A stretch of DNA of 64,000 bases from Sulfurimonas sp. hsl 1-7 (GCF_030577135.1 NZ_JAUIRR010000005.1:2113-66112); one strand, 5' to 3'; positions 1-64,000 are shown, counted from the first letter of the stretch. Program-made: numbers and translations. Notes: a model not told the origin generated them from the letters alone.

Positions 1-1
1 A

Positions 2-823
2 AATGGTGTATTTGCAACATTAGCGACAAAAAATATGCAAATTATTTCATCTACGAATGAAAAGCATCAAATCGGTCAGTTTTTAGAACTTGATAGTTCT
101 TATTTTCATCTACAACCGGGAGAGTCAACAAGTGAAATTATCATCTATGATGACAAATATTATGCCTTAGGTGTTAAATGTTCAAAAGGGTATAGAGAAT
201 ATAAAAGTGTTCATGATGATTATGTAAATGATGTTTATTCATTCTTTTTCTCTTATATCTGCGATAAAAGTGAAGCTGTTTATAAAAAAGATGACAACTT
301 CTCTCCTAAAACTGATGTTGTGTTTGAGAAGGGACAAAACTCAATAGACATAGCGACATTTATGATCGCGAATCAATGGCTTGGAATAGACACTAAACAT
401 GTTGTTGAAACGGTTAGTGCAACAGAGTTAAAAACAACTATAAAAATAGATAAAGATCATCACTTTAAAGGGACGGTTATCTATAATGACAAAGCGGTAA
501 TGGTTATTGATATTCAGAAGTTTTTACAAGAAAAAGATGTAGAAGAGTATCAAGAGATAGTTATTATCAAGTACGGAGAGCATGATACATATATGGGGAT
601 ATTGGTAAACTCATTAGGAATTATTGCAGAGGTTGCAGACGATAATGTTAACCAACTCCATAATGAAATTATAGGTGCGGGAACGTTGATAGATAGTTTA
701 GTATTTCCAAGCGGTGATAATCCAGGGAAAGATGTATTGTCTATTTTATCGTTAGATAAAATTATGACAGAGCTTATTAGCCCTGAATATAGTAAGATGA
801 TACATAAACAAGTTATGCGTTAA
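2..823 (+). CDS. CheW-domain chemotaxis protein with Cache-like N-terminus (5' partial)
   Basis: The reading frame is open from base 2 to a TAA at 821-823, so the gene begins before the window and only its C-terminal part is seen. The first ~65 residues (NGVFATLATKN, then IISSTN..IGQFLELD) resemble the end of a PDC/Cache ligand-sensing fold. Residues ~115-260 look like a CheW fold: a 'MIANQWLGID' start, then 'GTVIYNDKAVMVIDIQKF', which matches the CheW pattern where a strand leads into 'V(I)D'. A Cache-CheW protein would couple a sensed signal to the CheA/receptor array. It faces a chemoreceptor gene across a hairpin, which fits. The internal ATG at 35 is not taken as the start because the frame is open upstream. 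Function is inferred from fold-like patterns only. Confidence 0.65.
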   Translation, partial: NGVFATLATKNMQIISSTNEKHQIGQFLELDSSYFHLQPGESTSEIIIYDDKYYALGVKCSKGYREYKSVHDDYVNDVYSFFFSYICDKSEAVYKKDDNFSPKTDVVFEKGQNSIDIATFMIANQWLGIDTKHVVETVSATELKTTIKIDKDHHFKGTVIYNDKAVMVIDIQKFLQEKDVEEYQEIVIIKYGEHDTYMGILVNSLGIIAEVADDNVNQLHNEIIGAGTLIDSLVFPSGDNPGKDVLSILSLDKIMTELISPEYSKMIHKQVMR

Positions 824-824
824 G

Positions 825-845
825 AGATGGGTTAAAAACCCATCT
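825..845. terminator. Hairpin between convergent genes
   Basis: Perfect 9-bp stem AGATGGGTT / AACCCATCT with an AAA loop, two bases after the CheW-type gene stop and 11 bases before the chemoreceptor stop. On the plus strand it is followed by six A then TTTT. The U-run is not immediate, so terminator strength is uncertain, but its position between two convergent genes fits a shared terminator. Confidence 0.5.
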
Positions 846-856
846 AAAAAATTTTA

Positions 857-2905
857 TTAAGTATGAAATCTTTCTAATTTATTGTGTAGTTCATCCGTCA
901 TTGCATTGAGATGTTCTGCAGCAGCTGCTATCTCTTCTACATTACGTGCATTTTGAGCAGATATCTCATTTATTTGTGTCACACTGTTTACAATCGCTTC
1001 TACACTTTTCCCAGTATGTTCAAAGTCGTTTACCGTTTTATCACTTGCTTCAACAGCCTTATCTACGATCGATACACTCATATTGATTTTCTCTTCAACG
1101 TCTGATGCAACATTTGATAATGCTTGAATCTCATCAGAATTGATACTCATTTGTCCACTTACATCGTTGATAGACTGTACGATGATGTTGATAGTAGCAT
1201 TTATATCCGTAAGAGATTTCTGTGTACGCTCTGCTAGTTTACGAACTTCATCAGCGACCACTGCAAATCCACGACCGTGTTCACCTGCACGAGCAGCTTC
1301 AATGGCTGCATTTAATGCAAGTAAATTTGTTTGATCAGCTATATCTGAGATAACCTCTAACACAACCTTAACCTCATTAGCTTCACTTGAAAGTGTACTC
1401 ATTTTCTCAGCTAATTCAACTTCCGTTTGTGCACTTCTTTGAACATTTGTTGTAAGAGTTATAATCTCATCACGTGCTTCTTTTAGGTTGTCGTTTGCTT
1501 TAATGATATCTTGCTTACTCTCTTGCGCATCAGAAATTGAGTTTGTAATCTCATTTTGAATATCTGTCGCTTGTGTTGTAGCTTCATTGATTACAGTAAC
1601 AGACTTTTCAACATTTTCTCCAACACCGAGTGCTGTTGTAGAGAGTTCATGAGATATAGATGCATTTTCAGAAGAACCCTGTTTTGATGTTTCGATCAGG
1701 TCACGCAGCTCTTTTAAAAGGTGGTTAAAACTTTTTCCCATCAATGAAAGTTCTTGAGGTGTATTTGTATCAACTTGAATCGTTAAGTCATGATTTTTAG
1801 CTATCTGTAAAAGTACATCTTTAAAACGCTCTATAGGTCTGATAATACTGATATTTATCATAATAAACGCTATGATTACAATAATCACAAGTACAGTAAG
1901 AGAAGATATGATAATATTATTCCTCAGTCGGTTTGGTGCTTCTAATACTTCGGCTTCATCTATTTCAGATAAAATAGCCCATGAAAAATCTTCACCTACA
2001 TTAATAGATGTAAAAGAAGATAATACTGGATTACCGTTGTAGTCTATAACAACTTTAGTATCAGTATGACCTGATAATGCTGAGTTTGATGCTTCCGTAT
2101 CTACAGAACCGGTAGATGGATTTGCAAAAGATGCAAGAAGTGTATGATTTTTCTGATCTAAATAGCTGTCACTACGCATAAGTTTATCCGCTCCAACTAG
2201 ATAGTCTTCTTGACTCTCCCCGTACCCTTGGCGATATTTCATAATTCTGTTAATTGATTTATCACTGATTTGAAATACTAAAACAGCTTCTACATTGTTG
2301 TTAACATCTGTAACCGGAGTAGCTAAGAACATTGCAGGTGCATTGTTACTCGGTGCATATGGTTCCATATCTACAAATGTAGGACGTTTGTTTTTGAGTG
2401 CTGCATTATAAGCTCTAGCAAGACCGCTGTCTTTTAGTTTGCCGTGAAGAAGGTTTTCACCAAAGTCTGCTTCTTTAGCAACCGTGTACATAACGTGCCC
2501 GTGATCAGGACAGATAATAAACATGTCATAATAATTATACGTTTTAATATAATCTAGGAAGTATTTTTCAGACTCTTTGATAACTCTTTGTACGGCAGGA
2601 TCTTGAACCGGAAAGTTTTCGTTATCTGGTACTTCTAGCATCTCAGTAACAAATACTAAGTCATTTACCATATTGTGAATCTCTTCAGAGCTTGCTAATA
2701 GTGAAATATCTTTGATTTTTCTATCAAAAAAAGTTTCAATTCGACTTTTTTTAATATCTCTTACCATAGTGAGTTGATCATAACTCTTTTTCATAAGTGT
2801 TGATGTTGAATCATTTACAGAAATAAATGTTGTAATCAGAGCTAACGTAATAAGTGACGAGAGCACTAATAAAATAATTTGCATTTTTACTGACAAATTT
2901 TTCAT
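857..2905 (-). CDS. Methyl-accepting chemotaxis protein (dCache sensor, HAMP, MCP signal domain)
   Basis: A 682-residue transmembrane chemoreceptor. A first membrane helix (~9-27) is followed by a ~300-residue periplasmic region with dCache features ([33 protein letters not shown]), a second helix (~328-352), HAMP, and a long cytoplasmic coiled coil. The receptor hairpin tip is at ~530-560 with the conserved '[19 protein letters not shown]' and '[18 protein letters not shown]', the CheA/CheW contact region. It ends in ERFHT with no CheR/CheB tether pentapeptide. The ATG at 2905 has AAAAGG about ten bases upstream and a TATTAT -10-like box beyond it. It is divergent from mutS7. The ligand cannot be told from the sequence. 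Family assignment is firm. Confidence 0.93.
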
Positions 2906-3085
2906 ATGTTTGAAGCCTTTTGTGAAATTTTTTCGGAGTATAATAGAATAAGTCTTAAGGTTTATTTATCGCCGCTTCTCTGTAACCTTTTCGTAATAAT
3001 TACGGCTGTTTAGGTAGTTAGAATAGATAAAAACTGTAAGTTGCATAGTGTTTTCTCTCAAAATCAACGTAAATTTTAAATATGG

Positions 3086-3091
3086 TATAAT
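3086..3091 (+). promoter_or_regulatory. TATAAT -10 box of mutS7
   Basis: TATAAT in the 215-bp divergent spacer, 29 bases before the mutS7 ATG. It is preceded by AT-rich sequence without a clear -35, as is usual for Campylobacterota sigma-70 promoters. Apart from this box and the chemoreceptor promoter on the other strand, I see nothing else in the spacer; a 71-codon minus-strand frame there has no recognisable features. Confidence 0.5.
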
Positions 3092-3120
3092 TTCCCAAAA
3101 TTGTTGAGAAAAAGAGATAA

Positions 3121-6100
3121 ATGGACGCTGCACACTTCGATCAAATACTGGGTGACAAAAATAAACTTTTAACCCAAACATATTTTGAACTCCAACAACT
3201 TTTTGAAGAAAAATATGGACGTGATACAGTCGTTTTTATGGAGATTGGTACTTTCTTTGAAGTGTACGAAGTAAATAACGATGAGATGCAGATCGGAAAA
3301 GCAAAAGAGATCGCAGAGCTCCTAAATATTCAACTCACCAAAAAAAATAAAAATATCGTTGAGAACTCTGAGAAAAATCCACTTTTAGCAGGAGTTCCGG
3401 CTGTCAGTTTTGAGCGCTATTTAAACCGTTTAATTCATGAGCAAAAATATACGATTATCGTCGTAAAACAAAAGGGTAACCCACCTAAAATCAGCCGTTA
3501 TATCTCACAAATAATCTCACCGGGGACCAACTTCGATCATATCGTTGATAATGACGATAACTACATCGTCTCAATTTTAGTAGATAAATATAAAGAGATG
3601 TACAGTGTAGGGTACGCTGCCATCGATGTTACGACAGGCAAGACATTTCTGTATGAAACACACTCAACAAGTGAAGACCCGTTTTATGCCTTAGATGAGA
3701 TCTTTAACCTTTTAAATGTTTATAGAACTAGTGAAGTGGTTGTGACACTTTTAGAGGGTGTTGAGAGTCAAAAGCATGTTATGCAGTATCTCGAAATTCC
3801 TGATCATTACCATTACTCCGTAAACAATAAACGCCTCAAGGTTGAGTATCAAAACGATCTGTTTAAAGAGGTGTACCAGATCCAGTCACTTCTCTCTCCG
3901 ATCGAGCATCTTGATCTTGAACGTAACCCTATAATTACGGAGTCTTTAGCGATACTTATCGACTTTGTTATTGAGCATGACTACTACATAGTTCAAAAGA
4001 TGTCTATGCCTCGCATAATTGATAATCGCCGTTTTATGTATCTTGGAAATAATGCTTTAGAGCAGATGGGGATAATCTCAAAAGATAAAAAGGAGTTCAC
4101 ACTTTTAAAGATGCTTGATCGAAGTTCAACTGCGATCGGACGCCGTTTATTAAAAGAGAGACTTCTAAACCCTATTATGGAAAAAGAGGAATTGGAACGC
4201 CGGTACAACCTGATCGAGCGAGTAAGTTCCCATACACGTTTTTTAGATGAGATAATGCGCGGTGTATATGACCTAGAACGTCTTGCACGCCGCTTGAATC
4301 TCGGACGTTTACATCCATTTGAGATGAATCATATCTACGATTCTATGATCAGTGTCAAAGAGTTGATGCAGTATGTAAAAAGACATAAGATCCAAAAAAC
4401 TCCGTTTCATGAGAGTGAAGTGGAAGAGTTTTTACGCGATATTACAAAGACTATAGACCTTGATGTTTCACGCCGTTTTACAAATGCAACGGTGGATGAG
4501 AACTTTTTAATGGAGGGTGTTGATGAGAGCATCGATACTTTAACCAAAGAAAATTCCGTAATGATGATCGCATTTGACGATATCATGAAAAAGATTGAAA
4601 CTTTACTTGAAAGTGCCAATGCTAACTCTTCAAGCAAACTGGTAACTTTGGGCTTGCTTGAGAAAGAGGGGTACTATATCTCGATCAGTAAAAACCGTTT
4701 TTCTCTGATCGAGAGTGAGTTTAAAAAAGACCCTGAGTTTAGTAAGTTCGATATAAAGAAACTGACAAACAATGTCAAGATAACTTCAAGTTTTACCGAT
4801 GATCTTTCTGATCGCATTATGAAAAACCGCCGTAAAATCGTTGCACTTGTCAAAGAGAAATATGTACAGGTACAAGCGGTATTTGAGAGACGTTATGCAC
4901 TTTTATTTGAGAGAGTGATTGCTTATGTGGCTGATCTAGATGTGGGGGTGAGTTCATCTAAGATAGCAAGTGACTATAACCACTCCCGTCCTATGATCGT
5001 AGATGTAAAAGATGATGAGAACTTTATGCAGATAATGCAGCTTCGCCACCCTTTGATCGAGATACAGGAACGCAGTGGATTGTATGTCCCAAACGATATA
5101 GTGATGGGAAATCGTGACTATATGGACCTGCCGCATCCAAAAACGGTTATGTTAGATGTAGCTGTACATGACGGGCATGAAATAAACGGTGTCCTTCTCT
5201 ACGGAATTAACTCTAGTGGTAAAAGTTCTTTGATGAAGAGTGTAGGGATTGCAATATTAATGGCTCAAGCGGGCTTTTTTATCAGTGCTTCAGTGATGAA
5301 ATTCAGCATTTTTGATTCAATCTTTACCCGTATTGTCTCAAAAGACAATCTTGCCAAAGGACTTTCAACATTTGCAGTTGAGATGCTGGAATTAAAAAAC
5401 ATCTTTAACCGTGCAAGTGTCCGCTCTATTGTCCTTGGAGATGAGATCAGTCATGGAACAGAGACACTCTCAGGTGTTGCAATCGTAGCGAGTGCTATTA
5501 AAAAACTCTCCGATACGCGATGTCTTTTTGTTTTTGCAACACACCTACATCAACTCTCAACAATGCCGGAGATTACAAATATCAACAATGTAGTTGATCT
5601 GCACTTAAGTGTCGAATATGATGAAGAGAGCGATAAGTTACTCTTTAACCGTGTACTGCAAGCTGGCAGCGGAAGCAGTATCTACGGTTTAGAGTTTGCA
5701 AAATCATTGCATATGGACAAAGAGTTCTTAGATATGGCAAACAACATCAGAAAAAGACTTGCAAACGACTTTGATGAGCTTGAACTTCTGGTGAAAAAGA
5801 AAAAGTCTAAGTACAACAAAGATCTTTATGTGACAAAATGTGTAATCTGTGGAGCTGTTGCAGATGACGTGCATCACATTACACATAAATCACTTGCAGA
5901 TTCAGCAGGATTTATCGGCCATTTTCATAAAGATCATAAACATAATCTTATCCCTTTATGTAAAGAGCATCACAATCAGATCCATGATGGAAAAATAAAA
6001 GTAGACGGTTTTGTAATGACATCAAACGGTTTAGAACTACAATATGAAGAGCAACTCTCAAAACCTAAAATTGAAGTGGTTGTAGAGCCTGAGATAAATG

Positions 6101-6162
6101 TTATAGAAGAGAGTAAAGAGGGGGAAGAAGTATCTTCAAAGATACTTCTTGATGATTGGTAG
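3121..6162 (+). CDS. MutS7-type mismatch repair ATPase with C-terminal HNH endonuclease domain
   Basis: A 1013-residue MutS homologue. The N-terminal mismatch-recognition domain has 'GTFFEVYEV' (~42-50), keeping the Phe-x-Glu motif of mismatch-binding MutS. Connector, lever and clamp domains follow, then the ATPase with P-loop GINSSGKSS (~694), Walker B '[14 protein letters not shown]' and 'FATHLHQL'. After ~residue 900 comes an HNH/McrA-type zinc nuclease: [13 protein letters not shown], then [14 protein letters not shown]. Domain order and length match the MutS7 family, known from Campylobacterota, octocoral mitochondria and some large viruses. It would combine mismatch recognition, ATPase and incision in one chain, plausible in a lineage that generally lacks MutS1/MutL. 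It is monocistronic, with a stop two bases from convergent yqeY. Family call is strong; in-vivo role is inferred. Confidence 0.9.
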
Positions 6163-6164
6163 AA

Positions 6165-6608
6165 TTAAGCTAAAATAGTTTTAACACACTCGTTAATTCT
6201 TTTTCCGTCAGCTTTTCCTGCCAATTCTTTGCTTGCAGCACCCATAACTTTACCGATATCTTTCATAGACTCTGCACCTACATTTGCAATGATTATTTTA
6301 AGTGCTTCGCTTAACTCATCGTCAGTTAATTGTTTTGGTAAGTACGGTTCATAAACAGCGATCTCTTCAAGCTCTTTTTCCATTAAGTCTTCACGATCTG
6401 CTTCTTTGTATTGTGTAGCTGAATCGTTACGGCTTTTGATCTGTTTTTGAATAATTTTTATAATATCATCATCACTTAATTCTTTTCTTTCATCAACTTC
6501 AATCTGTTTAAACGCTGATGTCAAAAGACGAAGAGCATCTCTTTTTTTAACATCTTTTGCTTTCATAGCTTCTTTTAAATCTTGGTTTATTGTTTCTCTA
6601 AGTGACAT
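6165..6608 (-). CDS. GatB/YqeY domain-containing protein
   Basis: A 147-residue helical protein with YqeY hallmarks: 'RDALRLLTSAFKQIEVDER' near the N-terminus, 'YEPYLPKQLTDDEL' in the middle and 'MGKVMGAASKELAGKADG'-like sequence (here DIGKVMGAASKELAGKADG) at the C-terminus. The family resembles the tail domain of GatB, the tRNA amidotransferase subunit that recognises tRNA, but its precise function is unsettled. The ATG has AAGG upstream. It is divergent from flgH, with the sigma-54 type element lying between them, and convergent with mutS7. Length is typical for the family. Confidence 0.85.
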   Translation of the reverse strand: MSLRETINQDLKEAMKAKDVKKRDALRLLTSAFKQIEVDERKELSDDDIIKIIQKQIKSRNDSATQYKEADREDLMEKELEEIAVYEPYLPKQLTDDELSEALKIIIANVGAESMKDIGKVMGAASKELAGKADGKRINECVKTILA

Positions 6609-6625
6609 AATTACTACCTTTTTTC

Positions 6626-6640
6626 TGGAACTAAATTTGC
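6626..6640 (+). promoter_or_regulatory. Sigma-54 (RpoN) type promoter of flgH
   Basis: TGGAAC-N5-TTGC: the -24 GG (6627-6628) and -12 GC (6639-6640) are separated by exactly ten bases, the fixed spacing of sigma-54 promoters. The predicted start of transcription is near 6652, about 29 bases before the flgH ATG. Sigma-54 control of rod/ring/hook genes is established in Campylobacter and Helicobacter, so site and gene agree. Confidence 0.7.
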
Positions 6641-6680
6641 TAGAATTATAGCTAAATCACAATAAGTTTGGAACATTTTT

Positions 6681-7403
6681 ATGAAAAGAACAACGTTAGC
6701 ACTCTCTATATTTTTTTCTTCACTCTTTTTTAGCGGTTGTACTGCAAATCTGACAGAGCCTGAGATCGATTTTGAACCCCCGAAATATGTTGAACAGATG
6801 CCGCCAAAAGAGGATAAGCAAGATTTCGTATCAACAGGGAGTATCTTTGGGCAGGGTGATAACCCGCTTTTCTCCGATCATAAAGCGATGCATGTAAACG
6901 ACATAGTTACAGTTGTGATCACAGAAACCGCACAAAGTTCATCTACAGGTTCAAAACAACTTAGTGAAACAGACTCGATGGCTTTAGGTGGAGGGACATT
7001 TGCACCCGGTGCAAATGCTAACGGAACAGTAACGGGCTTAGCGAACCGAGTGAACGGTTTGACAGACATCGGTTTTAGTGGAGGTTCTACAAGCTCTTTC
7101 CAAGGACAAGGTTCTGCAACAAAAGATGCTAGCTTTACGACTACAGTTTCTGCTAGAATAGTAAAAGTATTAAGTAACGGGAACTATTTTATCAGTGGTA
7201 AGCGTGAGATCTTAGTGGATGAACAAAAACAGATTATTCAAATCAGCGGTGTTATTCGTCCATATGATATAGATCAGACAAATACTATTAATTCAACTCA
7301 AATGAGTGATGCTAAGATTCTTTATAAAACAGAGGGGGATGTTGATCGTGCAGGTAACAGAGGATGGGGTTCTAAAATTATTCAATCGGTTTGGCCTTTT
7401 TAG
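6681..7403 (+). CDS. flgH: Flagellar L-ring protein FlgH
   Basis: A 240-residue lipoprotein. The signal peptide ends in a lipobox (LFFSGC), placing Cys ~20 as the acylated residue. The body has the FlgH signature 'SIFGQGDNPLFSDHKAMHVNDIVTVVI', 'ISGKREILVDEQKQIIQISG' and 'VIRPYDI..TNTINSTQMSDAKI' (each quoted in part). FlgH forms the outer-membrane L-ring around the flagellar rod. Typical length. A sigma-54 type promoter sits 40-55 bases upstream. The stop lies inside the start region of the next gene, implying co-transcription with the transglutaminase-like gene downstream. Confidence 0.95.
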   Translation: MKRTTLALSIFFSSLFFSGCTANLTEPEIDFEPPKYVEQMPPKEDKQDFVSTGSIFGQGDNPLFSDHKAMHVNDIVTVVITETAQSSSTGSKQLSETDSMALGGGTFAPGANANGTVTGLANRVNGLTDIGFSGGSTSSFQGQGSATKDASFTTTVSARIVKVLSNGNYFISGKREILVDEQKQIIQISGVIRPYDIDQTNTINSTQMSDAKILYKTEGDVDRAGNRGWGSKIIQSVWPF

Positions 7404-8796
7404 TTTACTGGTAATATTTTTACCGTTTAGTCTAAATGCTCAAAGTTTTGCAGACTTTAAACGTACTCAAGTGAGTTCGTTTAAATCGTTTAAAGATGAA
7501 AAAGACAGGGAATTTAACAACTACCTAAAAGAGCAGTGGCAAGAGTATGAAGCGTTTGCATCTCTGAAACCTTACGAGAAACCTAAACCTAAGAATATAG
7601 AAGAGGTACAAGAGGTTAAAACAAAAGAGATCGGCCCGAGAATAGATATTGTGCTTGATGAAACTCCCGACCTCAATAAAACTATTGCTACTTCCCTTAA
7701 GAGTGCAAAAAAAGATTTGCAACTAAACTTTTTCGGTACTTCACTTGGATTTAACATTGATCACAATATAAAAGAGGCGCGTTTTTACCCTAAAAATCAA
7801 AACGGTATAATTAGTTTTTTTGGTGCTCTTGCTTCTAGTGATTACAATAATCTGGTACACAATATTGAAAAAGTATCTCAAGAGCTGCAGCTTAATGATT
7901 GGGGTGTTTATCAACTTATTACACAACTTTCAAAACAGATCTATACAAAGCCTGATGAGGAGAAACTCTTTAGATGGTTTCTACTAAACAAGCTCTCATA
8001 TGATGTAAAAGTAGGTTTGGTTCGAAACCATGTAGTACTACTGGAAAACACTAAGCAGATTGTTTATTCGACACCGCGATATAAAATTGAAGGTGTATAT
8101 TACTATGCAGTGGATCGCTACAGTAATAAAGAGAGACTCGGGCGTTTATATACGTATGAGAAAAACTATCCGGATGCAGACAAACAACTTGATTTTAGTA
8201 TGAATAAAACACCTAAACTGGCAGAAAACATTAAAGATAAAACATTGTCTTTTCAAAATCAGGGTGAAACGATAAGCGTAGATCTGAAGATAAATAAAAA
8301 CCTGATCGATTTTATGGCTACATATCCTCAAGTAGATTATGATGTTTATTTTAACGCTGCACTTGATAATACACTTTATAATGAATTGGCTCAAGAACTT
8401 AGAAAAAAAATCAATGGGAAAAAAGCCTCTTACGGATTGAATTTTGTACTCCATTTTGTTCAAAAATCGTTTCAATATCAACGGGATGATGAACAGTTTG
8501 GAAAAGATAAAGTGATGTTTGCAGAGGAGACGCTTTTTTATGACCGTTCAGACTGTGAGGACAGAGCTATACTCTATGCTAAACTGGTGAAAAAGTTGTT
8601 TAACTACAGTGTAGTAGGCGTGAAATATAAAGATCATATGAGTACTGCTTTAGCGGTTCCTATAAACGGTGACAGTGTAAAAGTAGGCTCAAAAAGATAT
8701 GTTGTAGCAGATCCTACTTACATTAATGCAAATATGGGAAACAGTATGCCAAAATATAAAAATATTCAACCGGAATCTTTTATAAGGCTCAAATAG
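7348..8796 (+). CDS. Exported transglutaminase-like (papain-fold) protein
   Basis: About 482 residues from GTG 7348, which has AGGGGG nine bases upstream; ATG 7339 is an alternative but abuts those Gs. An N-terminal hydrophobic stretch ending LPFSLNA/QS looks like a cleavable signal peptide, so the protein is probably periplasmic. Near the C-terminus are a full transglutaminase-type triad: Cys in 'YDRSDCEDRAILYAKL', His in 'YKDHMSTALAVP' and Asp in 'YVVADPTYI'. The middle (~100-350) is not recognised. The start overlaps the end of flgH by 56 bases and a histidine kinase follows after one base, so it is in the flgH transcription unit. Substrate unknown: it may be a cysteine peptidase or act on peptidoglycan or pilus/flagellar protein. 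It is not LapG, which is about half this length. Confidence 0.65.
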   Translation: MQVTEDGVLKLFNRFGLFSLLVIFLPFSLNAQSFADFKRTQVSSFKSFKDEKDREFNNYLKEQWQEYEAFASLKPYEKPKPKNIEEVQEVKTKEIGPRIDIVLDETPDLNKTIATSLKSAKKDLQLNFFGTSLGFNIDHNIKEARFYPKNQNGIISFFGALASSDYNNLVHNIEKVSQELQLNDWGVYQLITQLSKQIYTKPDEEKLFRWFLLNKLSYDVKVGLVRNHVVLLENTKQIVYSTPRYKIEGVYYYAVDRYSNKERLGRLYTYEKNYPDADKQLDFSMNKTPKLAENIKDKTLSFQNQGETISVDLKINKNLIDFMATYPQVDYDVYFNAALDNTLYNELAQELRKKINGKKASYGLNFVLHFVQKSFQYQRDDEQFGKDKVMFAEETLFYDRSDCEDRAILYAKLVKKLFNYSVVGVKYKDHMSTALAVPINGDSVKVGSKRYVVADPTYINANMGNSMPKYKNIQPESFIRLK

Positions 8797-8797
8797 T

Positions 8798-10096
8798 ATG
8801 AAAAAAAATATCAGCAAAAGGGGTCATGTGCATAATCAAATCAGGAAACATTCAACAGAACTCTTAGAACTATTAACATTGCACTTACCCGATATGTTAT
8901 GGATTAAAGATAATGACGGTAAATATATTTATGCGAATAAAGCGATTTGTGACGGATTGCTTATGGCTGAAAGTACTGATGAGGTAGTTGGAAAAGATGA
9001 TGTGTTTTTTGCACTTAGAGAGCGTGAAAAACATAAAGAGAATCCAGAGTGGCACACTTTCGGAGAACTCTGCTTTAACAGTGATCTAATTGTAATTGAA
9101 AACAATAAACCTATGCGTTTTGAAGAGTATGGAAACGTAAAAGGGGAGATGCTCTACCTTGAAGTATTTAAGGCTCCTTTTTATGACAGGTACGGGAATA
9201 TTATAGGGACTGTCGGTGCGGGGCGTGATATTACTGAATTGAAAAAAACGCAAAAAAGTCTTGAAGAGAACTTGCAACTCTTAGAGCAACAGAGAAAAGA
9301 GCTTGAGCTTTTTAATGAAAAGCTTGAAGAGAGAGTACAGTATGAGGTGAAAAAACAGCAGAATCAAGAGAAGATGATGTTGCATCAATCACGTCAGGCA
9401 GCAATGGGTGAGATGCTTGAATCTATCGCACACCAATGGAGACAACCTCTTAACATAATGGGACTTGCAATCGCAAATATCGAAACACAACTTGCCGTAA
9501 GTGACATAGATAAAGATGAACTTTCACAAAAGCTAGAAGCGATCGCATACAACATTAGCTACCTCTCCGATACAATCGATGATTTTAGAAACTTTTTAAA
9601 TCCTGCGGCCGATGATTATGAGATATATTTTATCCCTAACAAAAGTATTGTAGAGATCTTAAGAATTTTAGAGGCACAATTAAAAAACAGTAATATTAAA
9701 GTAGAGACAAATTTCACAGACCAAGAGTTTTACTTTAAAGGTGTTGAAAATGAATTCAAACAGATCCTTTTTATTCTTTTAAACAATTCTATCGATGCTA
9801 TAAAAAAATCTATGGCAGATAAGAGAATAAAGGAAGGACTGATATCTATCTCTTTAGAGGATGAAGAGAACTTCGGAAAAGTAAAAGTAAAAGATAACGG
9901 TGGTGGAATCGATAAAGATATACAAGAGAAGATCTTTGAGCCGTACTTCACTACAAAACATAAATCTTCGGGAACGGGAATAGGGCTCTATATTGCAAAA
10001 AACATTATAGAAGCAAGGATGCACGGGCATATTAAATTTTCCCCTATAGATAGTGGGAGTTGTTTTTGTATAGAGTTACCGATTCATAAAATATAA
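8798..10096 (+). CDS. Cytoplasmic PAS-domain sensor histidine kinase
   Basis: A 432-residue kinase without membrane segments. Residues ~25-150 form a PAS domain ('LPDMLWIKDNDGKYIYANKA' start; 'GTVGAGRDITELKK' end), followed by a coiled coil (~150-195). The H-box is 'MLESIAHQWRQPLN', then N-box 'LLNNSIDAIKKS', G1 'VKDNGGGID', F-box 'IFEPYFTTKH' and G2 'GTGIGLYIAKN'. All catalytic motifs are present. It starts one base after the transglutaminase-like stop and is followed by a GGDEF/EAL gene. No response regulator is adjacent, so the partner is unknown. Because it lies in the flgH unit, a role in motility or surface regulation is possible but inferred. Confidence 0.88.
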   Translation: MKKNISKRGHVHNQIRKHSTELLELLTLHLPDMLWIKDNDGKYIYANKAICDGLLMAESTDEVVGKDDVFFALREREKHKENPEWHTFGELCFNSDLIVIENNKPMRFEEYGNVKGEMLYLEVFKAPFYDRYGNIIGTVGAGRDITELKKTQKSLEENLQLLEQQRKELELFNEKLEERVQYEVKKQQNQEKMMLHQSRQAAMGEMLESIAHQWRQPLNIMGLAIANIETQLAVSDIDKDELSQKLEAIAYNISYLSDTIDDFRNFLNPAADDYEIYFIPNKSIVEILRILEAQLKNSNIKVETNFTDQEFYFKGVENEFKQILFILLNNSIDAIKKSMADKRIKEGLISISLEDEENFGKVKVKDNGGGIDKDIQEKIFEPYFTTKHKSSGTGIGLYIAKNIIEARMHGHIKFSPIDSGSCFCIELPIHKI

Positions 10097-10121
10097 AAAT
10101 ATTTTTTGCTATGATACAAGG

Positions 10122-11360
10122 ATGAAATTAGAACTTGAAAATAAACAGTGTGATTGCTATATAGATAAACTTACAGGTCTGCATAATAGATTGGCTTTGT
10201 TGGAATATATCAAAACAAATAAAACATACACACTCTTTATTTTAGATATCGATAACTTTTCAAATATTAATAGTACATATGGGTATTTGATTGGTGATGA
10301 AGTTCTTGTAAATATAACGAGCTATTTGAAAAAGTTGAAACCGCCACATGGTGAGATTTTTCGATTTGACGGTGATAAATTTGTTTTTTTAACAAATAAG
10401 ACACTACTCAAAATTGAGATGGAAGATCTCGCACAGTCAGTTATCTCATTTTTTAATGAGATAGAGGTATATATAGATGAAGATGTTGCTATAAAAGTAT
10501 TTTTTAGCATAGGTATCTATACCGGACACGGCTTTAATCTCTTAAACTATGCAAACCTTGCACTTAATGATGCTCGAAGATACAAAAAAAACTCCTACAA
10601 ACTATTTGACATCAACTCCACCTATATAAAAAATCAATTACAAAATATCGATTGGGTAAGTCATATACGTAAATACATAGAGGATGAAAGGTTTGTGCTT
10701 TTCTATCAACCGATTTATGATCATAAACTCAACAAAGTTACTAAATATGAGTCTCTTATCAGGATCGCATACGGGGATTCATTTATCACTCCTGACAATT
10801 TTTTAGATGCTTGTAAACTTACGGGTATATTAGAACTTGTTACACGTTTTGTGATTACAACATCTTTTAAAAAGTTTTCTCAAACAGAGTATTCATTCTC
10901 GATCAATATTACATCAGACGACATTAATTTAGGGTATTTAGAAAAGCTGTTGCTAAAACGTTGTGAACAGTATAATATTGAGCCTTCGAGAGTTATTTTA
11001 GAGATTTTAGAAGATATTACTACATTAACAGAGCCGCATATGCTTCAACAGATCAACTCTTTAAGAGCAAAAGGGTTTAAAATAGCACTGGATGACTTTG
11101 GAGTTGAAAACTCAAACTTTGCAAGGCTTGTTGATTTTCATCCTGATTATATTAAGATAGACGGTATCTTTATTAAAGATTTGGTTGAAAACAAAAAAAG
11201 TCAGATAGTTGTACAAACTATTGTTGATTTTTGTAAGTTATGCAATATAGAAGTAATAGCTGAATATGTACACAGTGAAGCAGTGATGGAAAAGGTTAAA
11301 GAGTACGAAATAGAGTTCTCACAAGGTTATTTCATAGGGGAGCCAAAACAAGAGCTTTAA
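10122..11360 (+). CDS. GGDEF-EAL protein: degenerate cyclase, intact phosphodiesterase motifs
   Basis: A 412-residue soluble protein. The GGDEF domain (~15-165) starts 'CYIDKLTGLHNRLAL', but its signature is 'RFDGDKFVF' (DGDKF), so cyclase activity is doubtful. The EAL domain (~180-412) keeps the likely catalytic set: 'YESLIR' (ExLxR), 'SINITSDD', 'ILEILED', 'ALDDFGVENSNFARL', 'PDYIKIDG', 'VIAEYV' and 'SQGYFIGEP'. It probably hydrolyses c-di-GMP, with the GGDEF part possibly regulatory. There is no HAMP or membrane region. A TATGAT box lies six bases before the ATG, so it may also have its own near-leaderless promoter. The end overlaps a terminator hairpin. Confidence 0.87.
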   Translation: MKLELENKQCDCYIDKLTGLHNRLALLEYIKTNKTYTLFILDIDNFSNINSTYGYLIGDEVLVNITSYLKKLKPPHGEIFRFDGDKFVFLTNKTLLKIEMEDLAQSVISFFNEIEVYIDEDVAIKVFFSIGIYTGHGFNLLNYANLALNDARRYKKNSYKLFDINSTYIKNQLQNIDWVSHIRKYIEDERFVLFYQPIYDHKLNKVTKYESLIRIAYGDSFITPDNFLDACKLTGILELVTRFVITTSFKKFSQTEYSFSINITSDDINLGYLEKLLLKRCEQYNIEPSRVILEILEDITTLTEPHMLQQINSLRAKGFKIALDDFGVENSNFARLVDFHPDYIKIDGIFIKDLVENKKSQIVVQTIVDFCKLCNIEVIAEYVHSEAVMEKVKEYEIEFSQGYFIGEPKQEL

Positions 11361-11372
11361 GGCTCTTGTTTT
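11345..11372. terminator. Bidirectional terminator between GGDEF-EAL and SulP genes
   Basis: Perfect 11-bp stem AAAACAAGAGC / GCTCTTGTTTT with loop TTTAAG. The stem starts and ends in A/T runs, so transcripts from either side end in U-rich sequence. It contains the stop of the plus-strand gene and touches the stop of the minus-strand SulP gene, serving both convergent genes. Confidence 0.7.
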
Positions 11373-12909
11373 AGTAGTTGATCGCAACTTTATATGTTGG
11401 ATCATCCTCTTCGTAAGTACAGTGCGGTCCCGCTTTTTTAAGGATCTTTTTACAGTCTGCACTCAGATGTCGAAGGAGTAAATTTTTTCCTGCATCTTCA
11501 TATTTTTTTACAATACTGTCAATTGCTTCAACACCTGAAAAGTCAAGTACACGAGCATTTTTAAAATCAATTACAACTTTTGGAGGATCCTGATCGATTG
11601 TAAAGTTATCTGAGAATGTTGTAGCACTACCAAAAAACAGAGGTCCCTCTAAAGAGTATACTTTTGTACCATCCTCTTCAAAAGTTGTTTTAGCCCAGAT
11701 GCGAGCATGTTTCCATGCAAATACAAGTGCAGAGATGATAACACCTGCAATTACCGCTACTGCTAAATCTTCAACAACAGTGATAACCGTTACGGCTACC
11801 ATCACTAAGAGATCCTCTTTTGGCATATGTTTAAAGTGTGAGAAACTCGACCACTCAAACGTTCCGATACTCACCATAAACATAATACCTACAAGTACAC
11901 CAACTGGAATAACATTAAGCACATCAGTCAAAGATATTACGAGTACTAAAAGACCAACTGCTGCCGTAAATGAAGAAAGACGTCCAAGTCCTCCGGAAGT
12001 GTAGTTAATGATAGATTGTCCGATCATAGCACAACCTGCCATACCGCCGAAAAATCCACATGCCATGTTTCCCGTTCCAAGTGCTATACACTCTTGGTTT
12101 CCACTACCGCGTTCACCACTCATCTCATCAAGAACCGCTAAAGTTAAAAGAGACTCGATTAAACCTACAAGTGCCATAATAATTGCATATGGAAGAACCA
12201 TAATAATAGCATCTAAACTAAAAAGAGTATCTGGAATGATAAGATGAGGCAGTTGTCCTTGAAACTCTGAAAGATTTGCGAGATTACCCACTGTTAAAGT
12301 GTCTATTTGAGCAAAGTATACAACAAGCGTTAGTGCTACAATTGCAATAAGTCCCGAAGGGATCGCTTTTGTGTATTTTGGCAAGATATACATTATGAGC
12401 ATTGTAGTAAAGACTATAGCGTACATCGCCGTCCCCTGACCGTCAAAAAACTTAAACTGAGCCATTGCAATTACAATAGCTAAACCGTTAACAAAACCGT
12501 ATAGTGCCGGTTGTGGAACAAGACGGATAAACTTTCCTAATTTAAATACACCTACTAAAACTTGGATCAGACCTGCAAGAATGGTTGCTAAGAGGACATA
12601 GTTGAGCATCTGCATATAGAGTTCGTCTCCACTGACTCCTAGACCTTTAAGCATAGAGTTTGCTTCTAGAACCAAACCTATAATTACAACGGCAACACTT
12701 CCCGTCGCACCGCTAATCATACCCGGTTTTCCACCTATTACGGCAGTAATAAGTCCTAAGATAAATGCCGTATATAAACCAACGATAGGGCTTACTTCTG
12801 CAATAAAACTAAAAGCGATAGCTTCTGGAACGAGTGCTACAGCTACTACTAAACCGGAGAGGATGTCATTTTTGATGTTGTGTGATGTGTATTTTCTTAT
12901 GTCGAACAA
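11371..12909 (-). CDS. SulP/SLC26 family anion transporter with STAS domain
   Basis: A 512-residue membrane protein. The N-terminal motif 'LSGLVVAVALVPEAIAFSFI' and 'SGATGSVAVVIIGL' are SulP hallmarks, with ~12 membrane segments to ~residue 400. A cytoplasmic STAS domain follows (PPKVVIDFKNARVLDFSGVE, quoted in part). The family moves sulfate, bicarbonate or other anions by proton or sodium symport or exchange; the substrate is not predictable here. The start is TTG 12909 with AGGGA five bases upstream; a TATAAT box on the minus strand (12939-12944) is a likely promoter. Downstream it ends in the shared hairpin. Confidence 0.88.
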   Translation of the reverse strand: MFDIRKYTSHNIKNDILSGLVVAVALVPEAIAFSFIAEVSPIVGLYTAFILGLITAVIGGKPGMISGATGSVAVVIIGLVLEANSMLKGLGVSGDELYMQMLNYVLLATILAGLIQVLVGVFKLGKFIRLVPQPALYGFVNGLAIVIAMAQFKFFDGQGTAMYAIVFTTMLIMYILPKYTKAIPSGLIAIVALTLVVYFAQIDTLTVGNLANLSEFQGQLPHLIIPDTLFSLDAIIMVLPYAIIMALVGLIESLLTLAVLDEMSGERGSGNQECIALGTGNMACGFFGGMAGCAMIGQSIINYTSGGLGRLSSFTAAVGLLVLVISLTDVLNVIPVGVLVGIMFMVSIGTFEWSSFSHFKHMPKEDLLVMVAVTVITVVEDLAVAVIAGVIISALVFAWKHARIWAKTTFEEDGTKVYSLEGPLFFGSATTFSDNFTIDQDPPKVVIDFKNARVLDFSGVEAIDSIVKKYEDAGKNLLLRHLSADCKKILKKAGPHCTYEEDDPTYKVAINY

Positions 12910-12950
12910 GGGCTTCCCTACAAAATTTGAAGTATGAAATTATAGCAAAT

Positions 12951-14810
12951 TTACCCTTGAAAAATTACAAAACGGTTTTTGCCGCTGTTTTTAGCTTCAT
13001 ACATAGCAGTATCGGCATCTTTTATAATTTGATCCTCATTATCGAGATCGTCAAGTGGGAAAAATCTCACACCTACACTTAAACCTATTCTCATAGTATT
13101 AGACTCTATCACAATCTCATGATTGAGTTGGGTTAATATCTTGTTCGTGACTTTCTCTACAACTGCAATAATATCTTGATGACTGCTATCTATGTCTAGT
13201 AATACGATTGCAAACTCATCTCCGCTGATTCTTGCAACGATATCGCACTCTCTTATGTAGCTCTGGATAGATGTCGCTACGTGTTGGAGGAGTTTATCTC
13301 CTATGTGGTGTCCATATGTGTCATTCACATATTTAAAGTTATCAAGGTCTAGAAATAAAAATGCATTTTTAAAGCCATGTCGTTTTGACCTGTTGATCTC
13401 TTCTCGCATCCTTTTGAGTAGATGTTTTCTGTTTATCAACTCTGTTAAAGAATCATGACTGGCTTGATAAAGTGCTTCTTGTTGTGCTTTTCGTAACTCT
13501 GTTATATCAAAAAGATGCCCAATATAGTTTTTTACTTCACCCGTTTTGTCTCTAATTGAGGAGATAGATAAACGTTGTGTATAGATTGAACCGTCTTTTT
13601 TCTTATTGAGAACCTCTCCACTCCAAGAACCGGTTTTTTCCAAACTGCCCCACATCGCTTTATATAAAGATATTGGATTTTTACCAGATTTTAAAATACT
13701 TGTTTTTTGGCCAATAGCCTCTTCGGCAGAGTAGCCCGTAATTCTCTCGAACCCTTTATTTACTTTAATAATTTTTGTCTCTTTGTCTGTTATAACTATC
13801 CCTTCATAAGAATCGAGTGCACGGGATGAGAGTTCTAAATCTACTGTGTCTTCCTCATGTTTTTGGAACAGTTTATGAATAACATAAATAAAGTAGAATG
13901 CAGAGAAAATTGAGATAAACCAAAGGAGCATAGCTATATTAAGATTACGTAGTGTGTCATCATAATGTTCACGTAAGTTGGTACTAAAATGGTTTAAAAT
14001 CTCTTTTGACACTTGATTGTATCCATTGATGCTGTTTGTAGTGATTGTAAACCACTGTTGTGCATCCTCTTTAGTGAGTTTATCTTTTTGATAAAGGTCT
14101 CGATACCTTTGCAGCTCTTCCAGGTTTTGTTTGTCGATAGATTTTTTATAGCGCCCCAAAGAGGTACTGTTTGAATATAAACGAAGGTTTTCTATTTTGT
14201 TAGTTTGGTCTTGTTGCAAGTAAGAGAGTTGGTTTTTACAAATAGGTTCCAATTTTCCGGAGGTAAGGTCATTGTATATACAGGCACGCTCTAAACCGGC
14301 ACTCTCTTTGAGCAGTTCCAAGTTTATGAGAAACTGAGCATCATATCTGTTTTTATCGAGTTTTGGTATGAGATATTTTGCCATATTTATCATATCGTTA
14401 TTGATATGGGTATAAAAATTGAGTGTTTTGTCAAATGAGATTTTTTGTTCAAGTACCTCTTTTCTAACGCTGTTGATTTGATGAAAATCTAGATGAAGAT
14501 GATAGTTGAATTTTTCTAAAGCTGTTATTGCTTTATCACTTTCTTGATGAGCATCTAATAGCGTTTGTTTAAGTTTTTGAGGATTTTTAGATTGAATAAA
14601 GCCAACGGAAAGGCCTCTTTCTATTTGAAGATTGTGTACAACATCTATAAGTTTATGTACTAGCAAAATGTTTTGTTTTTGGTATTTTATAGCTTCAATG
14701 TTTGTATTTGAGAGGTTTAAATAAAAGTACGTAAAATATACTATGGAGATAGCAGGAATTAGGAAAATAATGAAAATTTTAAACTTAAAAGTTTTAATAT
14801 CTAGCATCAT
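12951..14810 (-). CDS. Membrane diguanylate cyclase with NIT sensor, PAS and GGDEF domains
   Basis: About 619 residues from ATG 14810. A membrane helix (~10-30) precedes a helical extracytoplasmic domain with 'NLQIERGLSVGFIQS', the signature of the NIT (nitrate/nitrite-sensing) domain. A second helix lies at ~300-320. PAS (~330-450: SYEGIVITDKETKIIKVN, FERITGYSAEEAIG) leads into GGDEF (~455-619) with 'VARISGDEFAIVL'; SGDEF is compatible with activity, and RECD five residues upstream is a product-inhibition I-site. It probably makes c-di-GMP in response to an external signal, perhaps an N-oxyanion (family inference). An upstream in-frame TTG at 14837 has GGGAG close by, but TATAAT seven bases before ATG 14810 favours a leaderless ATG start. 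A perfect palindrome is centred on that start. Confidence 0.87.
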   Translation of the reverse strand: MMLDIKTFKFKIFIIFLIPAISIVYFTYFYLNLSNTNIEAIKYQKQNILLVHKLIDVVHNLQIERGLSVGFIQSKNPQKLKQTLLDAHQESDKAITALEKFNYHLHLDFHQINSVRKEVLEQKISFDKTLNFYTHINNDMINMAKYLIPKLDKNRYDAQFLINLELLKESAGLERACIYNDLTSGKLEPICKNQLSYLQQDQTNKIENLRLYSNSTSLGRYKKSIDKQNLEELQRYRDLYQKDKLTKEDAQQWFTITTNSINGYNQVSKEILNHFSTNLREHYDDTLRNLNIAMLLWFISIFSAFYFIYVIHKLFQKHEEDTVDLELSSRALDSYEGIVITDKETKIIKVNKGFERITGYSAEEAIGQKTSILKSGKNPISLYKAMWGSLEKTGSWSGEVLNKKKDGSIYTQRLSISSIRDKTGEVKNYIGHLFDITELRKAQQEALYQASHDSLTELINRKHLLKRMREEINRSKRHGFKNAFLFLDLDNFKYVNDTYGHHIGDKLLQHVATSIQSYIRECDIVARISGDEFAIVLLDIDSSHQDIIAVVEKVTNKILTQLNHEIVIESNTMRIGLSVGVRFFPLDDLDNEDQIIKDADTAMYEAKNSGKNRFVIFQG

Positions 14811-14820
14811 GCTAGATATT
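14796..14820. promoter_or_regulatory. Perfect 25-bp palindrome over the start of the NIT-PAS-GGDEF gene
   Basis: Arms AATATCTAGCAT and ATGCTAGATATT (12 bp each) flank a single C. Read on the minus strand it overlaps the last bases of a TATAAT box and is centred on the two tandem ATG codons. If transcription starts at the ATG, the left arm is not in the mRNA and the element must act as DNA, for example as a repressor site. If an upstream start is used it would be an RNA hairpin with the start codon in the loop. Confidence 0.5.
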
Positions 14821-14861
14821 ATATCATAAAAAAACAATATCTCCCAAAATGTATTTTGGAG

Positions 14862-17486
14862 TTATTGTAATGATTGTAATTGCTCTGTTACTTTTGCTTT
14901 TTTATCTTCTGCTTCCGCAAGTGCTTCACGGTTTTTCGCCAGTACGTCTTCAGGTGCATTTGCAACAAAACGCTCATTGTTTAACATACCGCTAAGTTTA
15001 CCAATCTCTTTATCAAGTTTTTCAGCTTGTTTAGTAAGTTTGTTGATAATAGGCGTTAGATCGATGCTGTCAGTTGGAATAAATGTCTCACATTTGTCAG
15101 AGATATCACTTACACCGTTTTCAATTTTTACATCAGTAAACTCAACAGTTTCAACTTTTGCTAACTTAGCGATAAACGGTAACATCAGAGCTTTGTCTTC
15201 ATCACTGATAGCGTCAACTTTAACGTAAGCTTTTTCAATTTTTTGGTTTGCCATATCTACTAAAACTTTCGCACGGCGGATAGATACAATAGCATCCATA
15301 ATGATTGCAAATGTTTCTTCCTCTTTACGTTGTTTCGTTTTAAACGGGTACTTTTTGATCATAATAGAATCAGAATCTTCTAAAGTAGTACCGCTGAGTT
15401 GATGGTAAAGATGCTCAGTGATGAAAGGCATAAACGGATGTAACAACTTCATAGCCTCTTTAAAGATAGCACCAAGCTCTACGATCGAAGATTTGTCCGC
15501 TTTACTTAGCTCAATACCCCAGTCACAGAACTCATTCCAGATAAATCTGTAAAGTGTTGTTGCCGCATCGTTGAACTTGTACTCATCTAACTGTGCACGA
15601 ACCTCTTTTGTCGCTTGGTTTAGGCGTGAAGTCATATATTTTCCAAGTGGAGTTTCTATACAAAACCCACCCATATCAGGGAAAGTGTCTACATTCATCT
15701 GTAAGAACTTCGTAGCGTTGTACAGTTTGTTCGTGAAGTTACGGTTAAGTTCAAGTTTCTCTTCACTCATACGGATATCACGCCCTTGAGCAGCTGAGAT
15801 AGCAAGTGTAAAGCGTAAAACGTCTGCCGAGTATTTGTTTACCATATCAAGAGGATCGATTACGTTTCCTTTTGATTTTGACATTTTTTGTCCATTTTCA
15901 TCACGAACAAGTGCATGAAGATAGATATCTTTAAACGGTAGTTCACCCATAAAGTTTTCACCCATCATCATCATTCTCGCTACCCAGAAGAAAAGGATGT
16001 CAAAGCCTGTAATAAGGAGTGCATTTGGATAGAACTCTTTTAAATCGTCCGATTTGAAAAGTTTGTCCATCTCAGCGTCACCGTTCCCCCAACCTAAAGT
16101 TGAAAAAGGCCATAATGCAGAAGAGAACCATGTATCTAGAACATCAGGATCTTGAGTGATCTTTTTAGATGCACATTTTGGACAAGCTGATGGATGTTCC
16201 TCTTGGCTTGCAAATTCATGATCACACTCATCACAGTAAAATACAGGAATCTGATGTCCCCACCAAAGCTGACGAGAGATACACCAGTCACGAAGATCAC
16301 CCATCCAAGAGTTGTACGAGTTGATCCAGTGCGGCGGGAAGAATTTTGCTTCACCCTCATTTGTCTTTTTAATAGACTCGGCAGCTACCTCTTTACGAAC
16401 AAACCATTGTTTTGAGATATACGGTTCAACCACGTTTTTACATCTGTAACAGTGTCCAACCTGGTGTTTATGATCCTCTATCTTGATGATAAAACCTTCC
16501 TCTTCAAGACGTTTTACGATCACGTCACGAGATTCAAGACGCTCTAAACCTTGGAACTCTCCCGCATACTCGTTTAAAATACCTTTTTCGTCAAACACCG
16601 TAATGAATTCTAAGTCGTGACGTTTTCCAACTTCGTAGTCGTTTTGGTCATGTGCAGGTGTAACTTTTACCACACCCGTTCCAAATTCCATATCAACATG
16701 CTCATCAGCGATGATAGCAACTTCACGATCAAGTAATGGAAGTTTTACTTTTTTACCGATTAGGTCTTTGTAACGCTCATCTTCAGGGTGTACCATAACT
16801 GCAGTATCCCCGAAGTATGTTTCAGGACGAGTTGTTGCCACTTCAACAAATCCACTTCCATCTGCAAACGGGTATTTGATGTGGTAAAACTTACCGTCGT
16901 GATCTTCGTATTCAACCTCGATATCAGAAAGTGCACCGTCGTGTGTACACCAGTTAACCATATAGTTTCCACGAACGATAAGCCCTTGGTTGTAAAGGTG
17001 AACAAATGCCTCTTTTACAGATTTTTGCAGACCGTCATCCATTGTAAAACGCTCACGTTTCCATGCAGGAGATACACCCATCTTACGAAGCTGAGTCGTC
17101 ATGATTCCGGCAGATTCCTCTTTCCATTTCCAAGCACGCTCTAAGAATGCTTCACGACCTATCTCTTCTTTTGTAGTACCTTCAGCTAATAGTTGTTTCT
17201 CTACAACGTTTTGTGTAGCGATTCCGGCATGGTCAGTTCCCGGCTGCCAAAGAGTTTTATGTCCATCCATACGTTTATAACGAGTGATGATATCTTGAAG
17301 TGTAAAAGTTAAAGCGTGACCGATATGAAGACGCCCCGTGACGTTTGGAGGTGGCATCATGATAGCAAATGTTTTGCCGTCTTCTTGGATCTCTTTGTTT
17401 CCATCTATCTCAAAGTATCCGCGATCTTCCCACGTTTTGTAGTATTTGTTTTCAATCTCTTGAGGATTATACTTATTGTCTGACAT
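14862..17486 (-). CDS. valS: Valine--tRNA ligase
   Basis: A class I aminoacyl-tRNA synthetase of 874 residues, the usual ValRS length. It has the HIGH motif in 'PPPNVTGRLHIGHALTF' (~45-60), the KMSKS loop in 'GQKMSKSKGNVIDP' (~530), an inserted CP1 editing domain with 'VATTRPETYFGDTAV', two CxxC zinc-like pairs (CYRCKN; CDECDH..CPKC), an anticodon-binding helical domain and a C-terminal coiled-coil arm rich in Lys/Glu. It charges tRNA-Val with valine. ATG 17486 is preceded by AAGGTTAG, and TATAAT on the minus strand at 17521-17526 is a good promoter. The downstream gap to the cyclase gene is short. Confidence 0.98.
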   Translation of the reverse strand: MSDNKYNPQEIENKYYKTWEDRGYFEIDGNKEIQEDGKTFAIMMPPPNVTGRLHIGHALTFTLQDIITRYKRMDGHKTLWQPGTDHAGIATQNVVEKQLLAEGTTKEEIGREAFLERAWKWKEESAGIMTTQLRKMGVSPAWKRERFTMDDGLQKSVKEAFVHLYNQGLIVRGNYMVNWCTHDGALSDIEVEYEDHDGKFYHIKYPFADGSGFVEVATTRPETYFGDTAVMVHPEDERYKDLIGKKVKLPLLDREVAIIADEHVDMEFGTGVVKVTPAHDQNDYEVGKRHDLEFITVFDEKGILNEYAGEFQGLERLESRDVIVKRLEEEGFIIKIEDHKHQVGHCYRCKNVVEPYISKQWFVRKEVAAESIKKTNEGEAKFFPPHWINSYNSWMGDLRDWCISRQLWWGHQIPVFYCDECDHEFASQEEHPSACPKCASKKITQDPDVLDTWFSSALWPFSTLGWGNGDAEMDKLFKSDDLKEFYPNALLITGFDILFFWVARMMMMGENFMGELPFKDIYLHALVRDENGQKMSKSKGNVIDPLDMVNKYSADVLRFTLAISAAQGRDIRMSEEKLELNRNFTNKLYNATKFLQMNVDTFPDMGGFCIETPLGKYMTSRLNQATKEVRAQLDEYKFNDAATTLYRFIWNEFCDWGIELSKADKSSIVELGAIFKEAMKLLHPFMPFITEHLYHQLSGTTLEDSDSIMIKKYPFKTKQRKEEETFAIIMDAIVSIRRAKVLVDMANQKIEKAYVKVDAISDEDKALMLPFIAKLAKVETVEFTDVKIENGVSDISDKCETFIPTDSIDLTPIINKLTKQAEKLDKEIGKLSGMLNNERFVANAPEDVLAKNREALAEAEDKKAKVTEQLQSLQ

Positions 17487-17520
17487 CTTCTAACCTTAAA
17501 ATTGTTTAATAAATTGCGCG

Positions 17521-17526
17521 ATTATA
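17521..17526 (-). promoter_or_regulatory. -10 box of valS
   Basis: TATAAT (ATTATA on the plus strand) 35 bases upstream of the valS ATG, with an SD-like AAGGTTAG between them. The rest of the 190-bp divergent spacer (17487-17676) holds this and the opposite cyclase promoter; nothing else is visible. Confidence 0.55.
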
Positions 17527-17644
17527 TCTAAAATGTGGTGAGGGTTTGCTTATAGCTTTTAAATTGAACACCGTCAAATCAAAAGAGTTTTTTTAACATC
17601 GAAAATAAAAGGGCTTGAATTTGCTACGTAGAGGAAAATTTGGC

Positions 17645-17650
17645 TATAAT
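17645..17650 (+). promoter_or_regulatory. -10 box of the 6-TM diguanylate cyclase
   Basis: TATAAT 26 bases before ATG 17677, followed by the SD-like AAGGAT (17661-17666). It is preceded by AT-rich sequence without a clear -35. Confidence 0.55.
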
Positions 17651-17676
17651 TGAACTCACTAAGGATATAAAAAATT

Positions 17677-18819
17677 ATGATATTACAAAACAAAAATTTA
17701 TACAATCAGATCTTATGTTCAAATATGAAATTTAGTGAATATTCATCCGATTTGAGAAAAATAGTCCTCATCAATATTTTACTTATTATCAGTGGAACCA
17801 TCCTTTTACTATTTGCAATATACAACTTTTTTATTCATAGTGATAATGCCCTGTTTATCATAGACTTCACGGCATTTTTAGTCACTATATTTATTTTTTA
17901 CGATCTTAGAAAATCTCAAAATGTCAAAAGAGCCTCCATAATCACAACCGGCTCGATTTTTATAATGATGTTAGCAATTGTATATTTTGGAAAAGGGCAC
18001 GATTTTACTTTGGTATGGACAGTGTTTTTCCCGATGTTTGCAATTTTTATCAATGGTACAAAAAAAGGGTTGTTGGTTACATTACTGTTTTATGCTTTAG
18101 TCTTTTCTCTGAGCTATCAGGGAATTGATAAATGGCAGGGCGGTATGTGGAATGAGGCAAGTTATGCCCGTTTTATAGTAGCGAGCATAGGGATAAGTAT
18201 TATAGTTTATTTTTTTGAATTGAGTTTCGATAAAGCGTATGAGACGTTGGAGGATATACGAAAAAAAGAGAAACAGTATATTCAAACTCTTGAGCAGTGC
18301 TCGATTACCGATCCTTTAACGAGGGTATACAACAGAAGACACCTTACAGTGCAATTCGATAAGCTCTTTGAAAAAGCGAAAAAACACAACAGTTATTTTG
18401 CTCTTTATATATTTGATGTAGATTTTTTTAAACAATATAACGATACATTCGGTCATATAGCGGGTGATAACGCTTTACAAAAAGTGACGCAAACGTTAAC
18501 AAAAGAGGTATTTAAAAGAGATGTCGATCACCTTTTTAGACTCGGTGGAGAAGAGTTTTGTGGCTTGATTATAGCAGATGAACTTCAAAAGGTAGAATTT
18601 ATCTTAGAAAAAGCAAGAACTACAATAGAGTCGCTTGGATTAGAGCATCCGAAAAATCCTCACAAAGTTTTAACAGCTTCATTTGGGGTGTGTGTTATCC
18701 ATAATTTTGAAGAGAAAGATTTTGATAAGATGTATAAAATTGCAGACGATACCTTATATGATGCAAAAAATAAAGGGCGAAACTGCATAGTGGGAGCAGA
18801 TAAAATTAGCACACTTTAA
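17677..18819 (+). CDS. Membrane-bound diguanylate cyclase (6 TM-GGDEF)
   Basis: A 380-residue protein with about six membrane helices in residues ~25-190, a short coiled linker, then GGDEF (~205-375). The domain begins 'SITDPLTRVYNRRHL' and carries the active signature 'FRLGGEEFCGLI' (GGEEF). RDVD five residues upstream is an intact I-site for product inhibition. It is predicted to make c-di-GMP in response to a membrane-borne signal. The membrane part is not assigned to a named sensor family. The start has AAGGAT ten bases upstream. The helicase gene follows after 23 bases, which contain their own TATAAT box, so co-transcription is optional. Confidence 0.88.
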   Translation: MILQNKNLYNQILCSNMKFSEYSSDLRKIVLINILLIISGTILLLFAIYNFFIHSDNALFIIDFTAFLVTIFIFYDLRKSQNVKRASIITTGSIFIMMLAIVYFGKGHDFTLVWTVFFPMFAIFINGTKKGLLVTLLFYALVFSLSYQGIDKWQGGMWNEASYARFIVASIGISIIVYFFELSFDKAYETLEDIRKKEKQYIQTLEQCSITDPLTRVYNRRHLTVQFDKLFEKAKKHNSYFALYIFDVDFFKQYNDTFGHIAGDNALQKVTQTLTKEVFKRDVDHLFRLGGEEFCGLIIADELQKVEFILEKARTTIESLGLEHPKNPHKVLTASFGVCVIHNFEEKDFDKMYKIADDTLYDAKNKGRNCIVGADKISTL

Positions 18820-18831
18820 AAGTTAACGGGT

Positions 18832-18837
18832 ATAATG
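18832..18837 (+). promoter_or_regulatory. -10 box six bases before the helicase ATG (leaderless candidate)
   Basis: TATAAT followed by GCCGAA and then ATG 18843. With normal promoter geometry transcription would begin at or next to the A of the start codon, giving a leaderless mRNA. There is no Shine-Dalgarno sequence between the box and the ATG. Confidence 0.5.
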
Positions 18838-18842
18838 CCGAA

Positions 18843-20924
18843 ATGCCTTTATCTAGACTAAACGAACAGCAATATGAAGCTGCAACATCTCAACATTCCA
18901 AAAATCTTATTATCGCTTCAGCAGGAACGGGAAAAACTTCTACAATTGTAGGTAGAATTGCCCACCTTTTAAACAGCGGTGTAGAGCCTAATGAGATTTT
19001 ACTCCTAACTTTTACCAATAAAGCAGCAGCTGAGATGGTAAGCCGTGTTGCCGAATTTTTTGGAACTGGGGTTGCCTCAAAAATAGATGCAGGGACGTTT
19101 CATGCTGTTAGTTACAGATGGTTAAAGAAAAAAGATAAACGTGTTGTTTTAAAACAGCAACGTGAGTTAAAGACACTGTTTCGCTCCGTATTTGAAAAAC
19201 GTTCATTTGGGCATATTGATGCTGACGTACAGGCGTACGGCGGGAACTATCTGTATGATCTTTACTCTTTTTATCAAAATACGGAACTCTCTAACAATTT
19301 TGAGAACTGGATAAAAAACAACTATCCTGAACATGAACTATTTGCCATGATCTATGCCGATGTAGTTGATGAGTTTGAAAAACTCAAACGTGAATACGGT
19401 TTTTTAAACTTTAACGATCTGCTTTTAGATTTTCGTGCAATGTGTAAAGAGCATCATCTAGGATATAAAGAGGTTCTTGTTGATGAATATCAAGATACAA
19501 ATGCACTTCAAGGGACTTTGATAGATGCAATGAATCCACCTTCACTTTTTTGTGTGGGGGATTATGATCAAAGTATCTATGCCTTTAACGGAGCCGATAT
19601 TACGATTATCGGTTCATTTACAAAAAAATATCCCGATGCAGTTGTACATACACTGACAAAAAACTACCGATCAACCGTGCCGATTTTATCTTTGGCGAAT
19701 AAGGTGATCGAGCATAATGAGAGGATATATCCGAAAAAACTCGAAGTTACCCGTAGGGACGTAGATACACCTCCGAAACTTTTAGCATACGATGAGTTGT
19801 TTGACCAGTATCACGGTGTAGCAGATATGATCTCCAAAACACAGACACCCCGTGAAGATATAGCAGTTATTTTTAGAAACAACTCTTCAGCCGACGGGAT
19901 AGAAGTGGCACTCCGTGAACTTGATATCCCTTGTAAACGTAAAGGTGGAACCAGCTTTTTTGACTCCCGTGAGGTAAAAGCTGTACTTGATCTTTATACA
20001 CTTCTTGTAAACGAATCGGATATGATGGCTTTTATCCATATATTTGAATTTGCCCGCGGGATCGGAAGTGCGATGGCAAAAGAGATCTATATAGCGCTAA
20101 AGAACTTAGGGCAGGGGAGTATGTTTTACGGTCTCTACGCTCCCGATGAGTCTATGACAAATCCGTTTGAAAAAAGAAAACTCAATCATCAACTCGGACT
20201 CTTTGACGACTTTTTGGAACTTGGAGCTGTAGGGAAATATGCGAAGCTCGGATTTGAAGCGAAGTTTATGAAAAATCCCGTACTTAAACACCCTAAACTC
20301 ACAAAAGAGTCGGCAACGTTTTTACATAACTTCTATCTGTTGTTTCGTGATCTAAAAGGTATAAAACAGCCTAAAACGATAGTTCGTAAAATAGCAGCTT
20401 CGGAGTTTTTCAAGTATATTGCCGATCTGTTATCTACTAAGCGTGCAACTCTTAAAGACGGCAATATTGACGAGAAACAAAAACAGGAATCGCTCATTAG
20501 AATAGAGAGAAAAATGAAACTGCTGCAAGAGCTCTCTCACCCGTACAATGAACATGAACGTTTTTTAAATGCTATGATACTCGGCTCATCTGACCTTTCT
20601 CAAGGTGAGGGTGTTAACCTTTTAAGTGTACACGCTTCAAAAGGTTTGGAGTATAAAGAGGTGTACGTAGTTGACCTTATGGATGGACGTTTCCCAAATA
20701 GAAAACTGATGGTACGAGGCGGGAGTCTGGATGAGGAGAGACGTTTGTTTTATGTGGCGGTAACACGTGCAAAAGATGTCCTTTATCTTAGTTTCGCAAA
20801 ATACGACAAGATCAAAAAACAAAATTTCTTACCGTCGCAGTTTGTATATGAAGCGGGACTTGTACCTAAAGATGAAGGGTATCGTGAGATGGTGCAAAAA
20901 GAGATGGATAAAGAGGAGGATTAG
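18843..20924 (+). CDS. UvrD/Rep-family ATP-dependent DNA helicase
   Basis: A 693-residue superfamily 1A helicase with all motifs: Q-motif 'LNEQQYEAA', Walker A 'ASAGTGKTSTI' (~28-36), 'LLTFTNKAAAEMV', motif II 'VDEYQDTN', motif III 'GDYDQSIYAFNGAD', motif IV 'LTKNYRST', motif V 'SVHASKGLEY' and motif VI 'RRLFYVAVTRAKD'. It unwinds DNA 3'-5' in repair or replication restart. UvrD, Rep and PcrA cannot be separated by eye. No AddA/RecB-like nuclease tail is present. The stop overlaps that of the convergent EI24 gene by four bases inside a small hairpin. Confidence 0.92.
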   Translation: MPLSRLNEQQYEAATSQHSKNLIIASAGTGKTSTIVGRIAHLLNSGVEPNEILLLTFTNKAAAEMVSRVAEFFGTGVASKIDAGTFHAVSYRWLKKKDKRVVLKQQRELKTLFRSVFEKRSFGHIDADVQAYGGNYLYDLYSFYQNTELSNNFENWIKNNYPEHELFAMIYADVVDEFEKLKREYGFLNFNDLLLDFRAMCKEHHLGYKEVLVDEYQDTNALQGTLIDAMNPPSLFCVGDYDQSIYAFNGADITIIGSFTKKYPDAVVHTLTKNYRSTVPILSLANKVIEHNERIYPKKLEVTRRDVDTPPKLLAYDELFDQYHGVADMISKTQTPREDIAVIFRNNSSADGIEVALRELDIPCKRKGGTSFFDSREVKAVLDLYTLLVNESDMMAFIHIFEFARGIGSAMAKEIYIALKNLGQGSMFYGLYAPDESMTNPFEKRKLNHQLGLFDDFLELGAVGKYAKLGFEAKFMKNPVLKHPKLTKESATFLHNFYLLFRDLKGIKQPKTIVRKIAASEFFKYIADLLSTKRATLKDGNIDEKQKQESLIRIERKMKLLQELSHPYNEHERFLNAMILGSSDLSQGEGVNLLSVHASKGLEYKEVYVVDLMDGRFPNRKLMVRGGSLDEERRLFYVAVTRAKDVLYLSFAKYDKIKKQNFLPSQFVYEAGLVPKDEGYREMVQKEMDKEED

Positions 20925-20937
20925 CGCTGTGCTAATC
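20919..20937. terminator. Small hairpin over convergent stop codons
   Basis: GATTAGC / GCTAATC (7 bp) with loop GCTGT, containing both the helicase TAG and the EI24 TAA. The following plus-strand sequence is only moderately T-rich (TCTCATCTTTCTT), so it is a weak bidirectional terminator at best. Confidence 0.35.
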
Positions 20938-21712
20938 TCATCTTTCTTACCTCTAAAAAGTAGCTGTGCCCCAGGTAGATTACATAAAATACCGTAGCAA
21001 AAAAGATCACAAACGGTATGAGTGAGATAAGGTAGAGTATAAGTGTTTTTAACCTTATCGTCCCTCCATAAAAAAGTTTCATCTTAATCGCTTCCTCTTT
21101 TGTACAGATGTTTGAAGATACATCATATGTGATCATCTTATGGAAAAAGTAATACAGCGGAAAATTAAACGCGATGATGTTAAGTACCGGGATAAAATAC
21201 AAAGGGATACATACGACAAAAAGTATGAGCATAATAAGAACCCATTTTATCGTTAAAAAGATCCCCTCTAAAAGATTAGAATGGCCAATCATTGCAACAT
21301 CTTGGTAGTGTCTTTTGTGTAGCTCTTTTAAGATCATATGGGTCATAAAACCGATAACGATAAGTGCTACAAAGATAGAAAAATAAAGCATTAAGATAGA
21401 GCCTATCGTATAAACTAGAAACGTAGCTATCCATGATGTGATGGCACTGCTCATTAAAAATTTAATGATAGCGGTGTTTTCCAGTGTCGCGGTGAAACTA
21501 TCCGTATGGGGTACTCCGTTTTGAATAGTTGTCTGGGTTGATTCTACATGCATAGTTGAATCAAGCTGATCAAGTCCGATCCCTGCCAGTACAAAAAATA
21601 AAATATATAAAACTAACATACTCACTACAAAAGGGAGTATAGAATATTTAATCATCTTTGATGTAAAAAGATCCTTTATACTCAGCGTTAATATACCTGT
21701 TTCATTATCCAT
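20921..21712 (-). CDS. EI24 domain-containing membrane protein
   Basis: A 263-residue multi-pass protein with about six membrane helices. The pattern 'LTLSIKDLFTSKMIKYSILPF' (N-terminus), 'MIGHSNLLEGIFLTIKW' and 'IPVLNIIAFNFPLYYFFHK' resembles the EI24/CysZ-like family. In proteobacteria CysZ is linked to sulfate uptake, but many EI24 proteins have no known role. It overlaps the DUF3137 gene by eight bases and ends the long minus-strand unit. Association with LemA/DUF3137 hints at envelope function, but no substrate can be inferred. Confidence 0.7.
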   Translation of the reverse strand: MDNETGILTLSIKDLFTSKMIKYSILPFVVSMLVLYILFFVLAGIGLDQLDSTMHVESTQTTIQNGVPHTDSFTATLENTAIIKFLMSSAITSWIATFLVYTIGSILMLYFSIFVALIVIGFMTHMILKELHKRHYQDVAMIGHSNLLEGIFLTIKWVLIMLILFVVCIPLYFIPVLNIIAFNFPLYYFFHKMITYDVSSNICTKEEAIKMKLFYGGTIRLKTLILYLISLIPFVIFFATVFYVIYLGHSYFLEVRKMRLAQR

Positions 21713-22667
21713 GTTTACTCCAAATTTTTTGATTTAATTTTAACTCTTCAACGATCCCGATCGAGAGGTGTAGGGTCTTAATATACTCCATCGCTATTTT
21801 ATACTCTAAAAGTGAGTTAAATATAGAGGGTTCAAAAAGATCCTTATTGTACTCGATTGCCATATAGATATTTCTTCCTCGAAAAGAGACATAAACGGGA
21901 TGTCCCGAATGTTTTCTGTAGTGTAAGATCTTCTCCATTAACGTATGGGTAAGTATATATCTCGCTTCAATCTGATCGCTTCCATACACGACAAACTCTT
22001 TTTCAAATTCAGGAGAATCCATCTTGACTAGGTCTCCGCTTCTCGAGAAGTTATTTGCCTGTAAAAATGAGCCGATAAGATCACCAAATGTACTTTGTGC
22101 AGTATCGGGAAGTACGACTGTTTTCCCTTTAAAGTTCTTGTGAAAATCACTGATGATAAACAAACCTTTAAAGATTGTCGAGTAAGAGCGTCTTCCTTTG
22201 GAATCACGATGCTCTTTTTCGGCATGAAGATCGGAAAATGTCAGATCAACACCGTCTATCTTACCTTTAACAAGATCGTTTCCTGAATAACGATCGGGAG
22301 AGGGGAACAAATAAGAGCGATTAAAATATTCAACATCTACATGAAGGTCAGGGATGTAATGAAAAGAGCTGTCTATCTCTTCAATAAGCGGTCTGATCAC
22401 TTTCTCTTTAAATTCATCTCTATAATCAGATATAAGAAATCTATAGAGTATCCCGCCGAGTGCTACATACCCAACAAGGCTAAATACAATAAATTCGATA
22501 TTCATGTAGTCTAAAAGAGAGAAAAAGAGTAGTGCTGCAATAAGGGTATAGATAATTCCTATAGTAATGACACGTTTTTTTACTCTTTCTCTATTTTTAT
22601 CAAGTTCTTCTAAAACAGGATGGAGTTTTTTATAATAAAAATCTGTTAACTCACTGATACTTTTCAT
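21705..22667 (-). CDS. DUF3137 domain-containing membrane protein
   Basis: A 320-residue protein with two adjacent N-terminal membrane helices (~32-75, with a short turn) and a soluble domain of ~240 residues. 'GKIDGVDLTFSDLHAE' and 'SYSTIFKGLFIISDFHKNF' with 'TVVLPD' are typical of DUF3137. The family is commonly encoded next to lemA, as here: it follows lemA with a two-base gap and overlaps the EI24 gene by eight bases. Function is unknown; the arrangement suggests a LemA/DUF3137 membrane complex. Confidence 0.8.
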   Translation of the reverse strand: MKSISELTDFYYKKLHPVLEELDKNRERVKKRVITIGIIYTLIAALLFFSLLDYMNIEFIVFSLVGYVALGGILYRFLISDYRDEFKEKVIRPLIEEIDSSFHYIPDLHVDVEYFNRSYLFPSPDRYSGNDLVKGKIDGVDLTFSDLHAEKEHRDSKGRRSYSTIFKGLFIISDFHKNFKGKTVVLPDTAQSTFGDLIGSFLQANNFSRSGDLVKMDSPEFEKEFVVYGSDQIEARYILTHTLMEKILHYRKHSGHPVYVSFRGRNIYMAIEYNKDLFEPSIFNSLLEYKIAMEYIKTLHLSIGIVEELKLNQKIWSKHG

Positions 22668-22669
22668 AT

Positions 22670-23227
22670 TTATGAATTAAACAGCTCTTTTACATTTACG
22701 TTTTGTCTTTGAGTATCGGGAATCTCAAACACCTCTTTTCTTGTATAACTCATTGCACTCGCCATAAAGTTAGTAGGGATCATCTCTATGGCATTGTTAT
22801 AGTCAGTCACTGCCTGGTTATAAGCACGACGAGCTGCCGAGATCTGCTCTTCCACCTCATTTAAACTTCTTTGGAGGTGCATTACATTTTCATTTGCTTT
22901 TAATTCTGGATAGTTTTCAACTGCTACCATAATAGAGCCGAGTGCAGATGTAACTTTTGCATCAAGGTGGATCTTCTCTTCATCCGAGATATTTGGTTTA
23001 TTCGCTTCGGCACGCAGTTTTGTGACTTCTTGGAGGATTGACTTTTCATGTTCCATATATTTACCAACAGAGGCAACAAGGTTTGGGATGAGGTCATAAC
23101 GTTTTTTGAGTTGTGTATCTATACTTGCAAAGATATTTTCAACTTGATTCTTCTTTGAAACAAGAGAGTTGTACATAAGTACTAAAATGATCCCTATAAC
23201 TATCGCAATAATAAGTGGAGTTGACAT
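22670..23227 (-). CDS. lemA: LemA family protein
   Basis: A 185-residue protein with one N-terminal membrane helix (IIAIVIGIILVLMYNSLV) and a helical domain carrying LemA signatures: 'VSKKNQVENIFASIDTQLKKR' (in part), 'YDLIPNLVASVGKYMEHE', 'YPELKANENVMHLQ', 'RAYNQAVTDYN' and 'RQNVNVKELF' near the C-terminus. Predicted topology puts a short N-terminus outside and the helical part facing one side of the inner membrane. The biological role is unclear. It has its own TATAAT box on the minus strand in the 33-base upstream gap and SD AAGGACTTGAT, so it may be transcribed separately from the flavoprotein gene. Confidence 0.92.
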   Translation of the reverse strand: MSTPLIIAIVIGIILVLMYNSLVSKKNQVENIFASIDTQLKKRYDLIPNLVASVGKYMEHEKSILQEVTKLRAEANKPNISDEEKIHLDAKVTSALGSIMVAVENYPELKANENVMHLQRSLNEVEEQISAARRAYNQAVTDYNNAIEMIPTNFMASAMSYTRKEVFEIPDTQRQNVNVKELFNS

Positions 23228-23260
23228 ATCAAGTCCTTTAGAAGTTTTAAATCATTATAT

Positions 23261-24445
23261 CTAATTTTTTATAATATGTTGCGCAGCCGTGTAAGCACTA
23301 CTCCATGCAAAGGCGAAGTTGTATCCGCCGCGGCGCCCTACAACGTCTAGAACCTCTCCGATAAAGTAGATGTTATTCTCCTTTTTAGATTGGAATGTTT
23401 TTTCATCGATCTCTGAAGTGTCAATTCCGCCGCCGCTTACTTCGGCATGACGGAAACCGTGTGTATCGCTCACTTCAAATTTCCAGTTAAGAATCTGGTT
23501 GGCTATTTTTTTTGAGAGTTTTGTATCTATGTCAGTAGTTTGCGGTTCAATATGAAGGGATTCGAGTACACCGCTTACAATCTTTGTCGGTAATAATCCC
23601 AAGAGAATGTCGAAGATACAAAACTCCGGATTTATTTTTGCAACTTTTTGGATATGGTTTGAGAGTTTTTGTGCATTAAAAGTAGGGAGTAGGTTGACCG
23701 CTATATCTACAGCCTGATAGTTTAAAAGTGATTCACTTGCAAGTTGCGAGATATCGAGTATTGCGAATCCGGAAACTCCATAGTTTGTAAAAAGTATATC
23801 TCCGGTAATCGTATTCTCTTTGACACCGTTGATGTAGAGTGAAACTTCACCGTCAACTTTAGCCCCGGCCATCTTTTTTGCCAGCTTGGAGTCCAGTTCA
23901 AGTTGTACCAAAGAGGGGTAGGTTGGGATGATGTTATGTCCCAACTCTTTAGCAAAAGTATACCCGTCATCACATCCGCCTAGATGTGACGCCGCTTCAC
24001 TTCCAGTTGCTACAACCACTGCATCGTATTTCTCTGTGAGTTTTCTAAGAGAGTATATCTTAGTCTCTGTAATTATTTTTACTCCAAGATTTTGAGCAGT
24101 TTGAATAAATGTATTGGCAACTGATTTTGCTTCATTACTCAGCGGATACGCACGTCCGTCTTCTAAAACATTAAGAAGCAGTCCAAGAGAGTTTACAGTT
24201 TTCTCAAAACTCTCAAAGCCGAAGTTTTTAAGTGCATACTCAACAAATGTAGGGTTTTGAGAAAAAAAGTCTGTCGTTTTTAGAGAATTGTTTGAGATGT
24301 TACAGCGACCGTTTCCCGATACAAGTATCTTTTTGGCAGGTTTTGTATTTTGTTCAAAGAGATCTACAGTTACACCGTTTTTTGCACACTCAATCGCACA
24401 AAAAAGTCCCGATGCCCCGGCTCCGATGATCGCTATCTTTTTCAT
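23261..24445 (-). CDS. HI0933/YhiN-family FAD-dependent oxidoreductase
   Basis: A 394-residue flavoprotein. The N-terminus is a dinucleotide-binding fold 'IIGAGASGLFCAIECAKNG'. The family-specific features 'KKILVSGNGRCNISNN', 'DILFTNYGVSGFAILDIS', 'EVSGGGIDTSEID' and 'GRRGGYNFAFAWSSAYTA' are present. The family is often labelled BaiN-like or aminoacetone oxidase; the substrate is not established. It directly abuts mutS2 (stop and start adjacent) in the murC-mutS2 unit. Membership of the family is clear, the reaction is not. Confidence 0.88.
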   Translation of the reverse strand: MKKIAIIGAGASGLFCAIECAKNGVTVDLFEQNTKPAKKILVSGNGRCNISNNSLKTTDFFSQNPTFVEYALKNFGFESFEKTVNSLGLLLNVLEDGRAYPLSNEAKSVANTFIQTAQNLGVKIITETKIYSLRKLTEKYDAVVVATGSEAASHLGGCDDGYTFAKELGHNIIPTYPSLVQLELDSKLAKKMAGAKVDGEVSLYINGVKENTITGDILFTNYGVSGFAILDISQLASESLLNYQAVDIAVNLLPTFNAQKLSNHIQKVAKINPEFCIFDILLGLLPTKIVSGVLESLHIEPQTTDIDTKLSKKIANQILNWKFEVSDTHGFRHAEVSGGGIDTSEIDEKTFQSKKENNIYFIGEVLDVVGRRGGYNFAFAWSSAYTAAQHIIKN

Positions 24446-26647
24446 CTAAAGAGTTACTATTTTTGCTCCAAAGCCACCCATATGTGCTGGAGCATCCTCA
24501 AACTTTTTCACTCTTGGATGGTGTTTTAAAAACTCTTTGACGGCATGTGAAAGTTTTCCCGTTCCGATTCCGTGATATACTATCACTTCATCCCAGCCAT
24601 TAACCAGTGCATCGTTTAAAAACTTGTCCAATACTTCACACGCTTCATCTCCGCGCATACCGTGAAGGTCACACTTTAGACCCGCTTTTTTCTCAACATT
24701 GACACGTACATCCGTCTTTGGTTTTTGTTTTACGATCTTGGTAGGTTTTAAGTGTTTTGTTTTAACACGTACTTTCATACCGTTAATGTCGATCGTAGCA
24801 TCAGATTTCCCTTTCATAGAGACTATCACACCGCTTTGAGAGTGGTATTTTACTTCATCACCAACTTTAAACTCTATATCTCGAGGGATCTCCGCTTTTT
24901 GTTCACGTGGCAGTTTTTTATTTGCTTTGTTCATCGCACGGTGAATCTCTTTTATATCTCCGCCACGAGCCGCTTTTTTAGCTTCGTTGATCGCCTCTTC
25001 ATAGCTCTGCTTTAAGAGTGATTCTTGTTTTTGAAGCTCAAGGTTGAGAGCTTCTCTTTGATCTTTTAAAGCCTGCTCTTTCTTTTTGAGCTCTTCAAGC
25101 TTTTCATCCACCTCTTTGTGTTTTTGTTTAAGCTCGCGTTCTAACTCCGAACCGCGTTCGATTAAAAGTGAAAGTTTCTCAGAGTTGTCTCCGTAAACTT
25201 TTTTTGCCTCACCAACTAAACTGGTCGCTATCCCGTAACGGCTTGCAGTTTCAAAAGCGTAACTTTTCCCGATGATACCTTGCATGAACTCATATGTCGG
25301 TCTGCGCTGATCTTCATCGTAAATAGCAGCAAGTAGTTCCACATCGTCACGATCGGCCATTAGTGCGGCAAGACGTTTATGGTGAGTCGTAACTACAACC
25401 TTTTGCCCTTTTTTGATCAGATCGTCAAGTATCACTTTAAACAGAGCTGCTGCTTCATCACTATCTGTTCCAAGCTCGATCTCATCGACACCGATAAGGG
25501 CTTGTTTTTTTGTAAAGATTTGTGAGAACTGCTGCATACGACCGGCAAATGTAGAGATGTCATTTTTTACGTTTTGCGGATCATCTATGATCGCTTCGAG
25601 ATCTTTAAAGTTTCCTATCTCACTCTTTGTTTCATTGAGTTTCATAGGGATGATATATTTTGCCATAAACGCCGATGCGAGTATCGATTTTAAAAGCATA
25701 GTTTTACCGCCGGCATTTACCCCGGTAATCATAAGAATGTTTTTAGAGAAATCCACATTGATAGGTTTTGCGTGTTGCAGAGCCGGATGGATAAAATCTT
25801 TTAAAACAATATTTTTATGGTTTTTGCTTTTAATGATCTGAAGATCTTTACTTCTTGCAAATAAAACACGCGCTTGATAGTTGTCGAACTTTGAGAACTC
25901 TTTGTCTATATAGTTTATAAACGGCAAAAGTTCTGCAAGTTTTTGTGAAAACTCTTTTGCATAAGCATAAAAAAGAGCTTCACGCTCTTGTTCTATATAT
26001 CTGATCTTCTCTTTCGTTTTTAAGATGACATCAGGTGCTACATAAAAAAATCCACCGGTACTGCGTCCGATAACTGCACCTTTTAGTACATGGTTAAAGC
26101 CACCGCGAACAAGTAAACACTCCTCATTGTTGATGAAGTGTACCTGTGTATCTACAAGATAGCCTGCAATTTTAGAACTGCCCATTAAACGTTTGAGTGA
26201 TGAGCTGATCTCATTTTTATGCTCTTTGATCCTCTGGCTTAGTCCAAAAAGTGTTTCGTCAAGATTTTCTTCAAAGCGTCCTTGGATGTCAAAGTATTTT
26301 TCAACCTCTAAAAACTTTTCCGGTATTTCGATCTTCTCGAGCCATTCTCCGATGATACAATCTAGGTTTTTATTGCGAAAGTAACGGAAGTAACGGACAA
26401 CTTTAACAAGTTCGAAAATCTGTTCAAAATTCAGTACACCGTGTTTTTTAAGATGGTTTTTGATCGAGAAAAAATCTATCACTTTTGGAGGGGCATTAAA
26501 CTCTATTTTGTCAAGTGCCTTAATGTAGCGGTAGTGGAGTTCTTGATCACCCTCTATATATAAAGAGTCTTCTCTTGAGAAAAAACTCTTAAACTGTGAA
26601 ATGTGTGAGTCGAGGTCTAGTTGTGTCAGTAGTTTGTCTATTTGCAA
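24446..26647 (-). CDS. mutS2: MutS2 (Smr-domain MutS-family ATPase)
   Basis: A 733-residue MutS2 protein lacking the mismatch-recognition domain. The ATPase has P-loop 'ITGVNAGGKTMLLKS' (~330), 'STFAGRMQQFSQIF', Walker B 'ALIGVDEIELGTDSDE' and 'VVTTHHKRL'. A long charged coiled coil (~510-600) is followed by a KOW-like segment and a C-terminal Smr domain (~655-733) with 'CDLHGMRGDEA' and 'VYHGIGTGKL', the LDxHG and HGxGxG-type motifs of Smr nucleases. Known MutS2 roles are suppressing recombination and, in some bacteria, rescuing stalled ribosomes or oxidative-damage repair. It overlaps the small membrane gene upstream by ten bases. Confidence 0.94.
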   Translation of the reverse strand: MQIDKLLTQLDLDSHISQFKSFFSREDSLYIEGDQELHYRYIKALDKIEFNAPPKVIDFFSIKNHLKKHGVLNFEQIFELVKVVRYFRYFRNKNLDCIIGEWLEKIEIPEKFLEVEKYFDIQGRFEENLDETLFGLSQRIKEHKNEISSSLKRLMGSSKIAGYLVDTQVHFINNEECLLVRGGFNHVLKGAVIGRSTGGFFYVAPDVILKTKEKIRYIEQEREALFYAYAKEFSQKLAELLPFINYIDKEFSKFDNYQARVLFARSKDLQIIKSKNHKNIVLKDFIHPALQHAKPINVDFSKNILMITGVNAGGKTMLLKSILASAFMAKYIIPMKLNETKSEIGNFKDLEAIIDDPQNVKNDISTFAGRMQQFSQIFTKKQALIGVDEIELGTDSDEAAALFKVILDDLIKKGQKVVVTTHHKRLAALMADRDDVELLAAIYDEDQRRPTYEFMQGIIGKSYAFETASRYGIATSLVGEAKKVYGDNSEKLSLLIERGSELERELKQKHKEVDEKLEELKKKEQALKDQREALNLELQKQESLLKQSYEEAINEAKKAARGGDIKEIHRAMNKANKKLPREQKAEIPRDIEFKVGDEVKYHSQSGVIVSMKGKSDATIDINGMKVRVKTKHLKPTKIVKQKPKTDVRVNVEKKAGLKCDLHGMRGDEACEVLDKFLNDALVNGWDEVIVYHGIGTGKLSHAVKEFLKHHPRVKKFEDAPAHMGGFGAKIVTL

Positions 26648-26967
26648 TTCGTGGCTCTAATCATCTCTGCATAGTGTGGTGTATTCTCTTTACCTATGAA
26701 TGTATAAGTGCCTACACTAAGATCGAAGTTTGTAGAATTTACTTCAATCCCGTTGCATATAATGGTTTTTCCCTGCTCATATTTTTTTGCTATTGCTAAA
26801 ACTTTTTCTTGTTCATTGGCTGCGTATGTATTGTACATAATAGCACCTGAGATAAAAAGTGCGAATATTGCCGCAACAATGAGCTTTTGTGAACGTGTAA
26901 GTTCTGTAAAGTAGTGTAGGGCTAAAAAGAGTAAGCCTACAATTATAAGACCAAATATATAAGCCAC
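26638..26967 (-). CDS. Small two-helix membrane protein between murC and mutS2
   Basis: A 109-residue protein with two N-terminal membrane helices (residues ~3-18 and ~28-45), then a ~60-residue soluble tail containing two Cys (IICNGIEVNSTNFD; RATNCK). It directly abuts murC and overlaps mutS2 by ten bases. I recall a small integral membrane protein at the same murC-mutS2 position in Campylobacter jejuni, so the gene is probably real and conserved. The tail cysteines could form a disulfide if periplasmic. No function can be assigned. Confidence 0.72.
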   Translation of the reverse strand: MAYIFGLIIVGLLFLALHYFTELTRSQKLIVAAIFALFISGAIMYNTYAANEQEKVLAIAKKYEQGKTIICNGIEVNSTNFDLSVGTYTFIGKENTPHYAEMIRATNCK

Positions 26968-28284
26968 TTATGCAATTCCTCTTATTTGATATGTAATATC
27001 TCCGGCACCAAAACCGATGATTAGACCATCTTCAAGTGTTTTAAGTGTCTCTTTGTTTTTGACCACGGTAATATGATTGTTTGCACGTTGAATCTCATCT
27101 GCAAGCGTTAAGTTATACCCTTTAAACTTTTCTGCAAAGTCAATATCGCGAGGTGTTTCACCTGCTGCCCATACAGGAAGGATGATAAGCTCCTGTGCCC
27201 CGTCAAAACATTTTATAAACTCATCGAGATTATCGATTGTACGTGAGTATTTATGCGGTTGCCAAATAGCGGTGATCTTATCGAAACCTTTGAGTTCTGC
27301 ATACTCTTTTACTGATTGGAAAGTTGCTTTGATCTCTGTTGGATGGTGTCCGTAATCATCTATGATCACACTGTTGTTTTCTTTACCGACAATATCAAAA
27401 CGTTTTTTAATCCCTTTAAAGTTTAAAAGGTTGTTTCTGATAGTCTCAATATCCATAGACTCATATGCTGCTAAGATTGCCAGTGAAGCGTCGATAGCTA
27501 TATGTTTTCCAAATCCCCATACATCAAAGCTTCCGAGGTCTTTTAGGGTAAATCTTGTGTGTGGTTCATCATTGATTAAAACAAATTCAATTTTTGTAAT
27601 ATCTTCACTTGGATAGAGCCATGTTGCATCACTAAACTCATCTTTAAGAGTTGCTAGAAAAGGATCTTCAGCATTGAGTACTTTGTGTGGAGCTTTTCTA
27701 ATAAATGTTTTATAAGAGTCGTAAAATCTATCGTAGTTATAGTCATAATACTCCATATGCTCTGGTTCTGCGTTGATCACGATTGAGCAGTAAGGATTTG
27801 AGTTTATAAAACTCCCGTCACTCTCATCCGCTTCAAAGATCATCAGATCATTTGTTGCATCGTAACGTACGTTTGAGCCAAACGCTTTTGATTCGGCACC
27901 GATAATAGCAGAACCTTCCATGATAGCTGTCAGTATTGCCGTAGTTGTACTTTTACCGTGTGCACCCGCTACAGAATATACTTTTTTATCATCGAGGATT
28001 TTAAGAAGTGCTTCGCGACGTGCTAAAACTTCGATCCCTTTATCTTTTGCCGCAATCACTTCTGGATTGTCAGGACGGATAATAGCTGAGTGGATAACTA
28101 AATCTTGATCATCTATGGCATCAGCGTTATGAGGAACACTAACTTTGATACCCATATCACGAAGTTTTTTTGTGATAATAGTATCTTTTATATCTGAACC
28201 GCTAACTTCATGCCCTTTGTAATGCATGTACTGAGCTAGTCCAGAGATCCCTATACCGCCAATACCTATAAAATGTATCTTCAT
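26968..28284 (-). CDS. murC: UDP-N-acetylmuramate--L-alanine ligase
   Basis: A 438-residue Mur ligase. The N-terminal UDP-binding domain starts 'IHFIGIGGIGISGLAQYMH'. The ATP-binding motif is 'GAHGKSTTTAI' (~107-117), followed by 'EADESDGSF', 'NAEPEHMEYY' and 'DDYGHHPTEI' at the start of the C-terminal domain, with 'WQPHKYSRT'. It adds L-Ala to UDP-MurNAc in the cytoplasm, the first amino-acid step of peptidoglycan stem-peptide synthesis. The position between the dapC-like gene and mutS2 puts two peptidoglycan-precursor functions in one unit. Normal length. Confidence 0.97.
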   Translation of the reverse strand: MKIHFIGIGGIGISGLAQYMHYKGHEVSGSDIKDTIITKKLRDMGIKVSVPHNADAIDDQDLVIHSAIIRPDNPEVIAAKDKGIEVLARREALLKILDDKKVYSVAGAHGKSTTTAILTAIMEGSAIIGAESKAFGSNVRYDATNDLMIFEADESDGSFINSNPYCSIVINAEPEHMEYYDYNYDRFYDSYKTFIRKAPHKVLNAEDPFLATLKDEFSDATWLYPSEDITKIEFVLINDEPHTRFTLKDLGSFDVWGFGKHIAIDASLAILAAYESMDIETIRNNLLNFKGIKKRFDIVGKENNSVIIDDYGHHPTEIKATFQSVKEYAELKGFDKITAIWQPHKYSRTIDNLDEFIKCFDGAQELIILPVWAAGETPRDIDFAEKFKGYNLTLADEIQRANNHITVVKNKETLKTLEDGLIIGFGAGDITYQIRGIA

Positions 28285-28302
28285 TTAGCTATCTCCTACT
28301 CT

Positions 28303-28785
28303 TTACGCATTATCGAGCAACTTTTGTGCCTCTTTTTGAAACTCGCTAATATAGAAAGTTCCCATACGTTGTGTTGATTCAATATCGGCAATTTTATCTA
28401 AAAAGTTATCGATATCAAGATTTTCATCTGCTGCAATTTTATGCATAGTCATCGCTTTTGAAAATTTTTCATCATTGCTTAGACCGCTTAATACTTCAAA
28501 TAGTGCTGAAGCATCTTTATTTTTCCCTGCATGATAATGCTCTATCGCATATTCATACAAAGCACGAAGTGTTGCAAAGTCTTGTACCTCACTCATATCC
28601 ATCTGTCTATGAGCTTCAAGTGTAGAAGTCAGTTTTTCAAGTGCAAGATCTAAGATATTTGCATAAAAGCCTTCAAGCTCTTGATCTTTTAAAACTTCAT
28701 GAGCTTGTGATTCAAGTACATATAGTGAAGCGATATCACCCTCTTGTTGTGCTTTTAAAACTTTCTCTTTTAAATCTTTACTCAC
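28303..28785 (-). CDS. Helical hypothetical protein between dapC-like gene and murC
   Basis: A 160-residue, strongly charged, all-helical protein without signal peptide or membrane helix. It has a TPR-like rhythm ('LRALYEYAIEHYHAGKNKDASALFEVL') but no motif that I recognise. It overlaps the aminotransferase gene by eight bases and lies 18 bases before murC, so translation is likely coupled with both. Its fixed place among cell-wall genes suggests a structural or adaptor role, but that is inference. Confidence 0.7.
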   Translation of the reverse strand: MSKDLKEKVLKAQQEGDIASLYVLESQAHEVLKDQELEGFYANILDLALEKLTSTLEAHRQMDMSEVQDFATLRALYEYAIEHYHAGKNKDASALFEVLSGLSNDEKFSKAMTMHKIAADENLDIDNFLDKIADIESTQRMGTFYISEFQKEAQKLLDNA

Positions 28786-29917
28786 TTAAACACTCCTTGA
28801 TTCTCTTTAGTGCATCTCTTGTTTTTTCTTCATTTTCAACTAATGCTATTCTGACATATCCAACACCTGGATTTTCTCCATCAAAGTTGTCACGCGCTAA
28901 AAATTCGCCCGGAAGAACTTTAACATTATATTTTTCAAACAGTTTTTTTGTAAACTCTAAAGCATTATCCACTTTTAGCCAGATATAAAAAGTTGCTTCG
29001 GGAATTTCAGTCCCCAAAATCTCTTTAGCGATTGCAAAATTGTTTTTATAGATCTCTCTTGACGCACTTACATGTGCTTCATCGCTCCATGCTGCAGCTG
29101 CAGCGTATTGGAGTGGAAGAGGGGATGCACATCCGATATATGTACGGTATTTCATATACTCTTTAAGTATCTCTTTGTCCCCTGCAATAAATCCGCTTCT
29201 AAGGCCCGGTGCAGAAGAGCGTTTTGAGATTGAGTTGATCACAAGTACGTTTTTAAACTCATCGTTCCCTGCCAGTTTTGAAGCTTCGAGCATTGAAGGG
29301 ACTTTTTTGTCTGTATAAATTTCCGAATAACACTCATCATTCATAAGTACAAAGTCATGTTTCAGTGCTAGTTTAACCCACTGCGCCATCTCTTCTACAG
29401 AGAGCATAGAACTTGTCGGGTTATTTGGGAAATTTAATATAACCAAGTCACAAGTTGCAAGCTTTTGCTCATCTATCTCAGGTTTAAAGTTATTGCCCGC
29501 ATTTAAGTTAAGGTGGATAACTTTTGAGTTTGTAGCGATCGCCGCACCCTCATAGATCTGATAAAAAGGGTTTGTATAAGCCATAACACTTTCACTTTTA
29601 TCAGAGAGTAAAAATTGAGGAAAGTTAAATAACACCTCACGTGTTCCGAAAGTCGGAATAAGTTCACTGTCATCTACCTCCACATCAAATCGAGACTTAA
29701 TAAAGCCGCGTAGTGCATCTCTTAAAACTTCTTCTCCACCTGTTTTTGGGTATTTTTTAAGAAGATATGCATTATCTGCTAGAGACTCTTGGATAAATTC
29801 AGGAGTGTCAAATTGTGGCTCACCAATAGTGAGTACTGATGGTTCATAATCTGCATTTGGTATAATGTTTTGTAGTAAATCGTTAAGTTTTTCAAATGGA
29901 TACGGTTCAAAATTCAT
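28778..29917 (-). CDS. dapC: PLP-dependent aminotransferase, probable succinyldiaminopimelate transaminase (DapC)
   Basis: A 379-residue fold-type I aminotransferase. The PLP lysine is in 'SISKRSSAPGLRSGFIAGD', a motif shared with DapC, as is 'AYTNPFYQIYEGAA'. Also seen are 'LNFPNNPTSS' and 'VRIALVENEEKTRDAL' with a conserved C-terminal Arg. DapC converts N-succinyl-2-amino-6-oxopimelate to succinyl-DAP for lysine and peptidoglycan, which suits the murC neighbour. Aspartate aminotransferase activity is the alternative. TATAAT on the minus strand lies six bases before ATG 29917 with no SD, so the mRNA may be leaderless. It heads the long minus-strand unit. Confidence 0.78.
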   Translation of the reverse strand: MNFEPYPFEKLNDLLQNIIPNADYEPSVLTIGEPQFDTPEFIQESLADNAYLLKKYPKTGGEEVLRDALRGFIKSRFDVEVDDSELIPTFGTREVLFNFPQFLLSDKSESVMAYTNPFYQIYEGAAIATNSKVIHLNLNAGNNFKPEIDEQKLATCDLVILNFPNNPTSSMLSVEEMAQWVKLALKHDFVLMNDECYSEIYTDKKVPSMLEASKLAGNDEFKNVLVINSISKRSSAPGLRSGFIAGDKEILKEYMKYRTYIGCASPLPLQYAAAAAWSDEAHVSASREIYKNNFAIAKEILGTEIPEATFYIWLKVDNALEFTKKLFEKYNVKVLPGEFLARDNFDGENPGVGYVRIALVENEEKTRDALKRIKECLSE

Positions 29918-29923
29918 AGTGGA

Positions 29924-29929
29924 ATTATA
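29924..29929 (-). promoter_or_regulatory. -10 box six bases before the dapC-like ATG (leaderless candidate)
   Basis: On the minus strand TATAAT-TCCACT-ATG. Transcription would start at about the A of the start codon of the first gene of the 20921-29917 unit. No SD-like sequence is present in between. Confidence 0.5.
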
Positions 29930-29964
29930 TCTAAAAATTATTTACATAGTGTATAAGGATTATA

Positions 29965-30828
29965 GTGAAAATATTTATCTCTTTCATGATTGTTTTTTTA
30001 TTGTTATTAAGTGTAGGTGTAGAGATCGATAAGGGAGCATTAGAACTTCAAAATGAAGCATTTAACCGTGCGATGATCACTTTTGGAATTGCAAAAAGTT
30101 TAAATGCCCTTATCTCTTTTATTCAAGGTACGGAACTCTCATTAAGTCCGGCCGGACTTGGACTGACACTCAGCGTTGGTGAGATTTTAGATCCCCTAAA
30201 TGACATGGTAGAGAGGTTTTCTTGGGTGATGTTACTCGCTTCTATATCTCTAGGAATTCAAAAGTTTTTATTGATCATAAGCGGCAAACTGTTTTTACAA
30301 ACCATCTTTGTTCTAAGCGGCATCATTTCTCTTGTGATGATTTGGTATAAAAAACTTCATCAAAATATATTTTTTACATATAGTTTGAAAATTTTTATTT
30401 TATTAGTATTTCTCCGTTTCGGGGCGATAGTTTTCATTTACTTTTCTCAGTTTACTTATGGCGCTATTTTAGAAAATGAGTATAAACAATCACTGCAAAT
30501 TGTAGAAAATACGAAAACAGAGCTTGAATCATATCAACATAAAAGTACTACGCAAGTACAAGAGAGTGATGAAAACATTTTTACGAGAATTAAAAAACAC
30601 TATACCAGTTCACTCGAAAGTATGAATATCTCCAAACAATTAGAAGCGATAGAGGAGAGTTCAAACAAAGCGTTTAATAACATCGTAGTTTTGATAACTA
30701 TATTTATCGTAGAGTCAATTCTTCTGCCGTTATTATATATTTGGCTTGTAATTAACAGTGTCAAATTCGTTTTTAGAAGTGAGTTAAAGTATGATACATT
30801 GAAAAATATGTATAATAAAAATTATTGA
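29965..30828 (+). CDS. Multi-pass membrane protein of unknown function
   Basis: A 287-residue protein from GTG 29965 (SD AAGGAT just upstream). An N-terminal hydrophobic segment is followed by a soluble stretch with 'LNALISFIQGTELSLSPAG' and 'GEILDPLNDMVERFSWVMLL', which I recall from conserved hypothetical proteins of other proteobacteria. Membrane helices follow at ~75-95, ~100-115 and ~135-155, then a charged helical segment (~165-235) and a last helix (~240-268). It is divergent from the dapC-like gene and followed by a cytochrome lipoprotein gene after 18 bases. Function unknown. Confidence 0.7.
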   Translation: MKIFISFMIVFLLLLSVGVEIDKGALELQNEAFNRAMITFGIAKSLNALISFIQGTELSLSPAGLGLTLSVGEILDPLNDMVERFSWVMLLASISLGIQKFLLIISGKLFLQTIFVLSGIISLVMIWYKKLHQNIFFTYSLKIFILLVFLRFGAIVFIYFSQFTYGAILENEYKQSLQIVENTKTELESYQHKSTTQVQESDENIFTRIKKHYTSSLESMNISKQLEAIEESSNKAFNNIVVLITIFIVESILLPLLYIWLVINSVKFVFRSELKYDTLKNMYNKNY

Positions 30829-30846
30829 AATAAAAAAGGATTGAAA

Positions 30847-31392
30847 ATGAAAATAGTTTTATCAGCAGTATTAGCGATGTTTTTAGTAGCTTGTAGTGAT
30901 GACAAACCAGTACAAGAGAGTACGCAAGCAAGTGTAGAAAAAGAAACTAAAGTTGTAGAAGCGCCAAAAGCAGTAGAGGTAAAAGAGACAACGGTTAAAG
31001 TTGAAGAGCCTAAAAAAGTGGAACCAAAACCCGTAGAACCAGCACCGGTAGCTGTTAAAATTGAAGAACCTAAAGCAGTAACTACAACGAAAACGGAAGT
31101 TGCAAAAGTGGTTGAAGAGGTTAAACCTAAAGCTCAAGCAGTTGTTAAAAAGATAGACGGCGGAGCTTTGTTTGGAAAATGTATAGCATGTCACGGTCAA
31201 AACGGTGAGAAAGCGGCACTTGGAAAATCACAAATCATTAAAGGGTGGAGTAGCGAAAAAGTTATGACAGCATTTCATGGATATAAAGCGGGTACATACG
31301 GTGGTGCTATGAAAGGTGTTATGAAATCACAGATAGCTAACTTTAGCGAAGATGAATTAAAAGCCTTGGCAAGCCATATCTCAAAACTCTAA
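30847..31392 (+). CDS. Cytochrome c lipoprotein with long Lys/Glu/Pro/Val linker
   Basis: About 181 residues from ATG 30847, which has AAGGA six bases upstream; an in-frame TTG at 30841 is less likely. The lipobox 'AMFLVAC' gives an acylated Cys ~17. Residues ~20-105 are low-complexity, with repeated EEPK/VEP/KVE units, a proline-rich spacer. The C-terminus (~110-181) is a small class I cytochrome c with one heme site 'CIACHG' and later Met residues as possible distal ligands (GAMKGVMKSQ). The linker probably lets the heme domain reach across the periplasm to partners while anchored in a membrane. A role as an electron shuttle is likely; the specific partner is unknown. Confidence 0.85.
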   Translation: MKIVLSAVLAMFLVACSDDKPVQESTQASVEKETKVVEAPKAVEVKETTVKVEEPKKVEPKPVEPAPVAVKIEEPKAVTTTKTEVAKVVEEVKPKAQAVVKKIDGGALFGKCIACHGQNGEKAALGKSQIIKGWSSEKVMTAFHGYKAGTYGGAMKGVMKSQIANFSEDELKALASHISKL

Positions 31393-31432
31393 AATAGTTT
31401 TGAGATTTGATAAAAATTTCAATTTAGCAAGG

Positions 31433-31438
31433 TACAAT
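31433..31438 (+). promoter_or_regulatory. -10-like box of thiS
   Basis: TACAAT in AT-rich sequence, 25 bases before ATG 31464, in the gap after the cytochrome gene. Confidence 0.4.
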
Positions 31439-31463
31439 TTCTAAAAAATTATGTGAGTAGTGA

Positions 31464-31664
31464 ATGAAATTAATTATAAATGGAAATGAAAAAGAGTTTA
31501 ACGGCGATAAAACACTTCTAGAAGTTCTAAAAGAACTCTCTTTAGAAGGTAAAGTTATGGCAGCTGCAGTAAATATGGAAATCGTTAAGCAAGACGCATG
31601 GGATAAATGCAGACTAAACGACGGTGATAAATTAGAACTGCTTGATTTTGTCGGCGGGGGTTGA
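31464..31664 (+). CDS. thiS: Sulfur carrier protein ThiS
   Basis: A 66-residue ubiquitin-like protein starting 'MKLIINGNEKEF' and ending 'DKLELLDFVGGG'; the C-terminal Gly-Gly is the site of adenylation and thiocarboxylation. It donates sulfur for the thiazole ring of thiamine. No thiG, thiF or thiH lies next to it here. The last 33 bases overlap the 3' end of acpS on the other strand, a tail-to-tail overlap. Length and C-terminus are diagnostic; MoaD would be longer. Confidence 0.9.
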   Translation: MKLIINGNEKEFNGDKTLLEVLKELSLEGKVMAAAVNMEIVKQDAWDKCRLNDGDKLELLDFVGGG

Positions 31665-32009
31665 TACCTCAATCGAAACAACTGCGATAGCATACTCTCC
31701 GTCATGTGTAATTGAGAGTGCGGCATCAACTATTTTAAATTGCTCTACGAGTTTCTTTGAAAAAGAGAGTTTTGGAGCACCCTTTTCATCTTTATAGACT
31801 TTTATATCAAAAAAGGAGCACTCCGCTCCTATTCCCGTTCCTAAAGCTTTTGAAACAGCTTCTTTTGTCGCCCAAAAACCGGCTGCAGTTTTGTAGTTTT
31901 TAATAAGTGTTTTTTCATCATCGGATAAAAATCTTGAAAGCGCTTTATCTCCAAACTTCTCGAGCATCTGTTGCATTCGCGAAGCTTTAATTAAGTCTAT
32001 CCCTATCAT
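31632..32009 (-). CDS. acpS: Holo-[acyl-carrier-protein] synthase
   Basis: A 125-residue phosphopantetheinyl transferase of the AcpS type: 'MIGIDLIKASRM' with the metal-binding Asp, 'RFLSDDEK', and 'AAGFWATKEAVSKALGTGIG', the conserved WxxKEAxxKAxGTG-like motif. It moves 4'-phosphopantetheine from CoA to apo-ACP, activating fatty acid synthesis. Normal size. The 3' end overlaps thiS by 33 bases, so the two coding regions constrain each other there. Confidence 0.93.
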   Translation of the reverse strand: MIGIDLIKASRMQQMLEKFGDKALSRFLSDDEKTLIKNYKTAAGFWATKEAVSKALGTGIGAECSFFDIKVYKDEKGAPKLSFSKKLVEQFKIVDAALSITHDGEYAIAVVSIEVSTPADKIKQF

Positions 32010-32071
32010 TCAGTCTGTCTTTACAATTTTTATATGTATTTTACCAAATTTATAGCGAAGTTCTTATGGAA

Positions 32072-32644
32072 TTAATAAATAAACATTTTTTTCATGCCGT
32101 GTAGAAATTTCATTACTACACCTTCATGGTTAACAATCTCTTCCATATATTGATCGTATGTTTTCTTCTCTTTTTCTAAAAATTCACGGAGATATAGTTC
32201 AGATTCTTTTATTCCCCTGGCATCTTCAATTTCTAGAAGTTTTTTATAAAGAGGAGTGATCATCTCTACGGCATTATGCGGTGCTGCTTTTCTGATTGCA
32301 AGATAGCCCTCTGCCGTTTTATGGATGGGATGGTATTTAATTTCAAAAAGAGTAGTAACCCAGTAGTATCTGCCGTCTTTTGATTTGTTCTTTACCACAG
32401 CTAAAATATTTTGCTGTTTTTTAAGGCGTTCCCACATAAGTTTAAAGATGATTTTAGGCATATCGGGATGACGAATAATGTTGTGTTCAGCACCCAGAAG
32501 CTCTTTTTCACTATATCCGCTAATCTCTTGAAAATATGTGTTACAATATCTAATATTTCCTTTGAGATCAGTTCGACTAAGAATAGGTTTCATATCATCC
32601 AACTTGATCTCTTTTTCTTTATCTATGTAATATTGTTCATACAT
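32072..32644 (-). CDS. Aer/CetB-like single-PAS protein (copy 1)
   Basis: 190 residues from ATG 32644, chosen because GGAG lies six bases upstream and because it puts ten residues before KEIK, exactly as in the neighbouring paralogue; upstream in-frame ATG 32656 and TTG 32671 lack an SD. The PAS core has 'LSRTDLKGNIRYCN', 'FQEISGYSEKELLG' and 'HNIIRHPDMPK', the redox/energy-taxis type seen in Aer and Campylobacter CetB, then 'KSKDGRYYWVTTLFE'. A ~70-residue helical tail follows. There is no membrane segment or output domain, so it would work with a separate receptor, as CetB does with CetA; no such partner is adjacent. Flavin binding is inferred. Confidence 0.8.
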   Translation of the reverse strand: MYEQYYIDKEKEIKLDDMKPILSRTDLKGNIRYCNTYFQEISGYSEKELLGAEHNIIRHPDMPKIIFKLMWERLKKQQNILAVVKNKSKDGRYYWVTTLFEIKYHPIHKTAEGYLAIRKAAPHNAVEMITPLYKKLLEIEDARGIKESELYLREFLEKEKKTYDQYMEEIVNHEGVVMKFLHGMKKMFIY

Positions 32645-32726
32645 ATGAGTCTCCATATTTTGTTGCAACAATTATACATCAATAAAAAACTTGAAAGTGA
32701 TTAAAAATTATTCAACATTTGCACTG

Positions 32727-33296
32727 TTAAGCAAACATTTTACTCATGCCTTCAAAAAACTTAGCAATTAACCCTTTATAGTTTACAAGGTCTCTCATAA
32801 AAGTATCGTAATCTTTATTTTGTTCACGCAAAAAATTATAGAGATAATCTTCTGAAGCAGCAACTCCTTCATTTTTCTCAATCTCTATAAGTGTTTTATA
32901 TAAAGGTATTACGGTTTCAACTGCTTTTTTAGGTGCTGCTTTCCTAAGTGCTAAATATCCTTCAGGAGCTTTAGTAAAGGGATGGTATTTTGTTTCAAAG
33001 AGAGTAGTTACCCAATAGTAGTCTCCACTTTTTGATAGATTTTTAACTACAGCCAAGATATCTTGATTTTGTTTTAATCGTTCCCACATAAGTTTAAATA
33101 TAACCTTTGGCATATCCGGATGACGAATTATATTATGTGGGGCACCGATTAATTCATGTTCACTATATCCACTGATCTCTTGGAAATATTTATTACAATA
33201 TTTTATTGTTCCTTTAAGATCTGTACGACTGAGTATAGGCTTTATCTCACTTAGTTTGATCTCTTTCGAGTTTTGAAGACTACGTTGATTTTCCAT
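32727..33296 (-). CDS. Aer/CetB-like single-PAS protein (copy 2)
   Basis: 189 residues, with SD AGGAG eight bases before the ATG. It is alignable end to end with the next gene downstream without gaps in the core, about two-thirds identical by eye: 'LSRTDLKGTIKYCN', 'FQEISGYSEHELIG', 'HNIIRHPDMPK', 'GDYYWVTTLFE' and the same helical tail ending in KMF. The pair is a tandem duplication, 82 bases apart. Tail differences (EKNEGVAASEDYL versus EDARGIKESELYL) may give different partners. The probable role is redox or energy taxis, or other signalling through a partner protein. The 271-bp spacer upstream (33297-33567) holds only a weak terminator. Confidence 0.8.
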   Translation of the reverse strand: MENQRSLQNSKEIKLSEIKPILSRTDLKGTIKYCNKYFQEISGYSEHELIGAPHNIIRHPDMPKVIFKLMWERLKQNQDILAVVKNLSKSGDYYWVTTLFETKYHPFTKAPEGYLALRKAAPKKAVETVIPLYKTLIEIEKNEGVAASEDYLYNFLREQNKDYDTFMRDLVNYKGLIAKFFEGMSKMFA

Positions 33297-33512
33297 ATCT
33301 TTTCTCCTCAGGGTATAGATAGAATAACTATTACTTTATGTAATATTTCTTTAAATAACTCTTATTGTTGTAAAAAATGAATAAATAATCGTCAAAATAT
33401 TGGTTCATAAATAACATTAACATGAAAATGTGATAAAAATAGTGTGTAAACCATTTTGTGTTAAATGTATTGATAAAGGGATAAAAAAAGGGAATTTAAA
33501 ATTTGGAGTAAT

Positions 33513-33537
33513 TAAAAAGCCCCAAAGAATAAGGGCT
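33513..33537 (-). terminator. Possible terminator after fliL
   Basis: Read on the minus strand: AGCCC, a ~9-base loop, GGGCT, then TTTTTAATT. The stem is only 5 bp. It lies ~30 bases past the fliL stop. I see no other structure in the surrounding 271-bp spacer. Confidence 0.4.
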
Positions 33538-33567
33538 AATAAAAGATTGAAGTAAGATAAAAATGAT

Positions 33568-34110
33568 TTACTGAATTACAAATTCTGTAAAGTAAATCCC
33601 TTTGACTCTACCGTCAGAGATCATAGAATTAAGTGTATCCATAATTTGCATAGAAAGTTTATTTTTACCTTTTTTAGATGAAACCTCTTCAAGTGTTTTT
33701 GAAGAGAGAATTCTTATGATTCTATCTCGAAGAACTGCCGATTTTGCATCAAGCTCTAAACTTAACTCTTCACCTTCAAGCTCTAAAGATATTGTTGTTT
33801 TTAAAAATCTTCTTCCTGAATCACTTTTAAGATTAACCGTAAATGTATCGAGTGGATATAAGATACCAATCTCATTTAAAGATCTAGAGTCATCTTCCAT
33901 GCTGTAACTACTACTTTTTTTAGTTGTTTTTTTGACTTGTTCCTGTTTTACAGGAGTTGATGATACTGCTTCTGTATCGTCACCACCTATAAATAAGAAT
34001 GCTATTGCACCGAGTATGATAATAAGTACTAAAACAATGATGATTATAATCATCAACATGTTACTCGATTTTTTTCCTTGAGATTCTTCCTCTTTTACTT
34101 CTTCAGCCAC
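33568..34110 (-). CDS. fliL: Flagellar basal body-associated protein FliL
   Basis: A 180-residue single-pass inner membrane protein from GTG 34110 (AAGGA six bases upstream). A charged cytoplasmic N-terminus with Glu/Lys is followed by one helix (~22-42, MLMIIIIIVLVLIIILGAIA, in part), a Ser/Thr/Lys-rich linker, and a periplasmic FliL domain with 'YPLDTFTVNLKSDSGRRFLK' and a C-terminal 'VKGIYFTEFVIQ', which is characteristic. FliL associates with the flagellar stator and supports torque. A TATACT -10-like box lies upstream on the minus strand. It is not beside other flagellar genes. Confidence 0.92.
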   Translation of the reverse strand: MAEEVKEEESQGKKSSNMLMIIIIIVLVLIIILGAIAFLFIGGDDTEAVSSTPVKQEQVKKTTKKSSSYSMEDDSRSLNEIGILYPLDTFTVNLKSDSGRRFLKTTISLELEGEELSLELDAKSAVLRDRIIRILSSKTLEEVSSKKGKNKLSMQIMDTLNSMISDGRVKGIYFTEFVIQ

Positions 34111-34172
34111 GCTTCATCCTTGAATTAATCTTTTCTGTTAGTATATCGAATTTTACGAAAAAAAATAAAATT

Positions 34173-34817
34173 TTATTCTTGGGAAAGTTCATTAAGCGGT
34201 AAAAATTCGTAAGTATCTGCATTGTAATACTCAATTTTACCTGTTTCAATATCGTAACACCATCCATGAATATGTAAATCCCCATCTTCAAATCTTTGTT
34301 TGACAGCAGGATATGTAAGTATATTTTCTATCTGTTTGATCACCGAGAGCTTTTCTGTTAGTCGTAGCAACTCTTCACGCGGTGCATTAACACCTAAGCT
34401 TAAAACTGCCGCTTTTTTTGCGCTTTCACCTAGTTCTAGCCATTTTTTAGTATGGATAAGTGAAGTGTCATCGGGAACCGGTTCATAAAGATGTTTACAA
34501 GCACCACAATGTGTATGGCCGCAAATAATAATCTCTTGTACTTTTAAGGCACTTACAGCATACTCTATACCTGAAGCTGTAGCATGAAAATCTTCATCCT
34601 CTTTAAACGGAGGGACAAAGTTCCCTACATTTCTAAGTACAAACAGATCCCCCGGATTTGTTTGCAGCATAAGATCCGGAATAACTCTAGAATCGGAACA
34701 GCCTATAAAAAGTGCTTTGGGTTTTTGCCCTTTAACAAGTTCTAGTAGAGATTCTTTATTTTTTTTAAAATAAGTTCTAAATAACTTGTTACCTTCTGCA
34801 TATTGTTCAAGATTCAT
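34173..34817 (-). CDS. Beta-class carbonic anhydrase
   Basis: About 214 residues from ATG 34817; an in-frame TTG at 34823 is possible. Zinc ligands are in 'FIGCSDSRVIPD' (Cys, Asp-Arg dyad) and 'IICGHTHCGACKH' (His-x2-Cys). 'NVGNFVPP' and 'HGWCYDIETGKIEYYN' are also typical of plant-type beta-CA. It interconverts CO2 and bicarbonate in the cytoplasm, useful for an autotroph or for biotin-dependent carboxylations. It lies 20 bases after an 86-codon gene and probably shares the operator-bearing promoter upstream of that gene. Confidence 0.93.
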   Translation of the reverse strand: MNLEQYAEGNKLFRTYFKKNKESLLELVKGQKPKALFIGCSDSRVIPDLMLQTNPGDLFVLRNVGNFVPPFKEDEDFHATASGIEYAVSALKVQEIIICGHTHCGACKHLYEPVPDDTSLIHTKKWLELGESAKKAAVLSLGVNAPREELLRLTEKLSVIKQIENILTYPAVKQRFEDGDLHIHGWCYDIETGKIEYYNADTYEFLPLNELSQE

Positions 34818-34837
34818 AATCAAACAGCTTTCTTGAA

Positions 34838-35098
34838 TTAGTTACATTTTTGAATGTCTAATGAGCAAAGAATATCTTCAAAAATAGCACCTGCTTCACG
34901 ACATACATCGTCGTGATACTCCACTACTATCACTTCTTTACCGTTTGAAACTTTTGTTGTATACATTTCCGGTTTCATATTGTGTTTCTCAATAACACCG
35001 TTTAAACATTCAGTAACTTTTTGTTTTTCATTTTCAGATTCGTAAGCTAATGATAATCTTGAAAATCTCTCTTCACTTCTAACTTCTGCATCGATCAT
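34838..35098 (-). CDS. Small hypothetical protein upstream of carbonic anhydrase
   Basis: An 86-residue soluble protein with an alpha/beta pattern: a charged helix (EVRSEERFSRLSLAYES), then two strands in 'MYTTKVSNGKEVIVVEYHDD', and a Cys-containing helix ending 'CSLDIQKCN'. No domain is recognised. ATG 35098 has AAGG eight bases upstream and two TATAAT-type boxes on the minus strand. It is probably the first gene of a two-gene unit with the carbonic anhydrase. The three cysteines could bind metal or respond to redox state, but this is speculation. Confidence 0.65.
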   Translation of the reverse strand: MIDAEVRSEERFSRLSLAYESENEKQKVTECLNGVIEKHNMKPEMYTTKVSNGKEVIVVEYHDDVCREAGAIFEDILCSLDIQKCN

Positions 35099-35139
35099 AT
35101 TGTTCTACCTTAAATTATAAGTTTGAAAATTATACATTC

Positions 35140-35162
35140 ATTATGCAAATATTATGCATAAT
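35140..35162. promoter_or_regulatory. Operator-like element with three ATTATGCA half-sites
   Basis: On the plus strand: ATTATGCA, AAT, then the 12-bp perfect palindrome ATTATGCATAAT. This gives two direct and one inverted copy of the 8-mer. On the minus strand it ends five bases before a TATAAT box serving the 86-codon gene and carbonic anhydrase, so it covers the usual -35 to -16 region. That placement suits a repressor. Confidence 0.5.
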
Positions 35163-35184
35163 ATATACTTTTTTATTGTTTAAA

Positions 35185-36531
35185 TTAGTACCATTGTAAC
35201 AATTTTGTTACTTCATCTACTATATACGATTTTACTGAAGTTTTTTCTAACGGTTTTTTAGGAACCAGCGCTTTTGTAATGTTTTGCATCTTCGCTTCTT
35301 TGAGTCTGTTGTCTAAGCCGTATACCTCTCTAACATCACCTACAAGCGATACTTCACCTATAAATACCGTCTCTTTAGAGATCGCCCGATCACGAAAACT
35401 ACTGATAATAGCTGCAAGTATTGCCAAGTCTGCAGCAGTTTCTGCAATTTTTATTCCGCCGGTGATATTTATAAATACATCATATCCAGAAAGAGGGATC
35501 TCAAGTTTTCTCTCCAGTAGTGCTAAAAGCATATTGAGTCTATTGTTATCAAAACCGGTTGCTTGACGTTTAGAGTTAGGGGTATGAGATTCTGAAACAA
35601 GTGCTTGAACTTCAAGTATAATAGGGCGGCTCCCTTCCATAATTACAGTGAGCGCTGAACCCGCCTGTTGGGAGTTTCTATTAAAAAATCTCGATGCAAT
35701 ATCTGTTGCACTGACAAGTCCGTCACCTTTCATCTCAAATACGCCAATTTCACTAGTAGCTCCAAAACGGTTTTTAAATCCTCTGAGTATTCTCAGCTCT
35801 TGGGAAGAATCTCCTTCAAAATAGAGAACTGTATCAACCATATGCTCGAGTACTCTCGGACCTGCTATGGACCCCTCTTTAGTGATATGTCCAATGATAA
35901 AAGTCGCTAAATCCTGCTCTTTTGCTATACGCATCAATTCAAACGTAATCTGTCTGACCTGTGTCACACTTCCAGGAGCTGAAGATATGTTTTCCGAGTA
36001 AATTGTCTGGATTGAGTCGATGATCAAAAAGTCGTATTTTCTCTCTTGAAGCTCAACCAAGATCTGCTCAAGTCGAATCTCGCTTAGAAGGTATAAACTA
36101 TCGTGGTTAGAGTTAAGTCTATTGGCTCTTATTTTGATTTGTGAAGCCGACTCTTCCCCTGATACATATAAAACATTTTTTCCCGTTGAGGCAATGTTTG
36201 AAGCAACTTTGAGTAGAAGTGTAGATTTCCCGACACCCGGACTACCCCCTATAAGAGTAAGACTGCCTGGTACAATACCTCCGCCTAAAACATTGTCAAG
36301 TTCAACGTCCAGGGAAGAAAATCGTGAGATCTCATCTTCAACGACATCATTGATACTGATAGCTTTTGCGCTTTTAGCCGAAGATGATTTTGTTTGTTTA
36401 ATCACCTCTTGTTGTTGCTGATTGAGTTCTATAAAACTATCCCAAGCTCCACAGTTGGTACATTTTCCCATCCATTTTGGTGTGGTCATACCACAATGTT
36501 GACACTCAAATAATATTTTCGCTTTTGCCAT
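35185..36531 (-). CDS. radA: DNA repair protein RadA (Sms)
   Basis: 448 residues from ATG 36531; the in-frame TTG two codons upstream is less likely. The N-terminus has the C4 zinc finger 'CQHCGMTTPKWMGKCTNCG'. The RecA-like core carries Walker A 'GGSPGVGKSTLL', Walker B 'FLIIDSIQTI' and the RadA-specific 'KNRFGATSEIG'. A Lon-like C-terminal domain follows. RadA promotes branch migration during recombination. It lies 90 bases after ftsY on the same strand, so the tlpA-like, ftsY and radA genes may be co-transcribed. Normal length and complete motifs. Confidence 0.96.
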   Translation of the reverse strand: MAKAKILFECQHCGMTTPKWMGKCTNCGAWDSFIELNQQQQEVIKQTKSSSAKSAKAISINDVVEDEISRFSSLDVELDNVLGGGIVPGSLTLIGGSPGVGKSTLLLKVASNIASTGKNVLYVSGEESASQIKIRANRLNSNHDSLYLLSEIRLEQILVELQERKYDFLIIDSIQTIYSENISSAPGSVTQVRQITFELMRIAKEQDLATFIIGHITKEGSIAGPRVLEHMVDTVLYFEGDSSQELRILRGFKNRFGATSEIGVFEMKGDGLVSATDIASRFFNRNSQQAGSALTVIMEGSRPIILEVQALVSESHTPNSKRQATGFDNNRLNMLLALLERKLEIPLSGYDVFINITGGIKIAETAADLAILAAIISSFRDRAISKETVFIGEVSLVGDVREVYGLDNRLKEAKMQNITKALVPKKPLEKTSVKSYIVDEVTKLLQWY

Positions 36532-36621
36532 GATCAACTAGCCTTTTGTAAAGTTGTCTGTAATTGTATAAGAAAAATGTGTGAAGGGGTGGAAATATGA
36601 CAGAATGTCATATTCCTTTAT

Positions 36622-37503
36622 TTATTGCTCTTCATCGATGAAGATAGCATCGAGTAAACCGTCAACAAATTCATATTTGTCAAACGGTGTTAAATCCTCA
36701 GGTTGTTCTCCTGTTCCTACATAAAGGATAGGAAGTTCAAGTGCGTAAGCGATAGAGAAGATACTACCACCTTTTGCAGTTCCGTCAAGCTTTGTTATGA
36801 TAATACCGTCAATACCGACCATCTCATTAAAAGCTTTTGCTTGAGAAATAGCAGAATTTCCTTGTGTACCGTCGATGATCAGCAGAATTCTGTGTGGTGC
36901 ACCGTTATGTGCTTTGTCACAAATTCTATTAATCTTTTTAAGCTCGTTGGCAAGGTTTGTTTGGGTATGTAATCTTCCTGCCGTATCGATGATTACATGG
37001 TCATACCCTTTTGATTTTGCTGAATCGATTGTATCGTAAGCAACAGCAGAAGGATCGTGTCCTTGTTTTGATGAAATTATCGGAATATCTAATCTTTTTG
37101 CCCATAAAGTAAGTTGCTCAATTGCGGCTGCACGGAAAGTATCTCCTGCACCCAACATAACTTTTTTCCCTTCATTTTTGTATCTTTGTGCAAGTTTTGA
37201 GATCGTTGTTGTTTTCCCTGCACCGTTTACACCGACAATAAGCTCTACAAACGGAGCTGTGTATTCCGGCTCTTTATATTCTGTATAAGCAAGGGTAGCT
37301 AAAAGTTTAGAACGGAGTATCTCACGAGTTATTTTCTCTTGGTATGTTTGCTCCATAATAAGTTCAACAAGATCGTATTCTACATCCGCTTCGAGTAAGA
37401 TATCTTCGATCTCTTCTTTTGTAAAGGTGATTTTTTTCTTTGGAGCAACAGATTTTATTGCTTCTGCTGTTTTATTAAGAGATTTTTTTATAAAACCGAA
37501 CAT
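36622..37503 (-). CDS. ftsY: Signal recognition particle receptor FtsY
   Basis: A 293-residue SRP GTPase: short N-domain, then G1 '[15 protein letters not shown]', '[14 protein letters not shown]', G3 '[11 protein letters not shown]', G4 '[10 protein letters not shown]' and a C-terminal '[12 protein letters not shown]'. It lacks the long acidic N-terminal A domain of E. coli FtsY, as is common in this phylum. It docks ribosome-SRP complexes at the inner membrane. Its start is one base from the stop of the TlpA-like gene. Confidence 0.97.
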
Positions 37504-38058
37504 CTATTTCCCTAATGCTTTTCTAATATCACTCTCAATAAACTCCTCTTCGGTAGCTCCTTGATAGTAGTTAATCAGTTTTCCGTCTTTATACATTGCC
37601 ATAAGAGGGATACCGAAGTTTCTTCCAACATTTAGACTAGTTGCAACTGCATTAATGATACGGCGGTTGTCACTTGAAGTTGAAAGCGCATAAGTTGCAT
37701 CGTATTGTTTTCTGAACTCTTGTAGTTTTGTAGCATTGATGTCATCTTCAACAGATATACCGATAATGCTCAAATTATCTTTATACTTTTCTTGTAGTTT
37801 TGAAAGATGTGAAGCTTCTGCTTGACAAGGGGGGCACCAAGTTGCAAAGATATCCAGGATGACTATTTTCTCTTTTTGAGAGCTTAACACAAAACCTTCG
37901 TTAGCTTTTTTGATAATGTATTCCTGACCTGAGATCTCTTTTAAAACAAATTCATTTGTTGATAAAAGTGTGTTGGCATCGTTTTCATCTTGTGAACTAC
38001 AAGCAGTAAAAAACAGTCCTACCAGAAGAGATAATGAATAAATTGATTTTTTTAACAT
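37504..38058 (-). CDS. TlpA-like thioredoxin-fold lipoprotein
   Basis: A 184-residue protein. The signal ends in a lipobox 'GLFFTACSS', giving an acylated Cys ~20. The thioredoxin domain has the active site 'FATWCPPCQAEA' (CPPC), a TlpA/ResA-type motif, and 'FGIPLMAMYKDGKLI' with the cis-Pro region. It probably reduces disulfides in periplasmic proteins such as apocytochrome c. It is the first gene before ftsY, with SD AGAGGC and a TATAAT box ~34 bases upstream on the minus strand. Confidence 0.9.
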   Translation of the reverse strand: MLKKSIYSLSLLVGLFFTACSSQDENDANTLLSTNEFVLKEISGQEYIIKKANEGFVLSSQKEKIVILDIFATWCPPCQAEASHLSKLQEKYKDNLSIIGISVEDDINATKLQEFRKQYDATYALSTSSDNRRIINAVATSLNVGRNFGIPLMAMYKDGKLINYYQGATEEEFIESDIRKALGK

Positions 38059-38113
38059 AAATTTTTGCCTCTATTTTGTAAAATAAGCGAAATTATATCC
38101 ATAAAGATTTTAT

Positions 38114-38689
38114 ATGACTCTTACAAAAGAAACTTTTAGAAAAAATTCGATTAAAAAAATTCAAAACCTCCATACCTTTAATAAAGTGTATAGAGATGCA
38201 TTGTTGGAACAAAAGCTACTGAGGTTATTAAAAAAATATAAACATAAAAATATCTTAGTTTATCATCCGTTACCATTTGAAGCAGATATAAGAAAAAGTA
38301 TTACAAAAATGAGACGAAAGTTAAATGTTTATGTGCCGTTTATGGAAGGCGAAAGTTTTAAGATGGTACCATTTAGATTGCCGCTTAAGAAAAAAAAGTT
38401 CGGAATTTTTGAAGCTGGCGATACAATAAGAAATATAAAAAAAATAGATATTGCAATAGTTCCAAGTATCGGTGTTGATGGAGATTTAAAAAGAATAGGA
38501 TTTGGCAAAGGGATGTATGATCGCTTCTTTGCGAAACTAAAGAAAAAACCATATACTATTTTTGTGCAGCCAGTACTTTGTTATACAAGAGAGAGTATTT
38601 GTGATAGTTATGATGTTGAAGCAGATGTTTTAATCACGCCAACAGCGGAAATATTTAAAGGGCATATTGCAATAAAAAAAGGGAATTAA
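38114..38689 (+). CDS. 5-formyltetrahydrofolate cyclo-ligase family protein
   Basis: A 191-residue protein: 'KETFRKNSIKKIQ' N-terminus, 'VYVPFMEGESFKMVPF', 'VPSIGVDGDLKRIGFGKGMYDRFF' (in part), the last being the nucleotide-binding signature G(F/Y)GKGxYDR. It converts 5-formyl-THF to methenyl-THF with ATP. It is Lys-rich and AT-rich, as elsewhere in the window. The rny gene starts two bases after its stop, so the two are co-transcribed. Confidence 0.9.
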   Translation: MTLTKETFRKNSIKKIQNLHTFNKVYRDALLEQKLLRLLKKYKHKNILVYHPLPFEADIRKSITKMRRKLNVYVPFMEGESFKMVPFRLPLKKKKFGIFEAGDTIRNIKKIDIAIVPSIGVDGDLKRIGFGKGMYDRFFAKLKKKPYTIFVQPVLCYTRESICDSYDVEADVLITPTAEIFKGHIAIKKGN

Positions 38690-38690
38690 G

Positions 38691-40259
38691 ATGTTAAACG
38701 AGATACTGCTGGGTGGTGGAACAGCCATCGTAAGTGGAGTTATCGGTTTTTTCATCTCTAAAAAACTTACTAGTGCAAACTTTGAAGTATATACTCAACA
38801 GGCTCAAGCGAAAGCAAATGCTATTGAGAATGAAGCGCAAACTTTATTAGAACGCGCAAGACTCCGAGCTCGTGAAGTTGAGCTTGAAGCGCAAAAAGAG
38901 TTTGATAGTGCAAAAGACAGAGCTCGTGCAGATTTTGCTCAAAGGGAAGAGCAAGTGCGTAAAATGGAGAGCGATTTTAAACACTATAAAAAAATTGAAG
39001 AACAAAAACTTCAAAATGAAACAAGACATATTAAAGCACAAAAAGTAAATTTAGAGAGAAATGAAAAATCTTTAGCTTCATTAAAAAAGAGATATGAAGA
39101 AAAAATAGATGATGCCCTGCATGCGATAGAACATTCTGCCGGAATGACGCAAGAGGAAGCACAAAAAGTACTACTAGATAATATAGAAGCAAAAGCAAGG
39201 GGTGAAATCTCCCATATAGTACGAAAGTATGAAAATAAAGCGAGAGAAGAAGCTCAAAGAAAGGCTAACTATATACTTGCTCAAGCTACAAGCCGTTTTG
39301 CAGGAGAGTTCGCTTCAGAGAGACTTACAAACTTGGTTCATTTAGATAATGATGAGTTAAAAGGTCGCATTATCGGTAAAGAGGGGCGAAATATTAAAGC
39401 ACTTGAAACTTTACTGGGTGTTGATATTATTATAGACGATACACCAAATGCAATCTTAGTAAGCAGTTTTAACCTTTATAGACGTGCAATAGCTACAAAA
39501 ACATTACAGCTGTTGATCGAAGACGGAAGAATTCAGCCGGCACGTATAGAAGAGATCTTTGAGAAAGTTTCAAATGAGTTTGAAGAGAGAATCTTAAATG
39601 AGGGTGAAGAGGTTGTAGCTGAACTGGATGTGGGTGTAATGCATCCAGACCTTATGAAACTTATTGGACGCTTGCGATACAGAGCTTCGTATGGACAAAA
39701 TGCACTTGCCCATACACTTGAAGTTGCAAACTTAGCAGGTGTAATGGCTGCAGAGATGGGTGGTGATCCTACATTGGCAAAACGTGCCGGATTACTGCAT
39801 GACATAGGAAAAGCACTAACGCATGAGCATGACGGAAACCATGTTGATCTCGGTGCTGAAGTGTGTAGAAGATATAATGAAGATGCAGTGGTTATCAATG
39901 CTATTTATGCACACCATGATCAAGAAGAGATTAAATCGATCGAGTGTGGTGCCGTTTGTGCAGCCGATGCACTCTCAGCAGCACGCCCTGGTGCTAGACG
40001 TGAAGTATTAGAGAGTTTCTTAAAACGTGTAACTGAGATCGAAGATATCGCTTCAGCGCATACCGGTGTAAAACAAGCATACGCTATCAATGCCGGTCGT
40101 GAAATCAGAGTTATAGTAAATGCGACACTTGTCAATGATGATGAGTCAATATTAATTGCCAGAGAGATAGCTTCTGAAATTGAAAGCAGGGTGCAGTATC
40201 CGGGTGAAATTAAAGTGAATGTTATTCGTGAAAGCAGGGCTGTAGAGTATGCAAAATAG
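38691..40259 (+). CDS. rny: Ribonuclease Y
   Basis: A 522-residue endoribonuclease with an N-terminal membrane anchor (~5-22), a long charged coiled coil (~30-200), a KH domain with 'GRIIGKEGRNIKALET' (~225-245) and an HD domain with 'LLHDIGKALTHEHDGNHVD' (~365-385), the metal-binding His-Asp pair. It starts mRNA decay at the membrane in bacteria lacking RNase E. Complete and of normal length (~520). It is the second gene after 5-FCL. Confidence 0.97.
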   Translation: MLNEILLGGGTAIVSGVIGFFISKKLTSANFEVYTQQAQAKANAIENEAQTLLERARLRAREVELEAQKEFDSAKDRARADFAQREEQVRKMESDFKHYKKIEEQKLQNETRHIKAQKVNLERNEKSLASLKKRYEEKIDDALHAIEHSAGMTQEEAQKVLLDNIEAKARGEISHIVRKYENKAREEAQRKANYILAQATSRFAGEFASERLTNLVHLDNDELKGRIIGKEGRNIKALETLLGVDIIIDDTPNAILVSSFNLYRRAIATKTLQLLIEDGRIQPARIEEIFEKVSNEFEERILNEGEEVVAELDVGVMHPDLMKLIGRLRYRASYGQNALAHTLEVANLAGVMAAEMGGDPTLAKRAGLLHDIGKALTHEHDGNHVDLGAEVCRRYNEDAVVINAIYAHHDQEEIKSIECGAVCAADALSAARPGARREVLESFLKRVTEIEDIASAHTGVKQAYAINAGREIRVIVNATLVNDDESILIAREIASEIESRVQYPGEIKVNVIRESRAVEYAK

Positions 40260-40273
40260 CATACTCTGTAAAA

Positions 40274-40840
40274 CTATTTTTTAACAGTAGTAACAATAGC
40301 TCCTCGTAAATCTCCCATCTTATAATGGATAGCCTTGTCCTCTGGATATCTGTTTGAAATCTCTGTTTTTAGTTTATCATCTTGTATATCGCCGTGACAT
40401 TTTAAACACACAGGATTTGTAATTACTAAAGGTTTATAAAATTTATATGTATCTTTTCCCACTTGTTTAATAATATGTTTTGGAAGGGCTTTATCACTGT
40501 TTTGCTTTTTTTGAAGATCTTCTAAAACTTTTGCTTCATCATCAGTCGGCATATTCATAGGATTTCTTGTTTTTAGGGTAATACGTCTTACACTTACACC
40601 TTCAGGAAGTTTTTTATTTACATCCCCAGTTAAATTTTGAGCCTCTTGTGTACAAAAATCGAGTGCTTCCATTGCTCCACCGTGTTTCATATGCATTTTC
40701 ATATTGTTTCCAAGAGTTTGTAAGAGTAGTTTTGTGCTAGTTTCCCCTTTTTGAGTAACATCTTGCAGGGTCGTCGTATCGTTTGCAAATAGTGTGATAG
40801 TACTAAGAGTTATTAATGTAAGTGAACTAATTAATTTCAT
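40274..40840 (-). CDS. Periplasmic c-type heme protein (DUF3365/Tll0287-like)
   Basis: 188 residues from ATG 40840, chosen because GGAG lies six bases upstream; the ATG at 40852 overlaps that SD. A signal peptide (LITLSTITLFA/ND) is followed by a helical domain with 'HGGAMEALDFCTQEAQNLT', 'VRRITLKTRNPMNMP' and one heme site 'CLKCHGD', then 'RYPEDKAIHYKMGDLRGAI'. This order matches the DUF3365 heme-sensor/cytochrome fold. The family occurs as soluble periplasmic proteins and as sensor domains. It is monocistronic and divergent from atpB. Electron transfer or heme-based sensing is possible. Confidence 0.85.
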   Translation of the reverse strand: MKLISSLTLITLSTITLFANDTTTLQDVTQKGETSTKLLLQTLGNNMKMHMKHGGAMEALDFCTQEAQNLTGDVNKKLPEGVSVRRITLKTRNPMNMPTDDEAKVLEDLQKKQNSDKALPKHIIKQVGKDTYKFYKPLVITNPVCLKCHGDIQDDKLKTEISNRYPEDKAIHYKMGDLRGAIVTTVKK

Positions 40841-40887
40841 TGTTTTCTCCATAATTTTAAAAATTGTCGTACAAATTGTAGCAAACT

Positions 40888-40893
40888 TATAAT
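40888..40893 (+). promoter_or_regulatory. -10 box upstream of atpB
   Basis: TATAAT 56 bases before the atpB ATG in the divergent spacer. A second CATAAT box lies closer. The SD GGAG sits seven bases before the ATG. Confidence 0.4.
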
Positions 40894-40949
40894 AATTTAA
40901 TCCTAGTTTGAGTAAAATCGCATAATTATTTTAATCATGGAGTGTTTCG

Positions 40950-41651
40950 ATGCCTGAATTATTTACATTCATAGGTTCTATGTTTGGTGTTTCTCATCAT
41001 GCTGACCCTGAGACTTATAAATTAGTAGTTTATACAGCTCATATGTTGCTTTCTGCTGTAATTGCGATTGTTTTAGCAAAAGTAGCAATGTCAAATCTAC
41101 AATTGGTACCAAAAGGTACTCAAAACGTTATGGAAGCGTACATCGGTGGTGTATTAAAAATGGGAACTGATGTTATGGGTAAGGAAAATGCTTCTCGTTA
41201 CCTTCCTTTAGTAGCAACTATCGGTTTATTTGTTGGTATCGCTAACCTTATTGGTGTTATTCCAGGATTTGAAGCTCCGACAGCATTTTTAGAGATGCCT
41301 TTAACATTAGCACTTGTTGTATTCGTATACTATAACTTCGAAGGAATTCGTCGTCAAGGTGTTATTAAATACTTCAAACACTTTTTAGGTCCTGTATGGT
41401 GGTTATACTGGTTAATGTTCCCAATTGAGATCGTATCACACTTTTCTCGTTTAGTTTCACTTTCATTCCGTCTTTTCGGTAACGTAAAAGGGGATGATAT
41501 GTTCTTAATGGTAATCTTAATGCTTGCTCCTTGGTTACTTCCAATGATCCCATATGCATTATTAACATTTATGGCATTCTTACAAGCATTCATCTTTATG
41601 ATGCTTACATATGTTTACCTTGGTGGTGCAGTAGCTACTGAGGAACACTAA
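40950..41651 (+). CDS. atpB: F0F1 ATP synthase subunit a
   Basis: A 233-residue membrane protein with the subunit-a proton-channel motifs: '[16 protein letters not shown]' including the essential Arg, and '[20 protein letters not shown]' (in part) in the last helix. The N-terminus has '[17 protein letters not shown]'. It forms the half-channels for proton flow next to the c-ring. It stands apart from the other ATP synthase genes, which are not in the window; separation of atpB from the main atp operon is usual in Campylobacterota. Confidence 0.96.
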
Positions 41652-41663
41652 AAAACCTCCAAA

Positions 41664-41918
41664 ATGCAAAAAGACACTTTTGAAAGAGTTATAAGCTTTT
41701 TGCTTGGAGCATCTTGGGGAATTATCCTCTTAGGTGCTCTTGCTCTCTTTAGCATATTATTTAGCTTCGGTTTTACAATTGCTTTTTTATTCACACTTCT
41801 ATATATAATAGTTTCACTTTTCTTGGTCCTTGTTTTAGATGCATTACTTGTAAATAAACAACGATTAAAAGAAGCAAAAAAACAGACGGAACTTTTAGAA
41901 AAACTCTTAGAAAAATAG
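41664..41918 (+). CDS. Small two-helix membrane protein after atpB
   Basis: An 84-residue protein with two hydrophobic helices (~10-32 and ~35-60) and a charged C-terminal helix (KQRLKEAKKQTELLEKLLEK). It starts 12 bases after the atpB stop, has no clear SD of its own and is probably translated by coupling. I recall a small integral membrane protein beside atpB in C. jejuni. An assembly or accessory role in the F0 sector is tempting but unproven. Confidence 0.68.
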   Translation: MQKDTFERVISFLLGASWGIILLGALALFSILFSFGFTIAFLFTLLYIIVSLFLVLVLDALLVNKQRLKEAKKQTELLEKLLEK

Positions 41919-41931
41919 TTAAAATTTACAC

Positions 41932-41948
41932 TGATTAAAATTTAATCA
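41932..41948. promoter_or_regulatory. 17-bp palindrome, copy 1 (relic porin operator)
   Basis: TGATTAAA-A-TTTAATCA, perfect 8-bp arms. It ends 31 bases before a TATAAT box (41980-41985). Copy 2 upstream of the porin has the same size, the same outer seven bases and exactly the same 31-base distance to its -10-like box. Confidence 0.5.
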
Positions 41949-41979
41949 CAAAAATGTTACACTCTTTTTATTTTTATAT

Positions 41980-42052
41980 TATAATTTCTCCATCCTAAGA
42001 TTCAAGGATACAATGAAAAACTAGTAAGTTAAGTTTAGCATTCTTAAATTAA
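41980..42052 (+). pseudogene. Decayed copy of the porin promoter and signal-peptide start
   Basis: Inside the 409-bp spacer 41919-42327. A TATAAT box, an SD (AAGGAT) and ATG 42013 are followed at once by AAA AAC TAG. In the +1 frame the next codons read SKLSLAFLN then stop, echoing the real porin's KLSLAAAL signal peptide. The 12-mer TTAAGTTTAGCA occurs 16 bases after this ATG and 15 bases after the porin ATG. With the shared palindrome and its spacing, this looks like a duplicated porin 5' end broken by a frameshift and truncation. A short leader peptide (MKN) or small RNA is an alternative reading. Confidence 0.45.
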
Positions 42053-42131
42053 GAAGAGATGTAAGTCCTAATCCTTAACTCCCCTTATTACTGGTTTCTA
42101 TATTTTTTAAACCTTTCCCCTCCTAAGACTA

Positions 42132-42167
42132 AGTCACCTTATGTTACTACACATACATAAGGTGGCT
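42132..42167 (+). other. Strong hairpin in the porin upstream spacer
   Basis: AGTCACCTTATGT pairs with ACATAAGGTGGCT (13 bp, one G-U if RNA) around a ten-base loop. There is no T-run after it, so it is not a standard terminator. It would end or fold within any transcript from the TATAAT at 41980. It may be a small RNA element or the end of the relic gene. I see nothing else structured in 41949-42242. Confidence 0.4.
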
Positions 42168-42242
42168 AAGATTTCCTTCACCTCTATTTCACTTTTGAAA
42201 TAAAAATAGCAAATAGTACTACATATGCATAAAATGTACCAT

Positions 42243-42259
42243 TGATTAAAAATTAATCA
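42243..42259. promoter_or_regulatory. 17-bp palindrome, copy 2 (porin operator)
   Basis: TGATTAA-AAA-TTAATCA, centred about 76 bases before the porin ATG and ending 31 bases before a TATCAT -10-like box (42291-42296). The symmetry suits a dimeric helix-turn-helix regulator. The position upstream of -35 suggests activation rather than block. I do not recognise the regulator. Confidence 0.5.
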
Positions 42260-42327
42260 TTTTTTTGAATATAAAATATATAACTTTTTGTATCATACTG
42301 CATATCAAACAAAAAAGGAATATATAA

Positions 42328-43032
42328 ATGAAATTAATGAAATTAAGTTTAGCAGCAGCTTTAGCGGCAACAATGGGTATGGCAAGTGATATCACTTCAG
42401 AGATTGGTGTAAGTGCAAATGTTTCTATGACATCTAACTATATGTGGCGTGGTATGTCACAAACAAGTAATAGTCCGGCAATTCAAGGTGGTTTTGATTT
42501 AGATTATAAAGGTTTTTATGTTGGAACATGGGGATCAAATGTTGCTGGTGAAACACCAGAAAATTCATTAACAAACTACGGTGAAGCGAATATGGAACTT
42601 GACCTTTATGCAGGATACAGTTCTGAATTCGCTGGAATTGGTTATGATATAGGTTTTCTTCAATTTGTATACCCTGGAAACACTAAAGAATCAGGTTGGG
42701 GTGAGGCTTACTTAGGTCTTTCTTATGATCTTGAAGTTGTATCTGTAGGTGCAAAATATAGCTATGCTATTGATACAATGGATAATGGATGGGATGACCA
42801 ATATAACTTATTAGAGCTTTCTGCAAGTGTTCCATTACCTTACGATATGGCAATTGACGGAACATATGGTTTTTATGAAAATGTTGGTGATTATTATTAT
42901 GTAGGTTTAACAAAATCGATTAAAAGTTATGACTTTACTTTAGCATATACAGGTCTTACTGATAGTTCAGTTGGTTCAGTTGAAGTTTCAAAAGAAGATA
43001 AAGCAACATTTACAGTTGGAACAAGCTTCTAA
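42328..43032 (+). CDS. TorF-type putative outer-membrane porin
   Basis: A 234-residue exported beta-barrel protein. The signal peptide is cleaved near 'ATMGMA/SD'. The mature protein has the family pattern 'NVSMTSNYMWRGMSQTSNSP' (in part), 'IQGGFDLDYKGFYVGTWGSN', 'LDLYAGYSSEF' and alternating aromatic strands to a C-terminal Phe ('TFTVGTSF'), as outer-membrane proteins require. Substrate unknown. SD AAGGAA precedes the ATG. Its upstream region carries a palindrome duplicated, with part of the gene start, ~310 bp upstream. Codon use looks like that of a well-expressed gene. Confidence 0.85.
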   Translation: MKLMKLSLAAALAATMGMASDITSEIGVSANVSMTSNYMWRGMSQTSNSPAIQGGFDLDYKGFYVGTWGSNVAGETPENSLTNYGEANMELDLYAGYSSEFAGIGYDIGFLQFVYPGNTKESGWGEAYLGLSYDLEVVSVGAKYSYAIDTMDNGWDDQYNLLELSASVPLPYDMAIDGTYGFYENVGDYYYVGLTKSIKSYDFTLAYTGLTDSSVGSVEVSKEDKATFTVGTSF

Positions 43033-43079
43033 TTTTTAAAATTCGTATAATTTAAGTATAAAAAACTCTCCTTTAATAT

Positions 43080-43107
43080 AACCTTGTGCTCTTTTGAGCA
43101 TGAGGTT
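43080..43107 (+). terminator. Terminator-like hairpin after the porin
   Basis: AACCTTGTGCTC pairs with GAGCATGAGGTT (12 bp, two G-U) around TTTT. A T-run (CTTTTTT) follows about seven bases later. It lies 48 bases after the porin stop. Confidence 0.5.
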
Positions 43108-43136
43108 TACCCACTTTTTTCAATAACAATCCATGC

Positions 43137-43152
43137 TTTAGCAGATTTAAAA
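43137..43152. repeat. 16-bp direct repeat, left copy (flanks pcm)
   Basis: TTTAGCAGATTTAAAA, identical to bases 43890-43905 on the other side of pcm. It lies six bases from the pcm stop. Confidence 0.55.
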
Positions 43153-43158
43153 ATTTAA

Positions 43159-43773
43159 TTATTTATATACCAAAGGTACAAATACAAAGCCGTAATGTTC
43201 AATTATCTTTAACTCGTCATCTTCTATTTTTGTTATCTCAAAAATCGAGTTTTTAACAGGTATGACAAGTTTTCCGCCTGGTTTTAATTGATGTGTCAGT
43301 TCCGTTGGAAACTCTTGGGCCGAGGCTGAGACCAAGATCCTGTCAAACTTCTTACCCTCGATTCCAAGTTTATCTGTTGCTTTTAAAATTTTTGCATTAT
43401 TAAAATGGTATTTATCCAGATTATTTGAGCCAAACTCTACAAGCTCATCAACTCTCTCAAGCCCTATTACAAAACCCTCTTGACCTGCTATGTATGCAAG
43501 CATTGCAGTCGTCCAGCCTGAACCGCTTCCTATATCTAAAATTGAATTACCTTGTTTTGGAGATAACATCTCAAGCATCATGGCAACGGTTGTTGGCTGA
43601 GAGATGGTTTGGGAGTTGCCTATAGAGAGAGGAAAGTCTTCATAAGTTGCATATGAGTTGTAATTTCTTACAAAATCACACCTGTCTATATCTAAAAATG
43701 CCCTTATGACCTCAGGCGAATGTAAGACATTTGTATTGATCAGATGATTTACTAAATCTTTTTGCGAATCCAT
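43159..43773 (-). CDS. pcm: Protein-L-isoaspartate O-methyltransferase
   Basis: 204 residues from ATG 43773; an in-frame TTG at 43791 is less likely. The SAM-binding motif is 'ILDIGSGSGWTTAML', preceded by the PCMT hallmark 'PLSIGNSQTISQPTTVAMML', and followed by 'VIGLERVDELVE' and 'LKPGGKLVIPV'. It methylates damaged isoaspartyl residues as the first step of repair. TATAAT lies seven bases before the ATG with no SD, so a leaderless mRNA is likely. The gene is bracketed by related repeats, which suggests insertion or duplication at this place. Confidence 0.92.
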   Translation of the reverse strand: MDSQKDLVNHLINTNVLHSPEVIRAFLDIDRCDFVRNYNSYATYEDFPLSIGNSQTISQPTTVAMMLEMLSPKQGNSILDIGSGSGWTTAMLAYIAGQEGFVIGLERVDELVEFGSNNLDKYHFNNAKILKATDKLGIEGKKFDRILVSASAQEFPTELTHQLKPGGKLVIPVKNSIFEITKIEDDELKIIEHYGFVFVPLVYK

Positions 43774-43822
43774 AATTATTATTATACTCAATTAAAATTT
43801 TTAAAAGGAGAGTTTTTTATAT

Positions 43823-43894
43823 ATGAGTGCATATAAGAGCGTGCTGACACCTAGGGTAAACCACTCTGCAAAAGGAATAAACAAGCTCTTTTAG
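43823..43894 (+). CDS. Possible 23-codon small ORF in the pcm-gatB spacer
   Basis: ATG at 43823 reads MSAYKSVLTPRVNHSAKGIN, then KLF and TAG. AAGGAG lies 12 bases upstream, which is somewhat far. No family is recognised and no codon signal can be judged at this length. It sits in the repeat-bearing spacer, so it may be a gene remnant or chance. Confidence 0.2.
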   Translation: MSAYKSVLTPRVNHSAKGINKLF

Positions 43895-43905
43895 CAGATT
43901 TAAAA
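43890..43905. repeat. 16-bp direct repeat, right copy (flanks pcm)
   Basis: TTTAGCAGATTTAAAA, second copy. About 65 bases to its left is AAAGGAGAGTTTTTTAT (from 43805), the inverted copy of sequence at 43059-43075, so both sides of pcm carry related sequence. Confidence 0.55.
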
Positions 43906-43930
43906 GATAATTTAGGTATTATAAAAAACT

Positions 43931-43936
43931 TATAAT
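43931..43936 (+). promoter_or_regulatory. -10 box of gatB
   Basis: TATAAT 21 bases before ATG 43958, with SD AAGGAAC in between. Confidence 0.5.
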
Positions 43937-43957
43937 TTTTACGATCTAAGGAACATT

Positions 43958-45385
43958 ATGTTTGAAGTAGTTATCGGACTTGAAGTCCATGTACAGTTAA
44001 ACACAAAAACAAAACTTTTTTGCTCATGTCCTACGAGTTTTAACCATAAACAAAACACAAATACTTGTCCAACATGTTTAGCTCTTCCGGGTGCTTTACC
44101 GGTACTAAATAAAGAGGTCTTACATAAGTCTATCATGTTAGGGACTGCGATCGATGCAACGATCAACAAAACTTCATATTTTGATAGAAAATCATACTTT
44201 TATCCTGATTCACCTTCAGCTTACCAAATTACTCAACTATATACTCCAATTGTTGAAAACGGTAAATTAGTTATAGACTTTGAAGATGGTAAGACAAAGA
44301 CAATAAGAATTAACCGTGCTCATATCGAAGCTGATGCAGGAAAAAATATCCATGACGGTGATATCTCTAAGGTTGACTTAAACCGTGCAGGGACACCTCT
44401 TTTAGAGATCGTAAGTGAACCAGATATGAGAAGTGCCGAAGAAGCTGTACTTTACTTGAAAAAACTACATTCAATCTTAAGATATATAGATATTTCAGAT
44501 GCAAATATGCAAGAGGGTTCTTTTAGATGTGACGTAAACGTTTCTATCCGTCCAAAAGGGGATGAGAAGCTTTATACTCGTGTAGAGATCAAAAACATCA
44601 ACTCATTTAAGTTTATCCAAAAAGCTATTGAAGTTGAAGTTGTGCGTCAGATCGAAGCTTGGGAAGATGGTGTTTACGAAGATGAGATCGTTCAAGAAAC
44701 TCGTTTATTTGATCAAGTAAAATCAGAAACTCGTTCTATGCGTGGGAAAGAGGAAGCAGCTGATTATAGATACTTCCCTGAGCCGGATCTTCTTAAGTGT
44801 GAAGTAACTGATGCAATGATGGAAGAGTTTACGATAATTCCTGAACTACCAGATGCGAAGAAAGAGCGTTTTGTAAATGAATACAAAATGAGTGACTACA
44901 ATGCCTCTGTAATTACATCTGCGGTTGAGATGGCTAACTTCTTTGAAACTATGATGGCAATTGATGGAGTGAGCGGAAAAACTGCGACTTCACTTTTAAC
45001 AGTTGAATTACTAGCTCGCCTCAAAGGTGAACTAAACATTACAAACTCTCCTGTTGATGCAAATAAGCTGGGGATGATTGCAAAAAGAATTGACGATCAG
45101 ACTATTTCAGGTAAAGCTGCAAAAGAGGTACTTGATTATCTTATGGAAAATGATGAAGATGTTGATGCTGCGATTGAGAAGCTTGGACTTAAACAAGTAA
45201 CAGATACTGGAGCTATTGAAGCTATATGTGATGAGATTATTAATGCTAATCAAGATAAGGCTGAAGAATACAGATCAGGGAAAGATAAACTGTTTGGTTT
45301 CTTTGTAGGTCAGGTTATGAAAGCAAGTAAAGGGAGTGCAAATCCTCAAGCAGTAAATGAGATCTTAAAACAAAAGCTAAGCTAA
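43958..45385 (+). CDS. gatB: Aspartyl/glutamyl-tRNA(Asn/Gln) amidotransferase subunit B
   Basis: A 475-residue GatB: '[19 protein letters not shown]', '[15 protein letters not shown]', '[19 protein letters not shown]', '[15 protein letters not shown]' and '[16 protein letters not shown]', ending with a YqeY-like tail domain. It binds misacylated Glu-tRNA-Gln/Asp-tRNA-Asn and activates it for amidation with GatA and GatC, neither of which is here. The cysteines near residues 20-40 belong to the zinc site. It heads the plus-strand run; its stop overlaps the next start (TAATG). Confidence 0.97.
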
Positions 45386-46968
45386 TGCAATACTTGAATC
45401 GTCTTTTAGTAAATTTTGCATATTTTTTAAACTCCTCTGACAATTATCAGAGAAAGAGACGATTTTTCTATAATCTGCTTGAAAATGATGATTACAAATA
45501 TAAAAAGTACTTTGATCTTTTTATGATGATACTCATCTTTTCAAGTGTATCTATCCTCATTTATGAAGTAAAAAGAGATATCCCCGAATATCTGAATATT
45601 TTTAACGCTTATGTAATTTCATTCATATTTTTTGTAGAGTATATATTAAGACTCTGGATCCATAGCAGTATCTCCAAAGTTATTATTAATCAAGATGAAT
45701 ACAGCGATCTGCTTGGGCGGAATTTTAGTTTATTGTATGTTCTTAATAAAGTTTTTAAAGATAAGATGGAATATGTATTGTCTTTAAAAGCTATTATTGA
45801 CCTTTTGGCGATAATCCCATTTTTCCATGAACTTAGACTTCTTCGTATTTTTATCTTATTTAGAGTGTTCAAACTCTTTAGATATGCAAAAAGTTTTAGT
45901 ACATTTGCATCAGTTTTAGCAACGAAACGTTTTGAATTTTTTACTTTGGCAATGTTTGCGGCTATCGTTATATTTGTCTCATCGGTACTTATCTACGTCA
46001 TGGAAGCAAATAATCCTTCTTCACCGATAGATACACTTTATGAAGCATTTTACTGGTCGATTGTTACTATATCTACAGTTGGTTACGGAGATGTGGTTGC
46101 AGTCTCTCCTGAAGGACAGTTTGTCGCAATTATAGTTATCCTCTCAGGGATCTCTGTTTTAGCATTTACAACATCCCTTTTTGTTTCTGCATTTACAGAA
46201 AAACTTGAAGATATTAAAGAAGCAAAAGTGATTCAAGATGTCTCTAAAGAGACAGACACATACATCATATGCGGTTATGAAAGTATTGCCAAAGAGGTTG
46301 CAAAGAAGCTGATAAAGTCGAAATTTAATGTATTGGTTTTAGATGAGGTGATTGAAAGAGTTGAAGATGCAAAAAGGGATGGACTCCAGGCACTTAACTA
46401 CGATCCGGGACAAGTAGAGAGTTACAAAAAACTCAATATCAATCTTTCAACTCAGGTAAAAGCGATTTTGTGTTTAAAAGAGGATGATGTTGAAAATGTT
46501 TATACAGCTTTAACAGTTCGCTCGATTGATAAAAACGTAAAAATCATGTCTCTTTTAATGAATAGTGCAAACAGAAGTAAGCTGGTCTTTTCCGGAGTAG
46601 ACGAGATCCTGGATGATAAAGAGCTTGTCGGACTTGTTGCAAGGGAGTACGTTGGACAGCCTGTTGCTTTTGAAGTTATCCATGCGATTCGTGCAGAAGA
46701 TTCCAGTATTAAAATCGAAGAGATAACAATTACCCAAAGGATAGTTGAGAACATATCAAAGGTAAGTGAACTTGAAAATGTAGATTTTAGGGTAGTACTT
46801 CTCGGGATTCACAAAAAAGATACGAAACGATTCTATTTCAACCCTATAGATGAGACATTATTAGAGGTGGGGGATGTACTGTTTGTGATCGGAAATTATA
46901 TATTTATACGAGAGTTTACAAAACACCTCATGGCAAAATCATCAAAAAGGGTATTTGATGGAAAATAG
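45385..46968 (+). CDS. Voltage-gated-type K+ channel with C-terminal RCK domain
   Basis: A 527-residue protein. About six membrane helices (~45-270) include an S4-like 'LRLLRIFILFRVFKLFRYAK' with regularly spaced Arg/Lys, a pore loop with selectivity filter 'TISTVGYGDVVAV' and a final pore helix. A TrkA-N/RCK domain follows (~290-420: 'YIICGYESIAKEVAKKLIKS'), then a TrkA-C domain (~430-520). It passes K+ under control of cytoplasmic ligand. The start overlaps gatB by one base and the end overlaps a second RCK gene by 11 bases, suggesting that the two proteins work together. Confidence 0.9.
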   Translation: MQYLNRLLVNFAYFLNSSDNYQRKRRFFYNLLENDDYKYKKYFDLFMMILIFSSVSILIYEVKRDIPEYLNIFNAYVISFIFFVEYILRLWIHSSISKVIINQDEYSDLLGRNFSLLYVLNKVFKDKMEYVLSLKAIIDLLAIIPFFHELRLLRIFILFRVFKLFRYAKSFSTFASVLATKRFEFFTLAMFAAIVIFVSSVLIYVMEANNPSSPIDTLYEAFYWSIVTISTVGYGDVVAVSPEGQFVAIIVILSGISVLAFTTSLFVSAFTEKLEDIKEAKVIQDVSKETDTYIICGYESIAKEVAKKLIKSKFNVLVLDEVIERVEDAKRDGLQALNYDPGQVESYKKLNINLSTQVKAILCLKEDDVENVYTALTVRSIDKNVKIMSLLMNSANRSKLVFSGVDEILDDKELVGLVAREYVGQPVAFEVIHAIRAEDSSIKIEEITITQRIVENISKVSELENVDFRVVLLGIHKKDTKRFYFNPIDETLLEVGDVLFVIGNYIFIREFTKHLMAKSSKRVFDGK

Positions 46969-47659
46969 CAGTGTATTAGTCTTTGGAAATAATGAATACG
47001 GGATAGAGATCGCTAAAAATGTCAAACATAAGCATTCAAACATTACAGTTTTTGGTCTTGATGACAATGATGGTGAAGAGAAAGATTACCAATTTGCAAA
47101 GTTTGATCTAAGTGATCATTGGGATGAGTTGAACCAAAAGTACGATATGGAAAACTCTATAATATTTTGTGCTCTAAAAGATGAAGCCCAAAATATATTT
47201 TTAACCATATCTCTACGCTCTGCGTTTGCCGACACTACAATAATTGCATTGGCAAAAAATGATGAAGATTCAAATAAACTCCATATGGCAGGGGCTACAA
47301 AAGTTATACCAATCGTTGAAACAACGGCAAATATTATTACAGATATGCTGAAAAAACCGATCGTAACACAGGTGTTGCACGGGATACTTTACGAAGATAG
47401 TGATTTGCGTATTATTCAGGTAGAGGTACATAATGCCGAGTGTTTTGGCGGAGAGTATCCGGCCGATATCAATTGGAGTCGTGATCATGGTGTGTTAGTG
47501 CTTTCGATCATCCATCAAGATGGAACACATGAGTTTATATACTCTTCAAAAGCAAAACATAACGAGATCACAAACGGCGATATTTTTGTCGTTGTCGGTT
47601 ATGAACATGATATTCAAGAATTTAAAAAATTTATAGGTGAAGAAAAATGCAAAAGATAG
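46958..47659 (+). CDS. Stand-alone RCK (TrkA-N/TrkA-C) protein
   Basis: 233 residues from ATG 46958 (AAGG seven bases upstream). The first ~130 residues form a Rossmann-like TrkA-N domain ('VLVFGNNEYGIEIAKNV'), though the glycine loop is less canonical; the remainder is a TrkA-C domain ('LRIIQVEVHNAECFGG', 'HEITNGDIFVVVGYEHD'-like). There is no membrane segment. It overlaps the channel gene by 11 bases and gpsA by 13. It probably assembles with the channel's own RCK domain, much as tandem RCK1-RCK2 are fused in other channels. Confidence 0.85.
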   Translation: MENSSVLVFGNNEYGIEIAKNVKHKHSNITVFGLDDNDGEEKDYQFAKFDLSDHWDELNQKYDMENSIIFCALKDEAQNIFLTISLRSAFADTTIIALAKNDEDSNKLHMAGATKVIPIVETTANIITDMLKKPIVTQVLHGILYEDSDLRIIQVEVHNAECFGGEYPADINWSRDHGVLVLSIIHQDGTHEFIYSSKAKHNEITNGDIFVVVGYEHDIQEFKKFIGEEKCKR

Positions 47660-48537
47660 CAGTTATAGGAGCTGGAAAATGGGGGAGTGCATTAGCATTT
47701 GCACTTTCACAAAAAAATGAGGTTGTAATCACTTCAAGAACTCCAAGGGAGCTTGATAATTTTGTCTCGCTAGATGAAGCACTGGCTTGTGAATATCTTG
47801 TTATAGCTATACCCGCTCAACAGATATCATCTTGGTTAAAAGAAAATTTTAAATTTAACGGACAAAAAATACTGGTAGCCGCAAAGGGAATCGAAGCAAA
47901 AACAGGAAAGTTTTTAAACGAGATCTACAGCGTGTATGTTCCTGAGGAGAATATGTCATTTTTAACAGGTCCCTCATTTGCAGCCGAAGTGATTCAGTCT
48001 TTACCGACAGCTTTAGTTGTAAACTCTACGAACCCAGAAGTAGCAGAAAAGTTTGCTTCAATGTTCCCTGATTTTATAAAAACCTACACTTCAACAGACG
48101 TTGTTGGAGCTGAAGTTGCCGGTGCATATAAAAATGTTATTGCAATTGCAGCAGGTATTTGTGAAGGGTTGGCACTCGGTAAAAATGCAGCTGCGGCACT
48201 CATCTCTCGCGGACTTGTAGAGATGGAGCGTTTTGGAAAAAGTTTTGGTGCAAAAGAGGAGACGTTTGTAGGACTAAGCGGAGCAGGGGACCTGTTCTTA
48301 ACGGCATCTTCAACTATGAGTAGAAACTTTCGCGTAGGTCTGGGCATTGCCGCTGGAAAATCTCAAGAGGAGATTCTTAGAGAATTAGGTGAAGTAGCAG
48401 AGGGGATAGGGACTGCTTATGCACTTCATGATATCGCTGTAAAAAGTGATTTATATCTCCCTATTGCCAAAGAGGTATATGAGATGTTAGAGGGGAAAAG
48501 TCCTCAGGAATCGTTAAAAGATCTACTCTCTAAATAA
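47647..48537 (+). CDS. gpsA: Glycerol-3-phosphate dehydrogenase [NAD(P)+]
   Basis: A 296-residue enzyme: NAD(P)-binding 'IAVIGAGKWGSALAFALSQ', 'SFLTGPSFAAEV', catalytic-Lys region 'GAYKNVIAIAAGICEGLALGK' (in part) and 'LSGAGDLFLTASSTMSRNFR' (in part). It reduces dihydroxyacetone phosphate to sn-glycerol-3-phosphate for phospholipid synthesis. At 296 residues it is shorter than E. coli GpsA (~339), mainly in the NAD-binding half, where the usual segment between 'SRTPRELDNF' and 'DEALA' is cut down. This shortness is seen in this phylum as I recall. It overlaps the RCK gene by 13 bases. Confidence 0.94.
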   Translation: MQKIAVIGAGKWGSALAFALSQKNEVVITSRTPRELDNFVSLDEALACEYLVIAIPAQQISSWLKENFKFNGQKILVAAKGIEAKTGKFLNEIYSVYVPEENMSFLTGPSFAAEVIQSLPTALVVNSTNPEVAEKFASMFPDFIKTYTSTDVVGAEVAGAYKNVIAIAAGICEGLALGKNAAAALISRGLVEMERFGKSFGAKEETFVGLSGAGDLFLTASSTMSRNFRVGLGIAAGKSQEEILRELGEVAEGIGTAYALHDIAVKSDLYLPIAKEVYEMLEGKSPQESLKDLLSK

Positions 48538-48551
48538 AAGGTTATGATACT

Positions 48552-49454
48552 ATGAGTCATGAACACCATCACGAAGTTAAAAACTATAATCTTGCTTTTG
48601 GGATAGGTGTATCTCTAAATATAGTTTTTGTCGTTATAGAGATAGTATATGGTGTAGCAGCAGACTCTCTCGCTTTAATTTCAGATGCCGGACATAACTT
48701 TAGTGACGTACTTAGTTTACTGCTTGCTTGGGGTGCGAGTGTATTAGCAAGTAAATCTGCAACGTTTAAGAGAACGTACGGATTTAGAAAAGTCACAATC
48801 TTTGCATCACTGATCAGTGCAGTATTACTCCTTTTTGCGTTGGGTTCTATCGCAATAGAAGCTTTGCAAAGGTTTCAAGAACCGGCATCTGTAGAGAGTT
48901 TAACTGTTATTGTTGTTGCATTGATCGGATTTGTAATCAATGCAATTACGGCACTTTTATTTTTAAAAGGGCAGGAAGATGATCTTAATATTCGGGGTGC
49001 ATTTTTACATATGACGGCTGATGCGGCTGTCTCTCTTGGTGTAGTTTTTGTCGGTATAGTACTTATGTTTACAAATTGGAACTGGTTGGATCCGCTTGTA
49101 AGTTTACTTATTGTCGGCGTGATTTTAATTGGAACATGGGGTCTGCTGCGGGATTCAGTCGCTTACGCTTTAGATTTTGTTCCAAAAAATATTGATACTC
49201 ACGGGATTGAGCAGTTTTTTTTAGAAAATGAAAGAGTAGAGTCTATACATGATCTGCATATTTGGGCTTTGAGTACAACTGAGACAGCATTAACTGTTCA
49301 TCTTGTTGTCAATGATGAACGTTTAGACAACAGTTTTTTAGAGCAACTGCATCAACAATTACATGATCGTTTTAAAATTGAACACGCAACGATACAAATT
49401 GAATCATCTATAGATGAATCTCTTTGTAAGCCTAAAAGAAGATGTGAATTTTAG
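48552..49454 (+). CDS. Cation diffusion facilitator (CzcD/ZitB-like) transporter
   Basis: A 300-residue CDF protein. A His-rich N-terminus (SHEHHHE) leads into six membrane helices. The metal site is HxxxD in helix 2 ('SDAGHNFSDVL') and HxxxD in helix 5 ('LHMTADAAVS'), the HD-HD arrangement of Zn/Cd exporters. A cytoplasmic C-terminal domain ends with two Cys (LCKPKRRCEF). It exports divalent metal, most likely Zn2+, by proton antiport. It starts 14 bases after gpsA. Confidence 0.9.
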   Translation: MSHEHHHEVKNYNLAFGIGVSLNIVFVVIEIVYGVAADSLALISDAGHNFSDVLSLLLAWGASVLASKSATFKRTYGFRKVTIFASLISAVLLLFALGSIAIEALQRFQEPASVESLTVIVVALIGFVINAITALLFLKGQEDDLNIRGAFLHMTADAAVSLGVVFVGIVLMFTNWNWLDPLVSLLIVGVILIGTWGLLRDSVAYALDFVPKNIDTHGIEQFFLENERVESIHDLHIWALSTTETALTVHLVVNDERLDNSFLEQLHQQLHDRFKIEHATIQIESSIDESLCKPKRRCEF

Positions 49455-49520
49455 AAGTTTTGTATACAATTGTAAGTTAAAAATTTGAGATAAAAGTTTA
49501 AAAAAGAAGAGGAATGGCAT

Positions 49521-50882
49521 TTGGATGAAGGAAAGAAAGTATTTAAAAATGTTTTAATTGCAATTTTAATCGGCGGTATTGTTTTTTTTATCGGTACACA
49601 ATTTTTTACTTTAACACAAAGTTCTTTGATCGGAAGCGTAGCTTTTTTAGTGGCACTTTGGACAAATGAAGCGCTTCCTCTTGGTGTAGTTTCTCTGATG
49701 CCTATCATACTGTTTCCTGCACTTGGAATCATCTCAACAAAAGAGACTACTGTCAACTATGCACATCCGATCATTTATCTTTTTTTAGGTGGATTTTTAC
49801 TTGCAATTGCTGTTGAGAAAACGAAGTTGCATATTCGTATTACAGACAAAATTTTAAATATTTTTCCATCAACTCCGCGTGCTATGATACTCTCACTCGC
49901 TATCACTTCTGGACTGCTTAGCTCGATCCTTTCCAATACAACTACTACTTTATTACTGATAACTATAGCATTGTTTATTACTGACAATACACAACTAAAA
50001 CTACGTTTTGCACTTGCTATTGCATATGGGGCAAACATAGGGGGAATTTTAACACCTATCGGCACACCTCCAAACTTAATACTGCTTGGAATTATGGAAA
50101 GTCACAATATGGAAGCGATTCCATTTTTTCAGTGGATGGTTATGGTAGCTCCGTTATGCCTAATTATGATAGTGGCTATGAGCTGGTTGCTCGGTATTGG
50201 GGTAAAGGGTGTAGAGATCTCCAGAGAGGCGGTTGTTGATAAATTAACGGCTGATCAGAAAAAAGTGACATATGTTTTACTCGCTTTAATCACTTTACTT
50301 ATTTTCAATGCACCAATAAAGCCGTACTGGGATGGTTTAGGACTGAGTGAAAGCGGTATCTTACTCGGTTTTGGGCTTTTGATGTTTCTTCCTCCGTTTA
50401 ATATCTTAGAGTGGCTTGAGGACCATAATAAAATCCCTTATGCGATTATTATGTTGTTTGGTGCAGGATTTTCAATTGCAAAAGCGTTTGTAGAAACCGG
50501 TCTGGCAGATGAAATAGCTACGTATCTTTTAGATATGACAATGTTGCCGCCGCTTATTTTACTCTTTAGTATCGCTTTTATAATCACCTTTTCTACAGAG
50601 ATTACATCAAATACTGCACTGATCTCCATTATGCTGCCGGTAATATATTCGGTCTCGGAACAAGCCGGTATCAACACGGTACTCTTTATGATGGTTGCAA
50701 CCTTATGTGCATCGTATGCATTTATGCTCCCTATTGCTACCCCTCCAAATGCGATAGCCATGAGTAGTGGAGCTGTTCGGGTAAAAGATATGATCCGTTA
50801 CGGAATAATACTGAATCTGCTTGGTATCTTTTTTATTGTTATGATTGCCGAGTATTTTTGGAAGGGTGTTTTTTTTAATTAA
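49521..50882 (+). CDS. SLC13/DASS family anion symporter
   Basis: A 453-residue membrane protein with about 11-12 helices. Two SNT signatures ('ILSNTTTTLLLI' and 'ITSNTALISIMLPV') and 'GTPPNLILLGIM' plus 'ATPPNAIAMSSG' mark the divalent-anion/Na+ symporter family (dicarboxylates, sulfate or related). The substrate is open. The start is TTG 49521, with AGAGGA about eight bases upstream; the nearby ATG is followed by a stop in its frame. It follows the CDF gene after 66 bases. Confidence 0.87.
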   Translation: MDEGKKVFKNVLIAILIGGIVFFIGTQFFTLTQSSLIGSVAFLVALWTNEALPLGVVSLMPIILFPALGIISTKETTVNYAHPIIYLFLGGFLLAIAVEKTKLHIRITDKILNIFPSTPRAMILSLAITSGLLSSILSNTTTTLLLITIALFITDNTQLKLRFALAIAYGANIGGILTPIGTPPNLILLGIMESHNMEAIPFFQWMVMVAPLCLIMIVAMSWLLGIGVKGVEISREAVVDKLTADQKKVTYVLLALITLLIFNAPIKPYWDGLGLSESGILLGFGLLMFLPPFNILEWLEDHNKIPYAIIMLFGAGFSIAKAFVETGLADEIATYLLDMTMLPPLILLFSIAFIITFSTEITSNTALISIMLPVIYSVSEQAGINTVLFMMVATLCASYAFMLPIATPPNAIAMSSGAVRVKDMIRYGIILNLLGIFFIVMIAEYFWKGVFFN

Positions 50883-50921
50883 AAACGTGATAGAATCCAA
50901 AAAAAATTAGAAGGAAAAAAG

Positions 50922-51215
50922 ATGATCGTTCATATAGTAATGTTTAAATTTAAAGAGGAAAATAAAGCATTAAATCTTGCAAAAGTACAAAAGAAGTTAG
51001 AAAATTTAGAAGTTTTAATAGATGAGTTAAAAAGTATGGAAGTTGGGATCAATTTTACCGAAGCTGATCGTGCAATGGATCTTTCTCTGTACTCAACTTT
51101 TGAGAGTGTAGAAGATCTACAAACATATGCAGTTCACCCCGAACACCTTAAAGTTGTGGAGTTCATAAAAGAGGTAACTTTAGAGTCTAAAGTTGTTGAT
51201 TACGTTCTAGAATAG
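50922..51215 (+). CDS. Dabb (stress-responsive alpha/beta barrel) domain protein
   Basis: A 97-residue ferredoxin-like protein: 'MIVHIVMFKFKEE' first strand, 'LKSMEVGINFTEADRAMDL', 'YSTFESVEDLQTYAVHPEH' (in part) and 'VVEFIKEV'. This order is the Dabb family, a dimeric alpha/beta barrel of mostly unknown function in bacteria. It has a good SD (GAAGGAAA) 5-10 bases before the ATG. The spacer after it (51216-51333) contains the promoter of the next small gene (TATACC-like) and no other gene. Confidence 0.85.
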   Translation: MIVHIVMFKFKEENKALNLAKVQKKLENLEVLIDELKSMEVGINFTEADRAMDLSLYSTFESVEDLQTYAVHPEHLKVVEFIKEVTLESKVVDYVLE

Positions 51216-51333
51216 TTCTGACGTAAAAATAAAATAAAAAAAAGACTTAAGACGTCATGTTAATTTGAAACTGTTTAGCCTTTTTTTAAGTTAGTGTGTT
51301 ACTATACCGTAAGACTTACAAAAAGGAACTATT

Positions 51334-51537
51334 ATGAACAACCCATCAAATGAACCGACACTAGAAAGTATTAGTGATTATGACACTCTTAAGGGTGAAA
51401 AGAAAAAAATTGTATGGGCGGTAGTTATTGCCGGTCTAATCATCGGCTCAGCGTATGTTATCGCTTCAAAAATATTTACAAATGCTGAAGACAATATTCA
51501 AGTTGAGCAAACAATCAAATCAATACCGGTTAAATAA
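51334..51537 (+). CDS. Small single-helix membrane protein
   Basis: A 67-residue protein with a charged N-terminus (~30 residues), one membrane helix (~29-46, IVWAVVIAGLIIGSAYVIA) and a short tail. The SD AAGGAAC is well placed. It is 11 bases before the M48 protease gene. The topology would put the N-terminus inside. No family is recognised; it may be a partner or substrate of the protease. Confidence 0.65.
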   Translation: MNNPSNEPTLESISDYDTLKGEKKKIVWAVVIAGLIIGSAYVIASKIFTNAEDNIQVEQTIKSIPVK

Positions 51538-51548
51538 AAGGTAAATTA

Positions 51549-52808
51549 ATGTTAACAATTATCATTGGGGTATATAGTCTGTATGTCCTCATTTCAATAT
51601 ATACAAGTATAATGCAGATAGGTTATGTAAACCTGGCAAAACGAAAAGAGGCTGTACTTCTATCTCCTAGTGAATTTTTAAAAGCGGGTAATTACTCTGT
51701 GAGAAAAGAGAAGCTTGCTATTTTAAATACATTTACCGACTTTCTTCTATTCTTAGGTTGGATCGCTTTTGGTATTCAATTTTTAGAGGGTGAGTTTTAT
51801 TTCCTGCAAGATGAGGCAATGAAAAATATTGCTATTGTCATGGGATTTATTCTTATTAACTTTTTCGTTGCTCTCCCTTTTACATATTATGAAAAATTTG
51901 TACTCGATCAGGAGTTTGGTTTCAATAAATCTACAAAAGCACAATGGCTGAAAGATACTGCAATCTCATTTGTAATGACGCTTCTTTTAGGCTCTTTAGT
52001 TGTATGGGGTGTATATTTTATTCTCAGCAGTTTTGAGCTTTGGTGGTTATGGAGTTTTGTATTTATATTTTCTATTATTATTTTAGTAAATATGCTCTAT
52101 CCGACATTCCGTGCAATGTTCTTTGATAAGTTGACACCTTTACAGGATGAGAACTTAGATGCTGAGATCAAAAGATTGATGGATGAAACAGGATTTGTAA
52201 GCTCGGGTGTTTTTGTAAGTGATGCTTCAAAACGTGATGCAAGACTTAATGCCTATTTCGGCGGATTTGGAAAAGCAAAAAGGGTAGTGCTTTTTGATAC
52301 TCTTTTAGAAAAGCTTTCAACAAGAGAGCTCTTAGCGGTACTCGGGCATGAACTTGGCCATTTTGCGCACGGTGACGTATATAAAAATATCGCAATGATG
52401 GGAGCAATTCTTTTTGCGATGTTCGCTCTTTTTGGAAATCTCCCTGAACATTTATATTTAGAGCTTGGTCTTTCACCGCAGCCGTATGTGGTTATGATAC
52501 TTTTTATGTTGGTGATGCCTGTACTTGGATTTATAATGATGCCTATTATGGGATTTGTAAGCCGCAAGTATGAATATGCAGCTGATGAGATGGGAAGTAA
52601 GCTTGGAGGCAACGGCGGCGAGATAGAACTTGCAAATGCCCTAGTTAAACTTGTTGCAGAAAATAAGAGTTTTCCGTTGTCTCATCCGATCTATATCTTT
52701 TTTCACTATACACACCCACCGGTGATTGAGAGACTAAAAGTGCTTGGAATGGATATAAAAGGTGTTGATAAAAGTTCATTAGAGGGCAAATGCGAAGCAA
52801 ATATATAG
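51549..52808 (+). CDS. M48 family zinc metalloprotease (Ste24-like)
   Basis: A 419-residue membrane protease. An N-terminal M48_N region (~70-190) has several helices and 'FVLDQEFGFNKST', typical of Ste24-type CAAX proteases. The active site is 'VLGHELGHFAHGD' (HExxH) at ~275, with the third ligand Glu in 'SRKYEYAADEMGSKLG' (~340). It cleaves membrane or membrane-associated proteins in envelope quality control; no prenylation is implied in bacteria. It overlaps prmC by 19 bases. Confidence 0.92.
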   Translation: MLTIIIGVYSLYVLISIYTSIMQIGYVNLAKRKEAVLLSPSEFLKAGNYSVRKEKLAILNTFTDFLLFLGWIAFGIQFLEGEFYFLQDEAMKNIAIVMGFILINFFVALPFTYYEKFVLDQEFGFNKSTKAQWLKDTAISFVMTLLLGSLVVWGVYFILSSFELWWLWSFVFIFSIIILVNMLYPTFRAMFFDKLTPLQDENLDAEIKRLMDETGFVSSGVFVSDASKRDARLNAYFGGFGKAKRVVLFDTLLEKLSTRELLAVLGHELGHFAHGDVYKNIAMMGAILFAMFALFGNLPEHLYLELGLSPQPYVVMILFMLVMPVLGFIMMPIMGFVSRKYEYAADEMGSKLGGNGGEIELANALVKLVAENKSFPLSHPIYIFFHYTHPPVIERLKVLGMDIKGVDKSSLEGKCEANI

Positions 52809-53620
52809 TCAAAGAACTTCTAAAAGATGTCAGTGCAAAATTAGCACATATCGAACGCTCACAAAGAGAAGCACAACTGCTTTTAATGTTTTATCTTGAT
52901 AAAGATGAACTTTGGCTTATCACCAATCAAAACTCTGAAGTTGAAGTTGGTGAGGATTTTTTTGCTTTAGTTGAACGAAGAGCGAAAAATGAACCTTTTG
53001 AATATATTACAAACAGAGTCAGTTTTTACTCTGAGGAGTTTTATATAGACGAAGGTGCTTTGATCCCAAGACCTGAGACGGAACTTCTTATAGATGAGGT
53101 GATAAAACGTGTCCCGGCTGATTCTGAACTGACTTTTGTTGAAGTTGGAGTAGGGAGCGGGATCATCTCTATTATGCTTGCTCTACATTTTAAAAATGCA
53201 AAGTTTATAGCGGTTGATATCTCTCCTAAAGCTTTAGAGGTAACAAAGAAAAATCTTGCAAAATTTGATCTGCAAGACAGGGTTGAGTTACGTCTTGGCT
53301 CGCTTCTTGATGAAGTGGAGGAAGAGATCGATTATCTGGTTTCAAATCCACCATATATCGCGAATGATGCAGCACTGGAATCAAACCTCTCATATGAACC
53401 GCAAAATGCACTTTTTGGCGGTGAGATCGGAGATGAGATCATTCAGGAACTTCTTGATGAAGTCTTAAAACGAAAAATTAAGTTTTTTAGTTGTGAGATG
53501 GGTTATGATCAAAAAGATAAAATACAGAATTATTTGAAAAACAAATATTACACAAGTTTAGATTTTTATAAAGACCTCAGTGATTTTGATCGGGGTTTTA
53601 CCTTAAAGGCAACACAATGA
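52790..53620 (+). CDS. prmC: Peptide chain release factor N5-glutamine methyltransferase
   Basis: A 276-residue SAM methyltransferase with the catalytic 'LVSNPPYIAND' (NPPY) motif (~183-187), SAM-binding 'FVEVGVGSGIISIML' and 'PRPETELLIDEVI'. It methylates the GGQ glutamine of release factors RF1/RF2. The ATG at 52790 has AGAGGG upstream and lies inside the M48 gene; the stop overlaps the DUF4149 start by four bases. Normal length. Confidence 0.94.
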   Translation: MRSKYIVKELLKDVSAKLAHIERSQREAQLLLMFYLDKDELWLITNQNSEVEVGEDFFALVERRAKNEPFEYITNRVSFYSEEFYIDEGALIPRPETELLIDEVIKRVPADSELTFVEVGVGSGIISIMLALHFKNAKFIAVDISPKALEVTKKNLAKFDLQDRVELRLGSLLDEVEEEIDYLVSNPPYIANDAALESNLSYEPQNALFGGEIGDEIIQELLDEVLKRKIKFFSCEMGYDQKDKIQNYLKNKYYTSLDFYKDLSDFDRGFTLKATQ

Positions 53621-54099
53621 TAAAAAGAAATATATTTTTAGACTTTAGTTATTTACTAGTAATAGCTGCAAGTCTCGGTGGCGTTTTAGCCTTAGGTGCA
53701 TTAGTGGCACCGGTTGTTTTTCATACAGATACAATGCTGGTTGGAGCACTTTTAGATAATTACAATGCCGGAATAATTATGGGTGAGATTTTTCGTAGAT
53801 TCTCGTACTGGATCTACTTTTTAGCTGCATACGTATTTATCTATGAAGCACTTATGTATAAACAGGGGCAACGTGATAATATTGCACTCATTAGTAGCTT
53901 TTTAACTATTGCAACATCTTTAATGTTCTCGGCAGTATATTCACCGAAAATTTTAGCTATGCAGGCACTAGGTACTGAAGCGACGCAAAGCGATACATTT
54001 CAAAACATCCATATAGCAAGTGAGATAGATTTTAAGATTTTAGCAGTTTCACTACTGGTATTATTTATTCGTCGCTTGATGTTGCTACGTATCTCTTAA
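53617..54099 (+). CDS. DUF4149 domain-containing membrane protein
   Basis: A 160-residue protein with four membrane helices. 'LVIAASLGGVLALGALVAPVVF' (in part), 'GEIFRRFSYWIYFLA' and 'NIHIASEIDFKILAV' match the DUF4149 (TMEM205-like) pattern, where the R(R)F and H-x-x-S regions are conserved. Function unknown. It is joined to prmC by an ATGA stop-start overlap. It ends 58 bases before the NosL-like gene, which has its own -10-like TAGAAT box. Confidence 0.82.
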   Translation: MIKRNIFLDFSYLLVIAASLGGVLALGALVAPVVFHTDTMLVGALLDNYNAGIIMGEIFRRFSYWIYFLAAYVFIYEALMYKQGQRDNIALISSFLTIATSLMFSAVYSPKILAMQALGTEATQSDTFQNIHIASEIDFKILAVSLLVLFIRRLMLLRIS

Positions 54100-54157
54100 C
54101 AGTTTTTTAACACTTTTTCGATAGAATCTTTTTACCTTAAATACAGAGGCTAAAAAG

Positions 54158-54823
54158 ATGCAATCTCTCAAAATTTTTATCCTATTTTTACTCTCAACTA
54201 CACTTTATGCAGCTCCAAACTATTCAACTGCGATCAAAGAGAAAAAGATCTACCCTATGGGGAAAAAGATCTATGCCTCAAGATGTCAGCAGATAGATGT
54301 AAACAGTTACGCCTCTTACGAATCTTTACTCAAAGCTATAGATGAAAAATCTTTATGCAAAAAACTAAACCCTAAACATCTTGAAGCACTCTCTTTATAC
54401 CTCTGGGACCTGCAACGCAGAGATACCAAAGAGAAACATTACGGCAAGTTAATTGTATCTCATCAGGATAAGTGTCCGGTGTGTGGAATGTTTCTGTATA
54501 AATATCCCACTTGGATAGCAAAGATTCAGTATGAGAATAAAGCGTACTTCTTTGACGGGATTAAAGATCTTTTCAAGTACTACTTTGAACATCAAAAAAA
54601 TATACAAGAGATACTGGTACAAGATTATTACACGCAAAAAGCTTTAGATGCAAAAGAATCTTTTTTTGTTATAGGCAGTGACGTGTATGGACCTATGGGG
54701 AACGAGTTTATCGCTTTTGAAACACTCAAGTCGGCAAAGAAGTTTATGGTTGATCATAAAGGGAAAAAGCTCCTCAGATTTGATGAAATTAGTGAAGATA
54801 CGGTGTACGGTTTAGATGATTAG
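54158..54823 (+). CDS. NosL-like protein with extra N-terminal domain
   Basis: A 221-residue exported protein. The signal peptide is cleaved at LYA/AP; unlike usual NosL it has no lipobox. Residues ~22-95 resemble a cytochrome c fold without heme: one Cys in 'YASRCQQID', no CxxCH, then 'LNPKHLEALSLYLWD'. Residues ~98-215 are NosL-like: 'CPVCGMFLYKYPTWIAKIQ', 'AYFFDGIKDLFKYY', 'VYGPMGNEFIAF', 'AKKFMVDHKG'. NosL proteins bind Cu(I) through Cys/Met and serve nitrous oxide reductase. No nos genes are here; an ABC system follows with an eight-base overlap. Confidence 0.78.
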   Translation: MQSLKIFILFLLSTTLYAAPNYSTAIKEKKIYPMGKKIYASRCQQIDVNSYASYESLLKAIDEKSLCKKLNPKHLEALSLYLWDLQRRDTKEKHYGKLIVSHQDKCPVCGMFLYKYPTWIAKIQYENKAYFFDGIKDLFKYYFEHQKNIQEILVQDYYTQKALDAKESFFVIGSDVYGPMGNEFIAFETLKSAKKFMVDHKGKKLLRFDEISEDTVYGLDD

Positions 54824-55985
54824 TTTTAACTCTCAACTTTTTGTGTATGCACTTCATACGCTCTTTCGTTTTTTTACTAAAAATCTTTTTGTTGTGATCG
54901 TATATACACTTCTTGTAGGACTGCTCTCTTCGTTGTTCTTTATACAAACAAGTGTTAAGTACCAGGTTGACAAAATAGCAGCTCAATATCCCGATATCGT
55001 AGTGCAAAACCAAAAAGCGCAAAGATATACAACGATAGATGATACAAATCTCAACAAGATATATGAGATTTATGGTGTGAATGATGTTGTAGCTCGTGTG
55101 TACGGGGAGTATGAATACAAACAAGCAGATCTCAGTTTTAAGATTGTAGGGGTAGATATATTTGAAACACAAAAAGAACCTTACCTTGAGAGTGTACTTA
55201 AATCGTCTGAACTAAGAGGAGGGGAGATGTTCCTCTCAAAAGAGTTAGCTGAGCTTTTTGCAAAGAACTATTATAGAGATGAGTTTAATTTTTTACAACC
55301 CTCTTTAAAAGTGAAAAAGATGGGTATCGCTCAAAGCTTTAAGAGTGACGCTATAGATAAAAAATATCTGGCCGTAATGAGTAAAGAGGATGCAAAAGAG
55401 ATCTTTGGATATAAAGCAAACGAGTTTACCGATATAGCTGTTTATCTCTCAAACCAAAATGAGCTGATGAACGTGATTACACAACTCCAGCAACTCTATC
55501 CAAATGCAAAAATGGTTACAAAGGAGGATGAACAAACAAATATTGAGATGTTATTTGATTATGACAGCGGGATTTTTATTACACTGTTTATTATCTCAAT
55601 CTTTACATTTTTTATGATCGTATATGATAAAACAAACAGTGTAAGCAGCAGTGAAAAAAGGGAGATAGGGATACTTAAAGCTTTAGGGTGGAGGGTAGAA
55701 GATATTCTGCGTGTAAAGATATATGAAGCGAGTATTATTTCGATTTTTTCATACATCTTTGGTGTTGTATTGGCGTTAGGCTATCTTTACTTCTTTGACG
55801 GGTATTACCTACGGGATATCTTTTTAAATATAGCAGGGGTAGAGCAGATAGACTCTTTAGAACTAAGAGTAGACCTACAACCTTTAGCTATCGTATTTTT
55901 CCTGAGTGTCCCGGTATATATTGCCGCAACTATTATTCCGTCATGGAAGATAGCAACTCAGGATGCTGATGAGGTGATGAGATGA
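54816..55985 (+). CDS. MacB/LolC-type (FtsX family) ABC transporter permease
   Basis: A 389-residue protein with one N-terminal helix (~25-45), a ~200-residue periplasmic domain, and three C-terminal helices (~250-270, ~305-330, ~355-375). 'SSEKREIGILKALGWRVEDIL' (in part) is the FtsX-type coupling motif that contacts the ATPase. Such proteins drive periplasmic or outer-membrane processes by mechanotransmission rather than classic import. It overlaps the NosL-like gene by eight bases and the ATPase gene by four, so the subunits are co-translated. Confidence 0.88.
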   Translation: MISFNSQLFVYALHTLFRFFTKNLFVVIVYTLLVGLLSSLFFIQTSVKYQVDKIAAQYPDIVVQNQKAQRYTTIDDTNLNKIYEIYGVNDVVARVYGEYEYKQADLSFKIVGVDIFETQKEPYLESVLKSSELRGGEMFLSKELAELFAKNYYRDEFNFLQPSLKVKKMGIAQSFKSDAIDKKYLAVMSKEDAKEIFGYKANEFTDIAVYLSNQNELMNVITQLQQLYPNAKMVTKEDEQTNIEMLFDYDSGIFITLFIISIFTFFMIVYDKTNSVSSSEKREIGILKALGWRVEDILRVKIYEASIISIFSYIFGVVLALGYLYFFDGYYLRDIFLNIAGVEQIDSLELRVDLQPLAIVFFLSVPVYIAATIIPSWKIATQDADEVMR

Positions 55986-56638
55986 TCCGGTTAATCCAAC
56001 TCAATAAATCGTATAAAGAGAAATCTGCTCTTAAAGATATCAATCTCTCATTTAAAGAGGGTGAACTTGTTGTTCTTAAAGGAGTGAGCGGTAGCGGGAA
56101 AACTACAATTCTTTCTTTAATATCGGCGCTTTTAAAACCGACAAACGGTGAGGTGATTGTAGATGGGAAAAAGCTTTCAAGAATAGCGGATCATTTTGCA
56201 AGTGAATTTCGCCGCGATAATATAGGTTTTATTTTTCAGAGATACAACCTTATCCCAAACATGAGTGTGGCTGAGAATATCCTCCTTCCGCTGCGACCGT
56301 TAAACCTTCCAAAAGAGGAGTTGCAAACGAGGCTGGATAAGCTGCTGGAGCTTTATAAACTCCAAGAGTATAAAGACAATTATTCCCAAAACCTCTCAGG
56401 TGGACAACAACAGCGTGTGGCAATTGCAAGAGCTATTGTAAATGACCCGAAAATCATACTCGCAGATGAACCGACATCAAACCTGGATAAAGAGCTCTCG
56501 TTAGAGTTTATAGAGCAGATAAAAGCTCTTAAGAGTGAAAATAAAACGATCATTATAGCGACGCACGATCCGCTCTTTTTTGAGCTTGATTTTGTTGATC
56601 GCATCGTAGAGATTGAAAACGGACAACTAAAAGCATGA
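55982..56638 (+). CDS. LolD/MacB-type ABC transporter ATP-binding protein
   Basis: A 218-residue ATPase: Walker A 'KGVSGSGKTTIL', Q-loop 'FIFQRYNLIPNMSVAENI', signature 'NLSGGQQQRVAIARAI', Walker B 'IILADEPTSNLD' and H-loop 'IIATHDP'. It pairs with the adjacent FtsX-type permease. The four-base ATGA overlaps on both sides show tight coupling of permease, ATPase and the following membrane protein. Confidence 0.93.
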   Translation: MIRLIQLNKSYKEKSALKDINLSFKEGELVVLKGVSGSGKTTILSLISALLKPTNGEVIVDGKKLSRIADHFASEFRRDNIGFIFQRYNLIPNMSVAENILLPLRPLNLPKEELQTRLDKLLELYKLQEYKDNYSQNLSGGQQQRVAIARAIVNDPKIILADEPTSNLDKELSLEFIEQIKALKSENKTIIIATHDPLFFELDFVDRIVEIENGQLKA

Positions 56639-57591
56639 GTTTAACGCCTGAAGTTTTAAGTATCTATATCGTTGATATACTTTTTCTGTTTTTCGCGTCG
56701 ATCGCCTTTTATTTGAGTCTAAAAATTACACTGGGATACGATCGAAATAAAAATACGCAACAGCAGTATGAGCTTGAGAAAAAAAGCTACCTGGCAGCTA
56801 CCATTATCAAGTTTATTTTCTTTATCAAGATCCCGATGTTTGTCTTCTTTGTCTTTACCCTCGATAAGATCTCAAATATCTTAGTAGGTGCAATGTGTGC
56901 AGCCGGAGTTGTCAATGCAACCGAGTACGGTGTACCGTTACTGATACTTAAAATGTTAAATCTGTATCTCTTTGCGTTTTGGATCACACTCAACAGTGAA
57001 GATATGAAATATGAAGAGCAAAAATATTTTCGTGCAAAGTTTTTACTTTTTATCGTTGCTTTTGTTTTACTTCTGATTGAGATTATTACAGAGATAGTGA
57101 TGTTTTCAAGTATAGATATAAACAGTATTGTAGATTGTTGCGGTGCTATTTTCTCTGTGACAGATACTACCTATATCTCTGAGCTTTTATCGAAAGATAC
57201 ACTCTTAGTAACTCTATTTTATGGAAGTTTTATCCTGTTAGCACTCTCTTTCCTCTTAAAACAAAGAGCTCTTTACGGAGTGTTGAATCTTCTGTTTGTA
57301 ATCGTATCTATATTGTCGCTTATATCATTTTTCGGCACCTATATATATGAACTTCCGACACATCACTGTCCGTTTTGTATGTTGCAAAAAGATTATAACT
57401 ATATAGGGTATTTTTTATATATCTTTTTATTTTACGGAACATATTACGGAGTATCTCTTGCATTTTTAGAGTATGAAAGAAAAGAGGTAAAAAGAAGATT
57501 TAATCTCTCACTACTGTTTAATTTTATCTATTTAGTATTAGTGAGTTATTTTCCGATAAGTTATTATTTTAAAAACGGAGTTTGGCTTTAA
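56635..57591 (+). CDS. Multi-pass membrane protein with CxxC motif, last gene of the NosL/ABC cassette
   Basis: A 318-residue protein with about eight membrane helices. Two Cys sites stand out: 'SIVDCCGAIFSV' (~165) in a loop, and 'ELPTHHCPFCMLQKDYNY' (~245), whose CxxC-x-LQ resembles the redox site of DsbB/DsbI-type quinone-linked disulfide enzymes, though overall similarity is not shown. His-His-Cys-x2-Cys plus Met could equally bind copper. It overlaps the ATPase gene by four bases, so it is part of the same unit, and its stop overlaps the convergent J-domain gene stop by four bases. Function inferred only from context. Confidence 0.7.
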   Translation: MSLTPEVLSIYIVDILFLFFASIAFYLSLKITLGYDRNKNTQQQYELEKKSYLAATIIKFIFFIKIPMFVFFVFTLDKISNILVGAMCAAGVVNATEYGVPLLILKMLNLYLFAFWITLNSEDMKYEEQKYFRAKFLLFIVAFVLLLIEIITEIVMFSSIDINSIVDCCGAIFSVTDTTYISELLSKDTLLVTLFYGSFILLALSFLLKQRALYGVLNLLFVIVSILSLISFFGTYIYELPTHHCPFCMLQKDYNYIGYFLYIFLFYGTYYGVSLAFLEYERKEVKRRFNLSLLFNFIYLVLVSYFPISYYFKNGVWL

Positions 57592-57884
57592 CGATTAGGG
57601 CCAAATTTATCGTTCCACCACTCTTGCGGCGTATATGTAGCTGTTTTGATACTCTCTTCATCAAACGGGTATTCAAAGTTGTCACAGTAGTTCATAATAG
57701 TTTCATATGCTTCATTTATTTGCATACTCATCTGTGTTGCGCGATCGGGATTCTCTTTATGTTTATCTGGATGCCATTTCTTCATGAGAAGTTTGTATTT
57801 TTGTTTGATTTCTTTTAGAGAGGATTTTTCACGAAGACCAAGGAGTGATTTGGCCTTCATGAGTTTTTCAAAGGAGGAGTTCAA
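57588..57884 (-). CDS. J-domain (DnaJ-like) small protein after ftsZ
   Basis: A 98-residue protein that is mostly one J domain: helix II 'LKEIKQKYKLLMKKW', the HPD motif in 'WHPDKHKENPDR', and helix III 'MQINEAYETIM'. A short C-terminal tail ends 'TPQEWWNDKFG'. It would stimulate a DnaK-type Hsp70. It starts at TTG 57884, five bases after the ftsZ stop, probably by translational coupling; ATG 57860 would remove part of helix I and lacks an SD. It is the last gene of the ppiD-ftsA-ftsZ unit. Confidence 0.85.
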   Translation of the reverse strand: MNSSFEKLMKAKSLLGLREKSSLKEIKQKYKLLMKKWHPDKHKENPDRATQMSMQINEAYETIMNYCDNFEYPFDEESIKTATYTPQEWWNDKFGPNR

Positions 57885-57889
57885 TAGCT

Positions 57890-59014
57890 CTAGTCTTGTT
57901 GTTTTCTCATATATGCAGGGATATCTAGGTAGTCACCGTCTAGCTCTCCGCCTACAACCATACGAGGGCTCATTCTTACTTTTGGAGTAATTGGTTCTTG
58001 AGCTTCAAAGTCAGTATTATTTGTTAATACTTCCTCTTCCTCTTTATCAAAACCAGTTGCTACGATAGTAATTCTTACATAGTTTTCAGGAAGATCTGCA
58101 TCTGTTGAAGTTCCCCAGATAACATCTGCTTCATCGTGAGCACTTTCGTGTACAACTTCCATAGCTTCAGACATATCGATAAACGAGAAGTCAGGGTGGA
58201 TTTTAAAGTGTACAAGTACACCCATTGCACCGTTGATAGACATATTGTCAAGTAACGGAGACTCGATAGCCGCTTTAATAGCTTCATAAGCAGCATTTTC
58301 ACCTTCATGCTCACCAACACCCATAAGTGCCATACCTCTATGACTCATTACAGTTTGTAGATCGGCAAAGTCAAGGTTGATGTCGTTATCACCGCTTGAT
58401 AAAATAACACCAGATGTTCCGCTTACAGCTTGTGCTAAAACGCTATCTACGATCTTGAAGCTCTCTTTTAGACCAAGTCTTCTGTCGATGATAGATAAAA
58501 GTTTGTCATTTGGAATAACTACGATAGAGTCACTCTCTTTTTTCAGCTCTTCTAAACCTGCATCTGCAAGTTGTAGTCTTTTCTTCCCTTCAAATTTGAA
58601 AGGTTTTGTAACTACTGAAATAGTAAGTGCGCCTACCTCTTTTGCGATCTGAGCAACAACAGGTGCAGCACCAGTACCAGTACCTCCACCAAGACCAGCA
58701 GAGATAAATACGATATCAGCACCCTCTAAAGCGTTTCTAATTTCATCATAGTTCTCTAGTGCAGAATCACGACCAACTTGTGGCTTCATACCAGCTCCAA
58801 GACCTTTTGTCAGGTTTGCACCGATTTGGATCTTTGTTGCAGATGTGTTTTCGTTAAGTACTTGCGCATCCGTATTTACAAGCATCATCTCGATGCCACC
58901 CACACCTTCATTTAGCATATGACCGATCATGTTGCCGCCACCGCCGCCAACACCTACAGCAATAATTCTTGCACCGCTTGGGTTTTGTACCTCTTCAACT
59001 ATAAATGGTTCCAT
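57890..59014 (-). CDS. ftsZ: Cell division protein FtsZ
   Basis: A 374-residue tubulin-like GTPase: 'IIAVGVGGGGGNMIGHML', the tubulin signature 'GLGGGTGTGAAPVVA' (~105-119), 'LNLDFADLQTVM'-like sequence (NLDFADLQTVMSHRG) and a short C-terminal linker with a conserved peptide 'LDIPAYMRKQQD', which is the FtsA/ZipA-binding tail. It polymerises into the division ring. SD AAAGGAG is seven bases before ATG 59014; ftsA ends 12 bases upstream. Confidence 0.98.
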   Translation of the reverse strand: MEPFIVEEVQNPSGARIIAVGVGGGGGNMIGHMLNEGVGGIEMMLVNTDAQVLNENTSATKIQIGANLTKGLGAGMKPQVGRDSALENYDEIRNALEGADIVFISAGLGGGTGTGAAPVVAQIAKEVGALTISVVTKPFKFEGKKRLQLADAGLEELKKESDSIVVIPNDKLLSIIDRRLGLKESFKIVDSVLAQAVSGTSGVILSSGDNDINLDFADLQTVMSHRGMALMGVGEHEGENAAYEAIKAAIESPLLDNMSINGAMGVLVHFKIHPDFSFIDMSEAMEVVHESAHDEADVIWGTSTDADLPENYVRITIVATGFDKEEEEVLTNNTDFEAQEPITPKVRMSPRMVVGGELDGDYLDIPAYMRKQQD

Positions 59015-59026
59015 TATCTCACTCCT

Positions 59027-60385
59027 TTAAAATAACTGTGTAGCCCAGTTCCAAAATTTGCTAACAACACTAGGTTCATCACTCTTTTTCTCTTTTGATG
59101 CCTCAAGGTTAACCATCTTAGTAGTTTCCTCTTCCTGCTCAGCTACAGGTACACTCTCTTGCATCGATTGATTAAAATCAACTTTTACATTAGATGTAGG
59201 TTCTTCATTTGAATGACGAACTCTTTTATTGACATCAATTTCATACGGCGTATACGGTGTAGCTGAAAACATTATAAGACCTACCGCACTTGCATATTCC
59301 GGCTCGAGAAGTCCTTCAAAAAGACCATCCATCTCCATCGGTTTTGCTAAACGCACAGGGACAGAGCCAAAAGTAGCAATTGCCAGATCACGAATACCTT
59401 CCATTTTTGAAAAACCGCCGGTAAGGACTACACCTGCACCGATCTGGTCTTTAAGTCTACTGTTTTCGATAAACTGAGCAAGAATCATCAGTGTCTCTTC
59501 AACTCTTGCAAAAACTACATTATGTACAACTTCTAATGATACTTCATGTGTAGTATGCTCATCACCGATAATAGGTAATTCAATTAGATCGTTGCTTGGA
59601 GTTAATAGTGAACCAAAGTCCAGTTTTACTTTATCTGCTGCATTAAGCGGTGTATGAAGTGCCATTGAAAGGTCACTTGTTACATGTTTTGAACCAACAC
59701 CGAGATATTCGTTATATCTGATCGCATTACCTGAATAGATAGCTATGTTACTTGTCTCAGCACCCATGTCGATAACAGCAGCACCAAGCTCTTTTTCATC
59801 TTCATTTAAAACGGCAATTGCTGAAGCGTATGAGTTAAGAACAATGTTTTCAACTTCAACACCCGCACCGCGAACCGCTTTTTTCAGGTTGTTCAGGTTT
59901 GATTTTTGTGTAGTAATGATATGCGTTTCAACTTCAAGACGCGATGCATTCATCCCGAGTGGATCTTCGATAAAGTCTTGATCATCTACTTTAAAGTTAT
60001 ATGGAAGTGCATGGAGTACTTCATATTCGTTAGGGATATTTGCATTGTAAAGCGATGTGTGCATTACACGTTTGATCTCATCAAAGCTTATCTCTTTTGA
60101 TTGGATATTTACAATCCCGTTTGAGTTTAAACTTTTAGTATATGCACCAGATATTGAAACTATAGCACTCGTTGCAGTTGAACCAGATACTCTTTTAGCA
60201 TCTTCAACAGCTGTTTTTATACTACGAGCTGCAAGTTCAATATTTACAATACTTCCCTTTTTCAGACCTTGCGCTTTAGTGGTACCGGCACCTGTGATAG
60301 TTATAGAGTTGTCATCTGCTATGTCAGCAGTAATTGCACAAATCTTTGTCGAGCCAATATCTATGGCTAAAACATTTCTACTCAA
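59027..60385 (-). CDS. ftsA: Cell division protein FtsA
   Basis: A 452-residue actin-like protein: 'VLAIDIGSTKICAITADI', 'GIVNIELAARSIKTAVEDA' (in part), 'AAVIDMGAETSNIAIY' and 'GVVLTGGFSKMEGI'. A C-terminal extension ends in an amphipathic helix 'VSKFWNWATQLF' that binds the membrane. It anchors FtsZ. The start is TTG 60385 with AAGGA eight bases upstream; ppiD ends one base before it. Confidence 0.96.
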   Translation of the reverse strand: MSRNVLAIDIGSTKICAITADIADDNSITITGAGTTKAQGLKKGSIVNIELAARSIKTAVEDAKRVSGSTATSAIVSISGAYTKSLNSNGIVNIQSKEISFDEIKRVMHTSLYNANIPNEYEVLHALPYNFKVDDQDFIEDPLGMNASRLEVETHIITTQKSNLNNLKKAVRGAGVEVENIVLNSYASAIAVLNEDEKELGAAVIDMGAETSNIAIYSGNAIRYNEYLGVGSKHVTSDLSMALHTPLNAADKVKLDFGSLLTPSNDLIELPIIGDEHTTHEVSLEVVHNVVFARVEETLMILAQFIENSRLKDQIGAGVVLTGGFSKMEGIRDLAIATFGSVPVRLAKPMEMDGLFEGLLEPEYASAVGLIMFSATPYTPYEIDVNKRVRHSNEEPTSNVKVDFNQSMQESVPVAEQEEETTKMVNLEASKEKKSDEPSVVSKFWNWATQLF

Positions 60386-60386
60386 T

Positions 60387-61853
60387 TTAGAGTCCTTGGA
60401 TAAATATCTCAGTTTTATATCTATTTTGTAGAGTTTTTATCAACCCTTCACTAAAGATACTAGTTTTTAATCTAGCTACCACATCAGCTTGATCATTATT
60501 TGAATTTTTAAGCAACTTTTGTTCCAAAATGTTAAAGAGAACAATTTTTCCACTTTGTAAAGTTACAAAACTGCGTTTTTTGTCTGAAGTAAAAAGCTTT
60601 TGTAAAAATTCAGCACTTTCCATATCGTTTAACGAAGCTAATTTACCTACTGATTCCATTGTTAAAAATTCAGATTTTTGCCCTTTGAATACAGCAACTG
60701 AATTGTTAGCTAATTCTAAAATTTTCTCTTTTTTCTTTTGGTCGATATAAAAAGGTAAAACTTTTGATTTCGCTTGCTCAAACGTTTTTGGCGTCGCAGG
60801 ATTTACTTTAACCAGTTCAAAACTATAATATACACCATCTACGTTAATAGGTTTGATAAAAGGCTTTGTCATAGCTGTTGTTGAGAGTTTTTGTAACACT
60901 TCTGCGTTAAACGGGTTTTTGTTATTTGAAACTACAGCTTCATTGATAGTAACTGTTTTATCAAGCTTACCGTTTTTATAATCAACAAAAGTTCTTAAAG
61001 CCGCTTTTTTTGTAGCTGCCGCATTTAACTCTGCTATAACTGCGTCTTTCGCTTCTTCAAGTGAAAGAATTTTCCCATCGTTGTCTTTAAAATGGTTTTT
61101 GTTGTCTTGGTAATGATCAGCAATTGTTGCATCATCATATGTAGCAGTTACATTTTCTTGTTTGATAAACTTTACGTTGTAACTTACTTCATTCATAAAT
61201 TTATTTTGCATTGTTAGCCAAAAAGATTTTAGATCCTCATCTTTAATCTCTATATTGATCTCTTCTGTAGATAATACTTTGTATTCGATCTTATCTGAAA
61301 TACTTAAAAGTGTGTCTAAGATTTTAGCTTCATTTTTACTTGTTTTTACGTTCAGTAAAGAGATCGTTTTTTGAATAAGAAGTTGTTTTCTTAACTCTTG
61401 TTCATACTCTGCAATGCTTAGTCTGTTTTGAGAGAGAACTTGTTTATATACTTCTTTATCAAATACACCATTATTGAAGAAGTTTTTATCTTGTTTGAGC
61501 TGATCGTAGAGCTCTTGATCGTTGATGCTAAGATTATATGATTGCGCCAGGTTCACTAAAAGTGCTTGGTTGATTAGTTGTTGCAATGCTTGTTGTTGCA
61601 GTCCAAACTGTTTTGCTCTCTCTTCGTCAAAATTACCTTGGAACATCTGTGCATATTGTTGATAGAGTCTAGAGTAAGACTTTTGGAGTTCACCCATACT
61701 AATCTCTACTTCACCTACTTTAGCAACTGCTCCGGCTTTATCACCGTAGTTATATTGACCCCATCCAACAAAACCTGCACCTACAAATGCGATTGTTGAA
61801 ATCCAGATAGTAATTATAAGCCACTTTTTGTGTCTTTGCATCCATGTAATCAT
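60387..61853 (-). CDS. SurA-N/PpiD-like periplasmic peptidyl-prolyl isomerase
   Basis: A 488-residue membrane-anchored chaperone. The N-terminus 'HKKWLIITIWISTIAFVG' is a single helix, followed by a SurA N-terminal type helical domain ('VGEVEISMGELQKSYSRL', 'LQQLINQALLVNLAQ'). A parvulin-like segment (~230-350) is present but I do not see strong catalytic motifs, as in PpiD, so isomerase activity is doubtful. It assists folding of outer-membrane or periplasmic proteins. It is the first gene of the ppiD-ftsA-ftsZ-J unit; AGAGGA lies ~11 bases before the ATG. Confidence 0.88.
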   Translation of the reverse strand: MITWMQRHKKWLIITIWISTIAFVGAGFVGWGQYNYGDKAGAVAKVGEVEISMGELQKSYSRLYQQYAQMFQGNFDEERAKQFGLQQQALQQLINQALLVNLAQSYNLSINDQELYDQLKQDKNFFNNGVFDKEVYKQVLSQNRLSIAEYEQELRKQLLIQKTISLLNVKTSKNEAKILDTLLSISDKIEYKVLSTEEINIEIKDEDLKSFWLTMQNKFMNEVSYNVKFIKQENVTATYDDATIADHYQDNKNHFKDNDGKILSLEEAKDAVIAELNAAATKKAALRTFVDYKNGKLDKTVTINEAVVSNNKNPFNAEVLQKLSTTAMTKPFIKPINVDGVYYSFELVKVNPATPKTFEQAKSKVLPFYIDQKKKEKILELANNSVAVFKGQKSEFLTMESVGKLASLNDMESAEFLQKLFTSDKKRSFVTLQSGKIVLFNILEQKLLKNSNNDQADVVARLKTSIFSEGLIKTLQNRYKTEIFIQGL

Positions 61854-61933
61854 AAAAAATATATCCTCTTGGTGTAATTTGCGATATTTTATGTAATTTA
61901 GCCTTTAAACTTGATAAAGAAACGATACAAAGA

Positions 61934-61939
61934 TATAAT
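61934..61939 (+). promoter_or_regulatory. -10 box of bioA
   Basis: TATAAT 40 bases before ATG 61980 in the 126-bp divergent spacer with ppiD, followed by SD AGAGG seven bases before the ATG. Confidence 0.5.
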
Positions 61940-61979
61940 CTTGCCAAAAAAGTATTAGAGATTATGAAAGAGGTATATT

Positions 61980-63275
61980 ATGAAGAATAAAGAATTGAAA
62001 AATAGAGACCTAGAAGTATTATGGCATCCTTGTACACAGATGAAAGATCACGAGACTTTACCTCTTATACCTATAAAAAAAGCTTATGGAGTATATCTTG
62101 AAGATTTTGAAGAAAATAAATACATAGATGCAGTGAGTTCTTGGTGGGTAAATATATTTGGACATACAAATAAATATATAAATTCTAAAATAAAAGAGCA
62201 GTTAGATACATTAGAACATGTTATTTTAGCAGGGTTCACACATGAACAGGTGATCAGACTTTCAGAAAGGCTTGTAAAACTTACTCCAAAAGGGCTTGAT
62301 AAATGTTTCTATGCGGATAACGGTTCATCTGCAGTGGAAGTTGCTTTAAAGATGAGTTACCATGCAAACTTGAATGACGGAAAAAACAAACCGCTGTTTG
62401 TATCACTGACAAACTCGTATCACGGTGAGACGATCGGAGCACTGAGTGTCGGAGATGTTGAATTGTATAAAGATACATATAAGCCTCTATTAATTCAATC
62501 TATCCAAACGCCTGTACCCAAAGATATGTCGATTGAAGCAGCGCGTGAAGCAGCAGATGCATTTGAAAAATTATGTCAAGAACGTTCTGATGAGATCAGT
62601 GCCATTATATTAGAACCTCTTATACAAGGGGCTGGGTATATGCATATGTATCATCCGGAATTTTTAGTGTTTGTACGTGATATCTGTAACCGTTATGATG
62701 TTCATCTTATCGCCGATGAAGTTATGGTTGGGTTTGGTAGAACAGGGGAGTTGTTTGCATGTGACGTTGCGGGAATCTCACCTGATTTTATTGTACTTTC
62801 AAAAGGATTAACAGGTGGTTATCTACCTTTATCTGTCGTACTCACATCAAATGAAATCTATATGAAGTTCTATTGTGATTATAATGAATATAAAGCTTTC
62901 TTACACTCCCATTCATATACCGGAAATGCACTGGCTTGTGCAGCTGCTAATGCAACCTTAGATATATTTGAAAATGAAAATATTATAGAGAAGAACAGAG
63001 TACTTAGTGAGCATATGTCAAGACGATTGCAGGAGTTTGAAACACTTGAAAATGTTGCAAGTATTAGACAAACGGGGATGGTGTGTGCCGTAGAACTTAA
63101 AGGATATACTACAGAAGACAGGATAGGGTTAAAAGTCTATGATTACGGTTTGAAAAACGGTGTGCTGCTTCGTCCTTTAGGACATGTGGTATATTTCATG
63201 CCTCCATATATCCTGACTCAAGAGGAGTGTGACAAGATGTTCGATATAGCACTAGAGGCTGTGAAGTCACTCTAG
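61980..63275 (+). CDS. bioA: Adenosylmethionine--8-amino-7-oxononanoate transaminase
   Basis: A 431-residue class III aminotransferase with the BioA-specific 'VLWHPCTQMKDHET' and 'VSSWWVNIFGH'. The PLP site has 'FYADNGSSAVEVALKM', 'HLIADEVMVGFGRTG' and the catalytic Lys in 'VLSKGLTGGYLPLS'. 'LHSHSYTGNALACAAA' and 'LRPLGHVVYFMPPY' complete the pattern. It makes 7,8-diaminopelargonic acid in biotin synthesis using SAM as amino donor. No other bio gene is in the window. The stop overlaps the convergent aldolase-like gene at CTAG. Confidence 0.96.
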   Translation: MKNKELKNRDLEVLWHPCTQMKDHETLPLIPIKKAYGVYLEDFEENKYIDAVSSWWVNIFGHTNKYINSKIKEQLDTLEHVILAGFTHEQVIRLSERLVKLTPKGLDKCFYADNGSSAVEVALKMSYHANLNDGKNKPLFVSLTNSYHGETIGALSVGDVELYKDTYKPLLIQSIQTPVPKDMSIEAAREAADAFEKLCQERSDEISAIILEPLIQGAGYMHMYHPEFLVFVRDICNRYDVHLIADEVMVGFGRTGELFACDVAGISPDFIVLSKGLTGGYLPLSVVLTSNEIYMKFYCDYNEYKAFLHSHSYTGNALACAAANATLDIFENENIIEKNRVLSEHMSRRLQEFETLENVASIRQTGMVCAVELKGYTTEDRIGLKVYDYGLKNGVLLRPLGHVVYFMPPYILTQEECDKMFDIALEAVKSL

Positions 63276-63865
63276 TTTAGTTCTAAATCGATACTATTGT
63301 TATTATCGAGCATCAATAGTCTACAGCTTTTTTCCAAGATGGCAAGTTTTTTTGCCATCTCATGGATATCTCTGTTGTAAGCATACACCCCATATCCGCG
63401 TATAATCATAATATTAGTGTTATTTGTTTGAAAATAGTAAGGGATCTCACTTCTTGCACGATCATACCAGTCTTCAAACTGTTTAGGATCGTATATTTCA
63501 ATATTTCCGAGTACTTTGTGTCCAAAATAATCTTTTGGAGAGATTATGTTGTGGTAGAGTGAGTATGCAGTGGTAAACTGTGGCATAGAGAAACAGATGA
63601 ATTTTGCATCAGATATTTTTGAGTAGATATTTTGATGGATATCGGCATCTATACTTGCCTGGTGCCATCTGTAATCTTTTTTAAAATAAAGCTCTATTAA
63701 TGCATTTTCATCAAGATCATCAAAAACAGCCTCTTTTGTATTTATTAAAAAACGTCCCGATTCAGTTTTTGCTGAAAGGGAACCGTGGTAGATCCCGAAG
63801 AAATCCTTTCTAAACATAGAAAGAGATAAAGAGGAGAGCTTGCGTTTGAGATGATCTTTATTCAT
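63272..63865 (-). CDS. Class II aldolase/adducin-fold protein lacking the zinc histidines
   Basis: A 197-residue protein with the aldolase-II layout: 'DFFGIYHGSLSAKTESGRFL' N-terminal strand region, 'IHQNIYSKISDAKFICFSMP', 'ILEKSCRLLML' at the end and 'NIMIIRGYGVYAYNRDIHEM' (each in part). In catalytic members the two zinc His are in an HxH motif after the conserved strand and a third follows in NHG; here these places read 'FICFSMPQ' and 'IRGYGVYA'. It is therefore probably not a standard aldolase. It has SD AAGGTC. It may have a binding or structural role. Confidence 0.75.
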   Translation of the reverse strand: MNKDHLKRKLSSLSLSMFRKDFFGIYHGSLSAKTESGRFLINTKEAVFDDLDENALIELYFKKDYRWHQASIDADIHQNIYSKISDAKFICFSMPQFTTAYSLYHNIISPKDYFGHKVLGNIEIYDPKQFEDWYDRARSEIPYYFQTNNTNIMIIRGYGVYAYNRDIHEMAKKLAILEKSCRLLMLDNNNSIDLELN

Positions 63866-63917
63866 TGTTAGACCTTTTTATAACTTCTAAAATTTGTCAG
63901 TAAACTATACAAGAGGT

Positions 63918-64000
63918 CTACTTAAACCAACTTTTCATTTTATCGATTACTGAATCGAGTACACCTTCATGCGGTTTTGACTCAACTCCGAAAGACTCTT
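63918..64000 (-). CDS. C-terminal end of an unidentified protein (partial)
   Basis: From the window edge on the minus strand an open frame reads ESFGVESKPHEGVLDSVID, then KMKSWFK and a TAG stop (63918-63920). Only 26 complete codons are seen. The amphipathic end (VIDKMKSWFK) could be a membrane-binding tail. No family can be named. Confidence 0.5.
   Translation of the reverse strand, partial: ESFGVESKPHEGVLDSVIDKMKSWFK

Follow-up and report, generated by a model that had tools for sequence, protein, structure and literature searches.

A window of 64,000 nucleotides (the whole stretch of DNA that was analysed) from Sulfurimonas sp. hsl 1-7, whose 2.28 Mb genome is 99.99% complete, carries a cassette of four overlapping genes on one strand (Table 1). 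They encode a NosL-domain protein, an ABC permease, its ATPase and an eight-helix membrane protein that we call TM8, and the junctions read from the sequence overlap in order by 8, 4 and 4 bp, as a preliminary description (4–8 bases) had it. That description also observed that the window holds no nos genes; this is correct, and for nosZ it extends to the entire genome, since no match to TIGR04246 was found here or in the sister genome (G031).

Table 1. Genes of the cassette and its flanks, in coordinates of the window
Feature	Position	Strand	Length or remark
NosL-domain protein gene	54158..54823	+	221 aa
FtsX/LolC-type (type VII, MacB/Lol-like) ABC permease gene	54816..55985	+	389 aa
LolD/FtsE-type ABC ATPase gene	55982..56638	+	218 aa
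TM8 gene, eight-helix membrane protein, no named family	56635..57591	+	318 aa
Left flank: prmC and DUF4149 gene	52790..54099	+	same as in relatives with a nos cluster here
Right flank: DnaJ-domain gene and ftsZ	57588..59014	-	

The first protein belongs to the NosL family: residues 100–216 match PF05573 (E 3.9e-33; 115 bits against a cut-off of 24) over positions 4–131 of the 131-position profile. CPVCGM lies at residues 106–111 and a second conserved Met in GPMG, and C106, C109, M111 and M180 are invariant across 15 aligned sequences. A sequence search of the PDB aligns these ligand residues with those of NosL, entries of the NosDFYL complex included, so that the protein both aligns with solved NosL and retains its Cys and Met, the two points on which the preliminary description had staked the assignment. 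CxxCxM is the motif of clade II NosL, and in Paracoccus NosL serves CuZ as a Cu(I) chaperone (PMC6530538). The N-terminus, MQSLKIFILFLLSTTLYAAPNYS, is signal-like and, as previously noted, has no lipobox, since it contains no Cys; the lipid anchor is usual in characterised NosL and was not used as a defining criterion. Behind it lies an N-domain (about residues 24–90) in which C43 and C67 are invariant in the same number of aligned sequences (15), and which forms three helices in an AlphaFold2 model (pLDDT 88). The closest folds in the PDB are 7og7/7osf, the NosL of Shewanella denitrificans and that of the NosDFYL complex, followed by cytochromes c6 (probability 0.97–0.99, with E values of only 0.13–0.3); most simply, the latter matches would fall on the modelled helical N-domain. 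The protein contains no CxxCH, and the "heme-less cytochrome-like N-terminus" described earlier is thus upheld as a resemblance of fold only. The label "Met-rich" is loose, with only a few Met conserved.

The permease and ATPase together place the cassette in the type VII ABC superfamily (MacB/Lol/FtsEX), pairing an FtsX-like permease domain with a cognate LolD/FtsE-like ATPase. The permease matches PF02687 (E 5.9e-13; 49.4 bits against a cut-off of 25.5) and, in the PDB, LolC (E 3.4e-5). The ATPase matches ABC_tran PF00005 (E 2.1e-37) and conserves the Walker A motif, the LSGG(Q/E)QQ signature and DEPT(S/A)NLD. Neither reaches the level of a LolCDE equivalog: the permease scores 39 bits against TIGR02212 lolCE (E 3.8e-10), far below the cut-off of 362, and the ATPase, nearest to the FtsE and LolD models, scores 185 bits against the 308 required by TIGR02211.

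TM8 has no match in Pfam or NCBIfam, and 28 of its relatives fared no better against Pfam. Its model (pLDDT 87.8) has the eight helices expected from the preliminary description, and the DCC and HHCPFC motifs listed there are present with invariant Cys. Across 29 sequences C168, C169, H243, C245 and C248 never vary and C88 hardly does, giving a pattern of C88 in GAMC, the vicinal pair C168-C169, H243, and C245-P-F-C248-x-L-Q; counts of K+R, read by the positive-inside pattern, predict that all Cys-bearing loops are periplasmic. Comparison of the model with the PDB (Foldseek, VIA-align) returned generic helical bundles and no convincing solved fold, a profile search of the PDB returned no match, comparison of the two halves by hhalign gave no internal repeat, and no relatives were found in viral contigs. 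Kinship with DsbB or VKOR drew no profile or Foldseek match, an absence that excludes nothing, and a thiol-redox activity of TM8 is possible.

We surveyed 397 genomes of the Campylobacterota, each at least 90% complete, and found TM8 in 161 of them. The search for the four genes as neighbours, suggested in the preliminary description, shows that they do adjoin in other genomes: TM8, ATPase and FtsX genes are contiguous in nearly all sufficiently long loci, usually with a NosL gene upstream. Because of this frequency and this contiguity, the cassette is a real conserved set and not a chance arrangement. The version in the window is a minimal form. Many relatives carry additions: another NosL domain in fusion with the first, a small single-helix protein encoded between the NosL and FtsX genes, and a further NosL-like gene after TM8. 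At the four loci read in one genus (g9), FtsX, ATPase and TM8 occur with no adjacent NosL gene. The gene beside the second NosL encodes a molybdopterin oxidoreductase and not SoxC. The TonB-copper receptor (TIGR01778) gave weak matches below cut-off in most genomes, with a clear link at a single locus (L100), and was set aside.

The first enzyme with which the cassette is associated is N2O reductase. NosZ was found in 128 of the 397 genomes, and the two proteins occur together in 103, TM8 alone in 58, NosZ alone in 25 and neither in 211 (odds ratio 15, p 1e-29, a statistic that ignores phylogeny); in 27 of 76 genomes TM8 is no more than 25 kb away from nosZ. TM8 is not essential for NosZ, because 25 genomes have the enzyme and lack TM8. 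Furthermore, four Sulfurimonas relatives (G012, G005, G021 and G368) have the cassette at this chromosomal site too, with a complete nosZBDGC2C1HFLY cluster separating it from ftsZ. In the first three the order runs ftsZ, CRP, nosZ, B, D, G, C2, C1, H, F, L, Y, L, CRP, and from this second CRP gene onward NosL, TM8, ATPase, FtsX, small protein, NosL, DUF4149, prmC; G368 was read as far as FtsX and is the same to that point. G005 and G368 have a multihaem cytochrome gene close to the second CRP gene; in G021 such a gene stands in the interval from ftsZ to the nos cluster. The flanks of the nos-bearing site are exactly those of the window. A further genome lacking NosZ (G024) retains the CRP regulator and multihaem genes at the site, a partial relic. 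Most simply, then, the window represents a nos island stripped of its nos genes, which were lost in this lineage; it is possible instead that the nos cluster was inserted at the site in the other lineage.

The second association is with the sulfite reductase MccA, named as a cuproenzyme in PMC7558416, which cites Hermann et al. 2015. With true MccA defined at ≥62% identity (homologs of PDB 4rkm), TM8 was present in all 55 true-MccA genomes, including 12 of 12 that lack NosZ (p 4e-9, again ignoring phylogeny); 46 of the 161 TM8 genomes have neither enzyme. The cassette closes the MccA operon of genomes resembling Campylobacter, Sulfurospirillum and Arcobacter (genera inferred from context), following genes for MccA, an FKBP-type protein, an Fe-S protein, an NrfD-like protein, a CcsBA-type haem lyase and a Sel1-repeat protein. 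TM8 lies 9.6–13.2 kb from mccA in 29 of the 31 genomes with listed positions; of the other two, one is split across contigs and one has TM8 102 kb away. The mcc-linked TM8 proteins form one clade (support 100/100), and some genomes with both enzymes (G292, G252, G255, G416) have separate TM8 copies at nosZ and at mccA. A second MccA-like class, of about 50% identity, shows no association with TM8; loss of the presumed copper-ligand Cys as the explanation was rejected, as both non-haem Cys are retained. Searchable papers yielded no description of the mcc link, and an earlier account of mcc-linked genes is still possible. To our knowledge, the route by which the copper ion enters the haem-copper sulfite reductase MccA has not been described.

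From these sequence features and associations, we consider it probable that the cassette is a dedicated module, driven by ATP, for the maturation of copper enzymes in the periplasm, kept in the window's lineage for another client. Stated as the evidence best supports it, it is a module for copper delivery or (thiol-based) copper-site maintenance serving periplasmic cuproenzymes, with copper transport as the presumptive activity. Counting against it are the 46 TM8 genomes with neither enzyme, the g9 loci with no adjacent NosL gene, the NosZ genomes that lack TM8, and the MccA-like class of about 50% identity. Briefly, the NosL-domain protein would hold Cu(I) through its conserved ligands C106, C109, M111 and M180; the permease and ATPase, by family a type VII ABC machine, would convert cytoplasmic ATP hydrolysis into motion of the periplasmic domain of the permease; and TM8, with its conserved Cys and His clustered at the predicted periplasmic face of the membrane, might relay Cu(I) or keep the Cys of NosL or of the client reduced. 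The clients in relatives would most likely be the cytochrome-c-type N2O reductase and MccA, each of which has a cassette copy of its own in a subset of genomes; from the window's lineage the nos cluster of this locus would have disappeared, with the cassette retained for a different client. The copper and thiol-redox pathway of the envelope envisaged in the preliminary description stands as a copper-linked, Cys-containing module, its NosL ligands kept and its genes tied physically and phyletically to NosZ and MccA.

NosZ and MccA have more than copper in common: in Campylobacterota, NosZ includes a haem c domain, and MccA is an octahaem enzyme. Because both carry c-type haem, the strongest rival, though in our judgement an unlikely one, is that the module serves thiol redox state or cytochrome c maturation and does not move copper, with TM8 acting as a DsbB- or CcdA-like oxidoreductase on the Cys of apocytochromes. 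The CxxC and vicinal CC of TM8 on the predicted periplasmic side, the haem-less cytochrome c-like domain of the NosL protein and the position of the cassette after a CcsBA-type haem lyase in mcc operons would fit such a role. However, a NosL domain bearing copper ligands accompanies the cassette in most loci, the multihaem MccA-like class of about 50% identity is mostly without TM8, and the fold and sequence searches matched TM8 to neither DsbB nor VKOR.

In the window's genome, cbb3 oxidase (CcoN) is the sole known copper enzyme found among those tested; NosZ and MccA are absent, and multicopper oxidase, absent here and scattered among relatives, was rejected. That copper from the cassette goes to this cytochrome c oxidase is nevertheless quite unlikely: CcoN occurs in 53 of 60 relatives against 39 of 60 for TM8, and ccoN linkage appeared in none of the loci read. 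Cbb3 occurs in most of the relatives lacking TM8, and it is therefore a weak candidate.

It is improbable, too, that the cassette is a functionless leftover of a lost nos island, as the absence of NosZ here, the nos cluster at the same site in relatives and the partial relic in G024 might suggest. All four genes are intact, and between the window and its sister genome (dS 0.6–0.8) dN/dS is 0.091 for NosL, 0.060 for FtsX, 0.054 for the ATPase and 0.071 for TM8, similar to the 0.086 of the flanking prmC; moreover, intact TM8 is kept in other NosZ-negative genomes and genera. Since this constraint persists in two genomes that both lack NosZ and MccA, the cassette is most likely still in use in this lineage. 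It is also hardly likely that the cassette clears copper from the inner membrane or periplasm, as an efflux or detoxification system of MacB-like exporters in which NosL would be a sensor or sponge: MacB/Lol-type ABC systems do work on envelope clients and NosL-type sites are tight binders of Cu(I) (PMC6530538), but the cassette is linked to copper-using enzymes and not to cop or cus genes, and the loci read showed no recognisable partner like MacA or TolC.

The preliminary description had placed the pathway "separate from denitrification"; as written this is not supported, given the nos cluster at the same site in four relatives and the odds ratio for TM8 and NosZ. It holds narrowly: NosZ is missing both from the window's genome and from that of its sister, which keep the cassette under purifying selection, and the other major partner is a sulfite reductase. 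A more specific proposal is tentative: an as yet unnamed ATP-driven copper-insertion machine, made of NosL, a type VII ABC pair and a five-Cys eight-TM protein, may exist in client-specific copies for NosZ and MccA and serve a third periplasmic copper enzyme here. Found in every true-MccA genome sampled, the cassette is a direct candidate for putting copper into that enzyme. If this is so, NosL-dependent copper delivery would extend beyond N2O reductase, and an ABC machine of the mechanotransmission type and a new family of Cys-rich membrane proteins would join the assembly of copper sites. For N2O-respiring Campylobacterota, the cassette would be an accessory module of the nos island overlooked by standard annotation.

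Among known systems, DsbB, VKOR and CcdA resemble TM8 as multi-helix membrane proteins that have a CxxC and another pair of Cys facing the periplasm; TM8 differs in its eight helices, in its CC, CPFC and GAMC pattern and in drawing no Pfam, profile or Foldseek match. MacB, LolCDE and FtsEX share with the cassette an FtsX-domain permease and a LolD/FtsE-like ATPase, whereas the present proteins score far under the LolCE and LolD/FtsE equivalog cut-offs and have NosL and TM8 as partners. An unexplained "five-gene insertion" reported in 2016 from within the Sulfurospirillum cavolei nos cluster (hypothetical, ABC permease, ABC ATPase, hypothetical, hypothetical; PMC4794192) is most likely the present cassette, although that paper suggested neither a function nor a NosL partner or mcc link for it, and the window has no nos cluster. 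A further parallel is the NosDFY-NosL machinery that assembles the copper site of N2O reductase, in which, as proposed for the cassette, a NosL-type Cu(I) chaperone works with an ABC ATPase and permease for a periplasmic copper enzyme, and the NosL fold and ligands are common to both. Unlike that machinery, however, the cassette has a permease of the FtsX/LolC type in place of NosY and no NosD, the nosD, nosF and nosY of relatives being separate genes in the neighbouring nos cluster, and it adds a Cys-rich eight-TM protein, a haem-less cytochrome-like domain and a linkage to MccA.

Several Sulfurimonas carry a CRP-family regulator gene and a gene for a multihaem cytochrome (Cytochrome_C7/C554) in the interval separating the cassette from the nos cluster; both genes are still kept in a NosZ-negative relative (L090). 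At one mcc operon, transposase genes apparently take the place of the mccA/mccB end; the rest of the operon is intact, and the cassette downstream is still there. A second class of octahaem MccA-like proteins (L107-L113; ~45–51% identity, 41 genomes) retains the two non-haem Cys, presumed copper ligands, and TM8, the eight-helix cassette protein, shows no association with it.

A second NosL of the window's genome is a lipoprotein with CHLCGM and CSIHC motifs. Beside it are encoded a CIGC-containing membrane protein and a TlpA-like thioredoxin, together with an operon for a molybdopterin oxidoreductase (catalytic subunit of 1130 aa, NrfD-like and Fe-S). In other Sulfurimonas genomes, NosL or NosL-like domains occur with polyferredoxin-type (Fer4_5) membrane proteins of 610–918 aa. 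Immediately after the NosL genes of one further cassette (genome G434) stands a TonB-dependent receptor gene, whose product carries a CGACPNRM motif and is possibly a copper receptor.

Coordinates of features in the window's genome and its relatives
Feature	Position
NosL/NosL-like domain in long reading frame	L163:355-2184
NosL/NosL-like domain in long reading frame	L164:519-2348
NosL/NosL-like domain in long reading frame	L162:1654-4407
Multihaem cytochrome and CRP-family regulator	L048:12103-13224
Multihaem cytochrome and CRP-family regulator	L157, L161, L090
Second NosL	G000:C2:20363-20683 (locus L165, 7601-14419)
mcc operon with transposase genes	L104 (G055:C1:853000-864500)
TonB-dependent receptor	L100:13297-15300
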